Source of the DNA: Schwartzia sp. (in: firmicutes)
GTDB taxonomy: Bacteria > Bacillota > Negativicutes > Selenomonadales > Selenomonadaceae
DNA: 47,611 nucleotides
Direction of reading: 5' to 3'
Assembly: GCA_017444395.1 (NCBI GenBank)
Contig: JAFSWT010000039.1
Span: forward strand, 1-47,611
Below are positions 1-47,611 of the stretch, in pieces (position 1 is the stretch's first letter; the number at the start of each line of letters is the position of its first letter). The notes beneath the pieces were generated by a model. It ran no database searches. It saw only the letters and a list, made by a program, of their open reading frames with translations, and was not told the DNA's origin. The position numbers were made by a program, and so were the translations under genes.

Positions 1-93
1 CGTAACCATTCCACTGCGGTATCCAATCCGCGTATAACAGAGTGGCTCTGCCGGAAACTGGGCTACGGTTCTTTCAAAATGCCTCTTGGCTGA
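1..93 (+). CDS. Possible 3' end of an unidentified gene cut by the left edge
   Basis: Frame 1 is open from the first base to a TGA at 91-93, giving 30 residues ending in GSFKMPLG. I do not recognise the product. The reading could be chance, because 30 codons is short for GC-rich DNA. It is listed because no other gene explains this end and the sequence becomes A/T-rich directly after the stop, as in an intergenic region. Confidence 0.25.
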   Translation, partial: RNHSTAVSNPRITEWLCRKLGYGSFKMPLG

Positions 94-113
94 AAATTTT
101 TTCAAAATGGGAC

Positions 114-142
114 TTGACAAAAGGTCACTACATAACAGTATC
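114..142 (+). promoter_or_regulatory. Weak candidate promoter upstream of the phosphatase
   Basis: A perfect TTGACA lies at 114-119 in an A/T-rich stretch. About 17 bases later there is only a poor -10 (around 136-142, CAGTAT/AGTATC). The position fits a promoter for the phosphatase gene with a leader of about 120 bases. The -10 match is weak. Confidence 0.3.
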
Positions 143-267
143 AGAAGGGACTGCCGTACGTTTTAGTGAACGTGCGACAGCCCCAAGAGTTCGTGAATTA
201 TAATGGCCGAAGTAATATTGGGAGAGAGATTATAGGCCGGGGCGCGGCCCCGGTAGGAGGAAAGACG

Positions 268-1536
268 ATGGGAAAACGGAAGAGAAGATTTATCCTGCTG
301 CTTTGGTTTGTCATCACGCTGGCGGCGTCGGGGATTGCCGGTGCCGAGCGGTACGACGCGTCGGGGACGCCACTGCGCCTGGATCGGGTGCTGGTGATGA
401 GCCGCCACAATCTCCGCGCGCCTTTGGACAGCGGTATAGCGGCAATCAGCCGCCTGACGCCCCATGAATGGTTCCAATGGACGGCGGCGCCGGGGGAGCT
501 TTCCCCCCGCGGCGGCGAGCTGGAGACGTTGATGGGGCAGTATTACCGCCAATGGCTGGAACAGGAGGAACTGATTCCCCGGAACTATGTGCCGGCGGAA
601 AATGAGGCGCGCTTTTACGCCAATTCGTATCAGCGCACCATTGCCACGGCGCAGTATTTTTCCAGCGGCATGCTGCCGATCGCCAATGTGTGCGTCGAGC
701 GGCATTTCGCGCTGAATGAGCCGGACCCTGTGTTCCTGCCTGGCTTCAAGGGCGTCAGTGACGAATTCGTGGCGCGGGTCATGGCGGAGATTGAAGCAAT
801 CGGTGGCACCCGGGCAAGGGGTGAAGCGCTGGCGCCTGAAGCGGCGCTGGTGGCGGAGGTCCTCGACTATCCGGAGTCGGAGGCGGCGCGGGAAAGCGGG
901 CTGGACTTCTTCCCCGCCGACGATATGGAGACGGTATACACGGGCGAATACTTCGCCATCCGGGGCTCGCTGCGGCCGGCCATGCGTGCCGCCGACGCTC
1001 TCGTCCTGCAATACTACGAGGAGAGCGACGCTTACAAAGCGGCCTTCGGCCACCGGTTGACGCGGGAGGATTGGCGCGGCATCGCGCGGCTCGGCTACAT
1101 GGGCGTCAATTCGTATTTCGAGCTGCCGGCGCTCTCCACCCGGTTCGCCCAGCCGCTGCTCAAAGTCATGCGGGACGAGCTGGCCCGGGACGGGCGGAAA
1201 TTTACCTTCCTCTGCGGCCATGACACGAACCTGGCGGCGGTGCTGACGGCGCTGGGCGCCGGGGACTACGAACTGCCCGATGCCGTCGAGGAGAAAACGC
1301 CCATCGGCGGCAAGCTGACCATCGAGAAATGGGTGGCCCCCGACGGGCAGGCGTATGCCGCGCTGTCACTGGTGTATCAGAGCACAGAGCAGATTCGCCG
1401 GCGGCAGCCGCTGGATCTCGTCCATCCGCCGTCCATCGTTCCGCTTCGTCTGGCCGGCCTGACACCGGCAGGAGACGGGCTGTACCGGTACAGCGACCTG
1501 GTGGCGCGGCTTGACAGCGTCATAGAGTCCCGGTGA
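268..1536 (+). CDS. Secreted histidine-type phosphatase (histidine acid phosphatase/phytase-like)
   Basis: A 422-residue exported phosphomonoesterase of the histidine acid phosphatase superfamily, which forms a phosphohistidine intermediate. The N-terminus is a signal peptide (basic MGKRKRR, hydrophobic core, cleavage near AGA-E at about residue 26). The catalytic motif is SRHNLRAP with His47; the usual RHG is RHN here. The proton-donor HD motif is GHDTN at about residues 318-319. Length is normal for the family. The ATG at 268 is chosen because GGAGGAAA lies just before it and the signal peptide begins there; the frame stays open upstream to a GTG at 166, but those residues look unlike a protein start. 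The substrate (phytate, sugar phosphate or other) cannot be read from sequence. The amidase gene follows on the same strand. Confidence 0.88.
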   Translation: MGKRKRRFILLLWFVITLAASGIAGAERYDASGTPLRLDRVLVMSRHNLRAPLDSGIAAISRLTPHEWFQWTAAPGELSPRGGELETLMGQYYRQWLEQEELIPRNYVPAENEARFYANSYQRTIATAQYFSSGMLPIANVCVERHFALNEPDPVFLPGFKGVSDEFVARVMAEIEAIGGTRARGEALAPEAALVAEVLDYPESEAARESGLDFFPADDMETVYTGEYFAIRGSLRPAMRAADALVLQYYEESDAYKAAFGHRLTREDWRGIARLGYMGVNSYFELPALSTRFAQPLLKVMRDELARDGRKFTFLCGHDTNLAAVLTALGAGDYELPDAVEEKTPIGGKLTIEKWVAPDGQAYAALSLVYQSTEQIRRRQPLDLVHPPSIVPLRLAGLTPAGDGLYRYSDLVARLDSVIESR

Positions 1537-1690
1537 TTGGATCGCAGCCAGGATTCTCCGCCGTCTTGCCGGAAGCAGTACAAGAAACAATAGCCAGGCT
1601 TCAAAAGGGCGGCAAATGCGTGGCGGCAAAAGCAAATCCACGCATGGTTGCCGTTGCCGGAAGACAGGTTGCGGGAAAGGAGACTTGTCC
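1537..1690 (+). other. Intergenic region between phosphatase and amidase genes
   Basis: 154 bases without a convincing gene. A short inverted repeat (GCGTGG around 1620 and CACGC around 1640) could fold, but it has no T-run and I see no riboswitch consensus. The GGAAAGGAG ribosome binding site of the amidase lies at its end. Confidence 0.3.
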
Positions 1691-2302
1691 ATGCAGGAAA
1701 TATCGCGTCGGGAATTTCTGCGGCGCACGTTGGCCGTGGCATTCGGCGCGGCGTTTTTGCCGTTAGCCGGTATGGGAAGCGCGGAGGCTTCGCGGCTCGC
1801 CGAAGAGGATATGAAAGGGGTATATATTCATAAGCGGTTCTTCAGCTTCAGCGAGTATGTAGAGCGCCCCGCGACGGAACGGATCGTGATCCACCATACC
1901 GAAATCGCGGATATGGCGAAGGGCGGGACGGCGGCAATGATTCACGCGCTGCACAAGCGAAAGGGATGGGCCGGCATCGGCTATCACTATTTCATCCGGC
2001 CGGACGGCATGATCGAGCAGGGACGTCAGCCGCCGATGGCGGGCGCGCACGCCTGGCAAAACAACGAAAACACCGTCGGGGTTTGCCTTGCCGGGAATTT
2101 CAACGAAAGCCGTCCGACGGAAGCACAAATGGCCGCCGCGAAGGAGCTGGCGGCGTGGCTCTGCCGCGCCTATCGGCTCGCGCCGGGCAAGCGGGGCGTG
2201 ATTGTCGGCCACCGCGATCTCAACGAGGGCACGACCTGCCCCGGCAAATATCTGTACCCGCGTCTCAACGAAATCCGCGCTTATTGCGAGGCGCACGCAT
2301 GA
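1691..2302 (+). CDS. Tat-exported N-acetylmuramoyl-L-alanine amidase (Amidase_2/PGRP fold)
   Basis: A 203-residue zinc amidase predicted to cleave the bond between N-acetylmuramic acid and the stem peptide outside the cytoplasm. The N-terminus carries a twin-arginine signal, SRREFLRR at residues 5-12, followed by a hydrophobic stretch and an AEA-type cleavage site near residue 33. The Amidase_2 domain spans about residues 60-195. Candidate zinc ligands are His68 (IVIHHTE), His174 (GHRDL) and Cys183 (TTCPGK); GYHYFIRPDG is the usual core motif. The ATG at 1691 follows a GGAAAGGAG site and starts the signal peptide; 25 further open codons upstream lack such features. A Tat signal suggests folding, perhaps with zinc loading, before export. 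Whether it serves turnover, recycling or defence is not decided by the context. Confidence 0.88.
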   Translation: MQEISRREFLRRTLAVAFGAAFLPLAGMGSAEASRLAEEDMKGVYIHKRFFSFSEYVERPATERIVIHHTEIADMAKGGTAAMIHALHKRKGWAGIGYHYFIRPDGMIEQGRQPPMAGAHAWQNNENTVGVCLAGNFNESRPTEAQMAAAKELAAWLCRAYRLAPGKRGVIVGHRDLNEGTTCPGKYLYPRLNEIRAYCEAHA

Positions 2303-2313
2303 CAATTCATACT

Positions 2314-2348
2314 ACTCGCTGTTAGAAATTTTATTTCTTACAGCGAGT
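2314..2348 (+). terminator. Long hairpin after the amidase gene
   Basis: ACTCGCTGT at 2314-2322 pairs with ACAGCGAGT at 2340-2348. After one mismatch, AGAAA pairs with TTTCT, leaving a small A/T loop. It begins 11 bases after the amidase stop codon. There is no T-run beyond the stem, so it may be a factor-dependent terminator, an mRNA 3'-end stabiliser or a repeat. Confidence 0.5.
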
Positions 2349-2391
2349 GCATGAGACGTCAGACGCGCCGTAGGCGCGGCTGTAGCCTGTG

Positions 2392-2416
2392 CAAAACAGT
2401 CCAGTGGACTGTTTTG
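2392..2416. repeat. Perfect palindrome
   Basis: CAAAACAGTCC at 2392-2402 is exactly complementary to GGACTGTTTTG at 2406-2416 across a 3-base loop. It sits just outside the left end of the MITE-like element and has no gene partner. Such perfect short palindromes are often members of dispersed intergenic repeat families; copy number cannot be judged from this window. Confidence 0.6.
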
Positions 2417-2736
2417 GGCGTATCTTCGATAAGAATTTATATAAAATTCGGTTCAATCACAATTCTTGTGGGAAATGAACAATAGAAAAGCCTATGAAAA
2501 AACAAGGTTCTCTGCTCTGTGTCAATCGTCGGCTCTGCCGGATTTGCCCCGACGTCGGCTTTAGCGAAGTAACGCTTTGACGGATTCTTGGCGGAGCTTG
2601 GTCGGCGCGCCCCATGTAGCGCATTGACTCTGATGCGCGACGACCCGCGACCGAGCGCCAGCTTTACTTGGAACGCGGGAAAAGCAGAGCGAAACTGCCG
2701 CAGCCTTGACCGCGGATTTAGAGAGGAGGGTTTCGA

Positions 2737-2764
2737 AAGGGAGGGCGACGCTACGCCCTCCCTT
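2737..2764. repeat. Perfect hairpin inside the MITE-like element
   Basis: AAGGGAGGGCG (2737-2747) pairs without mismatch with CGCCCTCCCTT (2754-2764) over a 6-base loop. There is no T-run. It is part of the structured core of the element. Confidence 0.6.
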
Positions 2765-2773
2765 CGCAGGGGT

Positions 2774-2792
2774 CTGGGGGCAGCGCCCCCAG
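2774..2792. repeat. GC-rich hairpin inside the MITE-like element
   Basis: CTGGGGGC at 2774-2781 pairs with GCCCCCAG at 2785-2792 over a 3-base loop. It lies ten bases beyond the preceding hairpin, so the element's transcript would carry two adjacent stable stems. Confidence 0.55.
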
Positions 2793-2933
2793 GGAAGACG
2801 TAACTATTTATCATTTCCCGAAGAGTCCGGTGTGTCTTCTGCAAGAAACAGCGAGCAGCTCATATTTCCGAAAAGATTCATTTCCCACAACAAAAATGAT
2901 TGAGCCTAAAATTCTTATCGAAGATTAGTATCA

Positions 2934-2983
2934 CAAAAAATACCGGAATGTTCAGCCATACGCGAACGCTCCGGTATTTTTTT
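2934..2983. terminator. Bidirectional intrinsic terminator
   Basis: A run of A then TACCGGA (2941-2947) pairs with TCCGGTA (2970-2976), followed by seven T. An inner GTTC/GAAC pairing extends the structure. A-run and T-run flank both sides, so it can stop transcription from either strand. It sits between rightward genes and the leftward gene ending at 3135. Confidence 0.8.
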
Positions 2984-3033
2984 ATCCCCGGCCGACGGCA
3001 ACAGCATCGGCAATGTTTTTGGGAACAGCCTCA

Positions 3034-3090
3034 CCCCGTTGCATGAAAAATCCCCCAATCCGCAAAAACAAATTGGGGGAAGCAACGGGG
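3034..3090 (-). terminator. Intrinsic terminator of the leftward secreted-protein gene
   Basis: On the minus strand TCCCCCAAT (3080-3072) pairs with ATTGGGGGA (3059-3051), followed directly by TTTTTC. An outer pairing of CCCCGTTGC (3034-3042) with GCAACGGGG (3082-3090) encloses it. It lies 45 bases after the stop codon of the gene at 3135-3512. Confidence 0.8.
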
Positions 3091-3134
3091 AACAGGAGTT
3101 TTCTAAAGGCTTTGGTCACGGGTATGGGGTGCGA

Positions 3135-3512
3135 TCACACGGTGTCAATGGACGCGATGGCGCCGGGACGGATCGTGATATGGTAGATGCGGAAAAGATC
3201 CAGATCGTACCACCACTCTTCGTCGCCGTTGTCATATACAACCTTGATGTCCCAATACTGCACATTGTCCCTCGGGTCGAAATCGAGGAAGAGTTCCTGC
3301 CCCGGATAGAGGACATTTTTGCCGAGTTCGTCCTGGTAAATCCACTCGTTCATGTGTGCCGGGCTGAGATAAATCTCGCGGATGATACGGCCCGTACCGT
3401 TCTCCAGTTCAAAATTCGGGCTGCCGCGCGCGCCGGCCACCGCGACGCCGGAAACGGCGACCGCCAGCATAAGCATGGCGATCAACAAACCTGCAAAACG
3501 TGATTTCTTCAT
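3135..3512 (-). CDS. Small secreted protein of unknown function
   Basis: 125 residues with a clear signal peptide (MKKSR, hydrophobic core, cleavage near VAVAGA at residue 27). The mature part is short, acidic and rich in Trp and Tyr, with ENGTGRIIREIYLSP near the start and IKVVYDNGDEEWWYDLD near the end. The alternating pattern suggests a compact beta-sandwich. I recall similar motifs in uncharacterised exported proteins of anaerobes but cannot name a family. The ATG at 3512 follows AGGAGG at good spacing. It is the last gene of a leftward group of exported proteins and has its own terminator. Low-molecular-weight envelope or secreted protein is the most that can be said. Confidence 0.75.
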   Translation of the reverse strand: MKKSRFAGLLIAMLMLAVAVSGVAVAGARGSPNFELENGTGRIIREIYLSPAHMNEWIYQDELGKNVLYPGQELFLDFDPRDNVQYWDIKVVYDNGDEEWWYDLDLFRIYHITIRPGAIASIDTV

Positions 3513-3623
3513 AAATAATAGCCTCCTGTATTGATTGTGGATGGTTCCCGTGCCTTGCCCAAGAATCTTGCTGTTCCCCGGATGCTGTCATGATTTTATC
3601 CGCGTTGGCGCCGATTCCCACTG

Positions 3624-6600
3624 TCACCACATCCGGCGCAGCGTCAGGAAGCACATGGTCTCGCTGTCATGCGCGCCCCGCTGCAGGCCCGCCTCACCCG
3701 TCAGGGTCCAGCCGGGGGCGAACTCGGCTTCCCCGGAGAGCGACAGGACCATATGCGTCTTGTCCTGCCGGCTTGCCATGTCGTAGCTTTGGCCGTCATA
3801 GCCCTCGTAGCGGAAGGACAGCTTCGGGTCAGCGCCGGCGAAAGCGTGCTTCACCCCCACCCGCAGGCCGTAGCTGCCGTTGGGGAGGTAGCGCCGGAAC
3901 TCGACACCGAGGCCGGCGGCGAAGTAATTGCTGGTGAGGCTCCCGACATGGTGATTATAGATGCCGGCGCCGGTCTCGCGGTAGCCGTTTTGCCAGAGCC
4001 GGGAAAACTGCGCGTTGACGTAGGGGCTGGTGTGCCAGATCTTGCCGGTGCCGCCCTGGAGGTCGTACCGGTACTCGCCGCCAATCTCAAAGAGGTGGCT
4101 GCGGTAGCGGGCGTCGGTAGCCAGGCCGAGGCCGGTGAGGCTTCGCTGCAAATGTGTCCGCATCGTGCCCCCGTCCACGTAGAACATGAAGTCGCTCTTC
4201 TTCCCGCGGCGCCCGGCGTAAAGGCCAACGCGGGTATCCCGGAACTTGCTCATGGCGCTGGTGTCGGCAAAGGAGGTCATGCCGTAGCTCACGAAGGCGC
4301 CCGCCCGCCATGTCTTGCCGTAGGCCCGGTCCCAGCCGAGGGCCAGGGCGGTGCCGTGGTAGTCCGTGTCGCTCTGGACGTGGCCCCAGTTCTTACCTGC
4401 TTTGAACCAGAAATCGTTGTCCACCGGCTGGGCGAGGTTCAGGGAAATCGCCGGGCCTTCGTCCCGGGTGTCCGCCAGATGCTCCGCCGGCAGACGGAGG
4501 GTGACGGGACGGCTGGCAAAGGCTTCGGCCAGATGCACCGAAATGAGATGGGAAACGAGGGTGCTCTGCTGGGCCAAGGCCGTCGATTTGGCGGCGGCGG
4601 GGGCGCTGACGGCGTCGAGGGCCGCTTTCGTCCCCTCCGGCGTCAGGCTGTAAAGGGGGCGCAGTTGCTCCCGAAGAACGGCATCGCCACGGTTGGCGAT
4701 GGCCATCATCGCGCCGTAAGTCTCCGCCTGCCGCTCCGTCAGCGTGCCGAGGTTGTTGGCGGCGCTGGCGGTAATGACGAGGCTGTCCCCCGCTACCGAG
4801 GTTTGCTCGTTCAAGAGCCCCAGCGTCACGCCGGTCGCGGTCTGTTCCGTCTCCGTGGTCTCGGTGGCGGGCTTTGTCGTCGCCGGCTTCGTGGCCACCG
4901 GCTTTGTCGTTGCCGGTTTCGTTTCCGGCTTCGCGGCCCCGGAGTTTCCCGGCTTCTGGTCCCCGTTGCCCTTTCCGTCGTCCGGCAGGGACGGCTCCGG
5001 GGCCGGTGGATCATCAGAGGATGGGGAGGCGCCGGCGGCGGTAACCGTCACCGCCGTTCCCGACACGGCGCTGGTTCCGTCCACGCTGCCGGAAATGCTG
5101 GTATCGGTGGCGGTTTGCGTCTTGCCGGTCACGCCACCGGTCGCCGTCAGCACCGTGAACCGTTCGCCCGGCAAAAGCCCCAGCACCGCGACCTTCGACC
5201 CCTGGACCTCGGCCGCGCCGTTCACCAGGATGTCGCCTTTCGTGCCGCCGGCGATGCCCAGCAGCGTCCCGTCGGAGAGCAGGCTGCCGTTGATGGTCAG
5301 GCGATCGTTCCTGGTGAGGGGGCCGATGGTGCCGTGGTTGATGAACCAGCCCGTGGTGTCGTCGGAGAAAGCCGCCGGCATCCGCGCCTTCACGTCGTTG
5401 AGGGTAAAGGTGCCGCCGCGAAGCATTGCCCCCGGGGCCACGTTCACGTTCAGGACGTTCGCCTGGCCGCTGTATTGCAGCGTCCCGGCGTTGACGTTGA
5501 TCTTCAGGTTGTCCTCCCCGAAGATATTGCCGCCGTAAGCGATATCGGCATTGAAGTTCAGCTGCGTCACGAGGTCGGGGATATAGTCGGCATAGGCATA
5601 GCTTTCGCCGTTGTACTGGATCTTCAGCGCCTCTCCTGCGCCGGCAGCGTCATAGGCGCCCTCGCACTCCTTCGTGCCGAACTGCTTCCAGTCCGAGGTG
5701 ATGTTCCCCGTGATGCTCGCGCCCTCGTTGATATTGATATTCTTGACAAAGGCGTTTTTCCCGATGTAGATGGCGTTCTCGCCGCCCGTCAGCGCGCCGG
5801 AGAGGTCATAGCGCTCCACCATCGCGCCGTTCAGCTCATTGACAGCCGCGTTGTATTGATTGGCGTTCATATCGGTCAGGGAGAGATTTTGCGCCGAGCT
5901 GATTGCCCCGGTATTTTCGTTCACCTTCCGCTTGTAGCGGATATACGAGCCGCGGTATTCGTCTGCCGCGCCGTTGGAGCTGGAGCCGAAATCGAAACGG
6001 ATACCCGTGCCGCCCTGCCCGCTGGCCGTCACCGTGCCCGCCTGGTTCACGGTCTGACCGCTGCCGTAGGCAATCAGGACGCCGTTGCCCCGCAGGCCGT
6101 TGGCGTGAATTTCCGTCGCCTCGGGAATGATGAGCGTATTTCCCACGCCGTCCACCCGCACGCCCGTCGCGCCCGTGCCCCGGGTCAGGATGTTCGCCGC
6201 CTGCGTCACGGTGTTGTTCGAGCCGTAGATGTGGAGGCCGATGCCGAGGGGCACGCTGCTGTAGGTATTTTCGAGATACGCCGTGCCGTCGGCATTTCGC
6301 GCGAAGTAGCCCTGCGTGTTCGTGATCGTGCCGCCGTTGCCGTAGATGGATTTCCCGAAATACGCCCGGCGGTCAATCTTGTAGCCGAGATCCTGCATCA
6401 CCGCCAGCTCCACCTCCAGGAAGGAAGTGTAGTTGCTGTAGTCGCGATGGCTCATCATGCCCGCGGTTTGGAGATGGGAGCCTTCAAATTTCCAACCTTC
6501 AAAGCCATTCACGGGAAGCCCGTCGCGGCCGAAAAACTTCGCGCCGCCGAGGGCGTTTTTGACGTTATCGCCGACGAAATAGGCGTAGCCGTTCCCGTCG

Positions 6601-7520
6601 GCGTCAATTTTCTTGTTCACGATGAAAACATCGTTTACCGTCAAAGCGGGTTTTCCTTCGGCCGTCAGATCCGCGTTCAATTTCGCCAGGTTGCTTGTCT
6701 CGTCGTCCGGCGAAACGAAGAACATCCCCGGCTTTGCCATCTTGCCGGTTTGATCCATCAGGTGCATCGCCCAGGATTTTTCCGTCACGTCGGAATAAAT
6801 GCGACAATAGGAGCCTTTCTTGCCTTCCGCCCCTACCCCGACGGTATCGTCTTCCAGCGAGATGCCCAGCGCGTGCCCCAGCTCATGGCGGAACGTGCCG
6901 ACGAAGTCCGCCGCCTGCTCATTGGTCGGAAGCACCGTGTCCGTGTCCACCCACCAGCCCAGTTCCGCGTCCGTACGCGCCGCGCCCAAAAACTTGCCGA
7001 CGGCAATTTTGCTGTAGGCATATGCACCAGCCGGAGGGATGTTGTTGTTCAGCGTGTCTTGCTCCAGGACCGAATATTCTCCGCCGTTCTGGATTTGGTC
7101 CATGACAAAATTTTGCGACCACGATTTTGTCGTGGCCTCGCCGGTAGAGTTCATGGAAATCGTGCCGGCGCTGGCGTTCTGCCGGTTTTCCGTATCGACG
7201 AAGATTTGCCACGGCTGCGTATTCTTTGCGCCGTCGCCGAGAAGCCCCGACCAGTAGGCGGCGCTGGAAACCGTAGCGTCGATGAGATCGTCCGACAACG
7301 TGTACGTCGAAGGGTCAACGTACCAGGAGCCGGTCCGTCCGAGCCCGACATTCTGGGGGAAGAACGTGAGCTCCGCGAATACCTGCCCGTTGTGGTACAG
7401 ACGCTCCATCGGAACGCTCACCGTATCCGTATTCGCATAGGCGAAGGACGGCGACGACGCCAGCCCCACCGCGATTGCCGCCAGAATCAGCCGTGTCAAT
7501 TTCCTTTTACTCCGTTTCAT
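3624..7520 (-). CDS. Autotransporter with an N-terminal metzincin-like zinc protease domain
   Basis: A 1298-residue type V secreted protein. A signal peptide (residues 1-29, ending AYA-N) leads to a passenger. HELGHALG at residues 212-219 is a zinc-protease HExxHxxG motif. The third histidine of a metzincin is not at the standard place; the candidate is His349 in SHLQTAGMMS, whose GMMS resembles a Met-turn and is followed by ELAVMQDLGY. A long gap before the third His is known in leishmanolysin-type (M8) enzymes. Residues 390-840 look like a beta-helix stalk (NT and G-rich repeats). A Pro/Thr/Lys-rich linker follows at about 880-930. The last 280 residues form the autotransporter barrel and end in Trp. 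The ATG at 7520 has GAGAGG eight bases before it. An outer membrane is required for this protein. Confidence 0.85.
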   Translation of the reverse strand: MKRSKRKLTRLILAAIAVGLASSPSFAYANTDTVSVPMERLYHNGQVFAELTFFPQNVGLGRTGSWYVDPSTYTLSDDLIDATVSSAAYWSGLLGDGAKNTQPWQIFVDTENRQNASAGTISMNSTGEATTKSWSQNFVMDQIQNGGEYSVLEQDTLNNNIPPAGAYAYSKIAVGKFLGAARTDAELGWWVDTDTVLPTNEQAADFVGTFRHELGHALGISLEDDTVGVGAEGKKGSYCRIYSDVTEKSWAMHLMDQTGKMAKPGMFFVSPDDETSNLAKLNADLTAEGKPALTVNDVFIVNKKIDADGNGYAYFVGDNVKNALGGAKFFGRDGLPVNGFEGWKFEGSHLQTAGMMSHRDYSNYTSFLEVELAVMQDLGYKIDRRAYFGKSIYGNGGTITNTQGYFARNADGTAYLENTYSSVPLGIGLHIYGSNNTVTQAANILTRGTGATGVRVDGVGNTLIIPEATEIHANGLRGNGVLIAYGSGQTVNQAGTVTASGQGGTGIRFDFGSSSNGAADEYRGSYIRYKRKVNENTGAISSAQNLSLTDMNANQYNAAVNELNGAMVERYDLSGALTGGENAIYIGKNAFVKNININEGASITGNITSDWKQFGTKECEGAYDAAGAGEALKIQYNGESYAYADYIPDLVTQLNFNADIAYGGNIFGEDNLKINVNAGTLQYSGQANVLNVNVAPGAMLRGGTFTLNDVKARMPAAFSDDTTGWFINHGTIGPLTRNDRLTINGSLLSDGTLLGIAGGTKGDILVNGAAEVQGSKVAVLGLLPGERFTVLTATGGVTGKTQTATDTSISGSVDGTSAVSGTAVTVTAAGASPSSDDPPAPEPSLPDDGKGNGDQKPGNSGAAKPETKPATTKPVATKPATTKPATETTETEQTATGVTLGLLNEQTSVAGDSLVITASAANNLGTLTERQAETYGAMMAIANRGDAVLREQLRPLYSLTPEGTKAALDAVSAPAAAKSTALAQQSTLVSHLISVHLAEAFASRPVTLRLPAEHLADTRDEGPAISLNLAQPVDNDFWFKAGKNWGHVQSDTDYHGTALALGWDRAYGKTWRAGAFVSYGMTSFADTSAMSKFRDTRVGLYAGRRGKKSDFMFYVDGGTMRTHLQRSLTGLGLATDARYRSHLFEIGGEYRYDLQGGTGKIWHTSPYVNAQFSRLWQNGYRETGAGIYNHHVGSLTSNYFAAGLGVEFRRYLPNGSYGLRVGVKHAFAGADPKLSFRYEGYDGQSYDMASRQDKTHMVLSLSGEAEFAPGWTLTGEAGLQRGAHDSETMCFLTLRRMW

Positions 7521-7565
7521 GTCCGTATCCTCTCTTCCCGACGGCAAGATGTTTATCCACACTAT

Positions 7566-7595
7566 ATGATATAACATCCCCCTCGCTTCCCGCAA
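7566..7595 (-). promoter_or_regulatory. Candidate promoter of the autotransporter gene
   Basis: On the minus strand TTGCGG (7595-7590) and TATCAT (7571-7566) are separated by 18 bases. The predicted leader is about 40 bases, with the GAGAGG ribosome binding site near its end. Both boxes match only moderately. Confidence 0.4.
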
Positions 7596-7634
7596 GGCAA
7601 TTTGCAACAATTTTTTCTGCGGATGATTGAGCGC

Positions 7635-7671
7635 AAAAAAGCCGCCCGGATGTTTTTCGCGTCCAGGCGGC
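7635..7671 (-). terminator. Intrinsic terminator of the clostripain-family gene
   Basis: On the minus strand GCCGCCTGGA pairs with TCCGGGCGGC (one mismatch) and is followed by TTTTTTG. It lies about 50 bases after the stop codon at 7722 and separates this gene from the autotransporter downstream. Confidence 0.85.
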
Positions 7672-7721
7672 TATCTGCGTGGCTATAATGCTTCTGTTTT
7701 GAAGTGCAATAGAGATTCTCC

Positions 7722-9605
7722 TTAAATCGGCTGCTCGGGCGCCGTATCCATCGCCATCGTCCCGCTCTTGACGGAGAAAGGCACCGTGTCAGAGAGGAAC
7801 GGATCGTTGTGGCTGGTCTCGAAGCGGAATACGAAGGCGTAATCCCCGTCGGGCAGCGGCTCATCCCGCAGAACCGCTTCGCTTTCCAGCGTGAACGCCT
7901 CGCCCTCCACGAGCTTCTCCGTCGAGTCGAGCACAAACATCGGTGTCACCACGTCGCCGGGACGGAGCCGTACGACTTCCCGGTCCACCATGCCGTTTCG
8001 CAGCACGCGGTACGCGCCGAGAATCTCGAACGTCTGCCGCTCCATGTCAAAGGCCGACTGAAGCTGGTATTTTTTCCCGTTCAGCCTGATGGGAGAAATG
8101 TAGATGTTGTAGTCCGGCTGCTGCTCTGCCAGCTCCATCAGGAGCGTGTGCCCGTTCAGCGCCGGCCACTGCCCGTCCAGTTCGTCCCGGAAAATGCCCC
8201 GTTCCCAATCAACGGAAATCTTGCTGTCGCTGCCCAGTCGCAGGAAATCATCGCCATAGGGGAGATACAGCGAGCACGCCGCACGGCTGACCACATTCAG
8301 CGCGTCGGGCGGAAGGGCCGCCGTCGCCATGTTGTTTTCGTCCAACGACACGGGGAAGCCTTGCAAGCTGCTCGTATCGAAAGCAAACCACGGCGTACCG
8401 TCTGCTTCGCCTGCCGCCATTTTGCCGTAAAGCGACGCGAAGGCATCGTTCGCGCCGATGAGCTTTCCGTATGCCTCGCTGGTTTCCTCCTGCCCGGACA
8501 GGTTGTAGTACACGGAAATCCCGTTCCCGTACCGCCGGTATTTTCCTCCGGCCTTGCAGACGACGGCCCGGCGGATTGCCTCTGCCACGGCGTCGGCACT
8601 CTTGACGCCCTCCATCGCCCCAGCCAGCGCGCCCAGATCCACCATCTCGAAGCCGCCGCCGATTTCCTCGTCGCCGCCCAGTTCGCCGTACCGCTCAACG
8701 CCATTCGCCACGCGGTCCAGCGCCGTGAAAAAATAGTTCGGGTCGGCCCCGGCCGCTTGAAGCGCCTCCGCGCCCAGCCTGCCGTACGCGTCGTTCAATG
8801 CGGGGAGCGCCGAGAGATCCAGCACGGAAAACGTCGCCATTTCCTGCGTCTCTTTCTCTGCGCAGCGGGCAAAATAGGTGTCGCAGATGATTTTCCCGAG
8901 GGCGGCCCCGTCCATGCCGGGATTCTTTGCCAGCGCGCCGAGCCATTCGGCGTAGTCAGTGCCGTGCCCCGGCATGAGCTCCTGCGACGCCGCCATATAG
9001 CGAGCGAATCCATGCAGGGAATTTGCCGTTTCGAGGCTCGCCATCAGGCAGGTGTCAAAGCAGACAAGATCCAACGGGGGATGCGCCGCGTCCGCTTGCA
9101 TCGCGCCGGCCAACGCGAGCCGCAGGGCGTTCAGCCCGATCGTCTCGTCGTGCCGCTCATCCCAGCAGACGCCGCCAAGGCTGCCACCGCCGTGATTCCA
9201 TATCACCAGCGCCCGATGGCCGGCCGGGCATTTTTCCCCGGCGAAGCGAAGAAAATCCCGGAGCGTAGTACCGTTTCCCATGCTGGTGTCCGGCAGCCGC
9301 TCCACCTCATGGAAGCCCGTGCTGTCGTAAATGTACCGCCCCAGCTCCTCCGAGGGGATTCCGTCGGTGTGCCACTTTTCCGCGCCGCCCGTCTGGATCG
9401 CCACCTTGACATTTTCCGGCAGCGGCACAGATCGCAGCTCCTCGAGATTCGCCGAGGCGAATTTCCCCTCGGTTTCCAGATCCGAGCCGCAGATATACCA
9501 ATAGATGGCCCATGTATCGGACGCCGCCGCACAAGCGGCGCCGCCCAAAAGGAATCCCGCCGCCAGGAAAACGGCAAGGCACAGGCGCAAAATCTTCTTG
9601 TTTAT
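7722..9605 (-). CDS. Secreted clostripain-family (C11) cysteine protease
   Basis: A caspase-fold cysteine peptidase of family C11, expected to act outside the cytoplasm. The His-Cys dyad is visible: His133 in WNHGGGSLGG and Cys181 in FDTCLMAS (numbered from the TTG at 9590). Length of about 625 residues fits the family with a C-terminal beta domain. The start is unusual. The first standard start in frame is TTG at 9590, but it lies 23 bases from the only good ribosome site, AAGGAAGG. Exactly eight bases after that site stands ATA at 9605, which would add INKKI and give a normal basic signal-peptide start before RLCLAVFLAAGFLL. Either an ATA start or a mutated ATG is possible. An in-frame stop lies two codons further up. 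Arg specificity is typical of clostripain but not shown here. Confidence 0.85.
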   Translation of the reverse strand: MNKKILRLCLAVFLAAGFLLGGAACAAASDTWAIYWYICGSDLETEGKFASANLEELRSVPLPENVKVAIQTGGAEKWHTDGIPSEELGRYIYDSTGFHEVERLPDTSMGNGTTLRDFLRFAGEKCPAGHRALVIWNHGGGSLGGVCWDERHDETIGLNALRLALAGAMQADAAHPPLDLVCFDTCLMASLETANSLHGFARYMAASQELMPGHGTDYAEWLGALAKNPGMDGAALGKIICDTYFARCAEKETQEMATFSVLDLSALPALNDAYGRLGAEALQAAGADPNYFFTALDRVANGVERYGELGGDEEIGGGFEMVDLGALAGAMEGVKSADAVAEAIRRAVVCKAGGKYRRYGNGISVYYNLSGQEETSEAYGKLIGANDAFASLYGKMAAGEADGTPWFAFDTSSLQGFPVSLDENNMATAALPPDALNVVSRAACSLYLPYGDDFLRLGSDSKISVDWERGIFRDELDGQWPALNGHTLLMELAEQQPDYNIYISPIRLNGKKYQLQSAFDMERQTFEILGAYRVLRNGMVDREVVRLRPGDVVTPMFVLDSTEKLVEGEAFTLESEAVLRDEPLPDGDYAFVFRFETSHNDPFLSDTVPFSVKSGTMAMDTAPEQPI

Positions 9606-9731
9606 CGTTCAATCCTTCCTTTCCCATGGTATACCAATCCCGGCATCGTGACGTCGTCGGAAAGCTCCGGGCTGTCCGCGTGATGGTTCACCGTGTCTCG
9701 TACTGCCGCGAGAATTTTTAATCTGAGAGTA

Positions 9732-10184
9732 TCAGTCCCGAATCTCGCACTCGATCTTGGTGATGATGCCGTTCTCCACCTCGAACTCCATCTTGAGCTG
9801 GCCGTCATGGCTGTAATACTTGTACTCGGTATCGCCGAATTCGATCTCCACCCGGTCGGCCTCGCCGTACTTCTCCGACAACACATCGGCGCTCATGCCG
9901 ACCTTTACCCCGGCCGGGGTGGCGGCGGCGCAGTGCTCGTCGGCCTCAATCTCATGCACGATGCCCGGCGCCTTCTTCTTCGTGTCAATGACAACGCCGT
10001 TCCCAAAGGTCATGCCGTTCTTCTTCTCAAACACGGGGGCGCCGAAAGCGGTTTTCGCTTCCTCTACCGTCGCGCCGGGGGCAATCCCGCCGATCGCGAT
10101 TTCCTCGCTGGGCAGCGACGCCAGCGCCGTCGTCGCCGTCATCATCATACCTGCCGCAATGGCTGCCGTCAAAAGCTTTTTCAT
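9732..10184 (-). CDS. Small secreted protein with two BamE-like/DUF-type repeats, function unknown
   Basis: 150 residues. A signal peptide (MKKLLTAAIAAG, cleavage near ALA-S at about residue 22) is followed by a duplicated module: IGGIAPGATVEEAKTAFG, then GVKVGMSADVLSEKYG. This pattern (Gly, turn, short helix, YG or FG) resembles the alpha-beta repeats of SmpA/BamE and related export domains, but similarity is by eye only. The C-terminal strand pair KYYSHDGQLKMEFEV and KIECEIRD closes the fold. The ATG at 10184 has AGGAGGG seven bases upstream; 32 open codons further up are rejected because the signal peptide starts here. It shares direction with the protease downstream but has its own promoter. 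No lipobox, so it should be periplasmic or secreted. Confidence 0.75.
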   Translation of the reverse strand: MKKLLTAAIAAGMMMTATTALASLPSEEIAIGGIAPGATVEEAKTAFGAPVFEKKNGMTFGNGVVIDTKKKAPGIVHEIEADEHCAAATPAGVKVGMSADVLSEKYGEADRVEIEFGDTEYKYYSHDGQLKMEFEVENGIITKIECEIRD

Positions 10185-10290
10185 ACCAAAACCCTCCTGT
10201 ATAGATAGATGTGGCTCCAATCCGCCGGATGACGAATCTTCTGCCGGTTTTCCGGGGGACGTCTCTGTTTTTCGGCCCACCGTTTATCTA

Positions 10291-10313
10291 ATTATACACG
10301 AAAAAGCCCAAAA
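10291..10313 (-). promoter_or_regulatory. Candidate promoter of the small secreted protein gene
   Basis: A perfect TATAAT lies at 10296-10291 on the minus strand, giving a leader of about 100 bases before the ATG at 10184. No good -35 hexamer stands 16-18 bases upstream, so the promoter may need an activator or rely on the A/T-rich context. Confidence 0.45.
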
Positions 10314-10341
10314 ATGTGTCGCCTTCTAAAATTTTTCTTTC

Positions 10342-10355
10342 GTAACAAATATTAC
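10342..10355 (+). promoter_or_regulatory. Candidate Crp/Fnr-type (HcpR-like) operator of hcp
   Basis: GTAACAAATATTAC is an inverted repeat (GTAAC, 4-base spacer, ATTAC; one mismatch). From memory, HcpR regulators of some Firmicutes use GTAAC-N4-GTTAC boxes. Its centre is 41.5 bases before the expected start site (about 10390) set by a TAAACT -10 at 10379-10384. That is the standard class II activator geometry. A Crp/Fnr gene lies in the same operon. Confidence 0.5.
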
Positions 10356-10378
10356 AGACTTTATCCACCGGAAACCGG

Positions 10379-10384
10379 TAAACT
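10379..10384 (+). promoter_or_regulatory. Candidate -10 box of the hcp promoter
   Basis: TAAACT matches the -10 consensus at four of six positions. There is no recognisable -35, as expected when an activator sits at -41.5. It overlaps the end of a small inverted repeat, ACCGG/CCGGT at 10367-10379. Confidence 0.4.
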
Positions 10385-10423
10385 TTTCCCCAAACCAACA
10401 TCAATTTAGCGGGAGGAGATTTC

Positions 10424-12055
10424 ATGGAGAACAGGATGTTTTGCTTTCAGTGTCAGGAGACCGCGGGGGGAAAAGGCTGCACGATGATGGGTGTCTGCGG
10501 GAAAGCGCCGGATGTTGCCGCCATGCAGGACCTGCTCGTCTATGTCACCAAGGGGCTGGGCGCCGTCACCACGCGAGTCCGCGAGGAAGGCGGGACGGTG
10601 TCCCGGGACATCAACCACCTGGTGACGCTGAACCTCTTTGTCACCATCACCAACGCGAATTTCGACCGCGAGGCCATCATTTCCCGCATCGAAAAGACGA
10701 TCGCCACGCGCAACGAGCTGGTCGCCGGCCTCAGGGACAGCAGCGGCCTTCCCGAGGCGGCGACCTGGTCCGGGGCGCGGACGGCTTTCGAGGAAAAGGC
10801 GAAAACCGTCGGCGTCCTCCGCACGGAAAACGAGGATGTCCGCAGTCTGCGCGAGCTCATCACCTACGGCTTGAAAGGCCTGTCGGCCTACCTGAAACAC
10901 GCGAACGTCCTCGGCAAGGAGGATGAGACCATCGATGCCTTCCAGCAGGCGACGCTGGCCAAGCTGCTGGACGACAGCCTCGGCGCGGAAGCGCTGACGG
11001 GGCTGGCCCTCGCCGCCGGAGAGCAGGGCGTCAAGGCGATGGCGCTCCTCGACGCCGCCAACACCGAGACCTACGGGCAGCCGGAAATCACCACCGTGGA
11101 TCTGGGCGTGCGGCAAAATCCCGGCATCCTGATCTCGGGCCATGACCTGCTGGACCTTGAAATGCTGCTGGAGCAGACGAAAGGCACCGGCGTCGATGTC
11201 TATACCCACGGCGAGATGTTGCCGGCCCATTATTATCCGAAGTTCAAGAAATACTCCCATTTCGCCGGCAACTACGGGAACGCCTGGTGGATGCAGAAAG
11301 AGGAATTCGAGGCCTTTGGCGGCCCCATCCTGATGACCACGAACTGCGTCGTACCGCCGAAGGATTCCTATAAGGGCCGCCTGTTCACTACCGGCGCGAC
11401 GGGCTTCCCCGGTTGCGTCCATATTGAGATTAAGGACGGCAAAAAGGACTTCACGCCGCTGATCGAGCTGGCGAAGAAATGCCCGCCGCCCCGGGAACTG
11501 GAACAGGGGACGATTACCGGCGGCTTTGCCCACGCCCAGGTCTTCGCCCTGGCGGACAAAGTGGTGGAGGCCGTGAAGTCCGGCGCCATCCGGAAATTCA
11601 TCGTCATGGCCGGATGCGACGGCCGGATGAAATCCCGGAGCTACTACGAGGAATTCGCCCGGGCGCTGCCCAAGGACACAGTCATCCTCACAGCGGGCTG
11701 CGCCAAGTACAAGTATATCAAGCTCCCGCTGGGCGACATCGGCGGCATCCCGCGAGTGCTGGACGCGGGGCAGTGCAACGACTCCTACTCCCTCGCGCTC
11801 ATCGCCCTGAAACTGAAGGAGGTCTTTGGCCTCGACGACATCAATCAGTTGCCGGTCGTCTACAACATCGCCTGGTACGAGCAAAAGGCGGTCATCGTCC
11901 TGTTGGCGCTGCTCTTCCTTGGCGTGAAGAACATCCATCTCGGCCCGACGCTGCCGGCCTTCCTCTCCCCGAATGTGGCCAATGTCCTGGTGGAGAAGTT
12001 CGGCATCGGCGGCATCACCGACGTAAAGGCGGACCTCAAAGCTATGGTCGGCTGA
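10424..12055 (+). CDS. hcp: Hybrid cluster protein (hydroxylamine reductase)
   Basis: A 543-residue Hcp. The family carries a [4Fe-4S] cubane and a hybrid Fe-S-O cluster, reduces hydroxylamine in vitro and is implicated in NO reduction and nitrosative-stress defence in anaerobes. The N-terminal cluster ligands are Cys7, Cys10, Cys19 and Cys25 (CX2CX8CX5C), the short-N-terminus form typical of strict anaerobes. Downstream hybrid-cluster regions are present, for example [36 protein letters not shown] and AGCAKYKY. The ATG at 10424 has GGAGGAG seven bases upstream. It is the first gene of an operon with a Crp/Fnr regulator (27-base gap) and a ferredoxin-like protein, which may regulate it and supply electrons. 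Full length, no defects seen. Confidence 0.97.
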
Positions 12056-12082
12056 TAATCGCCTGACAGAAAGGAAACGGCC

Positions 12083-12778
12083 ATGACGCAAACCGATAAA
12101 CAAGCCGTATGGGAAATCCTGCGGCGAAATCCGCTGGTCGCGGGACTCAGCGAAGCGGAACGGGAAGAATTCATCGCCGCCAGCAACGCCAAAGCGCTGA
12201 CGTATGAAAAGAACGGAACGGTCTTCCACGAGGGGGACCGTCCCACCTTCCTGTATATCCTGCTGTCGGGTGCCGTCCATATCCAAAAGAGCGCCTTTTC
12301 CGGCCGTCCGGTCCTGCTGGCGACGGTGGACACGCCCGGCGATATGTTCGGCGAGGTGTACCTCTTCCTGAAGCAGCCCTATGACATCAGCGTCGAAGCC
12401 GCCACCGAGACACGGGTTCTGGCGTTGCCCGGCGCCGCCTTTGACGGGGACGGGCCGCCCGTTTCCCACGTCCAATTCCGGTTGCAGCGGAATCTGCTGG
12501 CCGTCTTCGCCCGCAAGGCCTACGCGCTGAACCGGAAATTGCAGGTGCTGGCCGCCGGCAGCCTGCGGGAAAAACTGGCGCGGCTTCTGTTTCAGGAAAT
12601 GGACGCCAGCGGCGTCACCGAGTTTGCTGTCAACCGCGAAACGATGGCGGACTGGCTCGCGGTGACGCGCCCCTCCCTGTCCCGGGAGCTGGGCGCCCTG
12701 CACCGGGAGGGTATCCTCCGCGTGGACGGCCGCCGGATCGCCGTGGCGGATTGGGAAAGATTCGAGCAGTATTTATGA
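12083..12778 (+). CDS. Crp/Fnr-family transcription regulator, probably HcpR-like
   Basis: 231 residues. The N-terminal cyclic-nucleotide-binding fold spans about residues 20-135 (GAVHIQKSAFSGRPVLLATV, then GDMFGEVYLF). A dimer helix follows, then a winged helix-turn-helix at about 170-225, with recognition region NRETMADWLAVTRPSLSREL. No Cys cluster like that of Fnr is visible, so oxygen sensing by Fe-S is unlikely. Members next to hcp in anaerobes (HcpR) activate hcp in response to nitrosative stress; that role is inferred from position and from the candidate operator at 10342-10355. The start has AAAGGAAA upstream. It sits 27 bases after hcp, so it would be autoregulated. Confidence 0.9.
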   Translation: MTQTDKQAVWEILRRNPLVAGLSEAEREEFIAASNAKALTYEKNGTVFHEGDRPTFLYILLSGAVHIQKSAFSGRPVLLATVDTPGDMFGEVYLFLKQPYDISVEAATETRVLALPGAAFDGDGPPVSHVQFRLQRNLLAVFARKAYALNRKLQVLAAGSLREKLARLLFQEMDASGVTEFAVNRETMADWLAVTRPSLSRELGALHREGILRVDGRRIAVADWERFEQYL

Positions 12779-12791
12779 GGGAGCGAGACTA

Positions 12792-13577
12792 TTGATTCGG
12801 AAAATCGTATCCATTGACGAAGAAAAATGCACCGGCTGCGGCCTTTGCGCCGATGCCTGCCATGAGGACGCCATCCGGATGGAAAACGGAAAGGCGCGCC
12901 TCATAAAAGACGACTACTGCGACGGGCTGGGGGACTGCCTTCCCGCCTGCCCCGCCGGCGCCATCTCCATCATCGAGCGCGAGGCGGCCGCCTATTGCAA
13001 GGATTCGCTTCGCGAACCTTCGCATATAACAGGCTCTAATTCGCTGCGCTCACAAGAGCCTGTAATAGATGAAGCGGCGGTCATGGCGAGAAAGAAATCG
13101 CCGGCGAAACCGGCGCCCTTTGCCTGCCCCGGCATGATGGCGAAAATGCTGAACGGGCCAAAGAAAGGACCGGCCGATGACGCGCCGCGTTCCCCGGCAA
13201 CCGCCGTCAGCGAGCTTCGCAACTGGCCGGTGCAAATCCAGCTTGCCCCGGTGAAAGCGCCTTACTTCGACGGGGCGCGGCTCTTGATTGCCGCCGACTG
13301 CACCGCCTACGCGTGCGTGGGCTTTCATCAGACATTCCTGCGCGGCAAGACCGCGCTCATCGGCTGCCCCAAGCTCGATCCCGTGGATTACGCGGAAAAG
13401 CTCACCGAAATCCTGCGGCAAAACGAAATCGAGAGCATCCACATCGTCCGCATGGAAGTCCCCTGCTGCGGCGGCCTGGAACACGCCGTCAGGACGGCCC
13501 TCCAAAAGAGCGGCAAAACGATTCCCTGGCGGGTTACGGTTCTTTCACTGGAGGGGACCATCCTCGACGAAAAGTGA
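12792..13577 (+). CDS. Ferredoxin-like 4Fe-4S protein with a C-terminal Cys-rich domain
   Basis: 261 residues. Two 4Fe-4S motifs lie in the first 65 residues: CTGCGLCADACHEDAI and CDGLGDCLPACPAGAI. A C-terminal domain (about 110-261) has further Cys residues (FACPGMMA, ADCTAYACVGFH, IGCPKLD, VPCCGG) that could bind a cluster. This family often accompanies hcp; it may pass electrons to Hcp, but that is inferred. The start is TTG at 12792; its GAGGGAG site overlaps the stop codon of the regulator gene, so the two are translationally coupled. Odd: residues 69-92 (12996-13067) split what reads as EREAAAY|DEAAV, and the DNA there is a palindromic repeat; see that entry. Confidence 0.88.
   Translation: MIRKIVSIDEEKCTGCGLCADACHEDAIRMENGKARLIKDDYCDGLGDCLPACPAGAISIIEREAAAYCKDSLREPSHITGSNSLRSQEPVIDEAAVMARKKSPAKPAPFACPGMMAKMLNGPKKGPADDAPRSPATAVSELRNWPVQIQLAPVKAPYFDGARLLIAADCTAYACVGFHQTFLRGKTALIGCPKLDPVDYAEKLTEILRQNEIESIHIVRMEVPCCGGLEHAVRTALQKSGKTIPWRVTVLSLEGTILDEK
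12996..13067 (+). repeat. Probable in-frame palindromic repeat insertion within the ferredoxin-like gene
   Basis: These 72 bases add exactly 24 codons. They contain ACAGGCTCT (13029-13037) paired with AGAGCCTGT (13055-13063), and a smaller hairpin, TTCGC-TTC-GCGAA, near 13004-13016. Without them the protein would read EREAAAYDEAAV, which I recall as the normal continuous sequence in relatives. The segment lies in the linker between the ferredoxin and C-terminal domains, where an insert could be tolerated, much like palindromic elements inserted in Rickettsia genes. Confidence 0.6.
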
Positions 13578-13757
13578 ACGTCGTCAGACGTTACCGCGGC
13601 AAGGAATCCGCAAGGGTTCCGCAACAAAGCGGTAGCAGGGCAGACTTTCCTCCGGCACCCTGTTCCCCCGTCGAACCGGGGACAGGGAAACACATCCAGC
13701 CGGTCTTCAACACAGAAATTCCGCCTCCGTCGGGTAAACCCGTCGCAAAACAAACAC
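13578..13757. other. Intergenic region, nothing coding
   Basis: About 180 bases between convergent genes. A short inverted repeat, AACGTC/GACGTT (13577-13592), overlaps the end of the ferredoxin-like gene. I see no gene or known RNA motif. Confidence 0.4.
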
Positions 13758-13793
13758 GCCCCCGCACCGCAAAAATAAACGCGGTACGGGGGC
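13758..13793. terminator. Shared terminator hairpin between convergent genes
   Basis: GCCCCCGCACCGC (13758-13770) pairs with GCGGTACGGGGGC (13781-13793), one mismatch, over a 10-base A-rich loop. On the minus strand it is followed by a T-rich tail (TGTTTGTTTTG), fitting the end of the ATPase gene at 13856; in the plus direction the tail is weaker (AGTTTAC). Confidence 0.65.
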
Positions 13794-13855
13794 AGTTTAC
13801 ATTCGTTCAATATTGAAGTTTTTTAGCAGCGCCATCCTCCGTCCCGTTTCTTTCG

Positions 13856-15289
13856 CTATTTAACGGGTTCCCCGGGACGACAAGCACCGGCACCCATCAT
13901 ATCTTCCAATGTCGCCAGCACGACCTCACCGGCCTGGCTGCTCGCACGGAGCCCCTGGGTGAAGCCGGCTTTGGAGAAAATCACATATCGGCAGTTTTTT
14001 CCTCCGGCGAAAACGGTCGCGTAATGACGCAGGCGATCCAATTCATCGCGGCCTGTCTTTGTATTCCGGTATTTGCAGGATCCAATCAGGTAGGACGTCT
14101 CGCCCGATGCTTCGAGTATTTCCCCCACGATGTCAATCTCAATTTCCTTTTTTTCCGATGGATCGTTTCCCCACCACCGGCCCAGGGAAAGGAGTTCATA
14201 GGAAGCGTTATTGGCGTAGTACAAAAGGTAATCATGGCACATGCGCTCAAAAACGAGCCCCATGAATTCCGGGAGATACGGCTTTATGACTTTGCCATAG
14301 ACCTGCCTGATTCTTCCCGACGCAATCAGCGCGGTATGCTTCGGCACAAAACGGTACCAAAACCGGAAAAAGCTGTCACCAATGGAATAGATGGTCTTTT
14401 TCGAGGTTGCCTTTGCCAGCGGCCGTTCTTTTTTCACAATGCCCAGTTCTATGAGGACCGTGAGATATTTGGCGCACACTGCGGCGTCGATTTTGCACTG
14501 GGAGGCTATTTCCGAAATTTTGGAAGCCCCTTCCGCAATAGCGGACAAGATATCGCTATACAGGGCAGGCTCCCTGAGTTCCTGCTTCAAAAGGTTTTCC
14601 GGCTCTTCATAGAGATAGCTGGCCCGGTCAAAAAGATTTTCCATCAGGGCTTCATCAACACTGTCACGGACATTCAATTTGTTAATGTAATGGGGGATGC
14701 CCCCGGTGATGCCATAGACAAGCGCACTCTGTTCCGGGGAAAGGTTCGGGCAGAACAGGGCCGTTTCCCGATAGGTGAGGGGTTCCAGCCTGAGTTGACC
14801 TGTCCTGCGTCCATATAAAGGACTTGCCTCGCCCAGGACCTGCTTTTCCATGAAACTCATGGACGAGCCGCATAATATCAGATACAGCTTTGTCCCGCCC
14901 CAGTCATGGTCAATCGTATGCTGCAACAGAGAAGATATTGCTTCTTCGGCTTTTGCCAAATAGGGGTATTCGTCAATCACAAAAATCAGGCGCCTGTCCC
15001 GGGACAACCGGCTGATTTCTCTCAAAGCGTCATCAAAACTCTGGTATAGAGGAAACGTGTCTGCTTCCGGTTCCTTGCATACATGTATGGCCTGGGAAAG
15101 GGCGGACAAGTTTTTGTTTGCGGTCGCTTGCAGGGCGGAAAAATATATTACCGGCTTGTCCTGGCAAAACGCGTTGATGAGCGCGGTCTTGCCGACCCGC
15201 CTCCTGCCATAGACGATGATGCACTCAAAGGCATCGCTTTCGTACCACTGGTTCATTTTTTCCAATTCTTTTTCCCGGCAGTAGAACAT
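13856..15289 (-). CDS. AAA ATPase with DUF234-type C-terminal domain
   Basis: 477 residues, a single-protein STAND-like ATPase of the ATPase_2 group. Walker A is GRRRVGKTALI near residues 29-39 and Walker B is RRLIFVIDEYPYL near 99-111. A winged-helix segment follows at about 245-300 (ISEIASQCKIDAAVCAKYL). The C-terminal part has a nuclease-like pattern, EIEIDIVGE and IGSCKYRN, as in DUF234. Biological roles for this group are poorly known; mobile or defence-related functions have been suggested. G+C looks lower than in neighbouring genes, and a decayed DUF4143 ATPase lies just upstream, so horizontal acquisition is likely. The ATG at 15289 has only a weak ribosome site (AAAGGATCC). Three tandem 15-bp repeats stand upstream. 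Confidence 0.85.
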   Translation of the reverse strand: MFYCREKELEKMNQWYESDAFECIIVYGRRRVGKTALINAFCQDKPVIYFSALQATANKNLSALSQAIHVCKEPEADTFPLYQSFDDALREISRLSRDRRLIFVIDEYPYLAKAEEAISSLLQHTIDHDWGGTKLYLILCGSSMSFMEKQVLGEASPLYGRRTGQLRLEPLTYRETALFCPNLSPEQSALVYGITGGIPHYINKLNVRDSVDEALMENLFDRASYLYEEPENLLKQELREPALYSDILSAIAEGASKISEIASQCKIDAAVCAKYLTVLIELGIVKKERPLAKATSKKTIYSIGDSFFRFWYRFVPKHTALIASGRIRQVYGKVIKPYLPEFMGLVFERMCHDYLLYYANNASYELLSLGRWWGNDPSEKKEIEIDIVGEILEASGETSYLIGSCKYRNTKTGRDELDRLRHYATVFAGGKNCRYVIFSKAGFTQGLRASSQAGEVVLATLEDMMGAGACRPGEPVK

Positions 15290-15310
15290 GATGGATCCTT
15301 TCCTGAAATT

Positions 15311-15355
15311 ACTAACTCACAATTTACTAACTTACGATTCACTAACTTACGATTC
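15311..15355 (-). repeat. Three tandem 15-bp repeats upstream of the ATPase gene
   Basis: Plus-strand units are ACTAACTCACAATTT (15311-15325) and then ACTAACTTACGATTC twice (15326-15340, 15341-15355). The last two are identical; the first differs at three positions. They start 22 bases before the ATPase start codon in its leader or promoter, the place for an operator or a repeat-borne regulatory site. Spacing of 1.4 helical turns is unlike CRISPR. Confidence 0.75.
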
Positions 15356-15452
15356 AATAATTATACCGGCTTTGAAAACGCTTGTCAACTTAACCGATGC
15401 CATCACCCCCGACGAGCCGGATAAGCAACGGCGGCGATATAGAAACCAATTT

Positions 15453-15476
15453 AGCCGCGCCTTCATAGACGCGGCT
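15453..15476 (+). terminator. Small hairpin with short T-run
   Basis: AGCCGCG (15453-15459) pairs with CGCGGCT (15470-15476), followed by TTTA. It could be a remnant terminator. No intact rightward gene ends here. Confidence 0.35.
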
Positions 15477-15539
15477 TTTACGTTCATCCGGGACGTTTCT
15501 CTGCGGTTGACCAAGTCTTTTGCCGGAATGCTCCGGGAG

Positions 15540-15771
15540 TCATATGTATTCCATAGGCAGCGCCAATGTGCTCTCGTTCAGGTAAAGTGGCCGGTCGTAG
15601 AGGCAGAGGACAATGCCCGTCCCGCGCTGGCACCGGGAATCCGGTTGATGGCATCGATGGCCCGTGTCATGTCCAGCCGGGGATTCGCGGACATCTTGAT
15701 CTCTACCGGGTAAATCGTCTCCCCGTCCTCGATCAGCCGATCGATTTTCGCAATTCCGGTTGCCCCATCTC
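15540..15771 (-). pseudogene. Frameshifted C-terminal remnant of a DUF4143 AAA ATPase
   Basis: On the minus strand one frame reads AKIDRLIEDGETIYPVEIK then SANPRLDMTRAIDAINRIPG. It then shifts to another frame reading TGIVLCLYDRPLYLNES and LALPMEYI, and stops at TGA (15542-15540). Together these match the usual end of ATP-binding proteins with a DUF4143 domain, including its nuclease-like VEIK segment. The shift falls near 15625. The N-terminal ATPase part is missing. This is a decayed gene; the intact ATPase at 13856-15289 belongs to a different subfamily (DUF234). Confidence 0.75.
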
Positions 15772-15794
15772 AGATAGTGGACTAATGGGCTGGT

Positions 15795-15984
15795 TCATTC
15801 AGGACCGACGGGTTTCAATCGGACAGCTGTCCATTGTTTTCTGGTGGAATGGATGTGTAATCGTATATGCTCGGGTGTCATGGATGGCAGGCGTGCAGAG
15901 GCTCCTGGCGATATATCGCTCAGGGCCTCTTGCACGTATAAGTTGCCCTCCGGGAGTGCATCTCGGTGCTTTTCAAAGAGGGTC
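15795..15984 (-). pseudogene. Short open remnant of unknown origin
   Basis: A minus-strand frame between a TAA near 15985 and a TGA at 15797-15795 encodes about 62 residues, including LFEKHRDALPEGNLYV, MTPEHIRLHIHSTRKQW and a basic C-terminus (VRLKPVGPE). It has no start codon near a ribosome site. The sequence looks protein-like, perhaps the end of a transposase or recombinase, but I cannot assign it. With the DUF4143 remnant it fills the gap before polC. Confidence 0.3.
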
Positions 15985-16012
15985 GCTTAGCAACCGCCCG
16001 CAGAACGCCCGG

Positions 16013-19000
16013 TCAGAAAAGCGCCAGCTGGTCACTCTCCGGCAACCCTTCCAGGCAGCCGTGCGCCTTCAGGAGTTCAATGCCCGTCTTGGTGACCGAG
16101 GTGCGTTTCCGGAGATCGGCCATCGAGGTGAAAGTACCCTCCTTGCGGGCTTTGACGAGGCTCCGGGCGGCCACGGCGCCGAACCCCTTCATGGACGTAA
16201 ACGGTGGCAGCAGCGATTTTTCCAGCAGGATGAATTTCTCAGCGTCAGAGCGATAAAGGTCGACGTGCTCCACCGCGTAGCCCCGCAGATACATTTCCCA
16301 GGCGAGCTGAAGGACGATGATGAGCTCTTTTTGCTGGTCGTCCGGCTTCTCCACGGCCTGGAGCATGTCCAGCGCCCGCCGCACCGAATCCTTGCCACCG
16401 GCGATGATCGTCACGTCGAAAGCGTCGGCGCGGATGGAGAAATAGGCGGCATAAAAGGCCAGCGGGTAATGCACCTTGCAGAAGGCGATGCGATAAGCCA
16501 TCATGACGTAGGCCGTGGCGTGGGCCCGGGGAAACAGGTACTTGATTTTCTGGCAGGACTCGATGTACCACTCGGGCACACCGCCTGCCCGCAACTTTTC
16601 CACCACCTCCGGGTCGATGCCCTTGCCCTTGCGGACCTTCTCCATCGTCTTGAAGGAGAGCAGCGGATCGATGCCCTTGCGGATCAGGAACAGCATGATG
16701 TCGTCGCGGCCCGAGATGGCTTCCTGCAACGTGCAGGTACCGGCGCGAATCAGCGCCTGAGCATTGTCAAGCCAGACATCGGTGCCGTGGGAAAAGCCCG
16801 AAATCCGCACCAGATCGCTGAAGCAGGACGGGTGCGTGTCGTCGATCATCTGACGGGTAAAGCTGGTGCGGAATTCCGGGATGCCGAAGGTCCCCGAGGT
16901 CGCCCCGAGCTCTTCCGGCGTCAGCCCCAATGCCTCGGTGGAGTGGAACAGCGACAGCGTCGCCGGGTCGTCGAAAGGAATCGTCTTCGGGTCCCGGTGC
17001 GTCAGTTCCTCCAGCATCTTGATGACCGTCGGATCGTCGTGGCCCAGATTGTCCAGCTTGACGATGCGGCCGGAAATCGAGTGATAATCAAAATGGGTGG
17101 TAACGGTGTCAGAATCGGCCTTGTTCGCAGGCCGCTGAATAGGCGAGAAGAAATGGATGTCCATGTCTCGCGGCACAATCATGACGCCGGCCGGATGCTG
17201 TCCCGTGGTGCGCTTCACGCCCATGCAACCGTTCGCGATGCGCTGGATGAAAGCGTTTCGCTTTTTCTGGCCCCGTTCCTCGTAATACTTCCTGGCGAAG
17301 CCGAGCGCGGTCCTGTCCGCCACGGTGGCGATGGTTCCGGCCCGGTAAGCGTTGTCCCGGCCGAAGAGTTCCGTCGTGTACTTTTGCGCCCGGGCCTGGT
17401 ACACGCTGGCGAAATTCAGATCGATATCGGGGACCTTGTCGCCGTCAAAACCCAAAAAGACCGCGAAAGGAATGTCATGGCCGTCCTTGATGAGGGGCGT
17501 GCCGCAGACCGGGCAATCCTTGTCCGGCAGGTCGAAGCCGCTGGCGTAGGAGCCGTCGGTGACGAACCGGCTGTATTTGCAGTCCGGGCATCGCCAATGG
17601 GGCGGCAGCGGGTTGACCTCAGTGATGTCGGTCATGGTGGCGATGAAAGAGGAGCCCACGGAGCCCCGGGAACCTACCAGATAACCGTCTTCGTTCGATT
17701 TATGCACCAGCTTGTGGGCAATCAGATAAAGCACGGAAAACCCGTGGCCGATGATGGGTTTCAGTTCCTGGTCAAGCCGGGCCTGTACGATTTCCGGCAG
17801 ATTCTCCCCGTACATCTCATGCGCCCGCTGATAGGACAGTTCCCGTATCTGCTCCGCTGCCCCGGAAATCATGGGGGAATAGAGCTTGTCCTCCTCCGGC
17901 ATCGGATCGAGGCGTTCCACCATATCGCTGATCTTTTGCGGGTTCCGCACCACCGCGTCGTAGGCCAGTTCTTCGCCCAGATAGCGGAATTCCTCCAGCA
18001 TCTCCTCCGTCGTCTTGAGCCAGAGGGGCGGCTGGAGATCGGCGTCGGTGAAGCCGTGCCCCGCCATGATAACGGCGCGGTAAATGGCGTCCTCCGGGTT
18101 CAGGAAATGGACGTCGCCGGTGGCGATCAGCATCTTGCCCAGCTTTTTCGCCAGTTCCGCGACCTTCAGATTGATGGCCCGAAGATCATCGTCGTTCTTC
18201 ACATCGGGGAAATCGTCGCTACGGACGAGAAACGCGTTGTTGCCCACCGGCTGTATCTCCAGATAATCGTAGAATCTGGCAATTTCCAGCAGAGCTTCGT
18301 CGCTGCGCTTGTCCACGATGGCGCGGATGAGCTCGCCGGCCTCGCAGGCCGACCCCACGATAAGCCCCTCGCGGTACTCAGCGAGAATCTTCTTGGGAAT
18401 CCGAGGCTGCTTGTGGAAAAACCGCAGATGGGACAGCGAGACGAGCCGGTAGAGATTGAACAGCCCGGTCCGGTTCTTCGCCAGCAGGATGATGTGGTTG
18501 GCGTGCTTCTGTTTGTAGTCTTCACCGACGAGATAGCCTTCCATGCCGTAAATGACCTTGATATCGAGCTTGCCACCCTGAACGGTGTTCATCGCCTCAG
18601 GAAAAGCCTGCACGACGCCGTGGTCGGTGATAGCGATGGCCGGCCATCCCCAACTGGCCGCGGTCTTGATGAGATCCTTGGCGGAGACGACGGCGTCCAT
18701 CAGGCTCATCTTCGTATGGGCGTGGAGCTCCACCCGCTTTTCCTGTGCCTGATCCGCCCGCTTCACGGCGGTCTCGAGCTTCAGGCTCTCTGCCATCAGC
18801 ACCAGATCTTTCTCGTATGTATCAAAGCGCACGGTGCCGCGCACCCGGACGAGCTGGCCCTGCTTGAGCTGCCCCCGGACCTTCCCGAACTCTTCCTGGT
18901 CGCGGAAGAACACCTTGGCGAGGATGCCCTGGGTGGTGTCAGCGATTTCAAGCTTCAAAAGGGTCATGTTCGTTTTCTCGAACTTCTGGTCGCTGACGCT

Positions 19001-19759
19001 CTCCAGCCGGCCGGCAATGACCACGTTCTTTCTCTCGTTGGTGATATCCTCGATGGACGTGACTTCACCGGCCACGCCGCTGCCGAAGACACAATCCTCT
19101 GCCGTTTCCGCTTTTTTCCGGCGGCCCCGGCCGTTGCTGTTCCCCTTGGGAGGCGCCTCCGGGACAGGATGCGCGGCCGTTTCCATCGCTTTCTTATAGG
19201 CGTCCGTCTGGGAAATGACGGCGTCACTATCCACGGACCCTGCCGCCTCGCCGTCGCAGCATTCGCAGACAACGTCAGGATAGCAGCCGGTAATCTCTCC
19301 CATCGCTTGCTGCAGCCGCGCCGCTACCTGGCGCTCCTCCAGCATGGCGCCGGCAATGGTGCTTCCCACGCGCACCAAAAGACGCCCCTCCTGGAAGCGG
19401 CGTTCTGCCTGTGAGAGCAACGACCGGAGCAGCGGATTGTCAGAAGCGGCAGTAGCCGCCACCTGGCGCCAGGTCTTGGCCAGGGACGCCGCCAGATCAA
19501 GCACATTCTGATAGAAGATGACCTCGTCCAGATCGTGCTGCTCTTCGATATAGTGAGCCGCCGTCAGAAGCAGTGCCCGGTCAAGGCGCTCCCGCGTCTC
19601 CAGCAGGATCTCCCAGGTGCGACTGTGCGGCGAGACCTCCACGTACTTAATGAAACTGCTTTGGACGAGTTTTTCCTCGTCCGCTGTGAGCGTCATGCCC
19701 CGGACGAGCGTCCAGAGCGTATTGGTCCGCCGGGGAACGAGGCGGTATTTCTGCTGCAT
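16013..19759 (-). CDS. polC: DNA polymerase III alpha subunit, PolC type, lacking the exonuclease domain
   Basis: 1248 residues, the Firmicute replicative polymerase. Order: N-terminal domain; OB fold at about 245-335; PHP domain starting near 338 (RVELHAHTKMSLMDAV); polymerase core with a zinc site (CPDCKYSRF, then CPVCG, about 721-760) and the catalytic region KVPDIDLNF near 776; fingers and C-terminal region. In typical PolC a 3'-5' exonuclease of about 180-190 residues splits the PHP domain after a YGxE-x-LV segment. Here YGMEGYLV (about 404) continues directly into KQKHANHIILLAKN of the PHP domain, and no DxE-type exonuclease motif occurs anywhere. The length deficit against about 1440 residues matches that loss. 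The ATG at 19759 is preceded by AAGGAAG. Proofreading would need a separate protein. Confidence 0.95.
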   Translation of the reverse strand: MQQKYRLVPRRTNTLWTLVRGMTLTADEEKLVQSSFIKYVEVSPHSRTWEILLETRERLDRALLLTAAHYIEEQHDLDEVIFYQNVLDLAASLAKTWRQVAATAASDNPLLRSLLSQAERRFQEGRLLVRVGSTIAGAMLEERQVAARLQQAMGEITGCYPDVVCECCDGEAAGSVDSDAVISQTDAYKKAMETAAHPVPEAPPKGNSNGRGRRKKAETAEDCVFGSGVAGEVTSIEDITNERKNVVIAGRLESVSDQKFEKTNMTLLKLEIADTTQGILAKVFFRDQEEFGKVRGQLKQGQLVRVRGTVRFDTYEKDLVLMAESLKLETAVKRADQAQEKRVELHAHTKMSLMDAVVSAKDLIKTAASWGWPAIAITDHGVVQAFPEAMNTVQGGKLDIKVIYGMEGYLVGEDYKQKHANHIILLAKNRTGLFNLYRLVSLSHLRFFHKQPRIPKKILAEYREGLIVGSACEAGELIRAIVDKRSDEALLEIARFYDYLEIQPVGNNAFLVRSDDFPDVKNDDDLRAINLKVAELAKKLGKMLIATGDVHFLNPEDAIYRAVIMAGHGFTDADLQPPLWLKTTEEMLEEFRYLGEELAYDAVVRNPQKISDMVERLDPMPEEDKLYSPMISGAAEQIRELSYQRAHEMYGENLPEIVQARLDQELKPIIGHGFSVLYLIAHKLVHKSNEDGYLVGSRGSVGSSFIATMTDITEVNPLPPHWRCPDCKYSRFVTDGSYASGFDLPDKDCPVCGTPLIKDGHDIPFAVFLGFDGDKVPDIDLNFASVYQARAQKYTTELFGRDNAYRAGTIATVADRTALGFARKYYEERGQKKRNAFIQRIANGCMGVKRTTGQHPAGVMIVPRDMDIHFFSPIQRPANKADSDTVTTHFDYHSISGRIVKLDNLGHDDPTVIKMLEELTHRDPKTIPFDDPATLSLFHSTEALGLTPEELGATSGTFGIPEFRTSFTRQMIDDTHPSCFSDLVRISGFSHGTDVWLDNAQALIRAGTCTLQEAISGRDDIMLFLIRKGIDPLLSFKTMEKVRKGKGIDPEVVEKLRAGGVPEWYIESCQKIKYLFPRAHATAYVMMAYRIAFCKVHYPLAFYAAYFSIRADAFDVTIIAGGKDSVRRALDMLQAVEKPDDQQKELIIVLQLAWEMYLRGYAVEHVDLYRSDAEKFILLEKSLLPPFTSMKGFGAVAARSLVKARKEGTFTSMADLRKRTSVTKTGIELLKAHGCLEGLPESDQLALF

Positions 19760-19805
19760 CCCCTGACTTCCTTTCCTTGCGGTTGTTTTCTCGTCATATC
19801 GCGCC

Positions 19806-20411
19806 TTATTTCGGCGGATACAGCGCCTCGTATTTCGTACGGTCCCGGAGAACGTTCTTCACGTAGTCCCGTGTCTCCGGATACGGGATGCTGTTCAGGG
19901 AGTGGAACGTCAGCGGCCACCGTCCTTCCTCCATCCACTCCCGGACCTGGCCCCGGCCGGCGTTATAGGCGGCCAGCGCCAGGAAATCATTGCCGGCGAA
20001 TTCCCGCAGGAGCTCTGCCAGATACCAGACGCCGTAACGGATATTCGTCTCCGGCTCCCAGAGCTTTTCCGGCGTATAGTCCGTATCCTCGAGCTGCTGG
20101 GCAATCCACGCCCCGGTTTCCGGCATGATCTGCATGAGCCCCACCGCTCCCCGGTGGGAGAGCGCGTCCTTCCGGAATCGGCTCTCCGTCATGATGACGC
20201 TGGCCACCAGAGCACTGTCAACGCCATTGGCCCGGGCATACAGCTCCACCAGCTCCTGATGGGGATACGGGTAGATATAGCGGCGTTGCACCGGCGGTAC
20301 CTGGCTCAGGAAAAAGACGGTAAAAGCGATGACGAGCACAAAAAAAGCCGCGGCCAGCGCCAGCTTTTTCCGCTTCTCGGTCTCTCTCTGCCGAATCACC
20401 TGCTTGAGCAA
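19806..20411 (-). CDS. Membrane-anchored lytic transglycosylase, SLT family 1
   Basis: 201 residues. A basic N-terminus and one membrane helix (about 18-37) anchor a lysozyme-like domain that cleaves the glycan strand of peptidoglycan with 1,6-anhydro product formation. Catalytic Glu76 lies in IMTESRF; GAVGLMQIMPETG and AAYNAGRG are the standard family motifs. The small size with only the SLT domain is typical of Firmicute forms. The start is TTG at 20411, preceded at proper distance by GGGGAGGAAA. It sits between coaE (62-base gap) and polC (46-base gap), so it is likely part of the same transcript. Confidence 0.92.
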   Translation of the reverse strand: MLKQVIRQRETEKRKKLALAAAFFVLVIAFTVFFLSQVPPVQRRYIYPYPHQELVELYARANGVDSALVASVIMTESRFRKDALSHRGAVGLMQIMPETGAWIAQQLEDTDYTPEKLWEPETNIRYGVWYLAELLREFAGNDFLALAAYNAGRGQVREWMEEGRWPLTFHSLNSIPYPETRDYVKNVLRDRTKYEALYPPK

Positions 20412-20473
20412 CCGTGTTTCCTCCCCATGAGATTACGGAAAGCGTTCTATGTCGTTCTTCCCGCGCCAAACAT

Positions 20474-21085
20474 CTATTTCGCGGCCCGCCGGAGAAGGCG
20501 GGTCCAGGCGTCGTCCACCTGAGCCCGGGTCTGTGCCACGGTGCCGCTGTTGTCGATGACCACATCCGCCCGCCGGTTTCGCTCTTCCGGCGTCATCTGG
20601 GACGCAATCCGGGACCGGGCTTCGGCCTCGGTAAAACCGTTGCGCGCCATCAGACGCGCCAGCTGTATTTCCGGCCGGGCATAGACGACCCAGGCTTCGT
20701 CGGCCATATCCTCCCAGCCCGCTTCAAAGAAAAGCGGCACGTCCAACACCGCAGCTGGTGCCTTGTTTTCCCGGCAGACCGCCAGACGGCGCACCGTTTC
20801 TTCCCGAATCAACGGATGGGCCATGGCGTCCATCCATTCCTTTTCTCCGGCGTCAGAAAAGACAATGGCACCGATGGCCCGTCGATTCAACGTTCCGTCG
20901 GCATTCAGCGCCCGCTCCCGGCCATAGCGGGCCACATATTGCTGCCAAAGGGCCTGCCCTGGCTCTGCCAGTTCCCAGGCTATGGCATCCGTATCCAGAA
21001 TATTTGCTCCGTAGTGTTCCCGCAACCAGTCCGAAACCGTACTCTTGCCGCAGGCGATGCCGCCGGTAAGTCCGATGATGACCAT
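20474..21085 (-). CDS. coaE: Dephospho-CoA kinase
   Basis: 203 residues, the last enzyme of coenzyme A synthesis, phosphorylating the 3'-hydroxyl of dephospho-CoA with ATP in the cytoplasm. The P-loop is GLTGGIACGKST at residues 5-16, and LDTDAIA is the substrate-side Asp motif. Further conserved pieces are DVPLFFEAG and a C-terminal VIDNSG. The ATG at 21085 follows GAGGGG. It stands 9 bases after mutM; the pair mutM-coaE next to polA is a common Firmicute arrangement. Confidence 0.95.
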   Translation of the reverse strand: MVIIGLTGGIACGKSTVSDWLREHYGANILDTDAIAWELAEPGQALWQQYVARYGRERALNADGTLNRRAIGAIVFSDAGEKEWMDAMAHPLIREETVRRLAVCRENKAPAAVLDVPLFFEAGWEDMADEAWVVYARPEIQLARLMARNGFTEAEARSRIASQMTPEERNRRADVVIDNSGTVAQTRAQVDDAWTRLLRRAAK

Positions 21086-21094
21086 AGTTTCCCC

Positions 21095-21922
21095 TCACTT
21101 CTGGCACTTTGGGCAATAGTGGGTGCCCCGGCCGCCGATGAGGACGCGTTGGATGGGCGTGCCGCAAGCCAGGCAGGGCGCACCGGTTCGCTGGTATACC
21201 CGGAGCTTGTCCTGGTGGAGTCCGACGTGCCCCTCACCGTCCCGGTAATTGCGGATGGTGGTGCCGCCGTCCTCGATGCCTTCCCGGATGACTTCATTGA
21301 CCGCGGCGTGAAGTCGCTTTACTTCAGCCGGAGAAAGCGACGACGCCAGTCGTTCCGGATGCAGTCCCGCCCGGAAAAGAGCTTCGTCAGCGTAGATATT
21401 GCCGAGGCCACCGACATATTTCTGGTTCAACAAAAAGCTCTTGATCTTCGCCCGGCGCCCCCGGGCGATGTCACCGAGATACGCTGTACTGAACGCCTCT
21501 GTCAGCGGCTCCGGTCCCATGGCCATCATCGACGCCAGCCGCGGCAGTTCTTCCGGCCGCAGGGCATAAAGTGCCCCCAGGGTCCGGGCGTCGCCGAAAA
21601 ACAGCGCCGCGCCGTCAGCGAAACGGACCTCCGCCCGGACAAAGCCCATGTCTTCCGGCACGCCGTTGTCGGCAAACATCAGCTCCCCGGTCATCTTCAG
21701 ATGGACGATGAACTCCGTCGTGTCGTCCAGGCGTAGCCGGAGATACTTGCCCGTCCGGTCGATTTCCCGGATGGTCCGCCCCGTCAACCGGGCCGCGAAC
21801 AGATCCGGCTCCGGCCACTTGACGAGTCGCGGCAGGAATACACGCACCGCCATGATTTCCCGGCCAATGACATGACGCGCCAACGAGCGGCGCACGGTCT
21901 CGACCTCCGGCAATTCCGGCAT
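21095..21922 (-). CDS. mutM: Formamidopyrimidine-DNA glycosylase
   Basis: 275 residues, the bifunctional glycosylase/lyase that removes 8-oxoguanine and formamidopyrimidines. Pro2 (nucleophile) and Glu3 are present in MPELPEVETVRR, and the catalytic Lys is probably in IVHLKMTGEL. The helix-two-turns-helix region (FLLNQKYVGGLGNIYADE) and the C-terminal zinc finger (CLACG, then YCPKC) are intact. The ATG at 21922 is required by the Pro2 chemistry; 18 open codons upstream are therefore not part of the protein. It is followed closely by coaE and preceded by polA, a DNA-repair grouping. Confidence 0.96.
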   Translation of the reverse strand: MPELPEVETVRRSLARHVIGREIMAVRVFLPRLVKWPEPDLFAARLTGRTIREIDRTGKYLRLRLDDTTEFIVHLKMTGELMFADNGVPEDMGFVRAEVRFADGAALFFGDARTLGALYALRPEELPRLASMMAMGPEPLTEAFSTAYLGDIARGRRAKIKSFLLNQKYVGGLGNIYADEALFRAGLHPERLASSLSPAEVKRLHAAVNEVIREGIEDGGTTIRNYRDGEGHVGLHQDKLRVYQRTGAPCLACGTPIQRVLIGGRGTHYCPKCQK

Positions 21923-21986
21923 TACCCTTTCCTTCTTTCCTGTGCCGGGCTCTTGTTCCGTACCCCGGCCGGACAAGCCCGTCCTC

Positions 21987-24605
21987 TTATTTCGCCTCAG
22001 CCCAGTTCACGCCCCAATGGATATCCACCGTCAAGGGCACGGAGAGCGGCGTCACTGTTTCCATCGCCTGGCGGACGATTTCCGCCGCCTGAGCCGCTTC
22101 GTCTTTCGTGACCTCCAGGACCAACTCGTCGTGGACCTGGAGCAGGATGCGGCTCTTGAGGCCGGCGTTCTTCAAGTCCTGGTAAGCACGAATCATGGCC
22201 AGCTTGATGATATCCGCCGCTGATCCCTGAATCGGCGTGTTCATCGCCATGCGCTCCGCCAGCGAACGCTGCTGGAAATTCCGGCTGTGGATGGCCGGCA
22301 AATCACGCCGCCGGCCAAACATTGTCGTCACATAGCCCCGTTCATGGGCCTCCTGAACGACCTTATCAATGAAATCCTTGACGCCCCGGCATTTCTCGAA
22401 GTAGCTTTCAATATACCGGGCCGCCTCAGCCCGGGAAATACCCAACCCCTGGGAGAGTCCGTAATCGCTGATGCCATAGACGATACCGAAATTGACCGCC
22501 TTGGCGTGACGGCGCAACAGTGGCGTCACTTCCTCCGGCGCGACCCCGAACACTTCCGCTGCCGTCCGGGTATGGATGTCTTCACCCTTCGTGAAGGCCT
22601 CGACGAAATTCCTGTCCTGGGAAAGATGCGCCAGAATCCGAAGCTCAATCTGCGAATAATCTGCCGACAGCAGGAAGTCATAGCCCTCGCCCGGCGCGAA
22701 GAATTGGCGGATGGCCCGCCCTTCCTCCGTCCGTACCGGAATGTTCTGCAGATTCGGGTCCGAGCTCGAAAGACGCCCTGTTGCCGTCACCATCTGATTG
22801 AAGCTCGTATGAACCCGGTCCGTGGCCGGGTCGATGAGCCCGTCAATGGCGTCAAGATAGGTGGATTTGAGCTTCATCCAGAGCCGGTAAGCCAATATCT
22901 TCTCGATGATGGGATGGGCGTCCCGGAGTCGCTCCAATTCCTCCACGTTGGTGGAAAAGCCGCCGGACTTTGTCTTTTTGCCTCCGGCGAGTTGCAGCTC
23001 ATCGAACAGGACCGCACCGAGCTGCTTGGGAGAATTGATCTTGAATGTGTGGCCCGCCAGGGTATAGATGTCGCTCTCCAGCGTGGCGATGGTATGACCC
23101 GCCGCGTCGTTCTGCTGGCGAAGCTGCGCCCGGTCCACATAGATACCGGTCCGCTCCATCGCCGCCAGAACCTCCACCAATGGCAGCTCGACCTCGGCGT
23201 AGAGCTTGTCCAGTCCCAGCTCTCTGAGCTTTGGCTCCATGACCTCCCGGAGCCGCGCCGTCACCATCGCCTGCCCGGCTGCCCGCTCTTCTTCGGTCAA
23301 TGAGGGCGGCAAGGGGGCAATATCAGGGGCGAAGACCGCTCGCAGGCGATCCGGACTGCCCGCCCCCTGGGACGGCTCCAGCAAATAACCGGCCAGCCCC
23401 GCGTCAAAGAAGGACGCGGATGCGCTTCCACCGGCGTGGTAAAAGCTTTTGAGGTCAATCGTCGCCCGGCGGACCGTCTCGTCCCCCAGCAACTGCCAAA
23501 TTGCCGGCCAGGCGGCTCCGCCCGCGGCTGCGTATGCCAAATGGTCCTTTACCGCCAGCCCGGCACCTGTCATAACGACATGCGGCACCCGGCCACTGTA
23601 GCAGCCGATAAAGGCAAAGCCGCCGGCCGCTTTCACCCGCGCCGCGAAGTCTTCCGCCGCTGCTACCGTTTCCAGGCGCTCCACCGACAGCTTCGGCAGC
23701 TCCGGCACCGCGAGCGCCAGCGTGGGACCGCCGCCCGGGTAGAGCTTGCTGAGGCCGCGCCGAAGCGCTTTCAGATCGTATTTTTCGCAAAAACGGGTCA
23801 GTTTTTCCATATCCGGCGTGATGGCGTAGGATGCCGGCGTAAACTCCACCGGCGCGTCGCGGACAATCGTTGCCAGACGCTTGGAAAGCACTGCCAGTTC
23901 CCGATTCGCCGCCAGCTTTTCCTGCAGCTTCTTTCCCGGGACCTCGTCAAGCCGGTCCATGACCGCCTCCAAGCTGCCAAAGGTCAGGAGCAACTTCGTC
24001 GCGGTCTTCTCTCCAACGCCCGGCACACCGGGAATGTTGTCCGAAGAATCCCCCATGAGTCCCTTGAGATCGATGAGCCGGATCGGCTCGAAGCCGTATT
24101 TTTCCCGAAAGGCCGCCTCGTCAAACAGGATCATCTCGGAAATGCCTTTTTTCGTGAACAGCACCTTCGTGTCCGGGCCCACCAGCTGCAAAGCGTCACG
24201 GTCACCGGTCACGACCAGGGATTCATAGCCTCCGTCCGTCTCAGCTTTCGCCGTCAGCGTACCGATGATATCATCCGCTTCGAAGTCGTCCATCTCCAGG
24301 AACGGGATGCCCCAATCCGCCAGCAGTTCCGCCAGCAGAGGCACCTGGGAGGAAAACTCCGGCGGTGTCACCTGCCGCGTCCCCTTGTACGCCGGATACA
24401 GCTCGCTGCGGAACGTATGCCGGCTCTTATCGAAGGCCACTGCCATTCCGTCCGGGGCATAGTCCGAGAGGAGCTTCAGCAGCATATTGGCGAAGCCAAA
24501 AATGGCGTTTACAGGCGCGCCATCCGGCGCCGTGAGCGGCGGCAGCGCGTAAAAGGCCCGGAACATCAAGCTGCTCCCGTCCAGGATCATCAAACGTTTT
24601 TTCAC
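21987..24605 (-). CDS. polA: DNA polymerase I with inactive 3'-5' exonuclease domain
   Basis: 872 residues. The N-terminal 5' nuclease (1-290) has MILDGSSLMFRAFYAL, FEADDIIGT and LKGLMGDSSDNIPGVPGVG. The polymerase domain (about 470-872) has the standard motifs SADYSQIELR, RRHAKAVNFGIVYG and LQVHDELV. The middle domain is the 3'-5' exonuclease fold but lacks its acidic residues: where proofreading enzymes have a D-x-E motif this protein has FAFIGCYSG. The later Asp motif also seems lost (IDLKSFYHAG). Bacillus Pol I shows the same loss. The start is GTG at 24605 after GAGGTGA. It repairs gaps and removes primers. The upstream neighbour is the L,D-transpeptidase gene, 9 bases away. Confidence 0.96.
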   Translation of the reverse strand: MKKRLMILDGSSLMFRAFYALPPLTAPDGAPVNAIFGFANMLLKLLSDYAPDGMAVAFDKSRHTFRSELYPAYKGTRQVTPPEFSSQVPLLAELLADWGIPFLEMDDFEADDIIGTLTAKAETDGGYESLVVTGDRDALQLVGPDTKVLFTKKGISEMILFDEAAFREKYGFEPIRLIDLKGLMGDSSDNIPGVPGVGEKTATKLLLTFGSLEAVMDRLDEVPGKKLQEKLAANRELAVLSKRLATIVRDAPVEFTPASYAITPDMEKLTRFCEKYDLKALRRGLSKLYPGGGPTLALAVPELPKLSVERLETVAAAEDFAARVKAAGGFAFIGCYSGRVPHVVMTGAGLAVKDHLAYAAAGGAAWPAIWQLLGDETVRRATIDLKSFYHAGGSASASFFDAGLAGYLLEPSQGAGSPDRLRAVFAPDIAPLPPSLTEEERAAGQAMVTARLREVMEPKLRELGLDKLYAEVELPLVEVLAAMERTGIYVDRAQLRQQNDAAGHTIATLESDIYTLAGHTFKINSPKQLGAVLFDELQLAGGKKTKSGGFSTNVEELERLRDAHPIIEKILAYRLWMKLKSTYLDAIDGLIDPATDRVHTSFNQMVTATGRLSSSDPNLQNIPVRTEEGRAIRQFFAPGEGYDFLLSADYSQIELRILAHLSQDRNFVEAFTKGEDIHTRTAAEVFGVAPEEVTPLLRRHAKAVNFGIVYGISDYGLSQGLGISRAEAARYIESYFEKCRGVKDFIDKVVQEAHERGYVTTMFGRRRDLPAIHSRNFQQRSLAERMAMNTPIQGSAADIIKLAMIRAYQDLKNAGLKSRILLQVHDELVLEVTKDEAAQAAEIVRQAMETVTPLSVPLTVDIHWGVNWAEAK

Positions 24606-24614
24606 CGTCTCACC

Positions 24615-25790
24615 TCATCGTCTCGTCGCGGACGAACCCGCCCCGCCTGATGGCTTTTCGGTCTTACCCGTGGCAGCCGGGCTATTCTCTTTGGATTCCT
24701 TTGCCGTCATCCGCCCGCCCTGGGGCGTTTCCGCGGGCTGGGTGGACGCGGCGTCCGGCACCGTCGCCCGGGTGTTCTCCGACACCTTTACGGAGAGCTC
24801 CGGCGGTACGACCCGGCCGGTGGCGGTAACAACCGGCACTGCCGCCTTGGAGCGGAGACGCAGGACACCTTCGGCTTCGTTGAGGCCGCCTTCCAGCCGG
24901 AACAGCCGCTCTATCTCACGGGCATCAATATAGAGCTTACCGCCGAAGGAAAAGCCCTCAGCCTCACCGTATGATGTCCGGACCTGGTTTTCCAGCATAT
25001 CCCAGACGATCTCCGTCTTCGTAACCACCGAAAGCGGAAGCGCCGGCACATAGAGCGCCTCACCCATGCTGATGGCCCGTCCGGAAATCCAGCGGTCATC
25101 CACCTCGACCCGGAACGGCCGGCCCAGGAACGTCGGTTCACCATCCGAATTATCGATTTTTTCCTCGATTTCCCCGTCGCTCAGAAGCGATTCCACGCCA
25201 TACTTTTCCAAAGCCCGGCGCACGTCACTGACGTCCAGCGGCTGCCGGCCGTATCCGTCGGGATAGATGTAATAAACGACGGTCCCATCAGCGATCTGCT
25301 CGACCACCACCCGGTCATAGCTGACCTCCACCGGCGTACCGATTTCCACCGCGTCGTAAAGCTGCTCCACGTCCTTTTCCAGCAGCCGGATGCAGCCGTT
25401 GGATACATACCCGCCGATGGATTCCGGCTTATTCGTGCCATGGATGCCGTAGGTCACATCCTTGAACTCCATCCAGCGGTAGCCCAGAGGATTGTCCTCA
25501 CCGGACTCCACCCGCTTTTTCGTATCCTTGGGATCCACCCATTCCGGGTTCTCCTCCATGCTCAGGATGGAGAAAGTGCCCACCGGGGTCGGCGTCTCCA
25601 CCTTGCCGGCGCCAATATGGAACATGTACTTTTTCTTGCCCGCCTGATAAAGCGTCAGAATCCGGCTGGCCAGATTGATCGTGATCTTCTGGTCCGCCGG
25701 CGCCGCTTCCAACACCGGCCCGCCAATGTCCACTGCCCCACTCAGGCAAAGCAGCACCGCCAGGCAGCCTGCTATGATTTTCGCCTTCAT
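24615..25790 (-). CDS. Secreted L,D-transpeptidase (YkuD family)
   Basis: 391 residues. A signal peptide (MKAKIIAGCLAVLLCLSGAV) exports the protein. The YkuD catalytic domain covers about residues 32-165, with the motif HGTN and the catalytic Cys in SNGCIRL. The enzyme family forms 3-3 cross-links or attaches proteins to peptidoglycan. A middle region (about 180-310) reads like a copper-amine-oxidase-type beta domain (FGGKLYIDAREIERLF). The last 70 residues are Pro/Ala/Thr-rich and disordered. The ATG at 25790 is chosen as the signal-peptide start; 12 open codons precede it. It heads the transcript from the promoter at 25856-25885, so cell-wall and DNA-repair genes are co-transcribed. Confidence 0.9.
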   Translation of the reverse strand: MKAKIIAGCLAVLLCLSGAVDIGGPVLEAAPADQKITINLASRILTLYQAGKKKYMFHIGAGKVETPTPVGTFSILSMEENPEWVDPKDTKKRVESGEDNPLGYRWMEFKDVTYGIHGTNKPESIGGYVSNGCIRLLEKDVEQLYDAVEIGTPVEVSYDRVVVEQIADGTVVYYIYPDGYGRQPLDVSDVRRALEKYGVESLLSDGEIEEKIDNSDGEPTFLGRPFRVEVDDRWISGRAISMGEALYVPALPLSVVTKTEIVWDMLENQVRTSYGEAEGFSFGGKLYIDAREIERLFRLEGGLNEAEGVLRLRSKAAVPVVTATGRVVPPELSVKVSENTRATVPDAASTQPAETPQGGRMTAKESKENSPAATGKTEKPSGGAGSSATRR

Positions 25791-25855
25791 TTCTTCGCGC
25801 CTCTCCCTCAATGCATGGAATTGCACCCGCGTTTTTCCCCGCAGGGGTATTTCCT

Positions 25856-25885
25856 AGTATAGCACATTCTCCCCCCGCATTTCAA
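25856..25885 (-). promoter_or_regulatory. Promoter of the ldt-polA-mutM-coaE operon
   Basis: On the minus strand TTGAAA (25885-25880) and TATACT (25861-25856) are separated by 18 bases, a strong vegetative-type promoter. The leader of about 60 bases contains a CCCC-TGC-GGGG hairpin before the start codon at 25790. Confidence 0.75.
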
Positions 25886-25992
25886 AAAAACCTCCGCCCT
25901 TTACCGACGCCGGTTTCACAAGGCCAAACACATCGAAGGCCTGATGGACCGCCCTCCGGTGCCGGTGCATTTTATTTTTCCCAAAAGCGCGC

Positions 25993-26025
25993 AAAAAAGC
26001 CGCCCGTTTTCCAACATCGGGCGGC
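25993..26025 (-). terminator. Intrinsic terminator after surE
   Basis: On the minus strand GCCGCCCG (26025-26018) pairs perfectly with CGGGCGGC (26006-25999), followed by TTTTTTG. It lies about 60 bases after the surE stop codon and ends the long pil/aro run. Its stem sequence closely resembles the terminator at 7635-7671. Confidence 0.88.
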
Positions 26026-26085
26026 TTCAGTCAGCGTTTCCCTGCCCCCGGACCGGGCGGCTCCTTTCTCCTCGACCGGAGGTGA

Positions 26086-26841
26086 CTAACGATAGCGCAG
26101 TTTTTCATCCAGGAAATCCACATCCGTCAGGTCAATGCGTAACGGCGATACCGCGATATAACCGTGATTCGCCGCGTAAACATCCGTGACTTCGTCATTA
26201 GGCCCGTCGTAAATCTCGCCGGCCATGTGATAGTAGACGCGGCCGTTTATCTCGATTCGCTGGAACGCGTTCAGATAATCACGACGGCCCACCGACGTGA
26301 AGACGTAATTCGGGACGCCGTCCAACAGGAAACGGGGATAATTGATGTTGAACAGGAAGGGCCGCGCCGCCTCGGCAAAAAGTGCCGGCAGGTAATCGCG
26401 AAACAGCGCCGCTACCTGCGTATAGGGCAGGACGGAATCGATGTCCAGCGAGACCGCGATGGCAGGCAGGCCATGCATATATCCCTCGATGGCCGCCCCC
26501 ACCGTTCCGGAGTACAGGACATCCGAGCCCAGATTCGCGCCTTTATTGATACCGGAAATCACCAGCTCCGGCATCGTTTCCGGCCGGGCCATCGCCTCGA
26601 GGTAGAGCTTTACGCAGTCCGCGGGCGTACCATGGATCTTCCAGGCCTCGATACCGGCGGCGGCGAAGTGCTCCCCCGGCTCCACCTCGATGTTCGTCCG
26701 TACTGTAATGGCGTGTGCTTTGGCGCTTTGCTCCGTCGCCGGCGCCGCGACGACCAGCGTGTGCTCCGGCGCCAGCGCCTCCACCAGCGCTGCCATCCCC
26801 ACTGAATCAATCCCATCATCGTTGGAAAGCAGTATCCGCAT
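26086..26841 (-). CDS. surE: 5'/3'-nucleotidase SurE
   Basis: 251 residues, a metal-dependent cytoplasmic phosphatase acting on nucleoside monophosphates (and short polyphosphates in some species). The N-terminal metal site MRILLSNDDGIDSVGM is intact, as are the SGINKGANLGSDVLYSGTVGAA stretch (split here as SGINKGANLGSD and VLYSGTVGAA) and an AISLD-like AVSLDID strand. Length is normal. The ATG at 26841 has GGGAGG upstream. It is 34 bases after aroB and ends at a strong terminator, so it is the last gene of the operon. Confidence 0.95.
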   Translation of the reverse strand: MRILLSNDDGIDSVGMAALVEALAPEHTLVVAAPATEQSAKAHAITVRTNIEVEPGEHFAAAGIEAWKIHGTPADCVKLYLEAMARPETMPELVISGINKGANLGSDVLYSGTVGAAIEGYMHGLPAIAVSLDIDSVLPYTQVAALFRDYLPALFAEAARPFLFNINYPRFLLDGVPNYVFTSVGRRDYLNAFQRIEINGRVYYHMAGEIYDGPNDEVTDVYAANHGYIAVSPLRIDLTDVDFLDEKLRYR

Positions 26842-26875
26842 AATACCTCCCTATTCCTCAAACACTTTTCAGGGG

Positions 26876-27961
26876 CTATTCGATAATCCGCGCCATAGCG
26901 TCCCGCACGATTTCCTCCGGCACGTCCCGGCGGACAGTCACATGGCCCAACGCGTCCAGCAGGACCCAGTTCACCTGGCCGTCCACGGTCTTCTTGTCAT
27001 GGAAGATATCCTTGTACATCGCGTCGGCGGTGCATCCTTTCGCCTTGATTGGCAGGTGCAGCGTTTCCATCAGGTGGAGGAGCCTGTCCACGATGGTGTC
27101 ATCAATCAGGCCGAGTGCCCGGCTGATGAATGCCGCCCCCGCCATGCCGATGGCCACCGCCTCACCGTGGTTATAGCGGACGTACTGCGTTTCTTTTTCA
27201 ATGGCGTGCCCGATTGTATGACCGAAATTCAGGATGCGCCTCAGGCCGTTCTCCCGCTCGTCCTGCCGCACCACGTCGGCCTTGATTTCCACGGAACGCG
27301 TCACGATATGTTCCAGCGCCTGAGACTCCAGGGCCAGGATGGCCGGGCCGTTCTTCTCCAGATACGCAAAGAACGCTTCGTCATAGATTGCGCCGTATTT
27401 GACGATTTCGCCCAACCCGGTGCAGATTTCCCGGGGCGGCAGTGTGGACAGGAACGCGAGATCAATGAACACCCGCTTCGGCTGGTAGAAGGCGCCGATC
27501 AGATTCTTCCCCGACGGATGATTGACGGCAACCTTGCCCCCGACGCTTGAATCCACCTGCGCCAGAAGGCTCGTCGGCATCTGCACGTAGGGAATGCCCC
27601 GCATATACGTCGCCGCCACGAAGCCCGCCAAATCGCCGACCACGCCGCCTCCCAGGGCGCAGATGACAGACTTCCGGTCCAACCCGTTGGCAATGGCCCG
27701 GGTGTAGATTTTTTCCGCCTCCGCCAGGCATTTTGAACGTTCTCCGGGCGGGATGCGGTACGTCTCAGCCGCCAGTCCGGCGCTTCGCAAGAGAGCCTCC
27801 ACCGCGTTCTCATACAATCGGCCCACGTTGGAATCCGTAACCACCAACGCCCGGGAGGAAAAACCGGCGCCCTTGAAATACGCCCGCACCTTGTCGTCAA
27901 GGTTCTTACCGATATCTATCTGATAGGAATTCTCCGGCAGTATGACATTTACTTCACCCAT
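26876..27961 (-). CDS. aroB: 3-dehydroquinate synthase
   Basis: 361 residues, the second enzyme of the shikimate pathway, an NAD- and metal-dependent cyclase converting DAHP to 3-dehydroquinate. The NAD site GGGVVGDLAGFVAA, the substrate loop QVDSSVGGKVAVNH and the metal-binding FGHTIGHAIE with HGEAVAIGM are all present. Its start overlaps the end of aroK by 8 bases, so the two are coupled. Full length, no defects. Confidence 0.97.
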   Translation of the reverse strand: MGEVNVILPENSYQIDIGKNLDDKVRAYFKGAGFSSRALVVTDSNVGRLYENAVEALLRSAGLAAETYRIPPGERSKCLAEAEKIYTRAIANGLDRKSVICALGGGVVGDLAGFVAATYMRGIPYVQMPTSLLAQVDSSVGGKVAVNHPSGKNLIGAFYQPKRVFIDLAFLSTLPPREICTGLGEIVKYGAIYDEAFFAYLEKNGPAILALESQALEHIVTRSVEIKADVVRQDERENGLRRILNFGHTIGHAIEKETQYVRYNHGEAVAIGMAGAAFISRALGLIDDTIVDRLLHLMETLHLPIKAKGCTADAMYKDIFHDKKTVDGQVNWVLLDALGHVTVRRDVPEEIVRDAMARIIE

Positions 27962-28487
27962 GCAGATTTCCCTCCCGTTTCAGGTAGTGGCAGATCTCCT
28001 CCGCGATTTCCAGCGGGGAGCGATCGCTGGTGTCGATGAAACAATCCGCCTGCGCGTAAAAGGAACGGCGGCTTTCCAGTAGTTCCTCCACCGCCTGCCG
28101 CCGGTCGGCACTTTGGTCAAGCACCGGCCTTTCACCGCGGCGGCTCGTCCGGGCGACAATGGTATCGACATCCGCCGTCAGGCAGACGATGACGCCGCTT
28201 TGGCGCAGACGCTCCATATTTTCCCGATCCTTGACAGTGCCTCCCCCGGTAGCGATCACGGTGTTCTTCCGCGCCGCCACTTCTTCCACGGCCTTCTTCT
28301 CGGCCGCCCGGAAATACGCTTCGCCGCGCCCGGCAAAAATCTCCGGGATCTTGCAGCCTTCGCGCTCTTCTATATACTGATCAAGGTCCAGGAACGCAAA
28401 GCCCAGCCGGGACGCCAGGCACTTCCCGGTACTGGTCTTTCCCGTCCCCATGAACCCAATCAGGACCACATTCCTCGCCATGCTCAT
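27954..28487 (-). CDS. aroK: Shikimate kinase
   Basis: 177 residues, phosphorylating shikimate at the 3-hydroxyl with ATP. P-loop GFMGTGKTSTGK at residues 11-22; the shikimate-binding DLD motif (FLDLDQYI) and GGG (ATGGGTV) are present, as is the lid region with RPVLDQ. The first ATG (28487) overlaps the aroC stop as ATGA; a second ATG two codons later is an alternative. Part of the aroC-aroK-aroB set. Confidence 0.97.
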   Translation of the reverse strand: MSMARNVVLIGFMGTGKTSTGKCLASRLGFAFLDLDQYIEEREGCKIPEIFAGRGEAYFRAAEKKAVEEVAARKNTVIATGGGTVKDRENMERLRQSGVIVCLTADVDTIVARTSRRGERPVLDQSADRRQAVEELLESRRSFYAQADCFIDTSDRSPLEIAEEICHYLKREGNLHG

Positions 28488-29626
28488 CTCTCCGCCAATT
28501 GTTTACGGTACGCGTCCAGGGCTGCCAACAGTTCCCGCATGGAGTCACCGGGGAACTTTTCCAGCACCGCCTGGGCCATCACCAGCGCCGTCATCGCCTC
28601 ACCCACCACGGAGGCGGCGGAAACCGCACAGACGTCGCTGCGCTCTTTGGACGCCAGCACCGCTTCATGGCGCTCGATATCAATGGAGTGAAGCGGCTTC
28701 ATCAGCGTTGGGATGGGCTTCATCACCGCCCGCAACACGATTTCCTCGCCGTTGCTCATGCCGCCCTCAATACCGCCAGCCCGGTTCGTCCGCCGGACAA
28801 CCCGGCCGTCGGTGTCGTAAAAGAGCTCGTCATGCGCCTGGCTCCCGGGCAGGTCCGCGTATTGGAATCCCGCGCCAATTTCCACTCCCTTGATGGCCTG
28901 AATGGACATCAGAGCACCGGCCAATCGGCTGTCCAGGCGGCGGTCCCACTGAATATGGCTGCCCAGTCCCACCGGTGCGCCGCGCACGATGACCTCGAAG
29001 ACGCCGCCCAGCGTGTCGCCCGCCTCCTTCGCCTGACGGATGCGCTCCTTCATTCGCGCTTCAGCGTCCTTGTCCCGGCAATTCAGCTCAGAGTCTGCCG
29101 CGTCGCCATCCGCCGACGGATTGGCCTTCTCCCCGCCGATATTAATGACCGATGACGAAACCCCGATTCCCAGCGCCCGCAGGAACTCTTTCGCCAATCC
29201 ACCGGCGGCGACCCGCATGGCGGTTTCCCGGGCGCTGGAACGTTCCAGAATATCGCGGATATCCTGCCGGTCATATTTCAGGATGCCGACGTAATCCGCA
29301 TGGCCCGGCCGGGCCGCCGTCACCCGCTCGCCCTCCGGAGAGCCAAAGGCCGCCATACGACCGGTCCAGTTCTCCCAATCCCGGTTCCTGACCTGCAGAG
29401 TGACCGGCCCGCCTATGGTCTCCCCAAACCGAACGCCGGACAGGATTTCCACCCGGTCGCTTTCAATCTTCATTCGCCCGCCGCGGCCATACCCCTGCTG
29501 ACGCCTTGCCATATCGCGGTTGATTGCCGTCAGGTCGAGCCGAAGCCCTGCCGGAAGTCCTTCTACAATCGCCGTCAGGCATGGTCCGTGGGACTCGCCC
29601 GCCGTCAGGTAACGAAACGCTGTCAT
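28484..29626 (-). CDS. aroC: Chorismate synthase
   Basis: 380 residues, catalysing the last shared step of aromatic synthesis (EPSP to chorismate, using reduced FMN). The start GESHGPCLTAIVEGLPAG, the middle RSSARETAMRVAAGG and the C-terminal DVCAVSAASVVGEAM are family signatures. The ATG at 29626 follows AGAGGTGG. It lies 45 bases downstream of the last pilus gene pilO, so aromatic synthesis genes are read with the pilus operon. Confidence 0.97.
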   Translation of the reverse strand: MTAFRYLTAGESHGPCLTAIVEGLPAGLRLDLTAINRDMARRQQGYGRGGRMKIESDRVEILSGVRFGETIGGPVTLQVRNRDWENWTGRMAAFGSPEGERVTAARPGHADYVGILKYDRQDIRDILERSSARETAMRVAAGGLAKEFLRALGIGVSSSVINIGGEKANPSADGDAADSELNCRDKDAEARMKERIRQAKEAGDTLGGVFEVIVRGAPVGLGSHIQWDRRLDSRLAGALMSIQAIKGVEIGAGFQYADLPGSQAHDELFYDTDGRVVRRTNRAGGIEGGMSNGEEIVLRAVMKPIPTLMKPLHSIDIERHEAVLASKERSDVCAVSAASVVGEAMTALVMAQAVLEKFPGDSMRELLAALDAYRKQLAER

Positions 29627-29671
29627 ACTGCCACCTCTTTGATAAAACTGTTTTGCGATAATCCCGCGCCT

Positions 29672-30208
29672 TTACGGCCCCTTCGTCGCGTAAATCAGGA
29701 GCCCGATCTGGCAGGCAAAGACGCCCTGCCCCCTGGCACTGCCGGACAGCCGCTCCACCGTGACGAAGCGTTGGCCCTGCTCCAGACGTGACAAGAAATC
29801 GAGAATCTGGAAATAGTCCCCTTCCGTTGAAACCTCTATTTTCTGCTGAAACAGGCCGCCCTCCGGCGCAACTTTCCCCGGCTTCACTCCGGTCACGCGA
29901 ACGCCGGAGAGCGCGGCCCCGGCCTCAATATCGCCGAGAAAATCACTGGTCTCCATGCTGGGGGGCAAGAGCCGTTCATTCCGCTCCCGGCGCGCAGCCA
30001 ACGCCTTGGCGTAGGCCGCCGGGTCCTCCCGTTGGGCGAAGAAAGCCTTCGCCTCCCGGATTTGGCGCTCCATGTCGGCGGTCTGCTGCTGCTTTTCCTC
30101 CAATGCCGCCCGTTGCGGCAGATGAACAAACTGATGGAAGGCCAGCGCCACGCCCACCAGAAGGGCGCAGGAAAGGAAAAAGACGTATTTCCTCCGGTAA
30201 AGAATCAT
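29672..30208 (-). CDS. pilO: Type IV pilus inner-membrane protein PilO
   Basis: 178 residues. One membrane helix near the N-terminus (about 8-27), then a coiled-coil stretch (residues 33-80, rich in Glu, Gln and Arg), then a small alpha-beta domain ending GLLIYATKG. This is the layout of PilO, which pairs with PilN to form the alignment complex between the inner membrane and the outer-membrane pore. Sequence conservation in this family is low, so position next to the PilM-PilN-like gene is part of the argument. The start has GGAGG upstream. Confidence 0.8.
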   Translation of the reverse strand: MILYRRKYVFFLSCALLVGVALAFHQFVHLPQRAALEEKQQQTADMERQIREAKAFFAQREDPAAYAKALAARRERNERLLPPSMETSDFLGDIEAGAALSGVRVTGVKPGKVAPEGGLFQQKIEVSTEGDYFQILDFLSRLEQGQRFVTVERLSGSARGQGVFACQIGLLIYATKGP

Positions 30209-30236
30209 AAGGCCATGTGACCTCCAAACACCTGGC

Positions 30237-31388
30237 TTAAAACCGCAGCTTCATAGTGAACGAAAGCGATCCCGGTTCCGCCTGCTCGAAATGCTCCAGC
30301 ACCGGCGGCGCTGAAAGGAGTGCCGAATTGTCCTCAAACAGACTGAAATACTCCATCAGTGCCCCGTAAGAGGACGCCTCGCCCCGGCAGCGCAGATACC
30401 CATCCTCCGCCGGCTCAAAATGCGTCAGCCAGACATCCTCCACATTCAGCAGCCCCAGGACGTAAAACGCGTAATACCAGGAACGCCGCCCGGCGGAAAG
30501 CTGTATCAGTGCTTCATCCAACGCTTCGGTCTCCGCCCGGAGCTGCTGGATTGTTGCCACCTGTTGCCGGGCGTCGGCCGTCCAATCGTAACGTTGCCGG
30601 GCCTCTTCCAGGCGCTGGTCTGCTTCCCGGAGCAACCAGAGATTGATAAGGAACACCTCTGCCATCAGGCAGACCGTAATCACAGCCAGCCCAACGGCGT
30701 AAGAAAGCCAGGCCCGCTTTTCGGGGCGGAAGTCCTCGGGGAGGAACCCGATTGCGCCCTCCTGTCCGGGCCGGAGGACATTCGCGGCGCCGTAGAGGGC
30801 CAGCGTCATTTCTTCCGACCATTCCTCTTCCCGGGTGCGCGCGTTCCGGAAGAACACCATATCCCCGAGGCAGACAGCATCCGCCGCCGGCCGCGCGAGC
30901 AATTCCTCCGGGGCCAGGAATATTTCCCCGACCTCCAGGCCAGCCTCCCGAAACGCTTGCCAGCGGGCCAGCCCCCGTTCCTCGTCCAGGACGGCGGCCA
31001 ATACCCGCCCTTCCCGGGCGGAGAATCCCGTCCAATACTGCTGCCCCGCGAAGGGACAGTTCACCGCGATATCCCATTGGATTGCCTGGGCGAGCTCCTT
31101 CCTTTCCAGGGATGGATAGACCCGCTCGTAGATATAACATTCCTCCCGGGATACGACAAGCCCCACCCGGCGGGACAGACCATGTGTCAGGCAGAGCAGT
31201 TTAATCTCCTCCGCCAACCGGGACCCCGCCATTGTGGGCTCCGTATTATCCTGTACGACGGTACGCCGGAATGCCTGGCGAATCTCAAACCCGTCCCCCG
31301 CAGCGACAACCTCCACCAGGTACAGGATGCCGCCGGCAGTATAGACGCCGACAGCGCGGGGCGTCTGTCTCGATATCTCCCAAGCCAT
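30237..31388 (-). CDS. Type IV pilus PilM-PilN-like fusion protein
   Basis: 383 residues. The first 190 residues have no membrane segment and resemble a reduced PilM, the actin-like cytoplasmic member of the alignment complex (VGVYTAGGILYLVEV near 13-27; VYPSLERKELAQAIQWDI near 90-107). Then comes a PilN-like part: IGFLPEDFRPEKR, one membrane helix at about 227-253, a coiled coil (255-300) and a compact domain. PilN normally binds PilM through a short cytoplasmic peptide, so a fusion is mechanistically sensible. PilM's usual length is about 350, so this one is shortened. It is followed 28 bases later by pilO. Confidence 0.75.
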   Translation of the reverse strand: MAWEISRQTPRAVGVYTAGGILYLVEVVAAGDGFEIRQAFRRTVVQDNTEPTMAGSRLAEEIKLLCLTHGLSRRVGLVVSREECYIYERVYPSLERKELAQAIQWDIAVNCPFAGQQYWTGFSAREGRVLAAVLDEERGLARWQAFREAGLEVGEIFLAPEELLARPAADAVCLGDMVFFRNARTREEEWSEEMTLALYGAANVLRPGQEGAIGFLPEDFRPEKRAWLSYAVGLAVITVCLMAEVFLINLWLLREADQRLEEARQRYDWTADARQQVATIQQLRAETEALDEALIQLSAGRRSWYYAFYVLGLLNVEDVWLTHFEPAEDGYLRCRGEASSYGALMEYFSLFEDNSALLSAPPVLEHFEQAEPGSLSFTMKLRF

Positions 31389-31391
31389 CTC

Positions 31392-31814
31392 TCAATGCTC
31401 CCAACGCGCGAGGCGCCATCGGCCGCCCTGCTCTTCCATATAGGCCAGGACCTGACCACGGGCTTCGCCCCGCCGGCTGACGGAAAGCAGGAGAATCTGA
31501 TTCCCCTGGCGACGGGCATAAACTGTTCCCTCGGTACCAGAACCGTCCGAGGCCTGATACATAGATACAGCCAGCGATGTCTCTCCCGTCGGTACGCTGT
31601 CGCGCAGGGCATCGTCACCGGCTATTCGCTCGCTGGCGCCAATGATGCCGTTTTGCGCTTCCAATCGCAACGATATGCCATCGGAAAACAGCCGGACGGT
31701 ATCAAAATGCTGCTGGGCCACCATAAAGGCAGCAGCCCCGAGCGCCGAAAGAATACCCAGGATTCCCAGCCCCAGCAGGGAGACAGAACCCCGTTCCTCC
31801 GCTATGACGCGCAT
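31392..31814 (-). CDS. PilX-like minor pilus component
   Basis: 140 residues with one N-terminal hydrophobic helix (GSVSLLGLGILGILSALGAA) preceded by a short basic-acidic leader. This resembles PilX-type minor pilins, though a classic prepilin cleavage site is not clear. The rest is a small, polar beta-rich domain. The ATG at 31814 starts one base after the stop codon of the preceding gene, which supports it over a longer frame. It lies in the row of minor pilin genes. Confidence 0.65.
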   Translation of the reverse strand: MRVIAEERGSVSLLGLGILGILSALGAAAFMVAQQHFDTVRLFSDGISLRLEAQNGIIGASERIAGDDALRDSVPTGETSLAVSMYQASDGSGTEGTVYARRQGNQILLLSVSRRGEARGQVLAYMEEQGGRWRLARWEH

Positions 31815-31815
31815 G

Positions 31816-32316
31816 CTAAAGACCCTCCGCATTGGCCACAGTGACGGCCGATTCCAACTCAAAGACGTGCCCCGTCCGCAGGTTTTCCCCCTTGATGCGG
31901 AAGAACAACGTCCGCGTCCCGACCGGCCGGAACTCAAAATCGGCGATGGCGATATCGACAAGCCGGCTTTCCCCGGTCAGGGGCTGACTGTTCCGCGCAA
32001 GGCGTGGCCGGTCCTCCTCGGTCCGGACGTATTCAATCCACTGCGGCACTCCGTCGGCGCCATGAATCAGAATCCGCAGACGTCCGCCCACGCTCTCGAA
32101 ACGATATGCGTACATCAGATCCGACGTGATGCGTTCCATGGAAAACCGAACCTGATTTTGGAGCTCCCAATCGCTGAGCAGGGAGACATACGCCCGCATG
32201 CCCCAACCGAGGGCCATCGCCAACGAGCCCAGGAGAAGCGCGATGAGCGGCAGGGCGACGGCCAGTTCGACCAGGCTCTGCCCCGCCTCCCGCCACAGCT
32301 TCCGCCGCTTACTCAC
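31816..32316 (-). CDS. PilW-like minor pilin
   Basis: 166 residues. A prepilin-type start, EAGQSLVELAVALPLIALL, places Gly at the cleavage site and Glu at +5; the residue after Gly is Gln rather than Phe, also seen in TadE-like proteins. A globular beta-rich domain follows (WELQNQVRFSMERITSDLM resembles PilW). It overlaps the next pilin gene by 8 bases. Confidence 0.7.
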   Translation of the reverse strand: MSKRRKLWREAGQSLVELAVALPLIALLLGSLAMALGWGMRAYVSLLSDWELQNQVRFSMERITSDLMYAYRFESVGGRLRILIHGADGVPQWIEYVRTEEDRPRLARNSQPLTGESRLVDIAIADFEFRPVGTRTLFFRIKGENLRTGHVFELESAVTVANAEGL

Positions 32317-32701
32317 GGACGCTCACCAGCCGGTGGAAACGCTTTTCCCGCACCGTTCCCCGCTCAGGCCAGCGGACGGCCACCCGGATATCGCGCAGGA
32401 AAGCGCTTTCGTCCGTACCCGAAATCTCTGTCGCTATCTCAAAAGCCACCTGATTCCTGACCACCGGATTGTCGCCGTCGCCCAGCCAGGGGAGCGAAGT
32501 GGCCGATCGCAAATAGGCCGCCGGTTTTGCTTCCGCCAGCGCCATCTGCTCCTGCGCCAGGAAGACCGCCGTCACCTCTGCCTCGTTCCGCCGGTGCTGC
32601 TCATTGAGCACGGCAAACGACAGGCAGATCAGCGAAGCCACCGTCAGAATGGCGCCCAAAATGACCGTTTCGACCAGAGCGAAGCCCTTTTCCCGTTCCA
32701 T
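32309..32701 (-). CDS. PilV-like minor pilin
   Basis: 130 residues with a type III signal: REKG|FALVETVILGAIL, cleavage expected after Gly with Phe at +1 and Glu at +5. The small C-terminal domain is beta-rich. Position between the FimT-like and PilW-like genes matches the usual order of minor pilins that prime the pilus. Confidence 0.75.
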   Translation of the reverse strand: MEREKGFALVETVILGAILTVASLICLSFAVLNEQHRRNEAEVTAVFLAQEQMALAEAKPAAYLRSATSLPWLGDGDNPVVRNQVAFEIATEISGTDESAFLRDIRVAVRWPERGTVREKRFHRLVSVRE

Positions 32702-32718
32702 AGTAAGCTCCTCGTGTA

Positions 32719-33168
32719 CTAGGGCGGTGTCAGCGATACCCGGATCCGGCCCGCCAGGTCGATGATGACATAGCGCCGCTCCGTGCCGCTCCGCAAGATA
32801 ATCGTCAGGGGCTCCGCGTTGCCGGTCCCGTAAAACATGACGGTTACACGATTGCAGGACAACTCGATGCCGGCCGGCAAGGTATGACGCTTGCTCCCGG
32901 TTCGTCCCTTGATGGAATAGCCGCCTCTTTCCAAACGGAATACCGGCACCTGATGTTCGCTGGCGTCGAGGAATTCCTGCCGCTGTGCCGCCGCGTAAAC
33001 GGACTCCTCCCGGTAAACCGCCAGCGCTGCCGCCAGCCGCTCTGTCTCACGGTCCAGCGTTAGCGTACTGTATTGAAAGAACAGCCGGGGCAACGCTACG
33101 GACGCCAGCAGGCTGATGACCATGGCCGTCAGAACCGCCTCTATCAGGCTGAAGCCCTTCTCATCCAT
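32719..33168 (-). CDS. GspH/FimT-like minor pilin
   Basis: 149 residues with a clean prepilin start, EKG|FSLIEAVLTAMVISLLAS. The body has the GspH/FimT pattern of an N-terminal helix and a beta-sandwich (ALAVYREESVYAAAQRQ, later IELSCNRVTVMFYG). Its start overlaps the prepilin peptidase gene by 8 bases. Confidence 0.78.
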   Translation of the reverse strand: MDEKGFSLIEAVLTAMVISLLASVALPRLFFQYSTLTLDRETERLAAALAVYREESVYAAAQRQEFLDASEHQVPVFRLERGGYSIKGRTGSKRHTLPAGIELSCNRVTVMFYGTGNAEPLTIILRSGTERRYVIIDLAGRIRVSLTPP

Positions 33169-33751
33169 AAAAAAAGCCTCTGTACCATGCCGTCAGCCCA
33201 TCCCCCAGCAGAAAAACCGCCAACGCGCTCCCCGCCAGGAACGGGCCAAAGGGAATCGCATCCCGGCGGTGTCTCTGCCCCGAGACCAGGAGGGCCGCCG
33301 CAACCATCCCACCGGCGACGAAGGCCAAAAGCAGCGTCCAGAGAATCATCGGCCAGGGAAACCAGCAGCCGAGCGCCGCCATGAACTTGATGTCACCGCC
33401 GCCGACACCGCCTCGCGTCGCCCAGCGCAGGAAAAGCAGGATTACGCTACCCAAAGCGACGCTTCCTAAAATCTCCGACAGTGACCGGCTTCCGAAAAGA
33501 GCCAGACCCGTCAGTGCCATCGGGAGGAGGAGCCGGTCGAAAATCATCCCGTACCGATAATCGAGGACGCCAACCGGCAACAGGAAGGCCGCCAGCGCGA
33601 TACCCCGAAGCCACCGTGGCCATACACCGCCAAAGGCATACAGCCCTGCCGCTAAAAGCAAGCCGCCGCCCAGCAGGCATTTTTGACGGTGTTTCCCCCA
33701 TGTTTCAGAAGGCTCCGTTCGCTGCTGCCACCTGCGTCTGGTATTTGCCAT
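33161..33751 (-). CDS. pilD: Prepilin peptidase without methyltransferase domain
   Basis: 196 residues, an inner-membrane aspartic peptidase (A24) that cleaves prepilins after Gly. Both catalytic Asp positions are visible: VLDYRYGMI and GGVGGGDIKFMAALG. About six membrane segments. Full PilD proteins (250-290 residues) carry an N-terminal cysteine-rich domain that methylates the new N-terminus; here only a short basic leader precedes the membrane part. Either methylation is not done or another protein does it. Its ATG overlaps the pilin stop as TGATG. Confidence 0.85.
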   Translation of the reverse strand: MANTRRRWQQRTEPSETWGKHRQKCLLGGGLLLAAGLYAFGGVWPRWLRGIALAAFLLPVGVLDYRYGMIFDRLLLPMALTGLALFGSRSLSEILGSVALGSVILLFLRWATRGGVGGGDIKFMAALGCWFPWPMILWTLLLAFVAGGMVAAALLVSGQRHRRDAIPFGPFLAGSALAVFLLGDGLTAWYRGFFYG

Positions 33752-34149
33752 CAGTCCTTGCGCCCGAAATCGCCGGCCTTATAGCTTTGGCACACGGCCT
33801 CGGTATGGTCATCCGACAGCGAATAGCTGGCGGCCGTGATATCCACGGAGGCGCCGGTCCGGAGCAGGCACTTTCCCTTGGGCGGCTTGAGATTGTCGAT
33901 ATCGACAATATAATCCTTGAGATCCGTCGTAATGCTGGTCGGATAGGCGCCCTTTTCCGCCTGATACATCACGATGGCCGTATTCAGCACCCGGAGGTCG
34001 GACTGCACCTTCGAGGTATTCGCCAGTACGATAGCGTTACTGAAGCGGGGAATAGCGATCATGGAAAGCACGCCGACGATTGACATCACAATCAGCAGTT
34101 CCAGCAGCGTAAACCCGCGCTGCCCCAGATTCCTGGTCTGTTGTTCCAA
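33751..34149 (-). CDS. Major type IV pilin candidate
   Basis: 132 residues with a textbook class III signal, GQRG|FTLLELLIVMSIVG, Glu at +5. An extended N-terminal helix is followed by a small domain with two Cys (GKCLLRTG and EAVCQSYK) that may form the D-region disulfide. It is the best-conserved pilin of the cluster and lies beside pilC and pilD, so it is probably the main subunit, though expression level cannot be read from sequence. Confidence 0.85.
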   Translation of the reverse strand: MEQQTRNLGQRGFTLLELLIVMSIVGVLSMIAIPRFSNAIVLANTSKVQSDLRVLNTAIVMYQAEKGAYPTSITTDLKDYIVDIDNLKPPKGKCLLRTGASVDITAASYSLSDDHTEAVCQSYKAGDFGRKD

Positions 34150-34178
34150 TGCTTGTCCCTCCTATGCGGAAAACGTCA

Positions 34179-35384
34179 TTAACTGTAAAGCGTCATCGCG
34201 TCCAGTACCGGCAACGCGATGGCGAAGACGATGAAGCCGATGATGCCACCCATGACCAGGAGCATCGCCGGCTCCATGAGCGACCGCAGGCGCTCGGTGC
34301 GCGTGGCCGCTTCCAGCCGGCAGAAATCCGAGATTTTCGCCAGGACCCGGTCCATCTCTCCGGTCCGTTCTCCCGTCGCCAGCAGTTCCAGCAGTACCGG
34401 CGGAAACAGCCGGCTCTGCCGCAGGGAGGCCGACATCGTCAGCCCCCGCTCCACATCGTGCTTGACCCGCAGGAGCTCTCGCCGGATATGGGCGTTGGCG
34501 GTCGTATCCTGCAGGACCGTCAACGCCTGGTCGATGACAATGCCACTGGACAGGAGTACCGACAACGTTCCGGAAAAATGCATCAATTCCGTATAGACGA
34601 GCATCGGTCCCATCACCGGGAGGCGGAGCAACCACCGGTCCAGCCTGGCACGGCCGGCGTCCCGGCGGCAGACGACGCCGAGCAGGGCGACCGCGATTGC
34701 CGCCAAAAGGATAAGCCCGGGACCGCTCTCCTGCCATAGGCGGTGAAACTGCAACAACAACCGGGTCGGCCAGGGAAGATTTGCCTCCAGGGAGGCAAAC
34801 AATCCGGCAAATACCGGCAGGACATAGCTGAGCAGGAAGGCTACCGCCACGATGACCGCCATCAGAAGCACCATCGGATAAAGCATCATCGTGATCAGCT
34901 TCGTCCGGGAAACGTACTGCTCCTCCAGATAATCCGCCAGCCGGCTCAATACGATATCCAGGCTGCCGCTGAGCTCGCCTGCACCCACCAGGTAAACCGC
35001 CAAACGCGGAAAGACATCGCCCTGTCGCTTCATGGCATCGGACAGGGAACTGCCACCCTGCACCCGGGCGTAGAGCGCCCGCACCACCCGCTTCAGTGCC
35101 GGCGGCGCGTCCTGCTCCGCCAGGACCCGCAGGCATTCGCTGAGCGTCATGCCGGCCAGCACCATTACCGAAAGTTGTCGGAAGAAGACCATCTGGTCGT
35201 GCCGGCCGATCCGGTCCTGCAGATAATGTCGGACCTGATCCCCTATCGAGGGCTTGCGGAGCCGGACCAGGAAAAGACCCCGCTGCAGGACGGCCGCCGC
35301 CGCATCCCGTTCCGTCGGCGCCATGACCGTATCCTGGTGCATCATTCCCTGCGCGTCCCTGGCGGTATAATAAAAACGGGGCAC
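34179..35384 (-). CDS. pilC: Type IV pilus inner-membrane platform protein PilC
   Basis: 401 residues of the GspF/PilC family, the membrane base on which PilB and PilT act. Two repeated domains each carry a helix bundle and membrane segments: FFRQLSVMVLAGMTLSECL in the first and HFSGTLSVLLSSGIVIDQAL in the second. The C-terminal PAMLLVMGGIIGFIVFAIALP is the usual last helix. It follows pilT by 17 bases. Confidence 0.95.
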   Translation of the reverse strand: MPRFYYTARDAQGMMHQDTVMAPTERDAAAAVLQRGLFLVRLRKPSIGDQVRHYLQDRIGRHDQMVFFRQLSVMVLAGMTLSECLRVLAEQDAPPALKRVVRALYARVQGGSSLSDAMKRQGDVFPRLAVYLVGAGELSGSLDIVLSRLADYLEEQYVSRTKLITMMLYPMVLLMAVIVAVAFLLSYVLPVFAGLFASLEANLPWPTRLLLQFHRLWQESGPGLILLAAIAVALLGVVCRRDAGRARLDRWLLRLPVMGPMLVYTELMHFSGTLSVLLSSGIVIDQALTVLQDTTANAHIRRELLRVKHDVERGLTMSASLRQSRLFPPVLLELLATGERTGEMDRVLAKISDFCRLEAATRTERLRSLMEPAMLLVMGGIIGFIVFAIALPVLDAMTLYS

Positions 35385-35401
35385 AGACTCGCTCTCCCCT
35401 C

Positions 35402-36436
35402 CTAAGTTATATAGCGGCTGGCCGTATCGCCGGTAATCCTGCCCGCGACGCGAAGCTGTTCAACGGCCCGGTTCATGGTCACCATTCCCTGTTCCGCGCC
35501 GGACAGCATCGCGGACGGCAGTTGCTGGACCTTTCCCTGCCGGATCAGATTGCGAACCGCCGCCGTCGCCGCCAACACTTCCGCCGCGCAAACACGGCCG
35601 CCTCCCGCCGCCGGCAGCAGCCTTTGCGAAACAATCAGGCCCAGGACAGCCGCCAGTTGATAGCGGACCCGAAGCTGCTGCTCCGGCGGGAAAAAGCTCT
35701 CGATGCGCAGCACCGCTTCCGCCGCCGTCTGGGTATGGAGACTGGCCAGCACCAGGTGACCCGTTTCCGCCGCGCTCAAGGCGGTCATGATGGTATCCGC
35801 GTCCCGAAGCTCCCCGACCAAAAGGATGTCCGGGTCCTCCCGGAGCGCGCTCCGCAAAGCGCCGGCGAAGGAGGAGAAATCGGTATCGAGTTCCCGCTGG
35901 CTGACCAGGCTGCGCTGCGACACATGGACGTATTCGACCGGGTCCTCCAGCGTGATGATATGCGCCGCCCGCGTCTGGTTCACCGCGTCCAGGTAAGCCG
36001 CCAGCGTTGTCGTCTTGCCCGAGCCGGCTCGCCCGGTGACCAGAAAGAGACCCGCCTCCTCCTGCAGATACTTTTGTAAAACCGCCGGCGTGCCCAGTTC
36101 TTCCAGGCCGGGAATGCGCGCGGGAATGAGGCGCAGTGCCAGTGCCGGCCCGGTGCGCTGTTGGAAGGCGTTCACCCGGTAGCGTTGCCCACCCTGGGTG
36201 AAGGCAAAATCAACCTCCTGCCGTTCCCGGTAACGTTGCTGCTGATGCGGGGAAAGCAGCCGTTCCAACAGCTTGTCCATCGCCGCCGCCGAAACGAAAG
36301 TGTCCGGGCACTTCTGCAGGGTCCCCGCCACCCGGAAATACGCCGGCGTCTCCGCCGCCAAATGGATATCCGAAGCCCCTGCCGCCATCGCCTGGGTTAG
36401 CAGCGCATCCCAGGCGGTCTCGTCAAATGGCACCAT
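35402..36436 (-). CDS. pilT: Type IV pilus retraction ATPase PilT
   Basis: 344 residues, hexameric ATPase that drives pilus retraction and DNA uptake-linked movement. Walker A is GRAGSGKTTTL; the Asp box and Walker B read ILLVGELRDADTIMTALSAAETG, followed by HLVLASLHT. The N-terminal PAS-like domain begins ASDIHLAAETPAYFRV. Its first 14 bases overlap the end of pilB, so both motors are co-translated. Confidence 0.95.
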   Translation of the reverse strand: MVPFDETAWDALLTQAMAAGASDIHLAAETPAYFRVAGTLQKCPDTFVSAAAMDKLLERLLSPHQQQRYRERQEVDFAFTQGGQRYRVNAFQQRTGPALALRLIPARIPGLEELGTPAVLQKYLQEEAGLFLVTGRAGSGKTTTLAAYLDAVNQTRAAHIITLEDPVEYVHVSQRSLVSQRELDTDFSSFAGALRSALREDPDILLVGELRDADTIMTALSAAETGHLVLASLHTQTAAEAVLRIESFFPPEQQLRVRYQLAAVLGLIVSQRLLPAAGGGRVCAAEVLAATAAVRNLIRQGKVQQLPSAMLSGAEQGMVTMNRAVEQLRVAGRITGDTASRYIT

Positions 36437-37685
36437 AAACGACCCGCCCCACTTCCTCGATGGAGGTCTCTCCCGCCAGCGCTTTTTTCAGCCCGTCCTC
36501 CAGCAGAGTGGCCATGCCGAGCTTGCGGGCCAGCTCGCTCGTCTCGCGGCGGTTCGCTCCGGCCAGGACCGCCTGTTGCAGTTCCTCCGTTGCCGGCAAC
36601 AGTTCCTGGATTGCCATTCGCCCGTTGTAGCCGGTGCCGCCGCATTTCTCGCAGCCGACGGGGCGATACGCCGTGACGCCCTCCGTGAAAAGCGGGCCCA
36701 AAACAGCCGCGTCGGCAGAACCGGGCTCGACAACGTAAGCTTCGCGGCATTCGGGACAAAGCCGTAGCACCAGCCGCTGGGCGACGATTCCCAGGAGCGC
36801 GGCGAACAGGAAATACGGCTTGACACCCATATCGAGCAGGCGGAAAATCGCGTCCACGGCGTTGGCCGTATGAAGTGTCGTCAGCATCAGTCGCCCGGTC
36901 AGCGCCGCCTTGACCGCGATATCCGCCGTTTCCTCGTCCCGGATCTCGCCTACCATGCAGACGTCGAAGTCCTGCCGCAGGATGGCCCGGAGCCCGACGG
37001 CAAAGGACAGCGAGATCTGCTGGTTGATTTGCATCTGATTGATGCCCTCCAGGTAATACTCCACCGGGTCTTCGATGGACACGATGTTCTTCCCCGGCGT
37101 ATTGAGCTCGTTGAGGGCCGCGTAAAGCGTCGTGGTCTTGCCGGAATTCACCGGACCCACGTTCAGGATGAGGCCGTAGGGCGCGTGACACCAGCGGCGG
37201 AAAAGGCGCTCATTCTCCGGAGAGAAATCCATTTCGCTCAGATGCAGCAGCCGCCGGGCTCCGCTCAGAAGCCGCAGGACGACCTTTTCCCCGTTGACCA
37301 CCGGCATCGAAGCCACCCGGACATCCACCGGGATACCGTCATAATCGTAGGTAAAGCGGCCGTCCTGGGGCAGACGGTGCTCCGCCGTATTCAGTCGCGC
37401 CATCACCTTGATGCGAGAGACCATCGTTTCCTTCAGTTGTGATGGCAGAAGCGGATACGGCGCCCGCAGAATCCCGTCCACCCGGAAGCGGACGCGAAGC
37501 CCGCCGGTCAGCGGCTCCACATGGATATCGCTGCTCTGCTGGTCTATCGCGTCATGGATGATGCGATCCACCAGCCGTATCATGGGTGCCGCCGGCAGCG
37601 TCGGGCTGTTTCCCCGGCCGGACCCGAGCCCCATGAGACTTTGGTTCACCAATGTCTGAAACTGTATTTTCTCCGCTGCTTGCAT
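36423..37685 (-). CDS. pilB: Type IV pilus assembly ATPase PilB, short form
   Basis: 420 residues, the ATPase powering pilus extension. Walker A is GPVNSGKTTTLYA (family norm GPTGSGKTTT, so Gly is replaced by Asn but GxxxxGKT is kept). Walker B reads MVGEIRDEETADIAVKAALTG, split here as MVGEIRDEETAD and IAVKAALTG. The tetra-Cys zinc site is present (CPEC, CEKC). The usual N-terminal MshEN/GspE_N domain of about 150 residues is absent; the protein starts just before the DIHVEP domain. MshEN domains bind c-di-GMP in some PilB homologues, so this PilB probably lacks that input. Confidence 0.93.
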   Translation of the reverse strand: MQAAEKIQFQTLVNQSLMGLGSGRGNSPTLPAAPMIRLVDRIIHDAIDQQSSDIHVEPLTGGLRVRFRVDGILRAPYPLLPSQLKETMVSRIKVMARLNTAEHRLPQDGRFTYDYDGIPVDVRVASMPVVNGEKVVLRLLSGARRLLHLSEMDFSPENERLFRRWCHAPYGLILNVGPVNSGKTTTLYAALNELNTPGKNIVSIEDPVEYYLEGINQMQINQQISLSFAVGLRAILRQDFDVCMVGEIRDEETADIAVKAALTGRLMLTTLHTANAVDAIFRLLDMGVKPYFLFAALLGIVAQRLVLRLCPECREAYVVEPGSADAAVLGPLFTEGVTAYRPVGCEKCGGTGYNGRMAIQELLPATEELQQAVLAGANRRETSELARKLGMATLLEDGLKKALAGETSIEEVGRVVYGAI

Positions 37686-37696
37686 GGTCCGCTACC

Positions 37697-38548
37697 TCAG
37701 TGTCCCAACGCCTGCCGCAGGGCTTCCCGCATGACGCCCCGGTCCGCCTCCTGACCGGTCCAGCGGTGGAAGGCCGCCGCTCCCTGCCCTACCAGCATGG
37801 GGACGCCGTTCAACGTCGGGCAGCCGTGTGCCGCCGCCATCTGCAAGAACCGCGTTTCCTCCGGTGTGTAGATGATATCATAGGCCAGCGTTTCCCGCCG
37901 CAGGCAGGACCAGTCCACCGGCGGGCACGCCTCCACCCGCGGCGCCATGCCCAGCGGCGTTGTATTGACGAGAATATCCGCCGCCGCCAGCGCCTGTCGG
38001 AAATCATCGCTCTGCCAATCCATCGCGGTCAGGGCCGGGAACGAGGGAAACTGCCCCACCAGCTCCTGCGCTTTGGCAGGGTTACGAACGCCCAGGGAAA
38101 TCGCGGCCGCGCCTTCCCGGATCAGCCCCCATACAGCCGCCCGCGCCGCGCCGCCCGCTCCCAAAAGCACCGCCCGCTTTCCCTTCGGGGAAAAACCCAT
38201 TTCCCGCAAAGCGCCGATGAATCCGGCCACATCGGTATTGTATCCGGCGAGGCGGCCGTCTTCCAGGACCACCGTATTCACCGCGCCGACCATCGACGCG
38301 TCCTCATCGACCGTGTCCAGAAGCGGCAGAATGGCCGTCTTGTGAGGAATCGTAACATTGAAGCCCCGAAAGCCGAGACTCTGAAGCCCTTTCACCGCTG
38401 CCGCCAGATCCTCCGGCGCCACCGGCATGGCGATATAGGAATAATCCAGCCCCGCCTCCCGCAGCGCGGCGTTCTGCATGGCCGGCGACAGGGAATGGGC
38501 GATGGGATAGCCGATGACGCCCAGGTTCTTCGTTTTTCCGGTAATCAT
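37697..38548 (-). CDS. aroE: Shikimate dehydrogenase
   Basis: 283 residues, reducing 3-dehydroshikimate with NADPH. The substrate loop is GYPIAHSLSPAMQNAAL, the catalytic Lys is in FNVTIPHKTAILP, and the NADP loop GAGGAARAAVWGL is intact; NTTPLGM and the C-terminal GVPMLVGQGAAAF are conserved. It stands 11 bases before pilB, so one shikimate gene precedes the pilus genes and three (aroC, aroK, aroB) follow them. Confidence 0.97.
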   Translation of the reverse strand: MITGKTKNLGVIGYPIAHSLSPAMQNAALREAGLDYSYIAMPVAPEDLAAAVKGLQSLGFRGFNVTIPHKTAILPLLDTVDEDASMVGAVNTVVLEDGRLAGYNTDVAGFIGALREMGFSPKGKRAVLLGAGGAARAAVWGLIREGAAAISLGVRNPAKAQELVGQFPSFPALTAMDWQSDDFRQALAAADILVNTTPLGMAPRVEACPPVDWSCLRRETLAYDIIYTPEETRFLQMAAAHGCPTLNGVPMLVGQGAAAFHRWTGQEADRGVMREALRQALGH

Positions 38549-38609
38549 AGTTTCGCCCCCTGTATCAATATTGTCCGAAATCTCCCCGGGACACGCCCCG
38601 GGCGGCGCC

Positions 38610-39830
38610 TCAATCCCGGAGGGTGGAACCTTGTTCCTTCAGGAACCGCTTGCGCTCGTACATTCGCTCGTCCGCCCGCTGGAAAACCGCGCTGTAGGTA
38701 TCGTCCTGATCAGGATCGAATTCCGCCAGGCCGGCGGAAACCACGACCTGCCCCTGATGGAGGTTTTCCTCGATCTGCCGGTCAAAGGCCGCCATCAAAT
38801 CGGACCGGTTCACGTAATCCGGCCCCTCCAGGATGGCCATGAATTCATCGCCGCCGATACGAAACACCGGGCTGTGCTTGAATATATTGCATATAAGCCG
38901 GCTGGCACTGACGATCCACATATCCCCGGCTTCGTGTCCCAACATATCGTTGATCTTCTTGAGCCCATTCAGGTCAAAGACCGCCACCGCGAACTCCGTC
39001 ACCTGCGACTGGACGATGCGCCAGTCCATGCCCGCCTCCGCCTCCACATAGGCCCGCTTGCTCTTCACGCCGGTGAGGGGGTCGGTATAGGCCATCTGCT
39101 TTGTCTTGCCCAGCTCCTTTTTCTGTCGTTCCTCCCGGGCCAGCGACTCCTCCAGCGCCCGGATATACTCCGCCTTTTCGTCCTCCAGCACAAACGTATG
39201 CAGGATGCAGCCGCTGATCAGGCAGCCGAGGGAATACAGCGGCAGCAGCGGATAGAAAAGCTGGATGGCGATAGCCAGAACCATCGTCAATCCGCACAGT
39301 CCGATGGTGAAATGACGGCGCCTCGTCGATCCCTTGGCCTTGGCGGCTATCGACAGCGTATAGAGCGACGTCATCAGATACATCAGGATCTGGCTCGCCA
39401 GCACCACGTCGCGCACGACGCCTTCACGGTACGCGCCACCCTCATCGAAGAAAAAGAATACCGGCGTGAAGAAGTTGACCGCCAGCGCCGCGAGCTGGAA
39501 AGCGAAAAACACCTTACCGGTGTACGTCAGCACGGTGGCAAACCGGGTTTTCCGATCCAAATAGCGCACCGTGAACATCGTCCATAGCAGCACGGACAGT
39601 GCCATCGCCGCAAAATAGACCACGGTGTCCGCGTAAAGGGCTTCTATCAGATGTCGCTCGTCCAACAGCCCCCAGGCGATGTCAGTCACATGGTAGAAAA
39701 TGACGCTGAACAGGAAACTGCGGTAATGACGCTTTGACGGAGAAATGTCGTTGCCGGCAGCCCGGAAAACGTCCACATTGATGATGAGCAGTATGATGAT
39801 TGACAGGATTCCCATCGCTGAATATTGCAA
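38610..39830 (-). CDS. Membrane diguanylate cyclase (GGDEF)
   Basis: 406 residues. Seven or so membrane helices fill residues 1-215, a helix linker follows (220-245), and a GGDEF domain covers about 247-400. The active-site motif FRIGGDEF is intact (GGDEF at 326-330), with the metal-binding FDLNGLKKIND. The inhibitory I-site (RxxD, expected about residues 317-320) reads FKHS, so product inhibition is unlikely. It should make c-di-GMP in response to a signal sensed in the membrane. The start is TTG at 39830, with GGGGGAG seven bases before it. Placed between comM and aroE in the pilus operon, it could tie c-di-GMP to pilus behaviour; that is inference. Confidence 0.92.
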   Translation of the reverse strand: MQYSAMGILSIIILLIINVDVFRAAGNDISPSKRHYRSFLFSVIFYHVTDIAWGLLDERHLIEALYADTVVYFAAMALSVLLWTMFTVRYLDRKTRFATVLTYTGKVFFAFQLAALAVNFFTPVFFFFDEGGAYREGVVRDVVLASQILMYLMTSLYTLSIAAKAKGSTRRRHFTIGLCGLTMVLAIAIQLFYPLLPLYSLGCLISGCILHTFVLEDEKAEYIRALEESLAREERQKKELGKTKQMAYTDPLTGVKSKRAYVEAEAGMDWRIVQSQVTEFAVAVFDLNGLKKINDMLGHEAGDMWIVSASRLICNIFKHSPVFRIGGDEFMAILEGPDYVNRSDLMAAFDRQIEENLHQGQVVVSAGLAEFDPDQDDTYSAVFQRADERMYERKRFLKEQGSTLRD

Positions 39831-39879
39831 CGGTTTTCTCCCCCCTGGTCATCGCGGGATAATGAAAAGGAAGTATATG

Positions 39880-41412
39880 TTACCCCGCATCCATGCCGAT
39901 ATCGTTCCTGAGTTTCACCGCCTCGGCAACATGGCGGTCCTTGATGTCCTCCGAGGCGTCGAGGTCGGCGATCGTGCGTGAAACCTTGATGATTCGGTCG
40001 TAGGATCGCGCCGACAGATTCATTTTCTTGAAAACGCTTTCGAGAAGGCCCTTCGCCCCCTCGGTCAGCACGCAGGTCTTCGTGAGCAGCGCGTGCCCCA
40101 TCTGGGCGTTGCAGTATAAGCCGTAGCCGCGGAGCCTGTCCAGCTGGCGCTCCCGGGCGGCGGCGACGCGCTGCCTGATGGTGGCGGAAGTCTCGCCCTT
40201 CCCGACGGCGGAAAGCTCCTTGTATTCCACCCGGGGAACCATGATATGGAGGTCGATGCGGTCGAGCAGCGGCCCCGAAATCTTCCTGGTATAGCGCTTG
40301 ATCTCATTCGGCGTGCAGGAACAGGGCTTGTCCTTATCGCCCCGGTACCCGCAGGGGCAGGGGTTCATGGCGCAGACCAGCAGCATCTGGGAGGGGAACG
40401 TCAGCGTCGCGTTTACCCGGGACACCGTCACCACCCCGTCCTCCAGCGGCTGACGCAGGACCTCCAGCACCGCCTTGGGAAACTCCGGCAGTTCGTCCAA
40501 AAATAAAACGCCGTTATGGCTGAGGGTGACCTCGCCCGGGCGCGGAATGCTCCCGCCGCCGATGATGGCCGCGGCGGAAGTGGTATGGTGCGGGCTGCGG
40601 AAAGGCCGCCGGGTAACGAGGCCGCCTTCCCGGGGCAGGAGGCCGGCGATGCTGTAAATCTTCGTCACTTCCAGGGCTTCCTCCCTGGTCATGTCCGGCA
40701 GGATCGTGCTCAATCGCCGGGCCAGCATCGTCTTGCCCGCCCCCGGCACGCCAATCATCAGCACGTTGTGGCTGCCGGCCGCGGCGATCTCCAGCGCCCG
40801 CTTCGCCTGAAACTGTCCCTGGACATCGGCGAAATCGTCCTCAGCCAAAGGCTCCGTCCCGTTCCAGACGCCGGGATCCGCTGCCGCCGGCAACAGGACG
40901 CGACGTTCCGTCAGATGCTCCACCAGTTCATAAAGGGTACGGATGCCATAGACCTCGATGCCGTCCACCAGCAGCGCCTCGTTGAGGTTCTCCGGCGCCA
41001 CGTAGAACTTTTTCAGTCCCTGCGCCCGGGCATGAATCGCCATCGGCAGGACGCCGCGAATGCCCCGAAGCTCGCCTTCCAGCGACAGCTCCGCCGCGAA
41101 CAGGCTGCCATCCACCTTTTCCGGAGCGATCTCCCCGTACGCCGCCAAAAGGCCGACAGCAATCGGCAGATCCAGCCCCGGGCTGTCCTTGCGGATATCG
41201 GCCGGCGCCAGATTGATCGTGACTTTCTGTTGCTGTATCCGGATGCCGGAATTCTTGATGGCGGTCCGAACCCGTTCCTTCGACTCTTTGACCGCCGTAT
41301 CCAAAAGGCCGACGACATCAAAAGCGGGAAAGCCGGCGGAAACGTCCACTTCCACGCCAATCAGGACACCGTTGACGCCCAGCGTCGTGGCGCCGTATGT
41401 TCTGGCAAACAA
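39880..41412 (-). CDS. comM: YifB/ComM family Mg-chelatase-like AAA ATPase
   Basis: 510 residues. The N-terminal Lon-protease-like domain (about 1-170; INLAPADIRKDSPGLDLPIA) precedes an AAA+ helicase core with Walker A GVPGAGKTMLARRL and Walker B VLFLDELPEF, and a C-terminal Mg_chelatase domain (LSARSYDRIIKVSRTIADL). ComM of naturally competent bacteria is a branch-migration helicase for integrating taken-up DNA; its place at the head of a pilus operon suits that. In non-competent species the role is unknown. It is driven from the promoter at 41509-41537. Confidence 0.95.
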   Translation of the reverse strand: MFARTYGATTLGVNGVLIGVEVDVSAGFPAFDVVGLLDTAVKESKERVRTAIKNSGIRIQQQKVTINLAPADIRKDSPGLDLPIAVGLLAAYGEIAPEKVDGSLFAAELSLEGELRGIRGVLPMAIHARAQGLKKFYVAPENLNEALLVDGIEVYGIRTLYELVEHLTERRVLLPAAADPGVWNGTEPLAEDDFADVQGQFQAKRALEIAAAGSHNVLMIGVPGAGKTMLARRLSTILPDMTREEALEVTKIYSIAGLLPREGGLVTRRPFRSPHHTTSAAAIIGGGSIPRPGEVTLSHNGVLFLDELPEFPKAVLEVLRQPLEDGVVTVSRVNATLTFPSQMLLVCAMNPCPCGYRGDKDKPCSCTPNEIKRYTRKISGPLLDRIDLHIMVPRVEYKELSAVGKGETSATIRQRVAAARERQLDRLRGYGLYCNAQMGHALLTKTCVLTEGAKGLLESVFKKMNLSARSYDRIIKVSRTIADLDASEDIKDRHVAEAVKLRNDIGMDAG

Positions 41413-41764
41413 AACATTCCCTCCCCGCGCTTTTCCGGTCCGAAACGGCGCCCCTGTCGCATCGGAGGCCCCGCCGGACAGCGGAACCGACTCAATCCAT
41501 ACTTTAATATTTTACACGCTTTATTCGTTTTTGACAATCACCGGGCCAAGAAATCAGCCGGGCGTCACGGGGCCGCGGCGTGGTGGATGAGATGCCCTCT
41601 CTTTCATGGCTTTCTAATCCGTCTCTCAACCGCTTCCAATATCCCGGCGATACAATACAGGCAAAGGAACCGGGCGGATCCGGAAAACCCGGCCGGCCGG
41701 AGAGTCAAAGCGCGGAACCGTTAAAAGGATTGAACGTGAAGAGAAACGAAACGGAGGGAATCGT
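41413..41764. other. Divergent intergenic region between comM and the His-rich lipoprotein gene
   Basis: About 350 bases with no gene. It contains the comM promoter on the minus strand. A TACAAT at 41653-41658 could be the -10 for the lipoprotein gene, but no good -35 stands 16-18 bases before it. I see no riboswitch consensus or repeat. Confidence 0.5.
41509..41537 (-). promoter_or_regulatory. Promoter of comM and the pil/aro run
   Basis: On the minus strand TTGTCA (41537-41532) and TAAAAT (41514-41509) are separated by 17 bases; each box differs from consensus at one position. The leader would be about 90 bases. Genes downstream are mostly spaced by under 65 bases, so it could read through to surE. 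Confidence 0.7.
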
Positions 41765-42274
41765 ATGTTGCCATTGAAGAATCAGCAGAAACTCGCCGGG
41801 GCCATTGCCCTTTTCGCCGTATGCGGATTGACCGCCGGCTGTGACGATTACGGTGACGATCACCACCATTACCCGCCCCCGCCCCCGCCTCGCGACGGTC
41901 ACCATGATGGCCGCCACCGGAACGAGCAACACGCCCATCGTCCGCCCCCAGGGGACGACCATCACCGGCAGCGGCCAAACAACGGCCACCGGCATCATGA
42001 ACACCGGAGGGCCTCTTCCCTGGTGGGTGCTTATTACGCGCGGGCGCTGAACGACGCGGTTGCCCCCAAAGGGACCACGATCTCTCTGCATGTCGTGCAG
42101 CAGGACGACGCGTCCCTTCGTCTCGTCGATCCCACGGGAAAGCAGTATCCGATTCAGTTTGACGAAGCGACGAATACGGGCCGCATCGCGGGCGGCAGTC
42201 TCTCCCTGCGCGAGGACGGCCTTTTCGTTTACAAAGACGCCCGGGGCGGCGTCTGGCTCGTGGAGCGGCAATAG
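41765..42274 (+). CDS. Histidine-rich lipoprotein
   Basis: 169 residues. A signal sequence ends at LTAGC, with Cys26 as the likely lipidated residue. Residues 27-83 hold 14 His, with many Asp, Pro and Arg, giving blocks such as DDHHHYPPPPPP and GHRHHEHRR. This low-complexity segment should bind Zn, Ni, Cu or Co. The C-terminal 85 residues form a small beta-rich domain (GAYYARALNDAVAPKGTTIS, then GGSLSLREDGLFVYKDARG). The ATG at 41765 has GGAGGG seven bases upstream. It is a single-gene unit ending at strong hairpins. No metal transporter or metalloenzyme is adjacent. I do not recognise the C-terminal domain. Confidence 0.75.
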   Translation: MLPLKNQQKLAGAIALFAVCGLTAGCDDYGDDHHHYPPPPPPRDGHHDGRHRNEQHAHRPPPGDDHHRQRPNNGHRHHEHRRASSLVGAYYARALNDAVAPKGTTISLHVVQQDDASLRLVDPTGKQYPIQFDEATNTGRIAGGSLSLREDGLFVYKDARGGVWLVERQ

Positions 42275-42295
42275 ACGATATTTAGGAAAAACAAC

Positions 42296-42322
42296 CTATG
42301 CAAAAAACGGTTTTTTGCATAG
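42296..42322. repeat. Perfect palindrome after the lipoprotein gene
   Basis: CTATGCAAAAAA (42296-42307) is exactly complementary to TTTTTTGCATAG (42311-42322) over a CGG loop. The A6/T6 near the loop makes it a poor intrinsic terminator but a striking palindrome. It lies 21 bases after the lipoprotein stop. Confidence 0.6.
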
Positions 42323-42350
42323 TTGCCGGAGAGGATGCTATATGGCATCC

Positions 42351-42381
42351 AAAAAGGCAGGGAAAACTCCCTGCCTTTTTT
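42351..42381. terminator. Bidirectional terminator, copy A of a repeated hairpin
   Basis: GGCAGGGA pairs with TCCCTGCC over an AAAC loop, flanked by A5 and T6. It terminates the lipoprotein gene on the plus strand and hsdR on the minus strand. The 27 bases at 42351-42377 occur again identically at 45547-45573 on the other side of hsdR. Confidence 0.9.
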
Positions 42382-42383
42382 AG

Positions 42384-42500
42384 TCCGTATGATTCCGCTG
42401 CCGCTTCTGACCGCGCCACCGGTTTCAACGGAATGGGACTCGCATAGCTTTTCCGCCGTCCCCGTTTCCGCTTTCGCCGGGCTGGCGGTCTCTTGTCCCG
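42384..42500 (-). pseudogene. Decayed copy of the tail of the antitoxin-like gene
   Basis: Read on the minus strand directly after the hsdR stop codon and in the same frame, it encodes GRRKSYASPIPLKPVARSE and then AAAES. The gene at 46294-46719 ends GRRKSYVSSIPLKQAVRTD and then AAAE-stop. Nucleotides 42384-42463 match 46287-46366 at about 85 percent by eye. The stop codon TAA has become TCA. Only the last 35 or so codons are present, so it is a fragment made by duplication or recombination. Confidence 0.75.
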
Positions 42501-45500
42501 CTACAAACCCTGCCGCATATCGCGGTAAAGGATGCTTCCCAGCGCCTGCATGACGGCGTTGTACTTCACCTGGTCCGCAAACAGCCCGCTGTACGCTTCC
42601 TGCGATTCCTCATAGCAGTCCTGCGCCACTATGCCAAAGAATTTCGGGAAAATGCTCTGGGCGAAAATCTGCGGATTGCAGGTCCGGGCCATGATTTTTA
42701 GCTTATCGTCCTTCATGAGCTTCGCCTGCATCGTTTCCGTTATGACCTTGTCCATATCGGTGAACGGGCCCTTGTACTGCTCGTTGATCTTCTCGATGAT
42801 TTCGTCCAGCGGCTTCTTCGCCTCCGGCTTCGCCACGCCCGTGGCCGTGGCCGGGGCATATACGCCGGGCTTGTCCCCCAGCCTGATATCCCCCTCGAAT
42901 GTCTTTTTCAGCTTATAGTATTCCAGCCGCAGCTTTCCCTCCAGGTCAATCATCTGCACCTTATCGGGCGGAATCAGCCCCAGCAGATAGCGGAGGAACG
43001 TATATTCCCGGTGCATATCCCGGTCAAACATCCGCACCACCTGGGAAATATAGCCGTACCACTTGATCATGTTCCGGCACAGGCGGCGGAACTGATAGCG
43101 TCCGTCCGGGGCCAGCCCGTTGTAGCGGTCGGCCACCGGCTTCAGGATGCTGGTCATGCGTCCCATCGCCCGGTCATCCTGCTTGTTGTAGCCGAAATAC
43201 TCGTCACTGAACGCGTCAATCTCCGCGTCGGAATAGACCGCGTAGCCCCGCAGCTTCTTCTGCACCTGATAGAGCAGGTCGGTATTGACCTCCTTTTCCA
43301 GCATCGTCTCCTGATAGAAGGGCTGGAACGCCTCCTGAATATCCTCCTTCGTGTTGGCGAAATCCAGCACGAAAGTGTCCGTCTTGCCGGGGCAGGTACG
43401 GTTCAGTCGCGACAGCGTCTGTACTGCCTTGACGCCCCGGAGCTTCTTGTCCACGATCATCGTGTGCAGCAGCGGCTCGTCGAATCCCGTCTGGTACTTC
43501 TCCGCCACGATCAGCACATGGAAATTCTCGTGGAACTCCGCCTTCGTCTGGGCCTCCCCGATATGGCTGCCGTCGCTCCGGACATTCAGCTTCGGCTCGG
43601 TGTATTCCTCGCCGCCGTCCGGCACCGCGCCGGAAAACGCCACCAAAACGCCGACGTCGTCATAGCCTTTTTCCGCAATGTACCGCTTACACTCGTGAAA
43701 ATACCGCACCGCCGCCAGCCGCGACGACGTCACCACCATCATCTTGCCGCGCCCGCCGATCTTATACCGCGTCGTCTCCCGGTACGTCTCCACGATGATC
43801 TGCGCCTTCTGGCTGATATTGTAGGGATGCAGGTTCTGGAATTTCCGGATGACCTTGGCGGCGCGGCTGCCCGGCACATCCGGGTTGTCCCTGATGGTCT
43901 TGGCAATCTTGAAGCAGGTGTCGTAGGTCATGTAGTTCTGCAGCACGTCGAGAATGAATCCCTCCTCGATGGCCTGCCGCATCGAATAGATATGGAACGG
44001 GCGGAAACTGCCGTCCGTCTGCTCGGTGCCGAACATCTCCAGCGTCGTGGCCTTTGGCGTGGCGGTAAAGGCGAAAAACGACAGATTCCGGTGCCGGCCA
44101 TGCGTTACCATCTCCTGTACCAGCCGGTCCGCAGCGTCGATCTCGTCCTCGGCTTTGCCCTCGATCTCCGCGTACTCCCGCAGCGCCTCCTCCGTATCGG
44201 CCAGCGCCGCCTTCAGCTTCAAAGCGGACGTCCCCGTCTGCGACGAATGGGCCTCGTCCACGATGACAGCGTAGTTCCGCCCCTTGGCCCGGTCCACTTC
44301 CTGATAAATCACCGGGAACTTCTGCAACGTCGTGACGATGATGCGGACGCCGGCGTTGATGGCATCCCGCAGGTCGCGGCTCGTCTTGTCCTCCCCGATG
44401 GTCTCCACCGCCCCCAGCGTGTGGTCAAAGCCCGAGATCGTCTCCTGGAGCTGCGCGTCCAGCACCGTCCGGTCCGTCACCACGACGACGCTGGAAAAAA
44501 CGGCGTTGTCGTCCTTGTCGTGAAGCGACGCCAGCCGGTAGGCCGTCCAGGCGATGGAATTCGACTTGCCCGAGCCGGCGGAGTGCTGGATCAGATAGTT
44601 GTGCCCGGCGCCGTGTTCCTGCACATGGGCAATCATCTTCCGCACCGCGTCGAGCTGATGATACCGCGGGAAAATCAGCCGTTCCTTCCGGACGACCTTT
44701 TCGGCCCCGTCCGGCTGAACCGTCTTTTCCTCCGTGACCTGCCGATGGATGAACTTCTGCAAAATATCCATCATGCTGTCCTTTTGGAATACCTCTTCCC
44801 AGAGATACGCCGTCGGATAGCCCTCCGGGTTCGGCGGATTGCCTTTGCCCCCGTCCCGCCCGGCGCCGTTCGAGCCCTGATTGAAGGGCAGGAATACCGT
44901 GTCCTTCCCGCGAAGCTCCGTCGTCATCCAGACCTCGGTATGGTCCACGGCGAAAAAGCCCAGCACCCGCCGGTTAAACCGGAAACAGACCTCCCGCGGA
45001 TCGCGGTCGTACATCCACTGCTTCCTGGCGTTGTCCACCGTCTGCCCCGTGTACTGGTTCTTCAACTCAAAGGCAAAGACCGGGATGCCGTTCAGCACCA
45101 GCACCATATCGACGCTCTTCTTCGTATCGGCGCTGAAATACCATTGGCGGTAGCAATCCACCCGGTTTTGGGCGTACTGCTCTGCCGCCGTCTGATTCAG
45201 CGACGACTCCGGCCGGAAATAGCAGACGCGCAGCGGAATCCCCCGGTGCTTGAAGCCATGCCGCAGCACCGCCACCAGCCCCTCCATCTCGCAGGCGTTT
45301 TGGAAAGCGTCGCAGAACTTTCGCACCGTGTCCATCTGGTTGGCCTTCTCGAACCGCGCCCACGCCTTCGGCTGCGTCTCCTTGACGAAGCCGATGAACG
45401 TATCGACATACAGCCCCAGCGTCGCGTCGTAAACGTCCGCGCCCTTCGTATAGCCGCCCGCCGGGGACAAAAGCGCCGCCTCGATGTCGGACTCAAACCG

Positions 45501-45527
45501 CTTCTCGTTTGTCGCGTCAATGCCCAT
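42501..45527 (-). CDS. hsdR: Type I restriction enzyme R subunit
   Basis: 1008 residues, the motor and nuclease subunit that translocates DNA and cuts unmethylated DNA. The N-terminal nuclease site reads DMVLVLNGIPVFAFELKNQ (about 137-155, Asp and ExK). The helicase has Walker A HSAGSGKSNS near 313 and IVDEAHSSQTG near 422, with later motifs FAFTATP, AEKYQTGFDEP and SRLNRT. The C-terminal helical domain that binds the methylase core is present. The ATG at 45527 follows AAAGGAAG. A terminator hairpin stands only 17 bases before the start codon, so expression from upstream must pass it. The methylase gene hsdM is not in the window. Confidence 0.96.
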   Translation of the reverse strand: MGIDATNEKRFESDIEAALLSPAGGYTKGADVYDATLGLYVDTFIGFVKETQPKAWARFEKANQMDTVRKFCDAFQNACEMEGLVAVLRHGFKHRGIPLRVCYFRPESSLNQTAAEQYAQNRVDCYRQWYFSADTKKSVDMVLVLNGIPVFAFELKNQYTGQTVDNARKQWMYDRDPREVCFRFNRRVLGFFAVDHTEVWMTTELRGKDTVFLPFNQGSNGAGRDGGKGNPPNPEGYPTAYLWEEVFQKDSMMDILQKFIHRQVTEEKTVQPDGAEKVVRKERLIFPRYHQLDAVRKMIAHVQEHGAGHNYLIQHSAGSGKSNSIAWTAYRLASLHDKDDNAVFSSVVVVTDRTVLDAQLQETISGFDHTLGAVETIGEDKTSRDLRDAINAGVRIIVTTLQKFPVIYQEVDRAKGRNYAVIVDEAHSSQTGTSALKLKAALADTEEALREYAEIEGKAEDEIDAADRLVQEMVTHGRHRNLSFFAFTATPKATTLEMFGTEQTDGSFRPFHIYSMRQAIEEGFILDVLQNYMTYDTCFKIAKTIRDNPDVPGSRAAKVIRKFQNLHPYNISQKAQIIVETYRETTRYKIGGRGKMMVVTSSRLAAVRYFHECKRYIAEKGYDDVGVLVAFSGAVPDGGEEYTEPKLNVRSDGSHIGEAQTKAEFHENFHVLIVAEKYQTGFDEPLLHTMIVDKKLRGVKAVQTLSRLNRTCPGKTDTFVLDFANTKEDIQEAFQPFYQETMLEKEVNTDLLYQVQKKLRGYAVYSDAEIDAFSDEYFGYNKQDDRAMGRMTSILKPVADRYNGLAPDGRYQFRRLCRNMIKWYGYISQVVRMFDRDMHREYTFLRYLLGLIPPDKVQMIDLEGKLRLEYYKLKKTFEGDIRLGDKPGVYAPATATGVAKPEAKKPLDEIIEKINEQYKGPFTDMDKVITETMQAKLMKDDKLKIMARTCNPQIFAQSIFPKFFGIVAQDCYEESQEAYSGLFADQVKYNAVMQALGSILYRDMRQGL

Positions 45528-45544
45528 CGTGATTGCTTCCTTTC

Positions 45545-45573
45545 AAAAAAAGGCAGGGAAAACTCCCTGCCTT
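45545..45573 (-). terminator. Terminator between relE-like gene and hsdR, copy B
   Basis: On the minus strand AAGGCAGGGA-GTTT-TCCCTGCCTT is followed by more T (T7 in all). It begins 4 bases after the toxin stop codon and ends 17 bases before the hsdR ATG. The hairpin is identical in sequence to copy A at 42351-42377. Confidence 0.85.
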
Positions 45574-45576
45574 GAC

Positions 45577-45912
45577 TTATTCCTCTTTTTTCAGACGTTC
45601 GTCGGCGATACGATATACTTCGTTATCAGCGCGAACACTGATGACAATAATCTGCATCCCGCGCTCTGTCCGCCGCAAACGATATACGATGCGGATTCCC
45701 AGGCGCAAGAGCTTGATTTTCAAGCAACCCGTGAGATTCAGGCCGCTTTTGTTCCCCAGCGGGTTCCCATAGCCGCCCTCGGACGCCGGAAGCGGATTCA
45801 TGCTGACTTTTTTCATGGCGCGGAGAACTTCTTTTCGCTGGCTTTTATCCAAGGCCCGAAGATCGGATTTCACAGCGTCATTCGTGATGATTTTCCACGG
45901 AGCGGCGTTCAT
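45577..45912 (-). CDS. RelE/ParE-family toxin
   Basis: 111 residues with the RelE-superfamily layout: two N-terminal helices (SDLRALDKSQRKEVLRAMKK) and a beta sheet with basic residues (LKIKLLRLGIRIVYRLRRTE) ending in HVISVRAD-like IVISVRADNEVYRIA. Such toxins cut mRNA at the ribosome or, in ParE, inhibit gyrase; which applies is not determined. Its ATG overlaps the antitoxin stop as ATGA, as in most such pairs. It lies inside a type I restriction locus, just before hsdR. Confidence 0.88.
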   Translation of the reverse strand: MNAAPWKIITNDAVKSDLRALDKSQRKEVLRAMKKVSMNPLPASEGGYGNPLGNKSGLNLTGCLKIKLLRLGIRIVYRLRRTERGMQIIVISVRADNEVYRIADERLKKEE

Positions 45913-46220
45913 TCGATTTCCACGTCCTCCCAGCCTTTCAAATCATCCTCCGTGAAGCCAAACTCTTCTAACAGCGCGTCAAAACCAATCTCTTTTCCCA
46001 TGGGTTTTGAAAGGCGCTCCGCAGCGATTTGTTCCGCGCGGATATCCGAAATAAGGTCAATGATTTTTTCATAATCTTCAGCCGTTTGGACGACAAAAGC
46101 CGGCCGGTCTTTGTCAACAATGACTCTTCTCCCGCTTCTTTGAATATCGGCAAATATTTTTCCCGCCGTTTCTCCGAACGCAGCCAACGGCAGAGCGTCT
46201 TTCATCATAGCGGCTTGCAT
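45909..46220 (-). CDS. Phd/YefM-family antitoxin
   Basis: 103 residues. The N-terminal Phd fold (LPLAAFGETAGKIFADIQ, then GRRVIVDKDRPAFVVQTAEDYE) binds DNA and represses the pair; the acidic C-terminal tail (FGFTEDDLKGWEDVEIE) should wrap the toxin. The ATG at 46220 has AAGGAG at eight bases' distance and is preferred over a GTG three codons earlier. Translationally coupled to the toxin gene. Confidence 0.88.
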   Translation of the reverse strand: MQAAMMKDALPLAAFGETAGKIFADIQRSGRRVIVDKDRPAFVVQTAEDYEKIIDLISDIRAEQIAAERLSKPMGKEIGFDALLEEFGFTEDDLKGWEDVEIE

Positions 46221-46293
46221 ATATAACACTCCTTCCCGGAACAGGTGTTATGTCTCATGCTCATCGTAATCTCCCTGCCGGTTTCCGTCCGTA

Positions 46294-46719
46294 TTATTCC
46301 GCGGCTGCGTCTGTCCGCACAGCCTGTTTCAATGGAATGGAACTCACATAGCTTTTCCGCCGTCCCCGCGTCCCCGTTTCCGGTTTCGCCGGGAAAACGG
46401 CCGCATACTTGTCATACTCCGCCTCCGGGATGTTCAGTGCGTCCATGGCCTGGCGAAGTGTCAGACGCATAGAGCTCATCAGATTGCGAAGGGAGTTCAC
46501 GCGCTCCGTTTCCATGCCCTGAAAATATGTGGCCCGCCGGGAACCGCCGCGTGTGCCCGGATGAGAAAGGACAAGGGAAAGGATTTTTAGCTGCTCGTCT
46601 GTCAGCGCCGGGCAATCGTCATCGGGGCAGACCGGGCGGGCGTCTGCCTCTTCCAGCTCCCGCAGTTGCTCTGCCGTCAACTCCATCGGACGGCTTAAAT
46701 CCATTTCAACCGTTTTCAT
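46294..46719 (-). CDS. Antitoxin-like protein of unknown function
   Basis: 141 residues. The start, MKTVEMDLSRPMELTAEQLR, followed by RPVCPDDDCPALTDEQL, resembles small antitoxins of type II systems. The rest is unlike them: SLVLSHPGTRGGSRRATYF, a helix with LRLTLRQAMDALNIPEAEYDKY, and a basic tail GRRKSYVSSIPLKQAVR. No toxin partner is adjacent other than the Phd/RelE pair downstream, which already has an antitoxin. The ATG at 46719 is preferred because a good promoter overlaps the earlier TTG frame start at 46782. Its 3' end is duplicated after hsdR (42384-42500). Confidence 0.65.
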   Translation of the reverse strand: MKTVEMDLSRPMELTAEQLRELEEADARPVCPDDDCPALTDEQLKILSLVLSHPGTRGGSRRATYFQGMETERVNSLRNLMSSMRLTLRQAMDALNIPEAEYDKYAAVFPAKPETGTRGRRKSYVSSIPLKQAVRTDAAAE

Positions 46720-46754
46720 TGCCACATTACTCACCCCGTTCCTTCTCTTGTCAT

Positions 46755-46784
46755 TGTAATACGCCCGTTGCGCCTGTGTCAATG
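46755..46784 (-). promoter_or_regulatory. Promoter inside the restriction locus, before the antitoxin-like gene
   Basis: On the minus strand TTGACA (46784-46779) and TACAAT (46760-46755) are separated by 18 bases. The -35 starts two bases after the hsdS stop codon. The leader would be about 30 bases, with GGGGTGAG before the ATG at 46719. It gives the downstream genes expression independent of hsdS. Confidence 0.75.
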
Positions 46785-46785
46785 G

Positions 46786-47611
46786 CTATATCATCTCGCG
46801 CCCCACGCAGCCGGTGGCGGGAATTTCTTCTGCTTTGGCTTCTCCCGAAAATCCGTCGAAGCGTTCGGCAACGGAAGGATAGGATCGCGGCACCTCCTTC
46901 TTCCCCGTTACATACTCATAAATCAACGACTTCTTGCAGCTCTGCATTTCGGTGACGAGCTGCTCTTTTTTGGCGATCAGCCGGTCGATGGCAGCGGTTT
47001 TGGCGTCGAGGTAGTCAACAATTTCAAGCTGTTCTTTAATCTGCGGTAAAAAATGAAAAATACTCGAAACAGAATGAACACTTGTGTGTGTCAAGGCAGT
47101 TCCGATTTTGGTGAGGTTAAACTGTGTTTTACCAATGTCTGAATTAAAACTATAACACATGAATCTTGGGATAATAATTTCATTGCAAGTTACGATAATC
47201 ATAGATACAACATTTGCGCCATCATAATCTGATGGAACCACACAAGAAGTACCGATACTACCATCTCGGACTATCAGTAAATCATCTGTATGAACGATTG
47301 ACTTAGCCAATAATCTGTTTGTTTCTTCGTCTATGTACACCATTGGTTCAGGCTGAATGGTGTACTCTTTAACATTGATTCCTCTCAGGAAAGGCACCGT
47401 CCCATTCTCATTAAAGTAGTCTGCTGGCTTTACAACTACGCCTACGACAATTCTTCTTGATAGGGATTTGGTTTTTTGTATTTCCCACTCTTCCGGTATC
47501 TCCCCAATCCAATCAATCCCGCTGTCCTTCATCTTGCGGCCGGGGCGGATGCCTTTGGTGACGGCTTCGGTGATGATGGCCTGTTTCAGCTTCTTGTATT
47601 CGTCAATGGAG
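46786..47611 (-). CDS. hsdS: Type I restriction specificity subunit, 5' part beyond the window
   Basis: The frame is open to the right edge and begins SIDEYKKLKQAIITEAVTKG, the central conserved helix of HsdS. It then reads GRKMKDSGIDWIGEIPEEWE, the usual start of the second target-recognition domain. So this is the C-terminal half of a two-TRD subunit that sets DNA sequence specificity; an apparent start at 47532 is internal. The second TRD runs to about 47040, followed by the C-terminal helix (QLEIVDYLDAKTAAIDRLI, then LVTEMQSCKKSLIYEYVTGK). The TRD DNA is visibly richer in A/T than the conserved flanks, a sign of exchange by recombination. The first TRD and hsdM should lie to the right. 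Confidence 0.93.
   Translation of the reverse strand, partial: SIDEYKKLKQAIITEAVTKGIRPGRKMKDSGIDWIGEIPEEWEIQKTKSLSRRIVVGVVVKPADYFNENGTVPFLRGINVKEYTIQPEPMVYIDEETNRLLAKSIVHTDDLLIVRDGSIGTSCVVPSDYDGANVVSMIIVTCNEIIIPRFMCYSFNSDIGKTQFNLTKIGTALTHTSVHSVSSIFHFLPQIKEQLEIVDYLDAKTAAIDRLIAKKEQLVTEMQSCKKSLIYEYVTGKKEVPRSYPSVAERFDGFSGEAKAEEIPATGCVGREMI

What the first reader, a model, noticed from the sequence alone, without database searches (positions are those of the whole stretch)
3624..7520. Autotransporter passenger with a split metzincin zinc site
HELGHALG is followed about 130 residues later by SHLQTAGMMS and ELAVMQDLGY. This resembles the leishmanolysin-type arrangement, where the third His is distant and followed by a Met-turn. 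Zinc-protease passengers on autotransporters of diderm Firmicutes appear little studied.
Basis: partly seen in the sequence, partly recalled or inferred. Interest (0 to 1): 0.5.

Follow-up and report, generated by a model that had tools for sequence, protein, structure and literature searches.

The report
Surface-displayed leishmanolysin-like zinc protease, predicted
A probably rumen-dwelling bacterium carries a gene for a large outer-membrane protein whose tip looks like a zinc-dependent protein-cutting enzyme distantly related to leishmanolysin, an unusual pairing whose activity is still untested.

Summary
The minus-strand gene 3624-7520 (1,298 aa) encodes a signal peptide, a domain with HELGH (212-216), H349, M355/M356 and H358, a pertactin-like beta-helix and an autotransporter barrel. 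H212, E213, H216, H349 and H358 are invariant in 83 of 83 rows; M356 is Met in 78. The usual third-His site (222) is never His; H216-H349 floats (110-150 residues) while H349-M356 is fixed (7-8). The AlphaFold2 model (pLDDT 93.5) matches leishmanolysin best among solved structures (Z 12.0, rmsd 5.7). Residues 303-400, without HExxH, align to bacterial M8 peptidases, pairing H349 with their third His and M356 with their Met-turn Met (score 33.3; 0 of 400 shuffles reach it). Against: no peptidase model passes its cut-off for the window protein, and zinc geometry could not be measured. Relatives lie in Negativicutes and sporadically in Proteobacteria. Activity is untested.

The parts
3624..7520 (-). 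autotransporter gene, 1,298 aa plus stop (P0001)
7434..7520 (-). likely Sec signal peptide, residues 1-29, ending in AYA before N30
   Evidence: read from the translation; no signal-peptide program was run
6366..7430 (-). M8-like metzincin domain, about residues 31-385
   Evidence: AF2 model pLDDT 93.5; 1lml Z 12.0; conservation
6873..6887 (-). HELGH, residues 212-216: two predicted zinc His and the general-base Glu
   Evidence: H212, E213, H216 in 83 of 83; helix 206-217 in the model
6474..6476 (-). H349, predicted third zinc ligand
   Evidence: 83 of 83; aligned with the third His of bacterial M8
6453..6455 (-). M356, predicted Met-turn methionine
   Evidence: Met in 78 of 83, Gln in 4, Ile in 1; aligned with Met of ELMT of M8
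6447..6449 (-). H358, invariant His two residues after the predicted Met-turn Met, where astacins have the zinc-binding switch Tyr
   Evidence: 83 of 83; place of the Tyr from PMC9848320, passages
6390..6416 (-). C-terminal helix of the catalytic domain (residues 369-377) leading into DLGY
5112..6359 (-). beta-helix stalk, about residues 388-803
   Evidence: model mf99d3ae198d3; pertactin match Z 14.5, rmsd 4.4, 325 aligned
4833..5078 (-). low-confidence linker, residues 815-896, with a Pro/Thr/Lys-rich stretch; a long form shared with only one other (L050) of 61 rows
   Evidence: pLDDT about 30; lengths
3627..4736 (-). helical linker and autotransporter beta-barrel, residues about 929-1298, ending in Trp
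   Evidence: PF03797; NalP translocator Z 33.9, EstA Z 33.0; 60 of 60 relatives aligned to the C-terminus end in Trp

Best explanation
A type Va (classical) autotransporter whose N-terminal passenger head is a zinc endopeptidase of the metzincin type with a leishmanolysin-like (M8-like) split zinc site. Inferred working: the protein crosses the inner membrane by Sec; the C-terminal barrel inserts in the outer membrane; the beta-helix stalk carries the head out, distal to the membrane. The head binds one zinc through H212, H216 and H349, with E213 as general base and M356 as the hydrophobic floor; H358 sits near and may bind zinc or steady the transition state. There is little room for a propeptide between the signal peptide and the fold, so folding only after export, rather than a cysteine switch, may be what protects the cell. 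The likely job is cutting external protein (dietary, microbial or host glycoprotein) in the rumen. Shown by computation: gene architecture, conservation, fold similarity, similarity of the third-His segment to M8. Inferred: zinc binding, activity, substrate, habitat, order of events.
For: Invariant H212/E213/H216/G219/H349 in 83 of 83 rows and 37 of 37; residue 222 never His in 83; best solved-structure match leishmanolysin, Foldseek E 0.02 prob 0.75, VIA Z 12.0, 220 aligned, rmsd 5.7, ahead of matrixins at Z 6.8-9.1; hhalign of the HExxH region E 1.5e-5, probability 80% and of the third-His segment alone E 1.5e-4, probability 51%, or 3.1e-5 and 73% against the trimmed M8 profile (E-values for one pairwise comparison); 0 of 200, 0 of 100 and 0 of 100 shuffles reach the score 33.3; a separate set of three proteobacterial relatives scores 35.1. 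Barrel and stalk.
Against: For the window protein no Pfam or NCBIfam peptidase model passes its cut-off, and PF01457 is not hit. Over the 83 rows the weak Pfam hits favour Matrixin (35 rows, best E 0.0013) and Astacin (11 rows), with M8 not among the 25 of 33 families shown. With the full-length profile the third-His segment is only a second, weak alignment to M8 (E 0.0032, probability 10%). M356 is replaced by Gln in 4 and Ile in 1 of 83. The leishmanolysin superposition is loose (rmsd 5.7) and Foldseek's E is only 0.02. The C-terminal segment profile found nothing among PDB sequences and no M8 hit in Pfam. In the proteobacterial set the M8 alignment pairs the Met but offsets the third His. 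No zinc, distance or activity data.
Confidence: 0.8

Rival explanations
1. H358, not H349, is the third zinc ligand, or both bind, so the site is not a plain leishmanolysin site.
For: H358 is as invariant as H349 (83 of 83) and lies two residues after the predicted Met-turn Met, the place of the zinc-binding Tyr of astacins (PMC9848320, passages).
Against: H349 aligns with the third His of bacterial M8 peptidases, which have Gly, Thr or Ala at the place of H358.
Confidence: 0.15
2. A structural or adhesive passenger: a metzincin fold that is kept but is not a working protease.
For: No activity data; Met-turn Met is lost in 5 of 83; no peptidase model passes its cut-off for the window protein.
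Against: H212, E213, H216 and H349 are kept in 83 of 83 rows, paralogues included, and in the proteobacterial rows inspected; dead copies would be expected to lose E213.
Confidence: 0.15
3. A gluzincin-like site with Glu369 or Glu371 as third ligand.
For: E369 and E371 are invariant (83 of 83; 37 of 37) downstream of HExxH.
Against: In the larger set those columns lie inside a retrieval pattern; the helix they start corresponds to the metzincin C-terminal helix; the best folds are metzincins, with the M61 and M1 rows lower at Z 6.0 and 3.9-4.7.
Confidence: 0.04
4. Chance HExxH in an adhesin passenger.
Against: Invariance in 83 of 83 and the metzincin fold; chance in the shuffled domain 0.28%.
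Confidence: 0.01

Closest known systems
Leishmanolysin, MEROPS family M8 (1lml; Pfam PF01457)
   Same: HExxHxxG, long insertion before the third His, Met-turn, C-terminal helix, best solved-structure match
   Different: Insertion longer (H216 to H349 110-150 residues, against 62 from Gly to His in Leishmania, PMC11957388 passages); H349 to Met 7-8; Ser-His after the Met; one Cys in residues 31-400 against 19 in the GP63 M8 domain; little room for a propeptide; PF01457 not hit
Bacterial 'leishmanolysin-related zinc metalloendopeptidases' (e.g. Deinococcus L137, Streptomyces L138)
   Same: F/Y-x-G, (V/L)PV, GxH, M-T/S and DLGY blocks in the same order
   Different: HW and ELMT instead of HL and MMSH; no PF03797 barrel in the four whole proteins scanned
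NCBIfam NF038122 metalloprotease (metallo_LGF)
   Same: 75 of 83 rows give some match, best E 5.2e-7
   Different: Window row 18.2 bits against a cut-off of 80, matching only profile positions 125-172 of 274, around HExxH; stretches of the other rows were not shown
Protease autotransporters with serine-protease passengers (NalP, EspP, Hbp, SphB1, Hap)
   Same: Type Va layout: signal peptide, head, beta-helix or helical linker, barrel; NalP, EspP and Hbp barrels are among the structural matches
   Different: Those known to me are chymotrypsin- or subtilisin-type (recalled; reference titles for Hap and a surface subtilisin seen); here a zinc site

Membership tests
Metzincins, clan MA(M) | HExxHxxG with two zinc His, general-base Glu and Gly | tested here: met
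   83 of 83
Metzincins, clan MA(M) | Compact extended motif HExxHxxGxxH/D | tested here: not met
   Residue 222 is never His (nor Asp) in 83 rows; leishmanolysins are described as having an insertion here (PMC11957388, passages)
Metzincins, clan MA(M) | Met-turn below the zinc site | tested here: inconclusive
   Met at 356 in 78 of 83, Gln 4, Ile 1; aligned with Met of M8; geometry not measured. A Leu at this place is reported in one GP63 group
Metzincins, clan MA(M) | Metzincin fold | tested here: met
   1lml Z 12.0; MMP-11 Z 9.1; karilysin Z 8.7, model pLDDT 93.5
M8 leishmanolysin | Large insertion between the Gly and the third zinc His | tested here: met
   H216 to H349 spacing 110-150, H349 invariant; that H349 binds zinc is inferred
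M8 leishmanolysin | Match to Pfam PF01457 over its cut-off | tested here: not met
   No PF01457 match up to E 1 for the window protein; not among the 25 of 33 families listed for the 83 rows. The whole-genome search also gave none, but its controls were silent too
M8 leishmanolysin | Sequence similarity of the third-His/Met-turn segment to M8 | tested here: met
   hhalign E 1.5e-4 (51%) and 3.1e-5 (73%), 0 of 400 shuffles reach the score; with the full profile only E 0.0032 (10%)
M8 leishmanolysin | Cys-switch propeptide and conserved cysteines (of GP63) | tested here: not met
   One Cys, 239, in residues 31-400; fold starts about residue 38, just after the signal peptide
Type Va autotransporter | C-terminal autotransporter barrel with terminal aromatic residue | tested here: met
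   PF03797; NalP Z 33.9; Trp end
Type Va autotransporter | Beta-helical passenger stalk | tested here: met
   Model, pertactin Z 14.5
Zinc endopeptidase | Zinc content and peptidase activity | not testable with these tools
   Needs bench work

The most novel reading that the evidence does not exclude
A new metzincin group on autotransporters in which an invariant His (H358), two residues after the Met-turn methionine, takes the part of the zinc-binding switch tyrosine of astacins, giving a four-histidine site on a split M8-like scaffold that folds only after export and needs no propeptide.
Probability: 0.3. Interest if true: 0.72.

Novelty: new variant of a known kind. Interest (0 to 1): 0.55.

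Why it matters
If active, this would be a zinc-protease class among autotransporters, whose known protease passengers are serine proteases (recalled), present in several copies in some Negativicutes (up to six matches in one genome), many of them from the rumen, where surface proteolysis bears on protein breakdown. It also extends the split-site M8-like scaffold to outer-membrane display in two bacterial phyla and offers a clean test of what the residue after the Met-turn does. In the four named records inspected with a long intact gene the annotation says only 'autotransporter outer membrane beta-barrel domain-containing protein'.

Tried and rejected
Sequence searches against PDB gave no usable relative: 0 hits for the window domain; best E 0.039 for the 83-row profile, the hits lying mostly around HExxH of astacins, adamalysins and matrixins; 0 hits for the third-His segment. 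Pfam M8 gave no match in 299 genomes of the phylum, but its controls were silent too, so this shows nothing about absence; the same holds. Phage records and viral contigs gave no relative, so a phage link was dropped. The neighbouring clostripain gene was considered as a partner and dropped: no ORF in the flanks held for the 78 relative loci matched it at E 1e-6 (flanks are up to 6 kb and often shorter), and a hairpin followed by a T run that I read at about 7672-7635 (the scan did not list it) suggests separate transcripts. Gluzincin and chance readings were rejected as above. Papers: no paper in the library held both 'autotransporter' and 'leishmanolysin'; five held 'autotransporter' and 'metzincin', judged unrelated from titles and abstract starts; six held 'autotransporter', 'metalloprotease' and 'hexxh', judged likewise. 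PMC5491611 (passages) describes four classical autotransporters in Veillonella parvula, none as a metalloprotease. PMC1533851, PMC3741291, PMC1266349 and PMC6899020 were seen as passages only.
Full report
Observation. The gene lies on the minus strand, 7520 to 3624, 1,298 residues. HELGH is at 212-216, His at 349, Met at 355 and 356, ELAVMQDLGY from 371. Pfam finds the autotransporter beta-domain, residues 1037-1277, E 2.5e-24, and nothing else over a cut-off; NCBIfam gives nothing up to E 1 for the whole protein.

Conservation. A protein search of 151 genomes of the same family found matches in 48, some of them fragments and up to six matches in one genome (G062). From the loci fetched there and a few others I aligned 38 domains; one truncated row was dropped before counting. 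H212, E213, H216, G219, H349, S357 and H358 are identical in 37 of 37; M355 in 32 and M356 in 35. A second set from a scan of species genomes (230 relatives found, the best 80 stretches kept, 78 loci) gave 82 usable domains plus the window; two partial ORFs were dropped. The same residues are identical in 83 of 83; M355 is Met in 69; M356 is Met in 78, Gln in 4, Ile in 1. The scan patterns cover 363-371 and 377-386, so invariance there (E369, E371, D383, R384) is partly forced, but the zinc-site residues lie outside them. Residue 222, the usual third-ligand place, is never His in 83; H216-H349 varies from 110 to 150 residues while H349-M356 is 7 (75 rows) or 8 (8 rows). That is the mark of a floating insertion followed by a fixed third-ligand/Met-turn unit.

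Fold. AlphaFold2 on residues 31-470 with the 83-row alignment gave mean pLDDT 93.5, pTM 0.92. Foldseek's top PDB match is leishmanolysin 1lml (E 0.02, probability 0.75; no match reaches E 0.001). VIA-align puts 1lml first at Z 12.0 (220 aligned, rmsd 5.7, model 13-412), then MMP-11 Z 9.1 and karilysin Z 8.7 (rmsd 3.8 and 3.5, 130 and 129 aligned), above the M61 row at Z 6.0 and M1 rows at 3.9-4.7. The best matrixin alignments end at model residues 351-356, beyond the helix 339-347 that follows the Met-turn segment. The tools returned no coordinates, so the distance between H349 and the HExxH helix was not measured.

Similarity to M8. Seven were fetched; the five scanned all pass the PF01457 cut-off, one narrowly (21.4 against 21 bits). 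Six were aligned. Against them the window family's profile matches at HExxH (E 1.5e-5, probability 80%), and, separately, the segment 303-400, which lacks HExxH, matches their third-His/Met-turn/DLGY segment (E 1.5e-4, 51%; 3.1e-5, 73%, against the trimmed profile). With the full 83-row profile that segment is only a second alignment, E 0.0032, 10%. The alignment pairs GSH349L with GSHW and G-M-M356-S with E-L-M-T. The score, 33.3, is not reached in 200 full column shuffles (maximum 25.3), nor in 100 shuffles within blocks of 10 columns (maximum 29.8) or 100 within blocks of 20 (maximum 17.4); the reversed profile scores 9.7. Three proteobacterial relatives alone score 35.1; there the Met pairs as before but the third His is offset. 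I did not run the same comparison against other metzincin families, so specificity for M8 rests on the split site and the fold ranking.

Membership. A large insertion between the Gly and the third His is called distinctive of leishmanolysins, and one GP63 group has Leu for the Met-turn Met (PMC11957388, passages). The window family has the insertion and the similar third-His segment, but no PF01457 hit (not among the 25 of 33 families shown, where Matrixin gave weak hits in 35 rows, best E 0.0013), no cysteine set and little room for a propeptide. I therefore call it M8-like, a probable distant relative, and do not file it as a member. The nearest NCBIfam model, NF038122, gives weak matches in 75 of 83 rows, best E 5.2e-7; the window row has 18.2 bits against a cut-off of 80, around HExxH only.

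The rest of the protein. A model of residues 376-1298 (61 rows, mean pLDDT 80.6) shows a beta-helix that matches pertactin (Z 14.5, 325 aligned, rmsd 4.4) and a barrel that matches the NalP translocator (Z 33.9) and EstA (Z 33.0). All 60 relatives whose alignment reaches the C-terminus end in Trp. A disordered Pro/Thr/Lys-rich linker at 815-896 is long only in the window and L050, a genome of the same genus (2 of 61; 79-80 residues where the other 59 have 21-28).

Distribution. Matches: 6 of 398 genomes drawn over the phylum, all of the same family; 48 of 300 over the class, in three families. The 78 named loci (best 80 stretches of 230 relatives) bear mostly the names Selenomonas, Anaerovibrio, Schwartzia, Selenomonadaceae and Succiniclasticum, many titles naming the rumen; that the window's organism lives there is inferred. 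Sixteen plasmid records match, from Selenomonas, Pandoraea, Erwinia, Serratia, Raoultella, Salmonella and Bradyrhizobium. Six of 5,426 E. coli genomes carry a distant relative of the Pandoraea gene, over 27% of the query piece, five of them from cattle or farm sources; the one inspected keeps HELAH, SH and LMSH and lies beside transposase genes. No relative was found in phage records or viral contigs.

Mechanism. Inferred: Sec export, barrel insertion, head displayed at the end of the stalk; zinc held by H212, H216, H349; E213 activates water. H358 is the open point. In astacins the Tyr two positions after the Met-turn Met binds zinc and swings to steady the intermediate (PMC9848320, passages). 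H358 is at that distance from M356 and invariant, whereas the six bacterial M8 rows have Gly, Thr or Ala there. Whether it takes that part cannot be told without coordinates or mutants.

Literature. No paper in the library holds both 'autotransporter' and 'leishmanolysin', and the few with 'autotransporter' plus 'metzincin' or 'HEXXH' looked unrelated by listing. This is absence in that library only; subscription papers are mostly missing.

Verdict. The finding is a new variant of a known kind: an M8-like split-site metzincin used as an autotransporter head. Activity, substrate and zinc geometry remain to be shown.

Noticed in passing
window 7722-9590, minus strand: Upstream gene encodes a clostripain-family (C11) peptidase, PF03415 E 2.1e-30; two putative peptidase genes sit side by side, but the pairing was not seen in the flanks held for 78 relative loci.
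   Followed up: partly
own genome, contig C135:4614-8259 (L039): A second copy, 59% identical over its first 800 residues, in the same genome; its barrel end continues in another reading frame from about 7627, so it is either broken or an assembly error.
   Followed up: no
window 3135-3512, minus strand: Small conserved protein downstream of the autotransporter; homologues in 5 of 78 relative loci (L051, L049, L048, L058, L119), no Pfam match up to E 1.
   Followed up: no
window 3669-7574, plus strand: A 1,301-aa open frame runs antisense over almost the whole autotransporter gene; taken as a by-product of composition, not tested.
   Followed up: no
L092, L097:5977-7278, L101, L103: The four relatives with Gln for the Met-turn Met all have Met, Val or Ala in place of Gly215 inside HExxH, against 7 of 78 rows with Met at 356; the two changes may be coupled.
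   Followed up: partly
L144 (E. coli strain C311): A distant relative occurs in 6 of 5,426 E. coli genomes, five from cattle or farm sources; in the one inspected it lies beside transposase genes.
   Followed up: partly
window 166-2302, plus strand: Histidine phosphatase (PF00328) followed by an N-acetylmuramoyl-alanine amidase (PF01510); of ten window ORFs scanned, others include DNA polymerases, dehydroquinate synthase and a type I restriction subunit.
   Followed up: no
L053, L060, L067, L069, L090, L097: Two copies of the gene within one locus in 6 of 78 relative loci.
   Followed up: no
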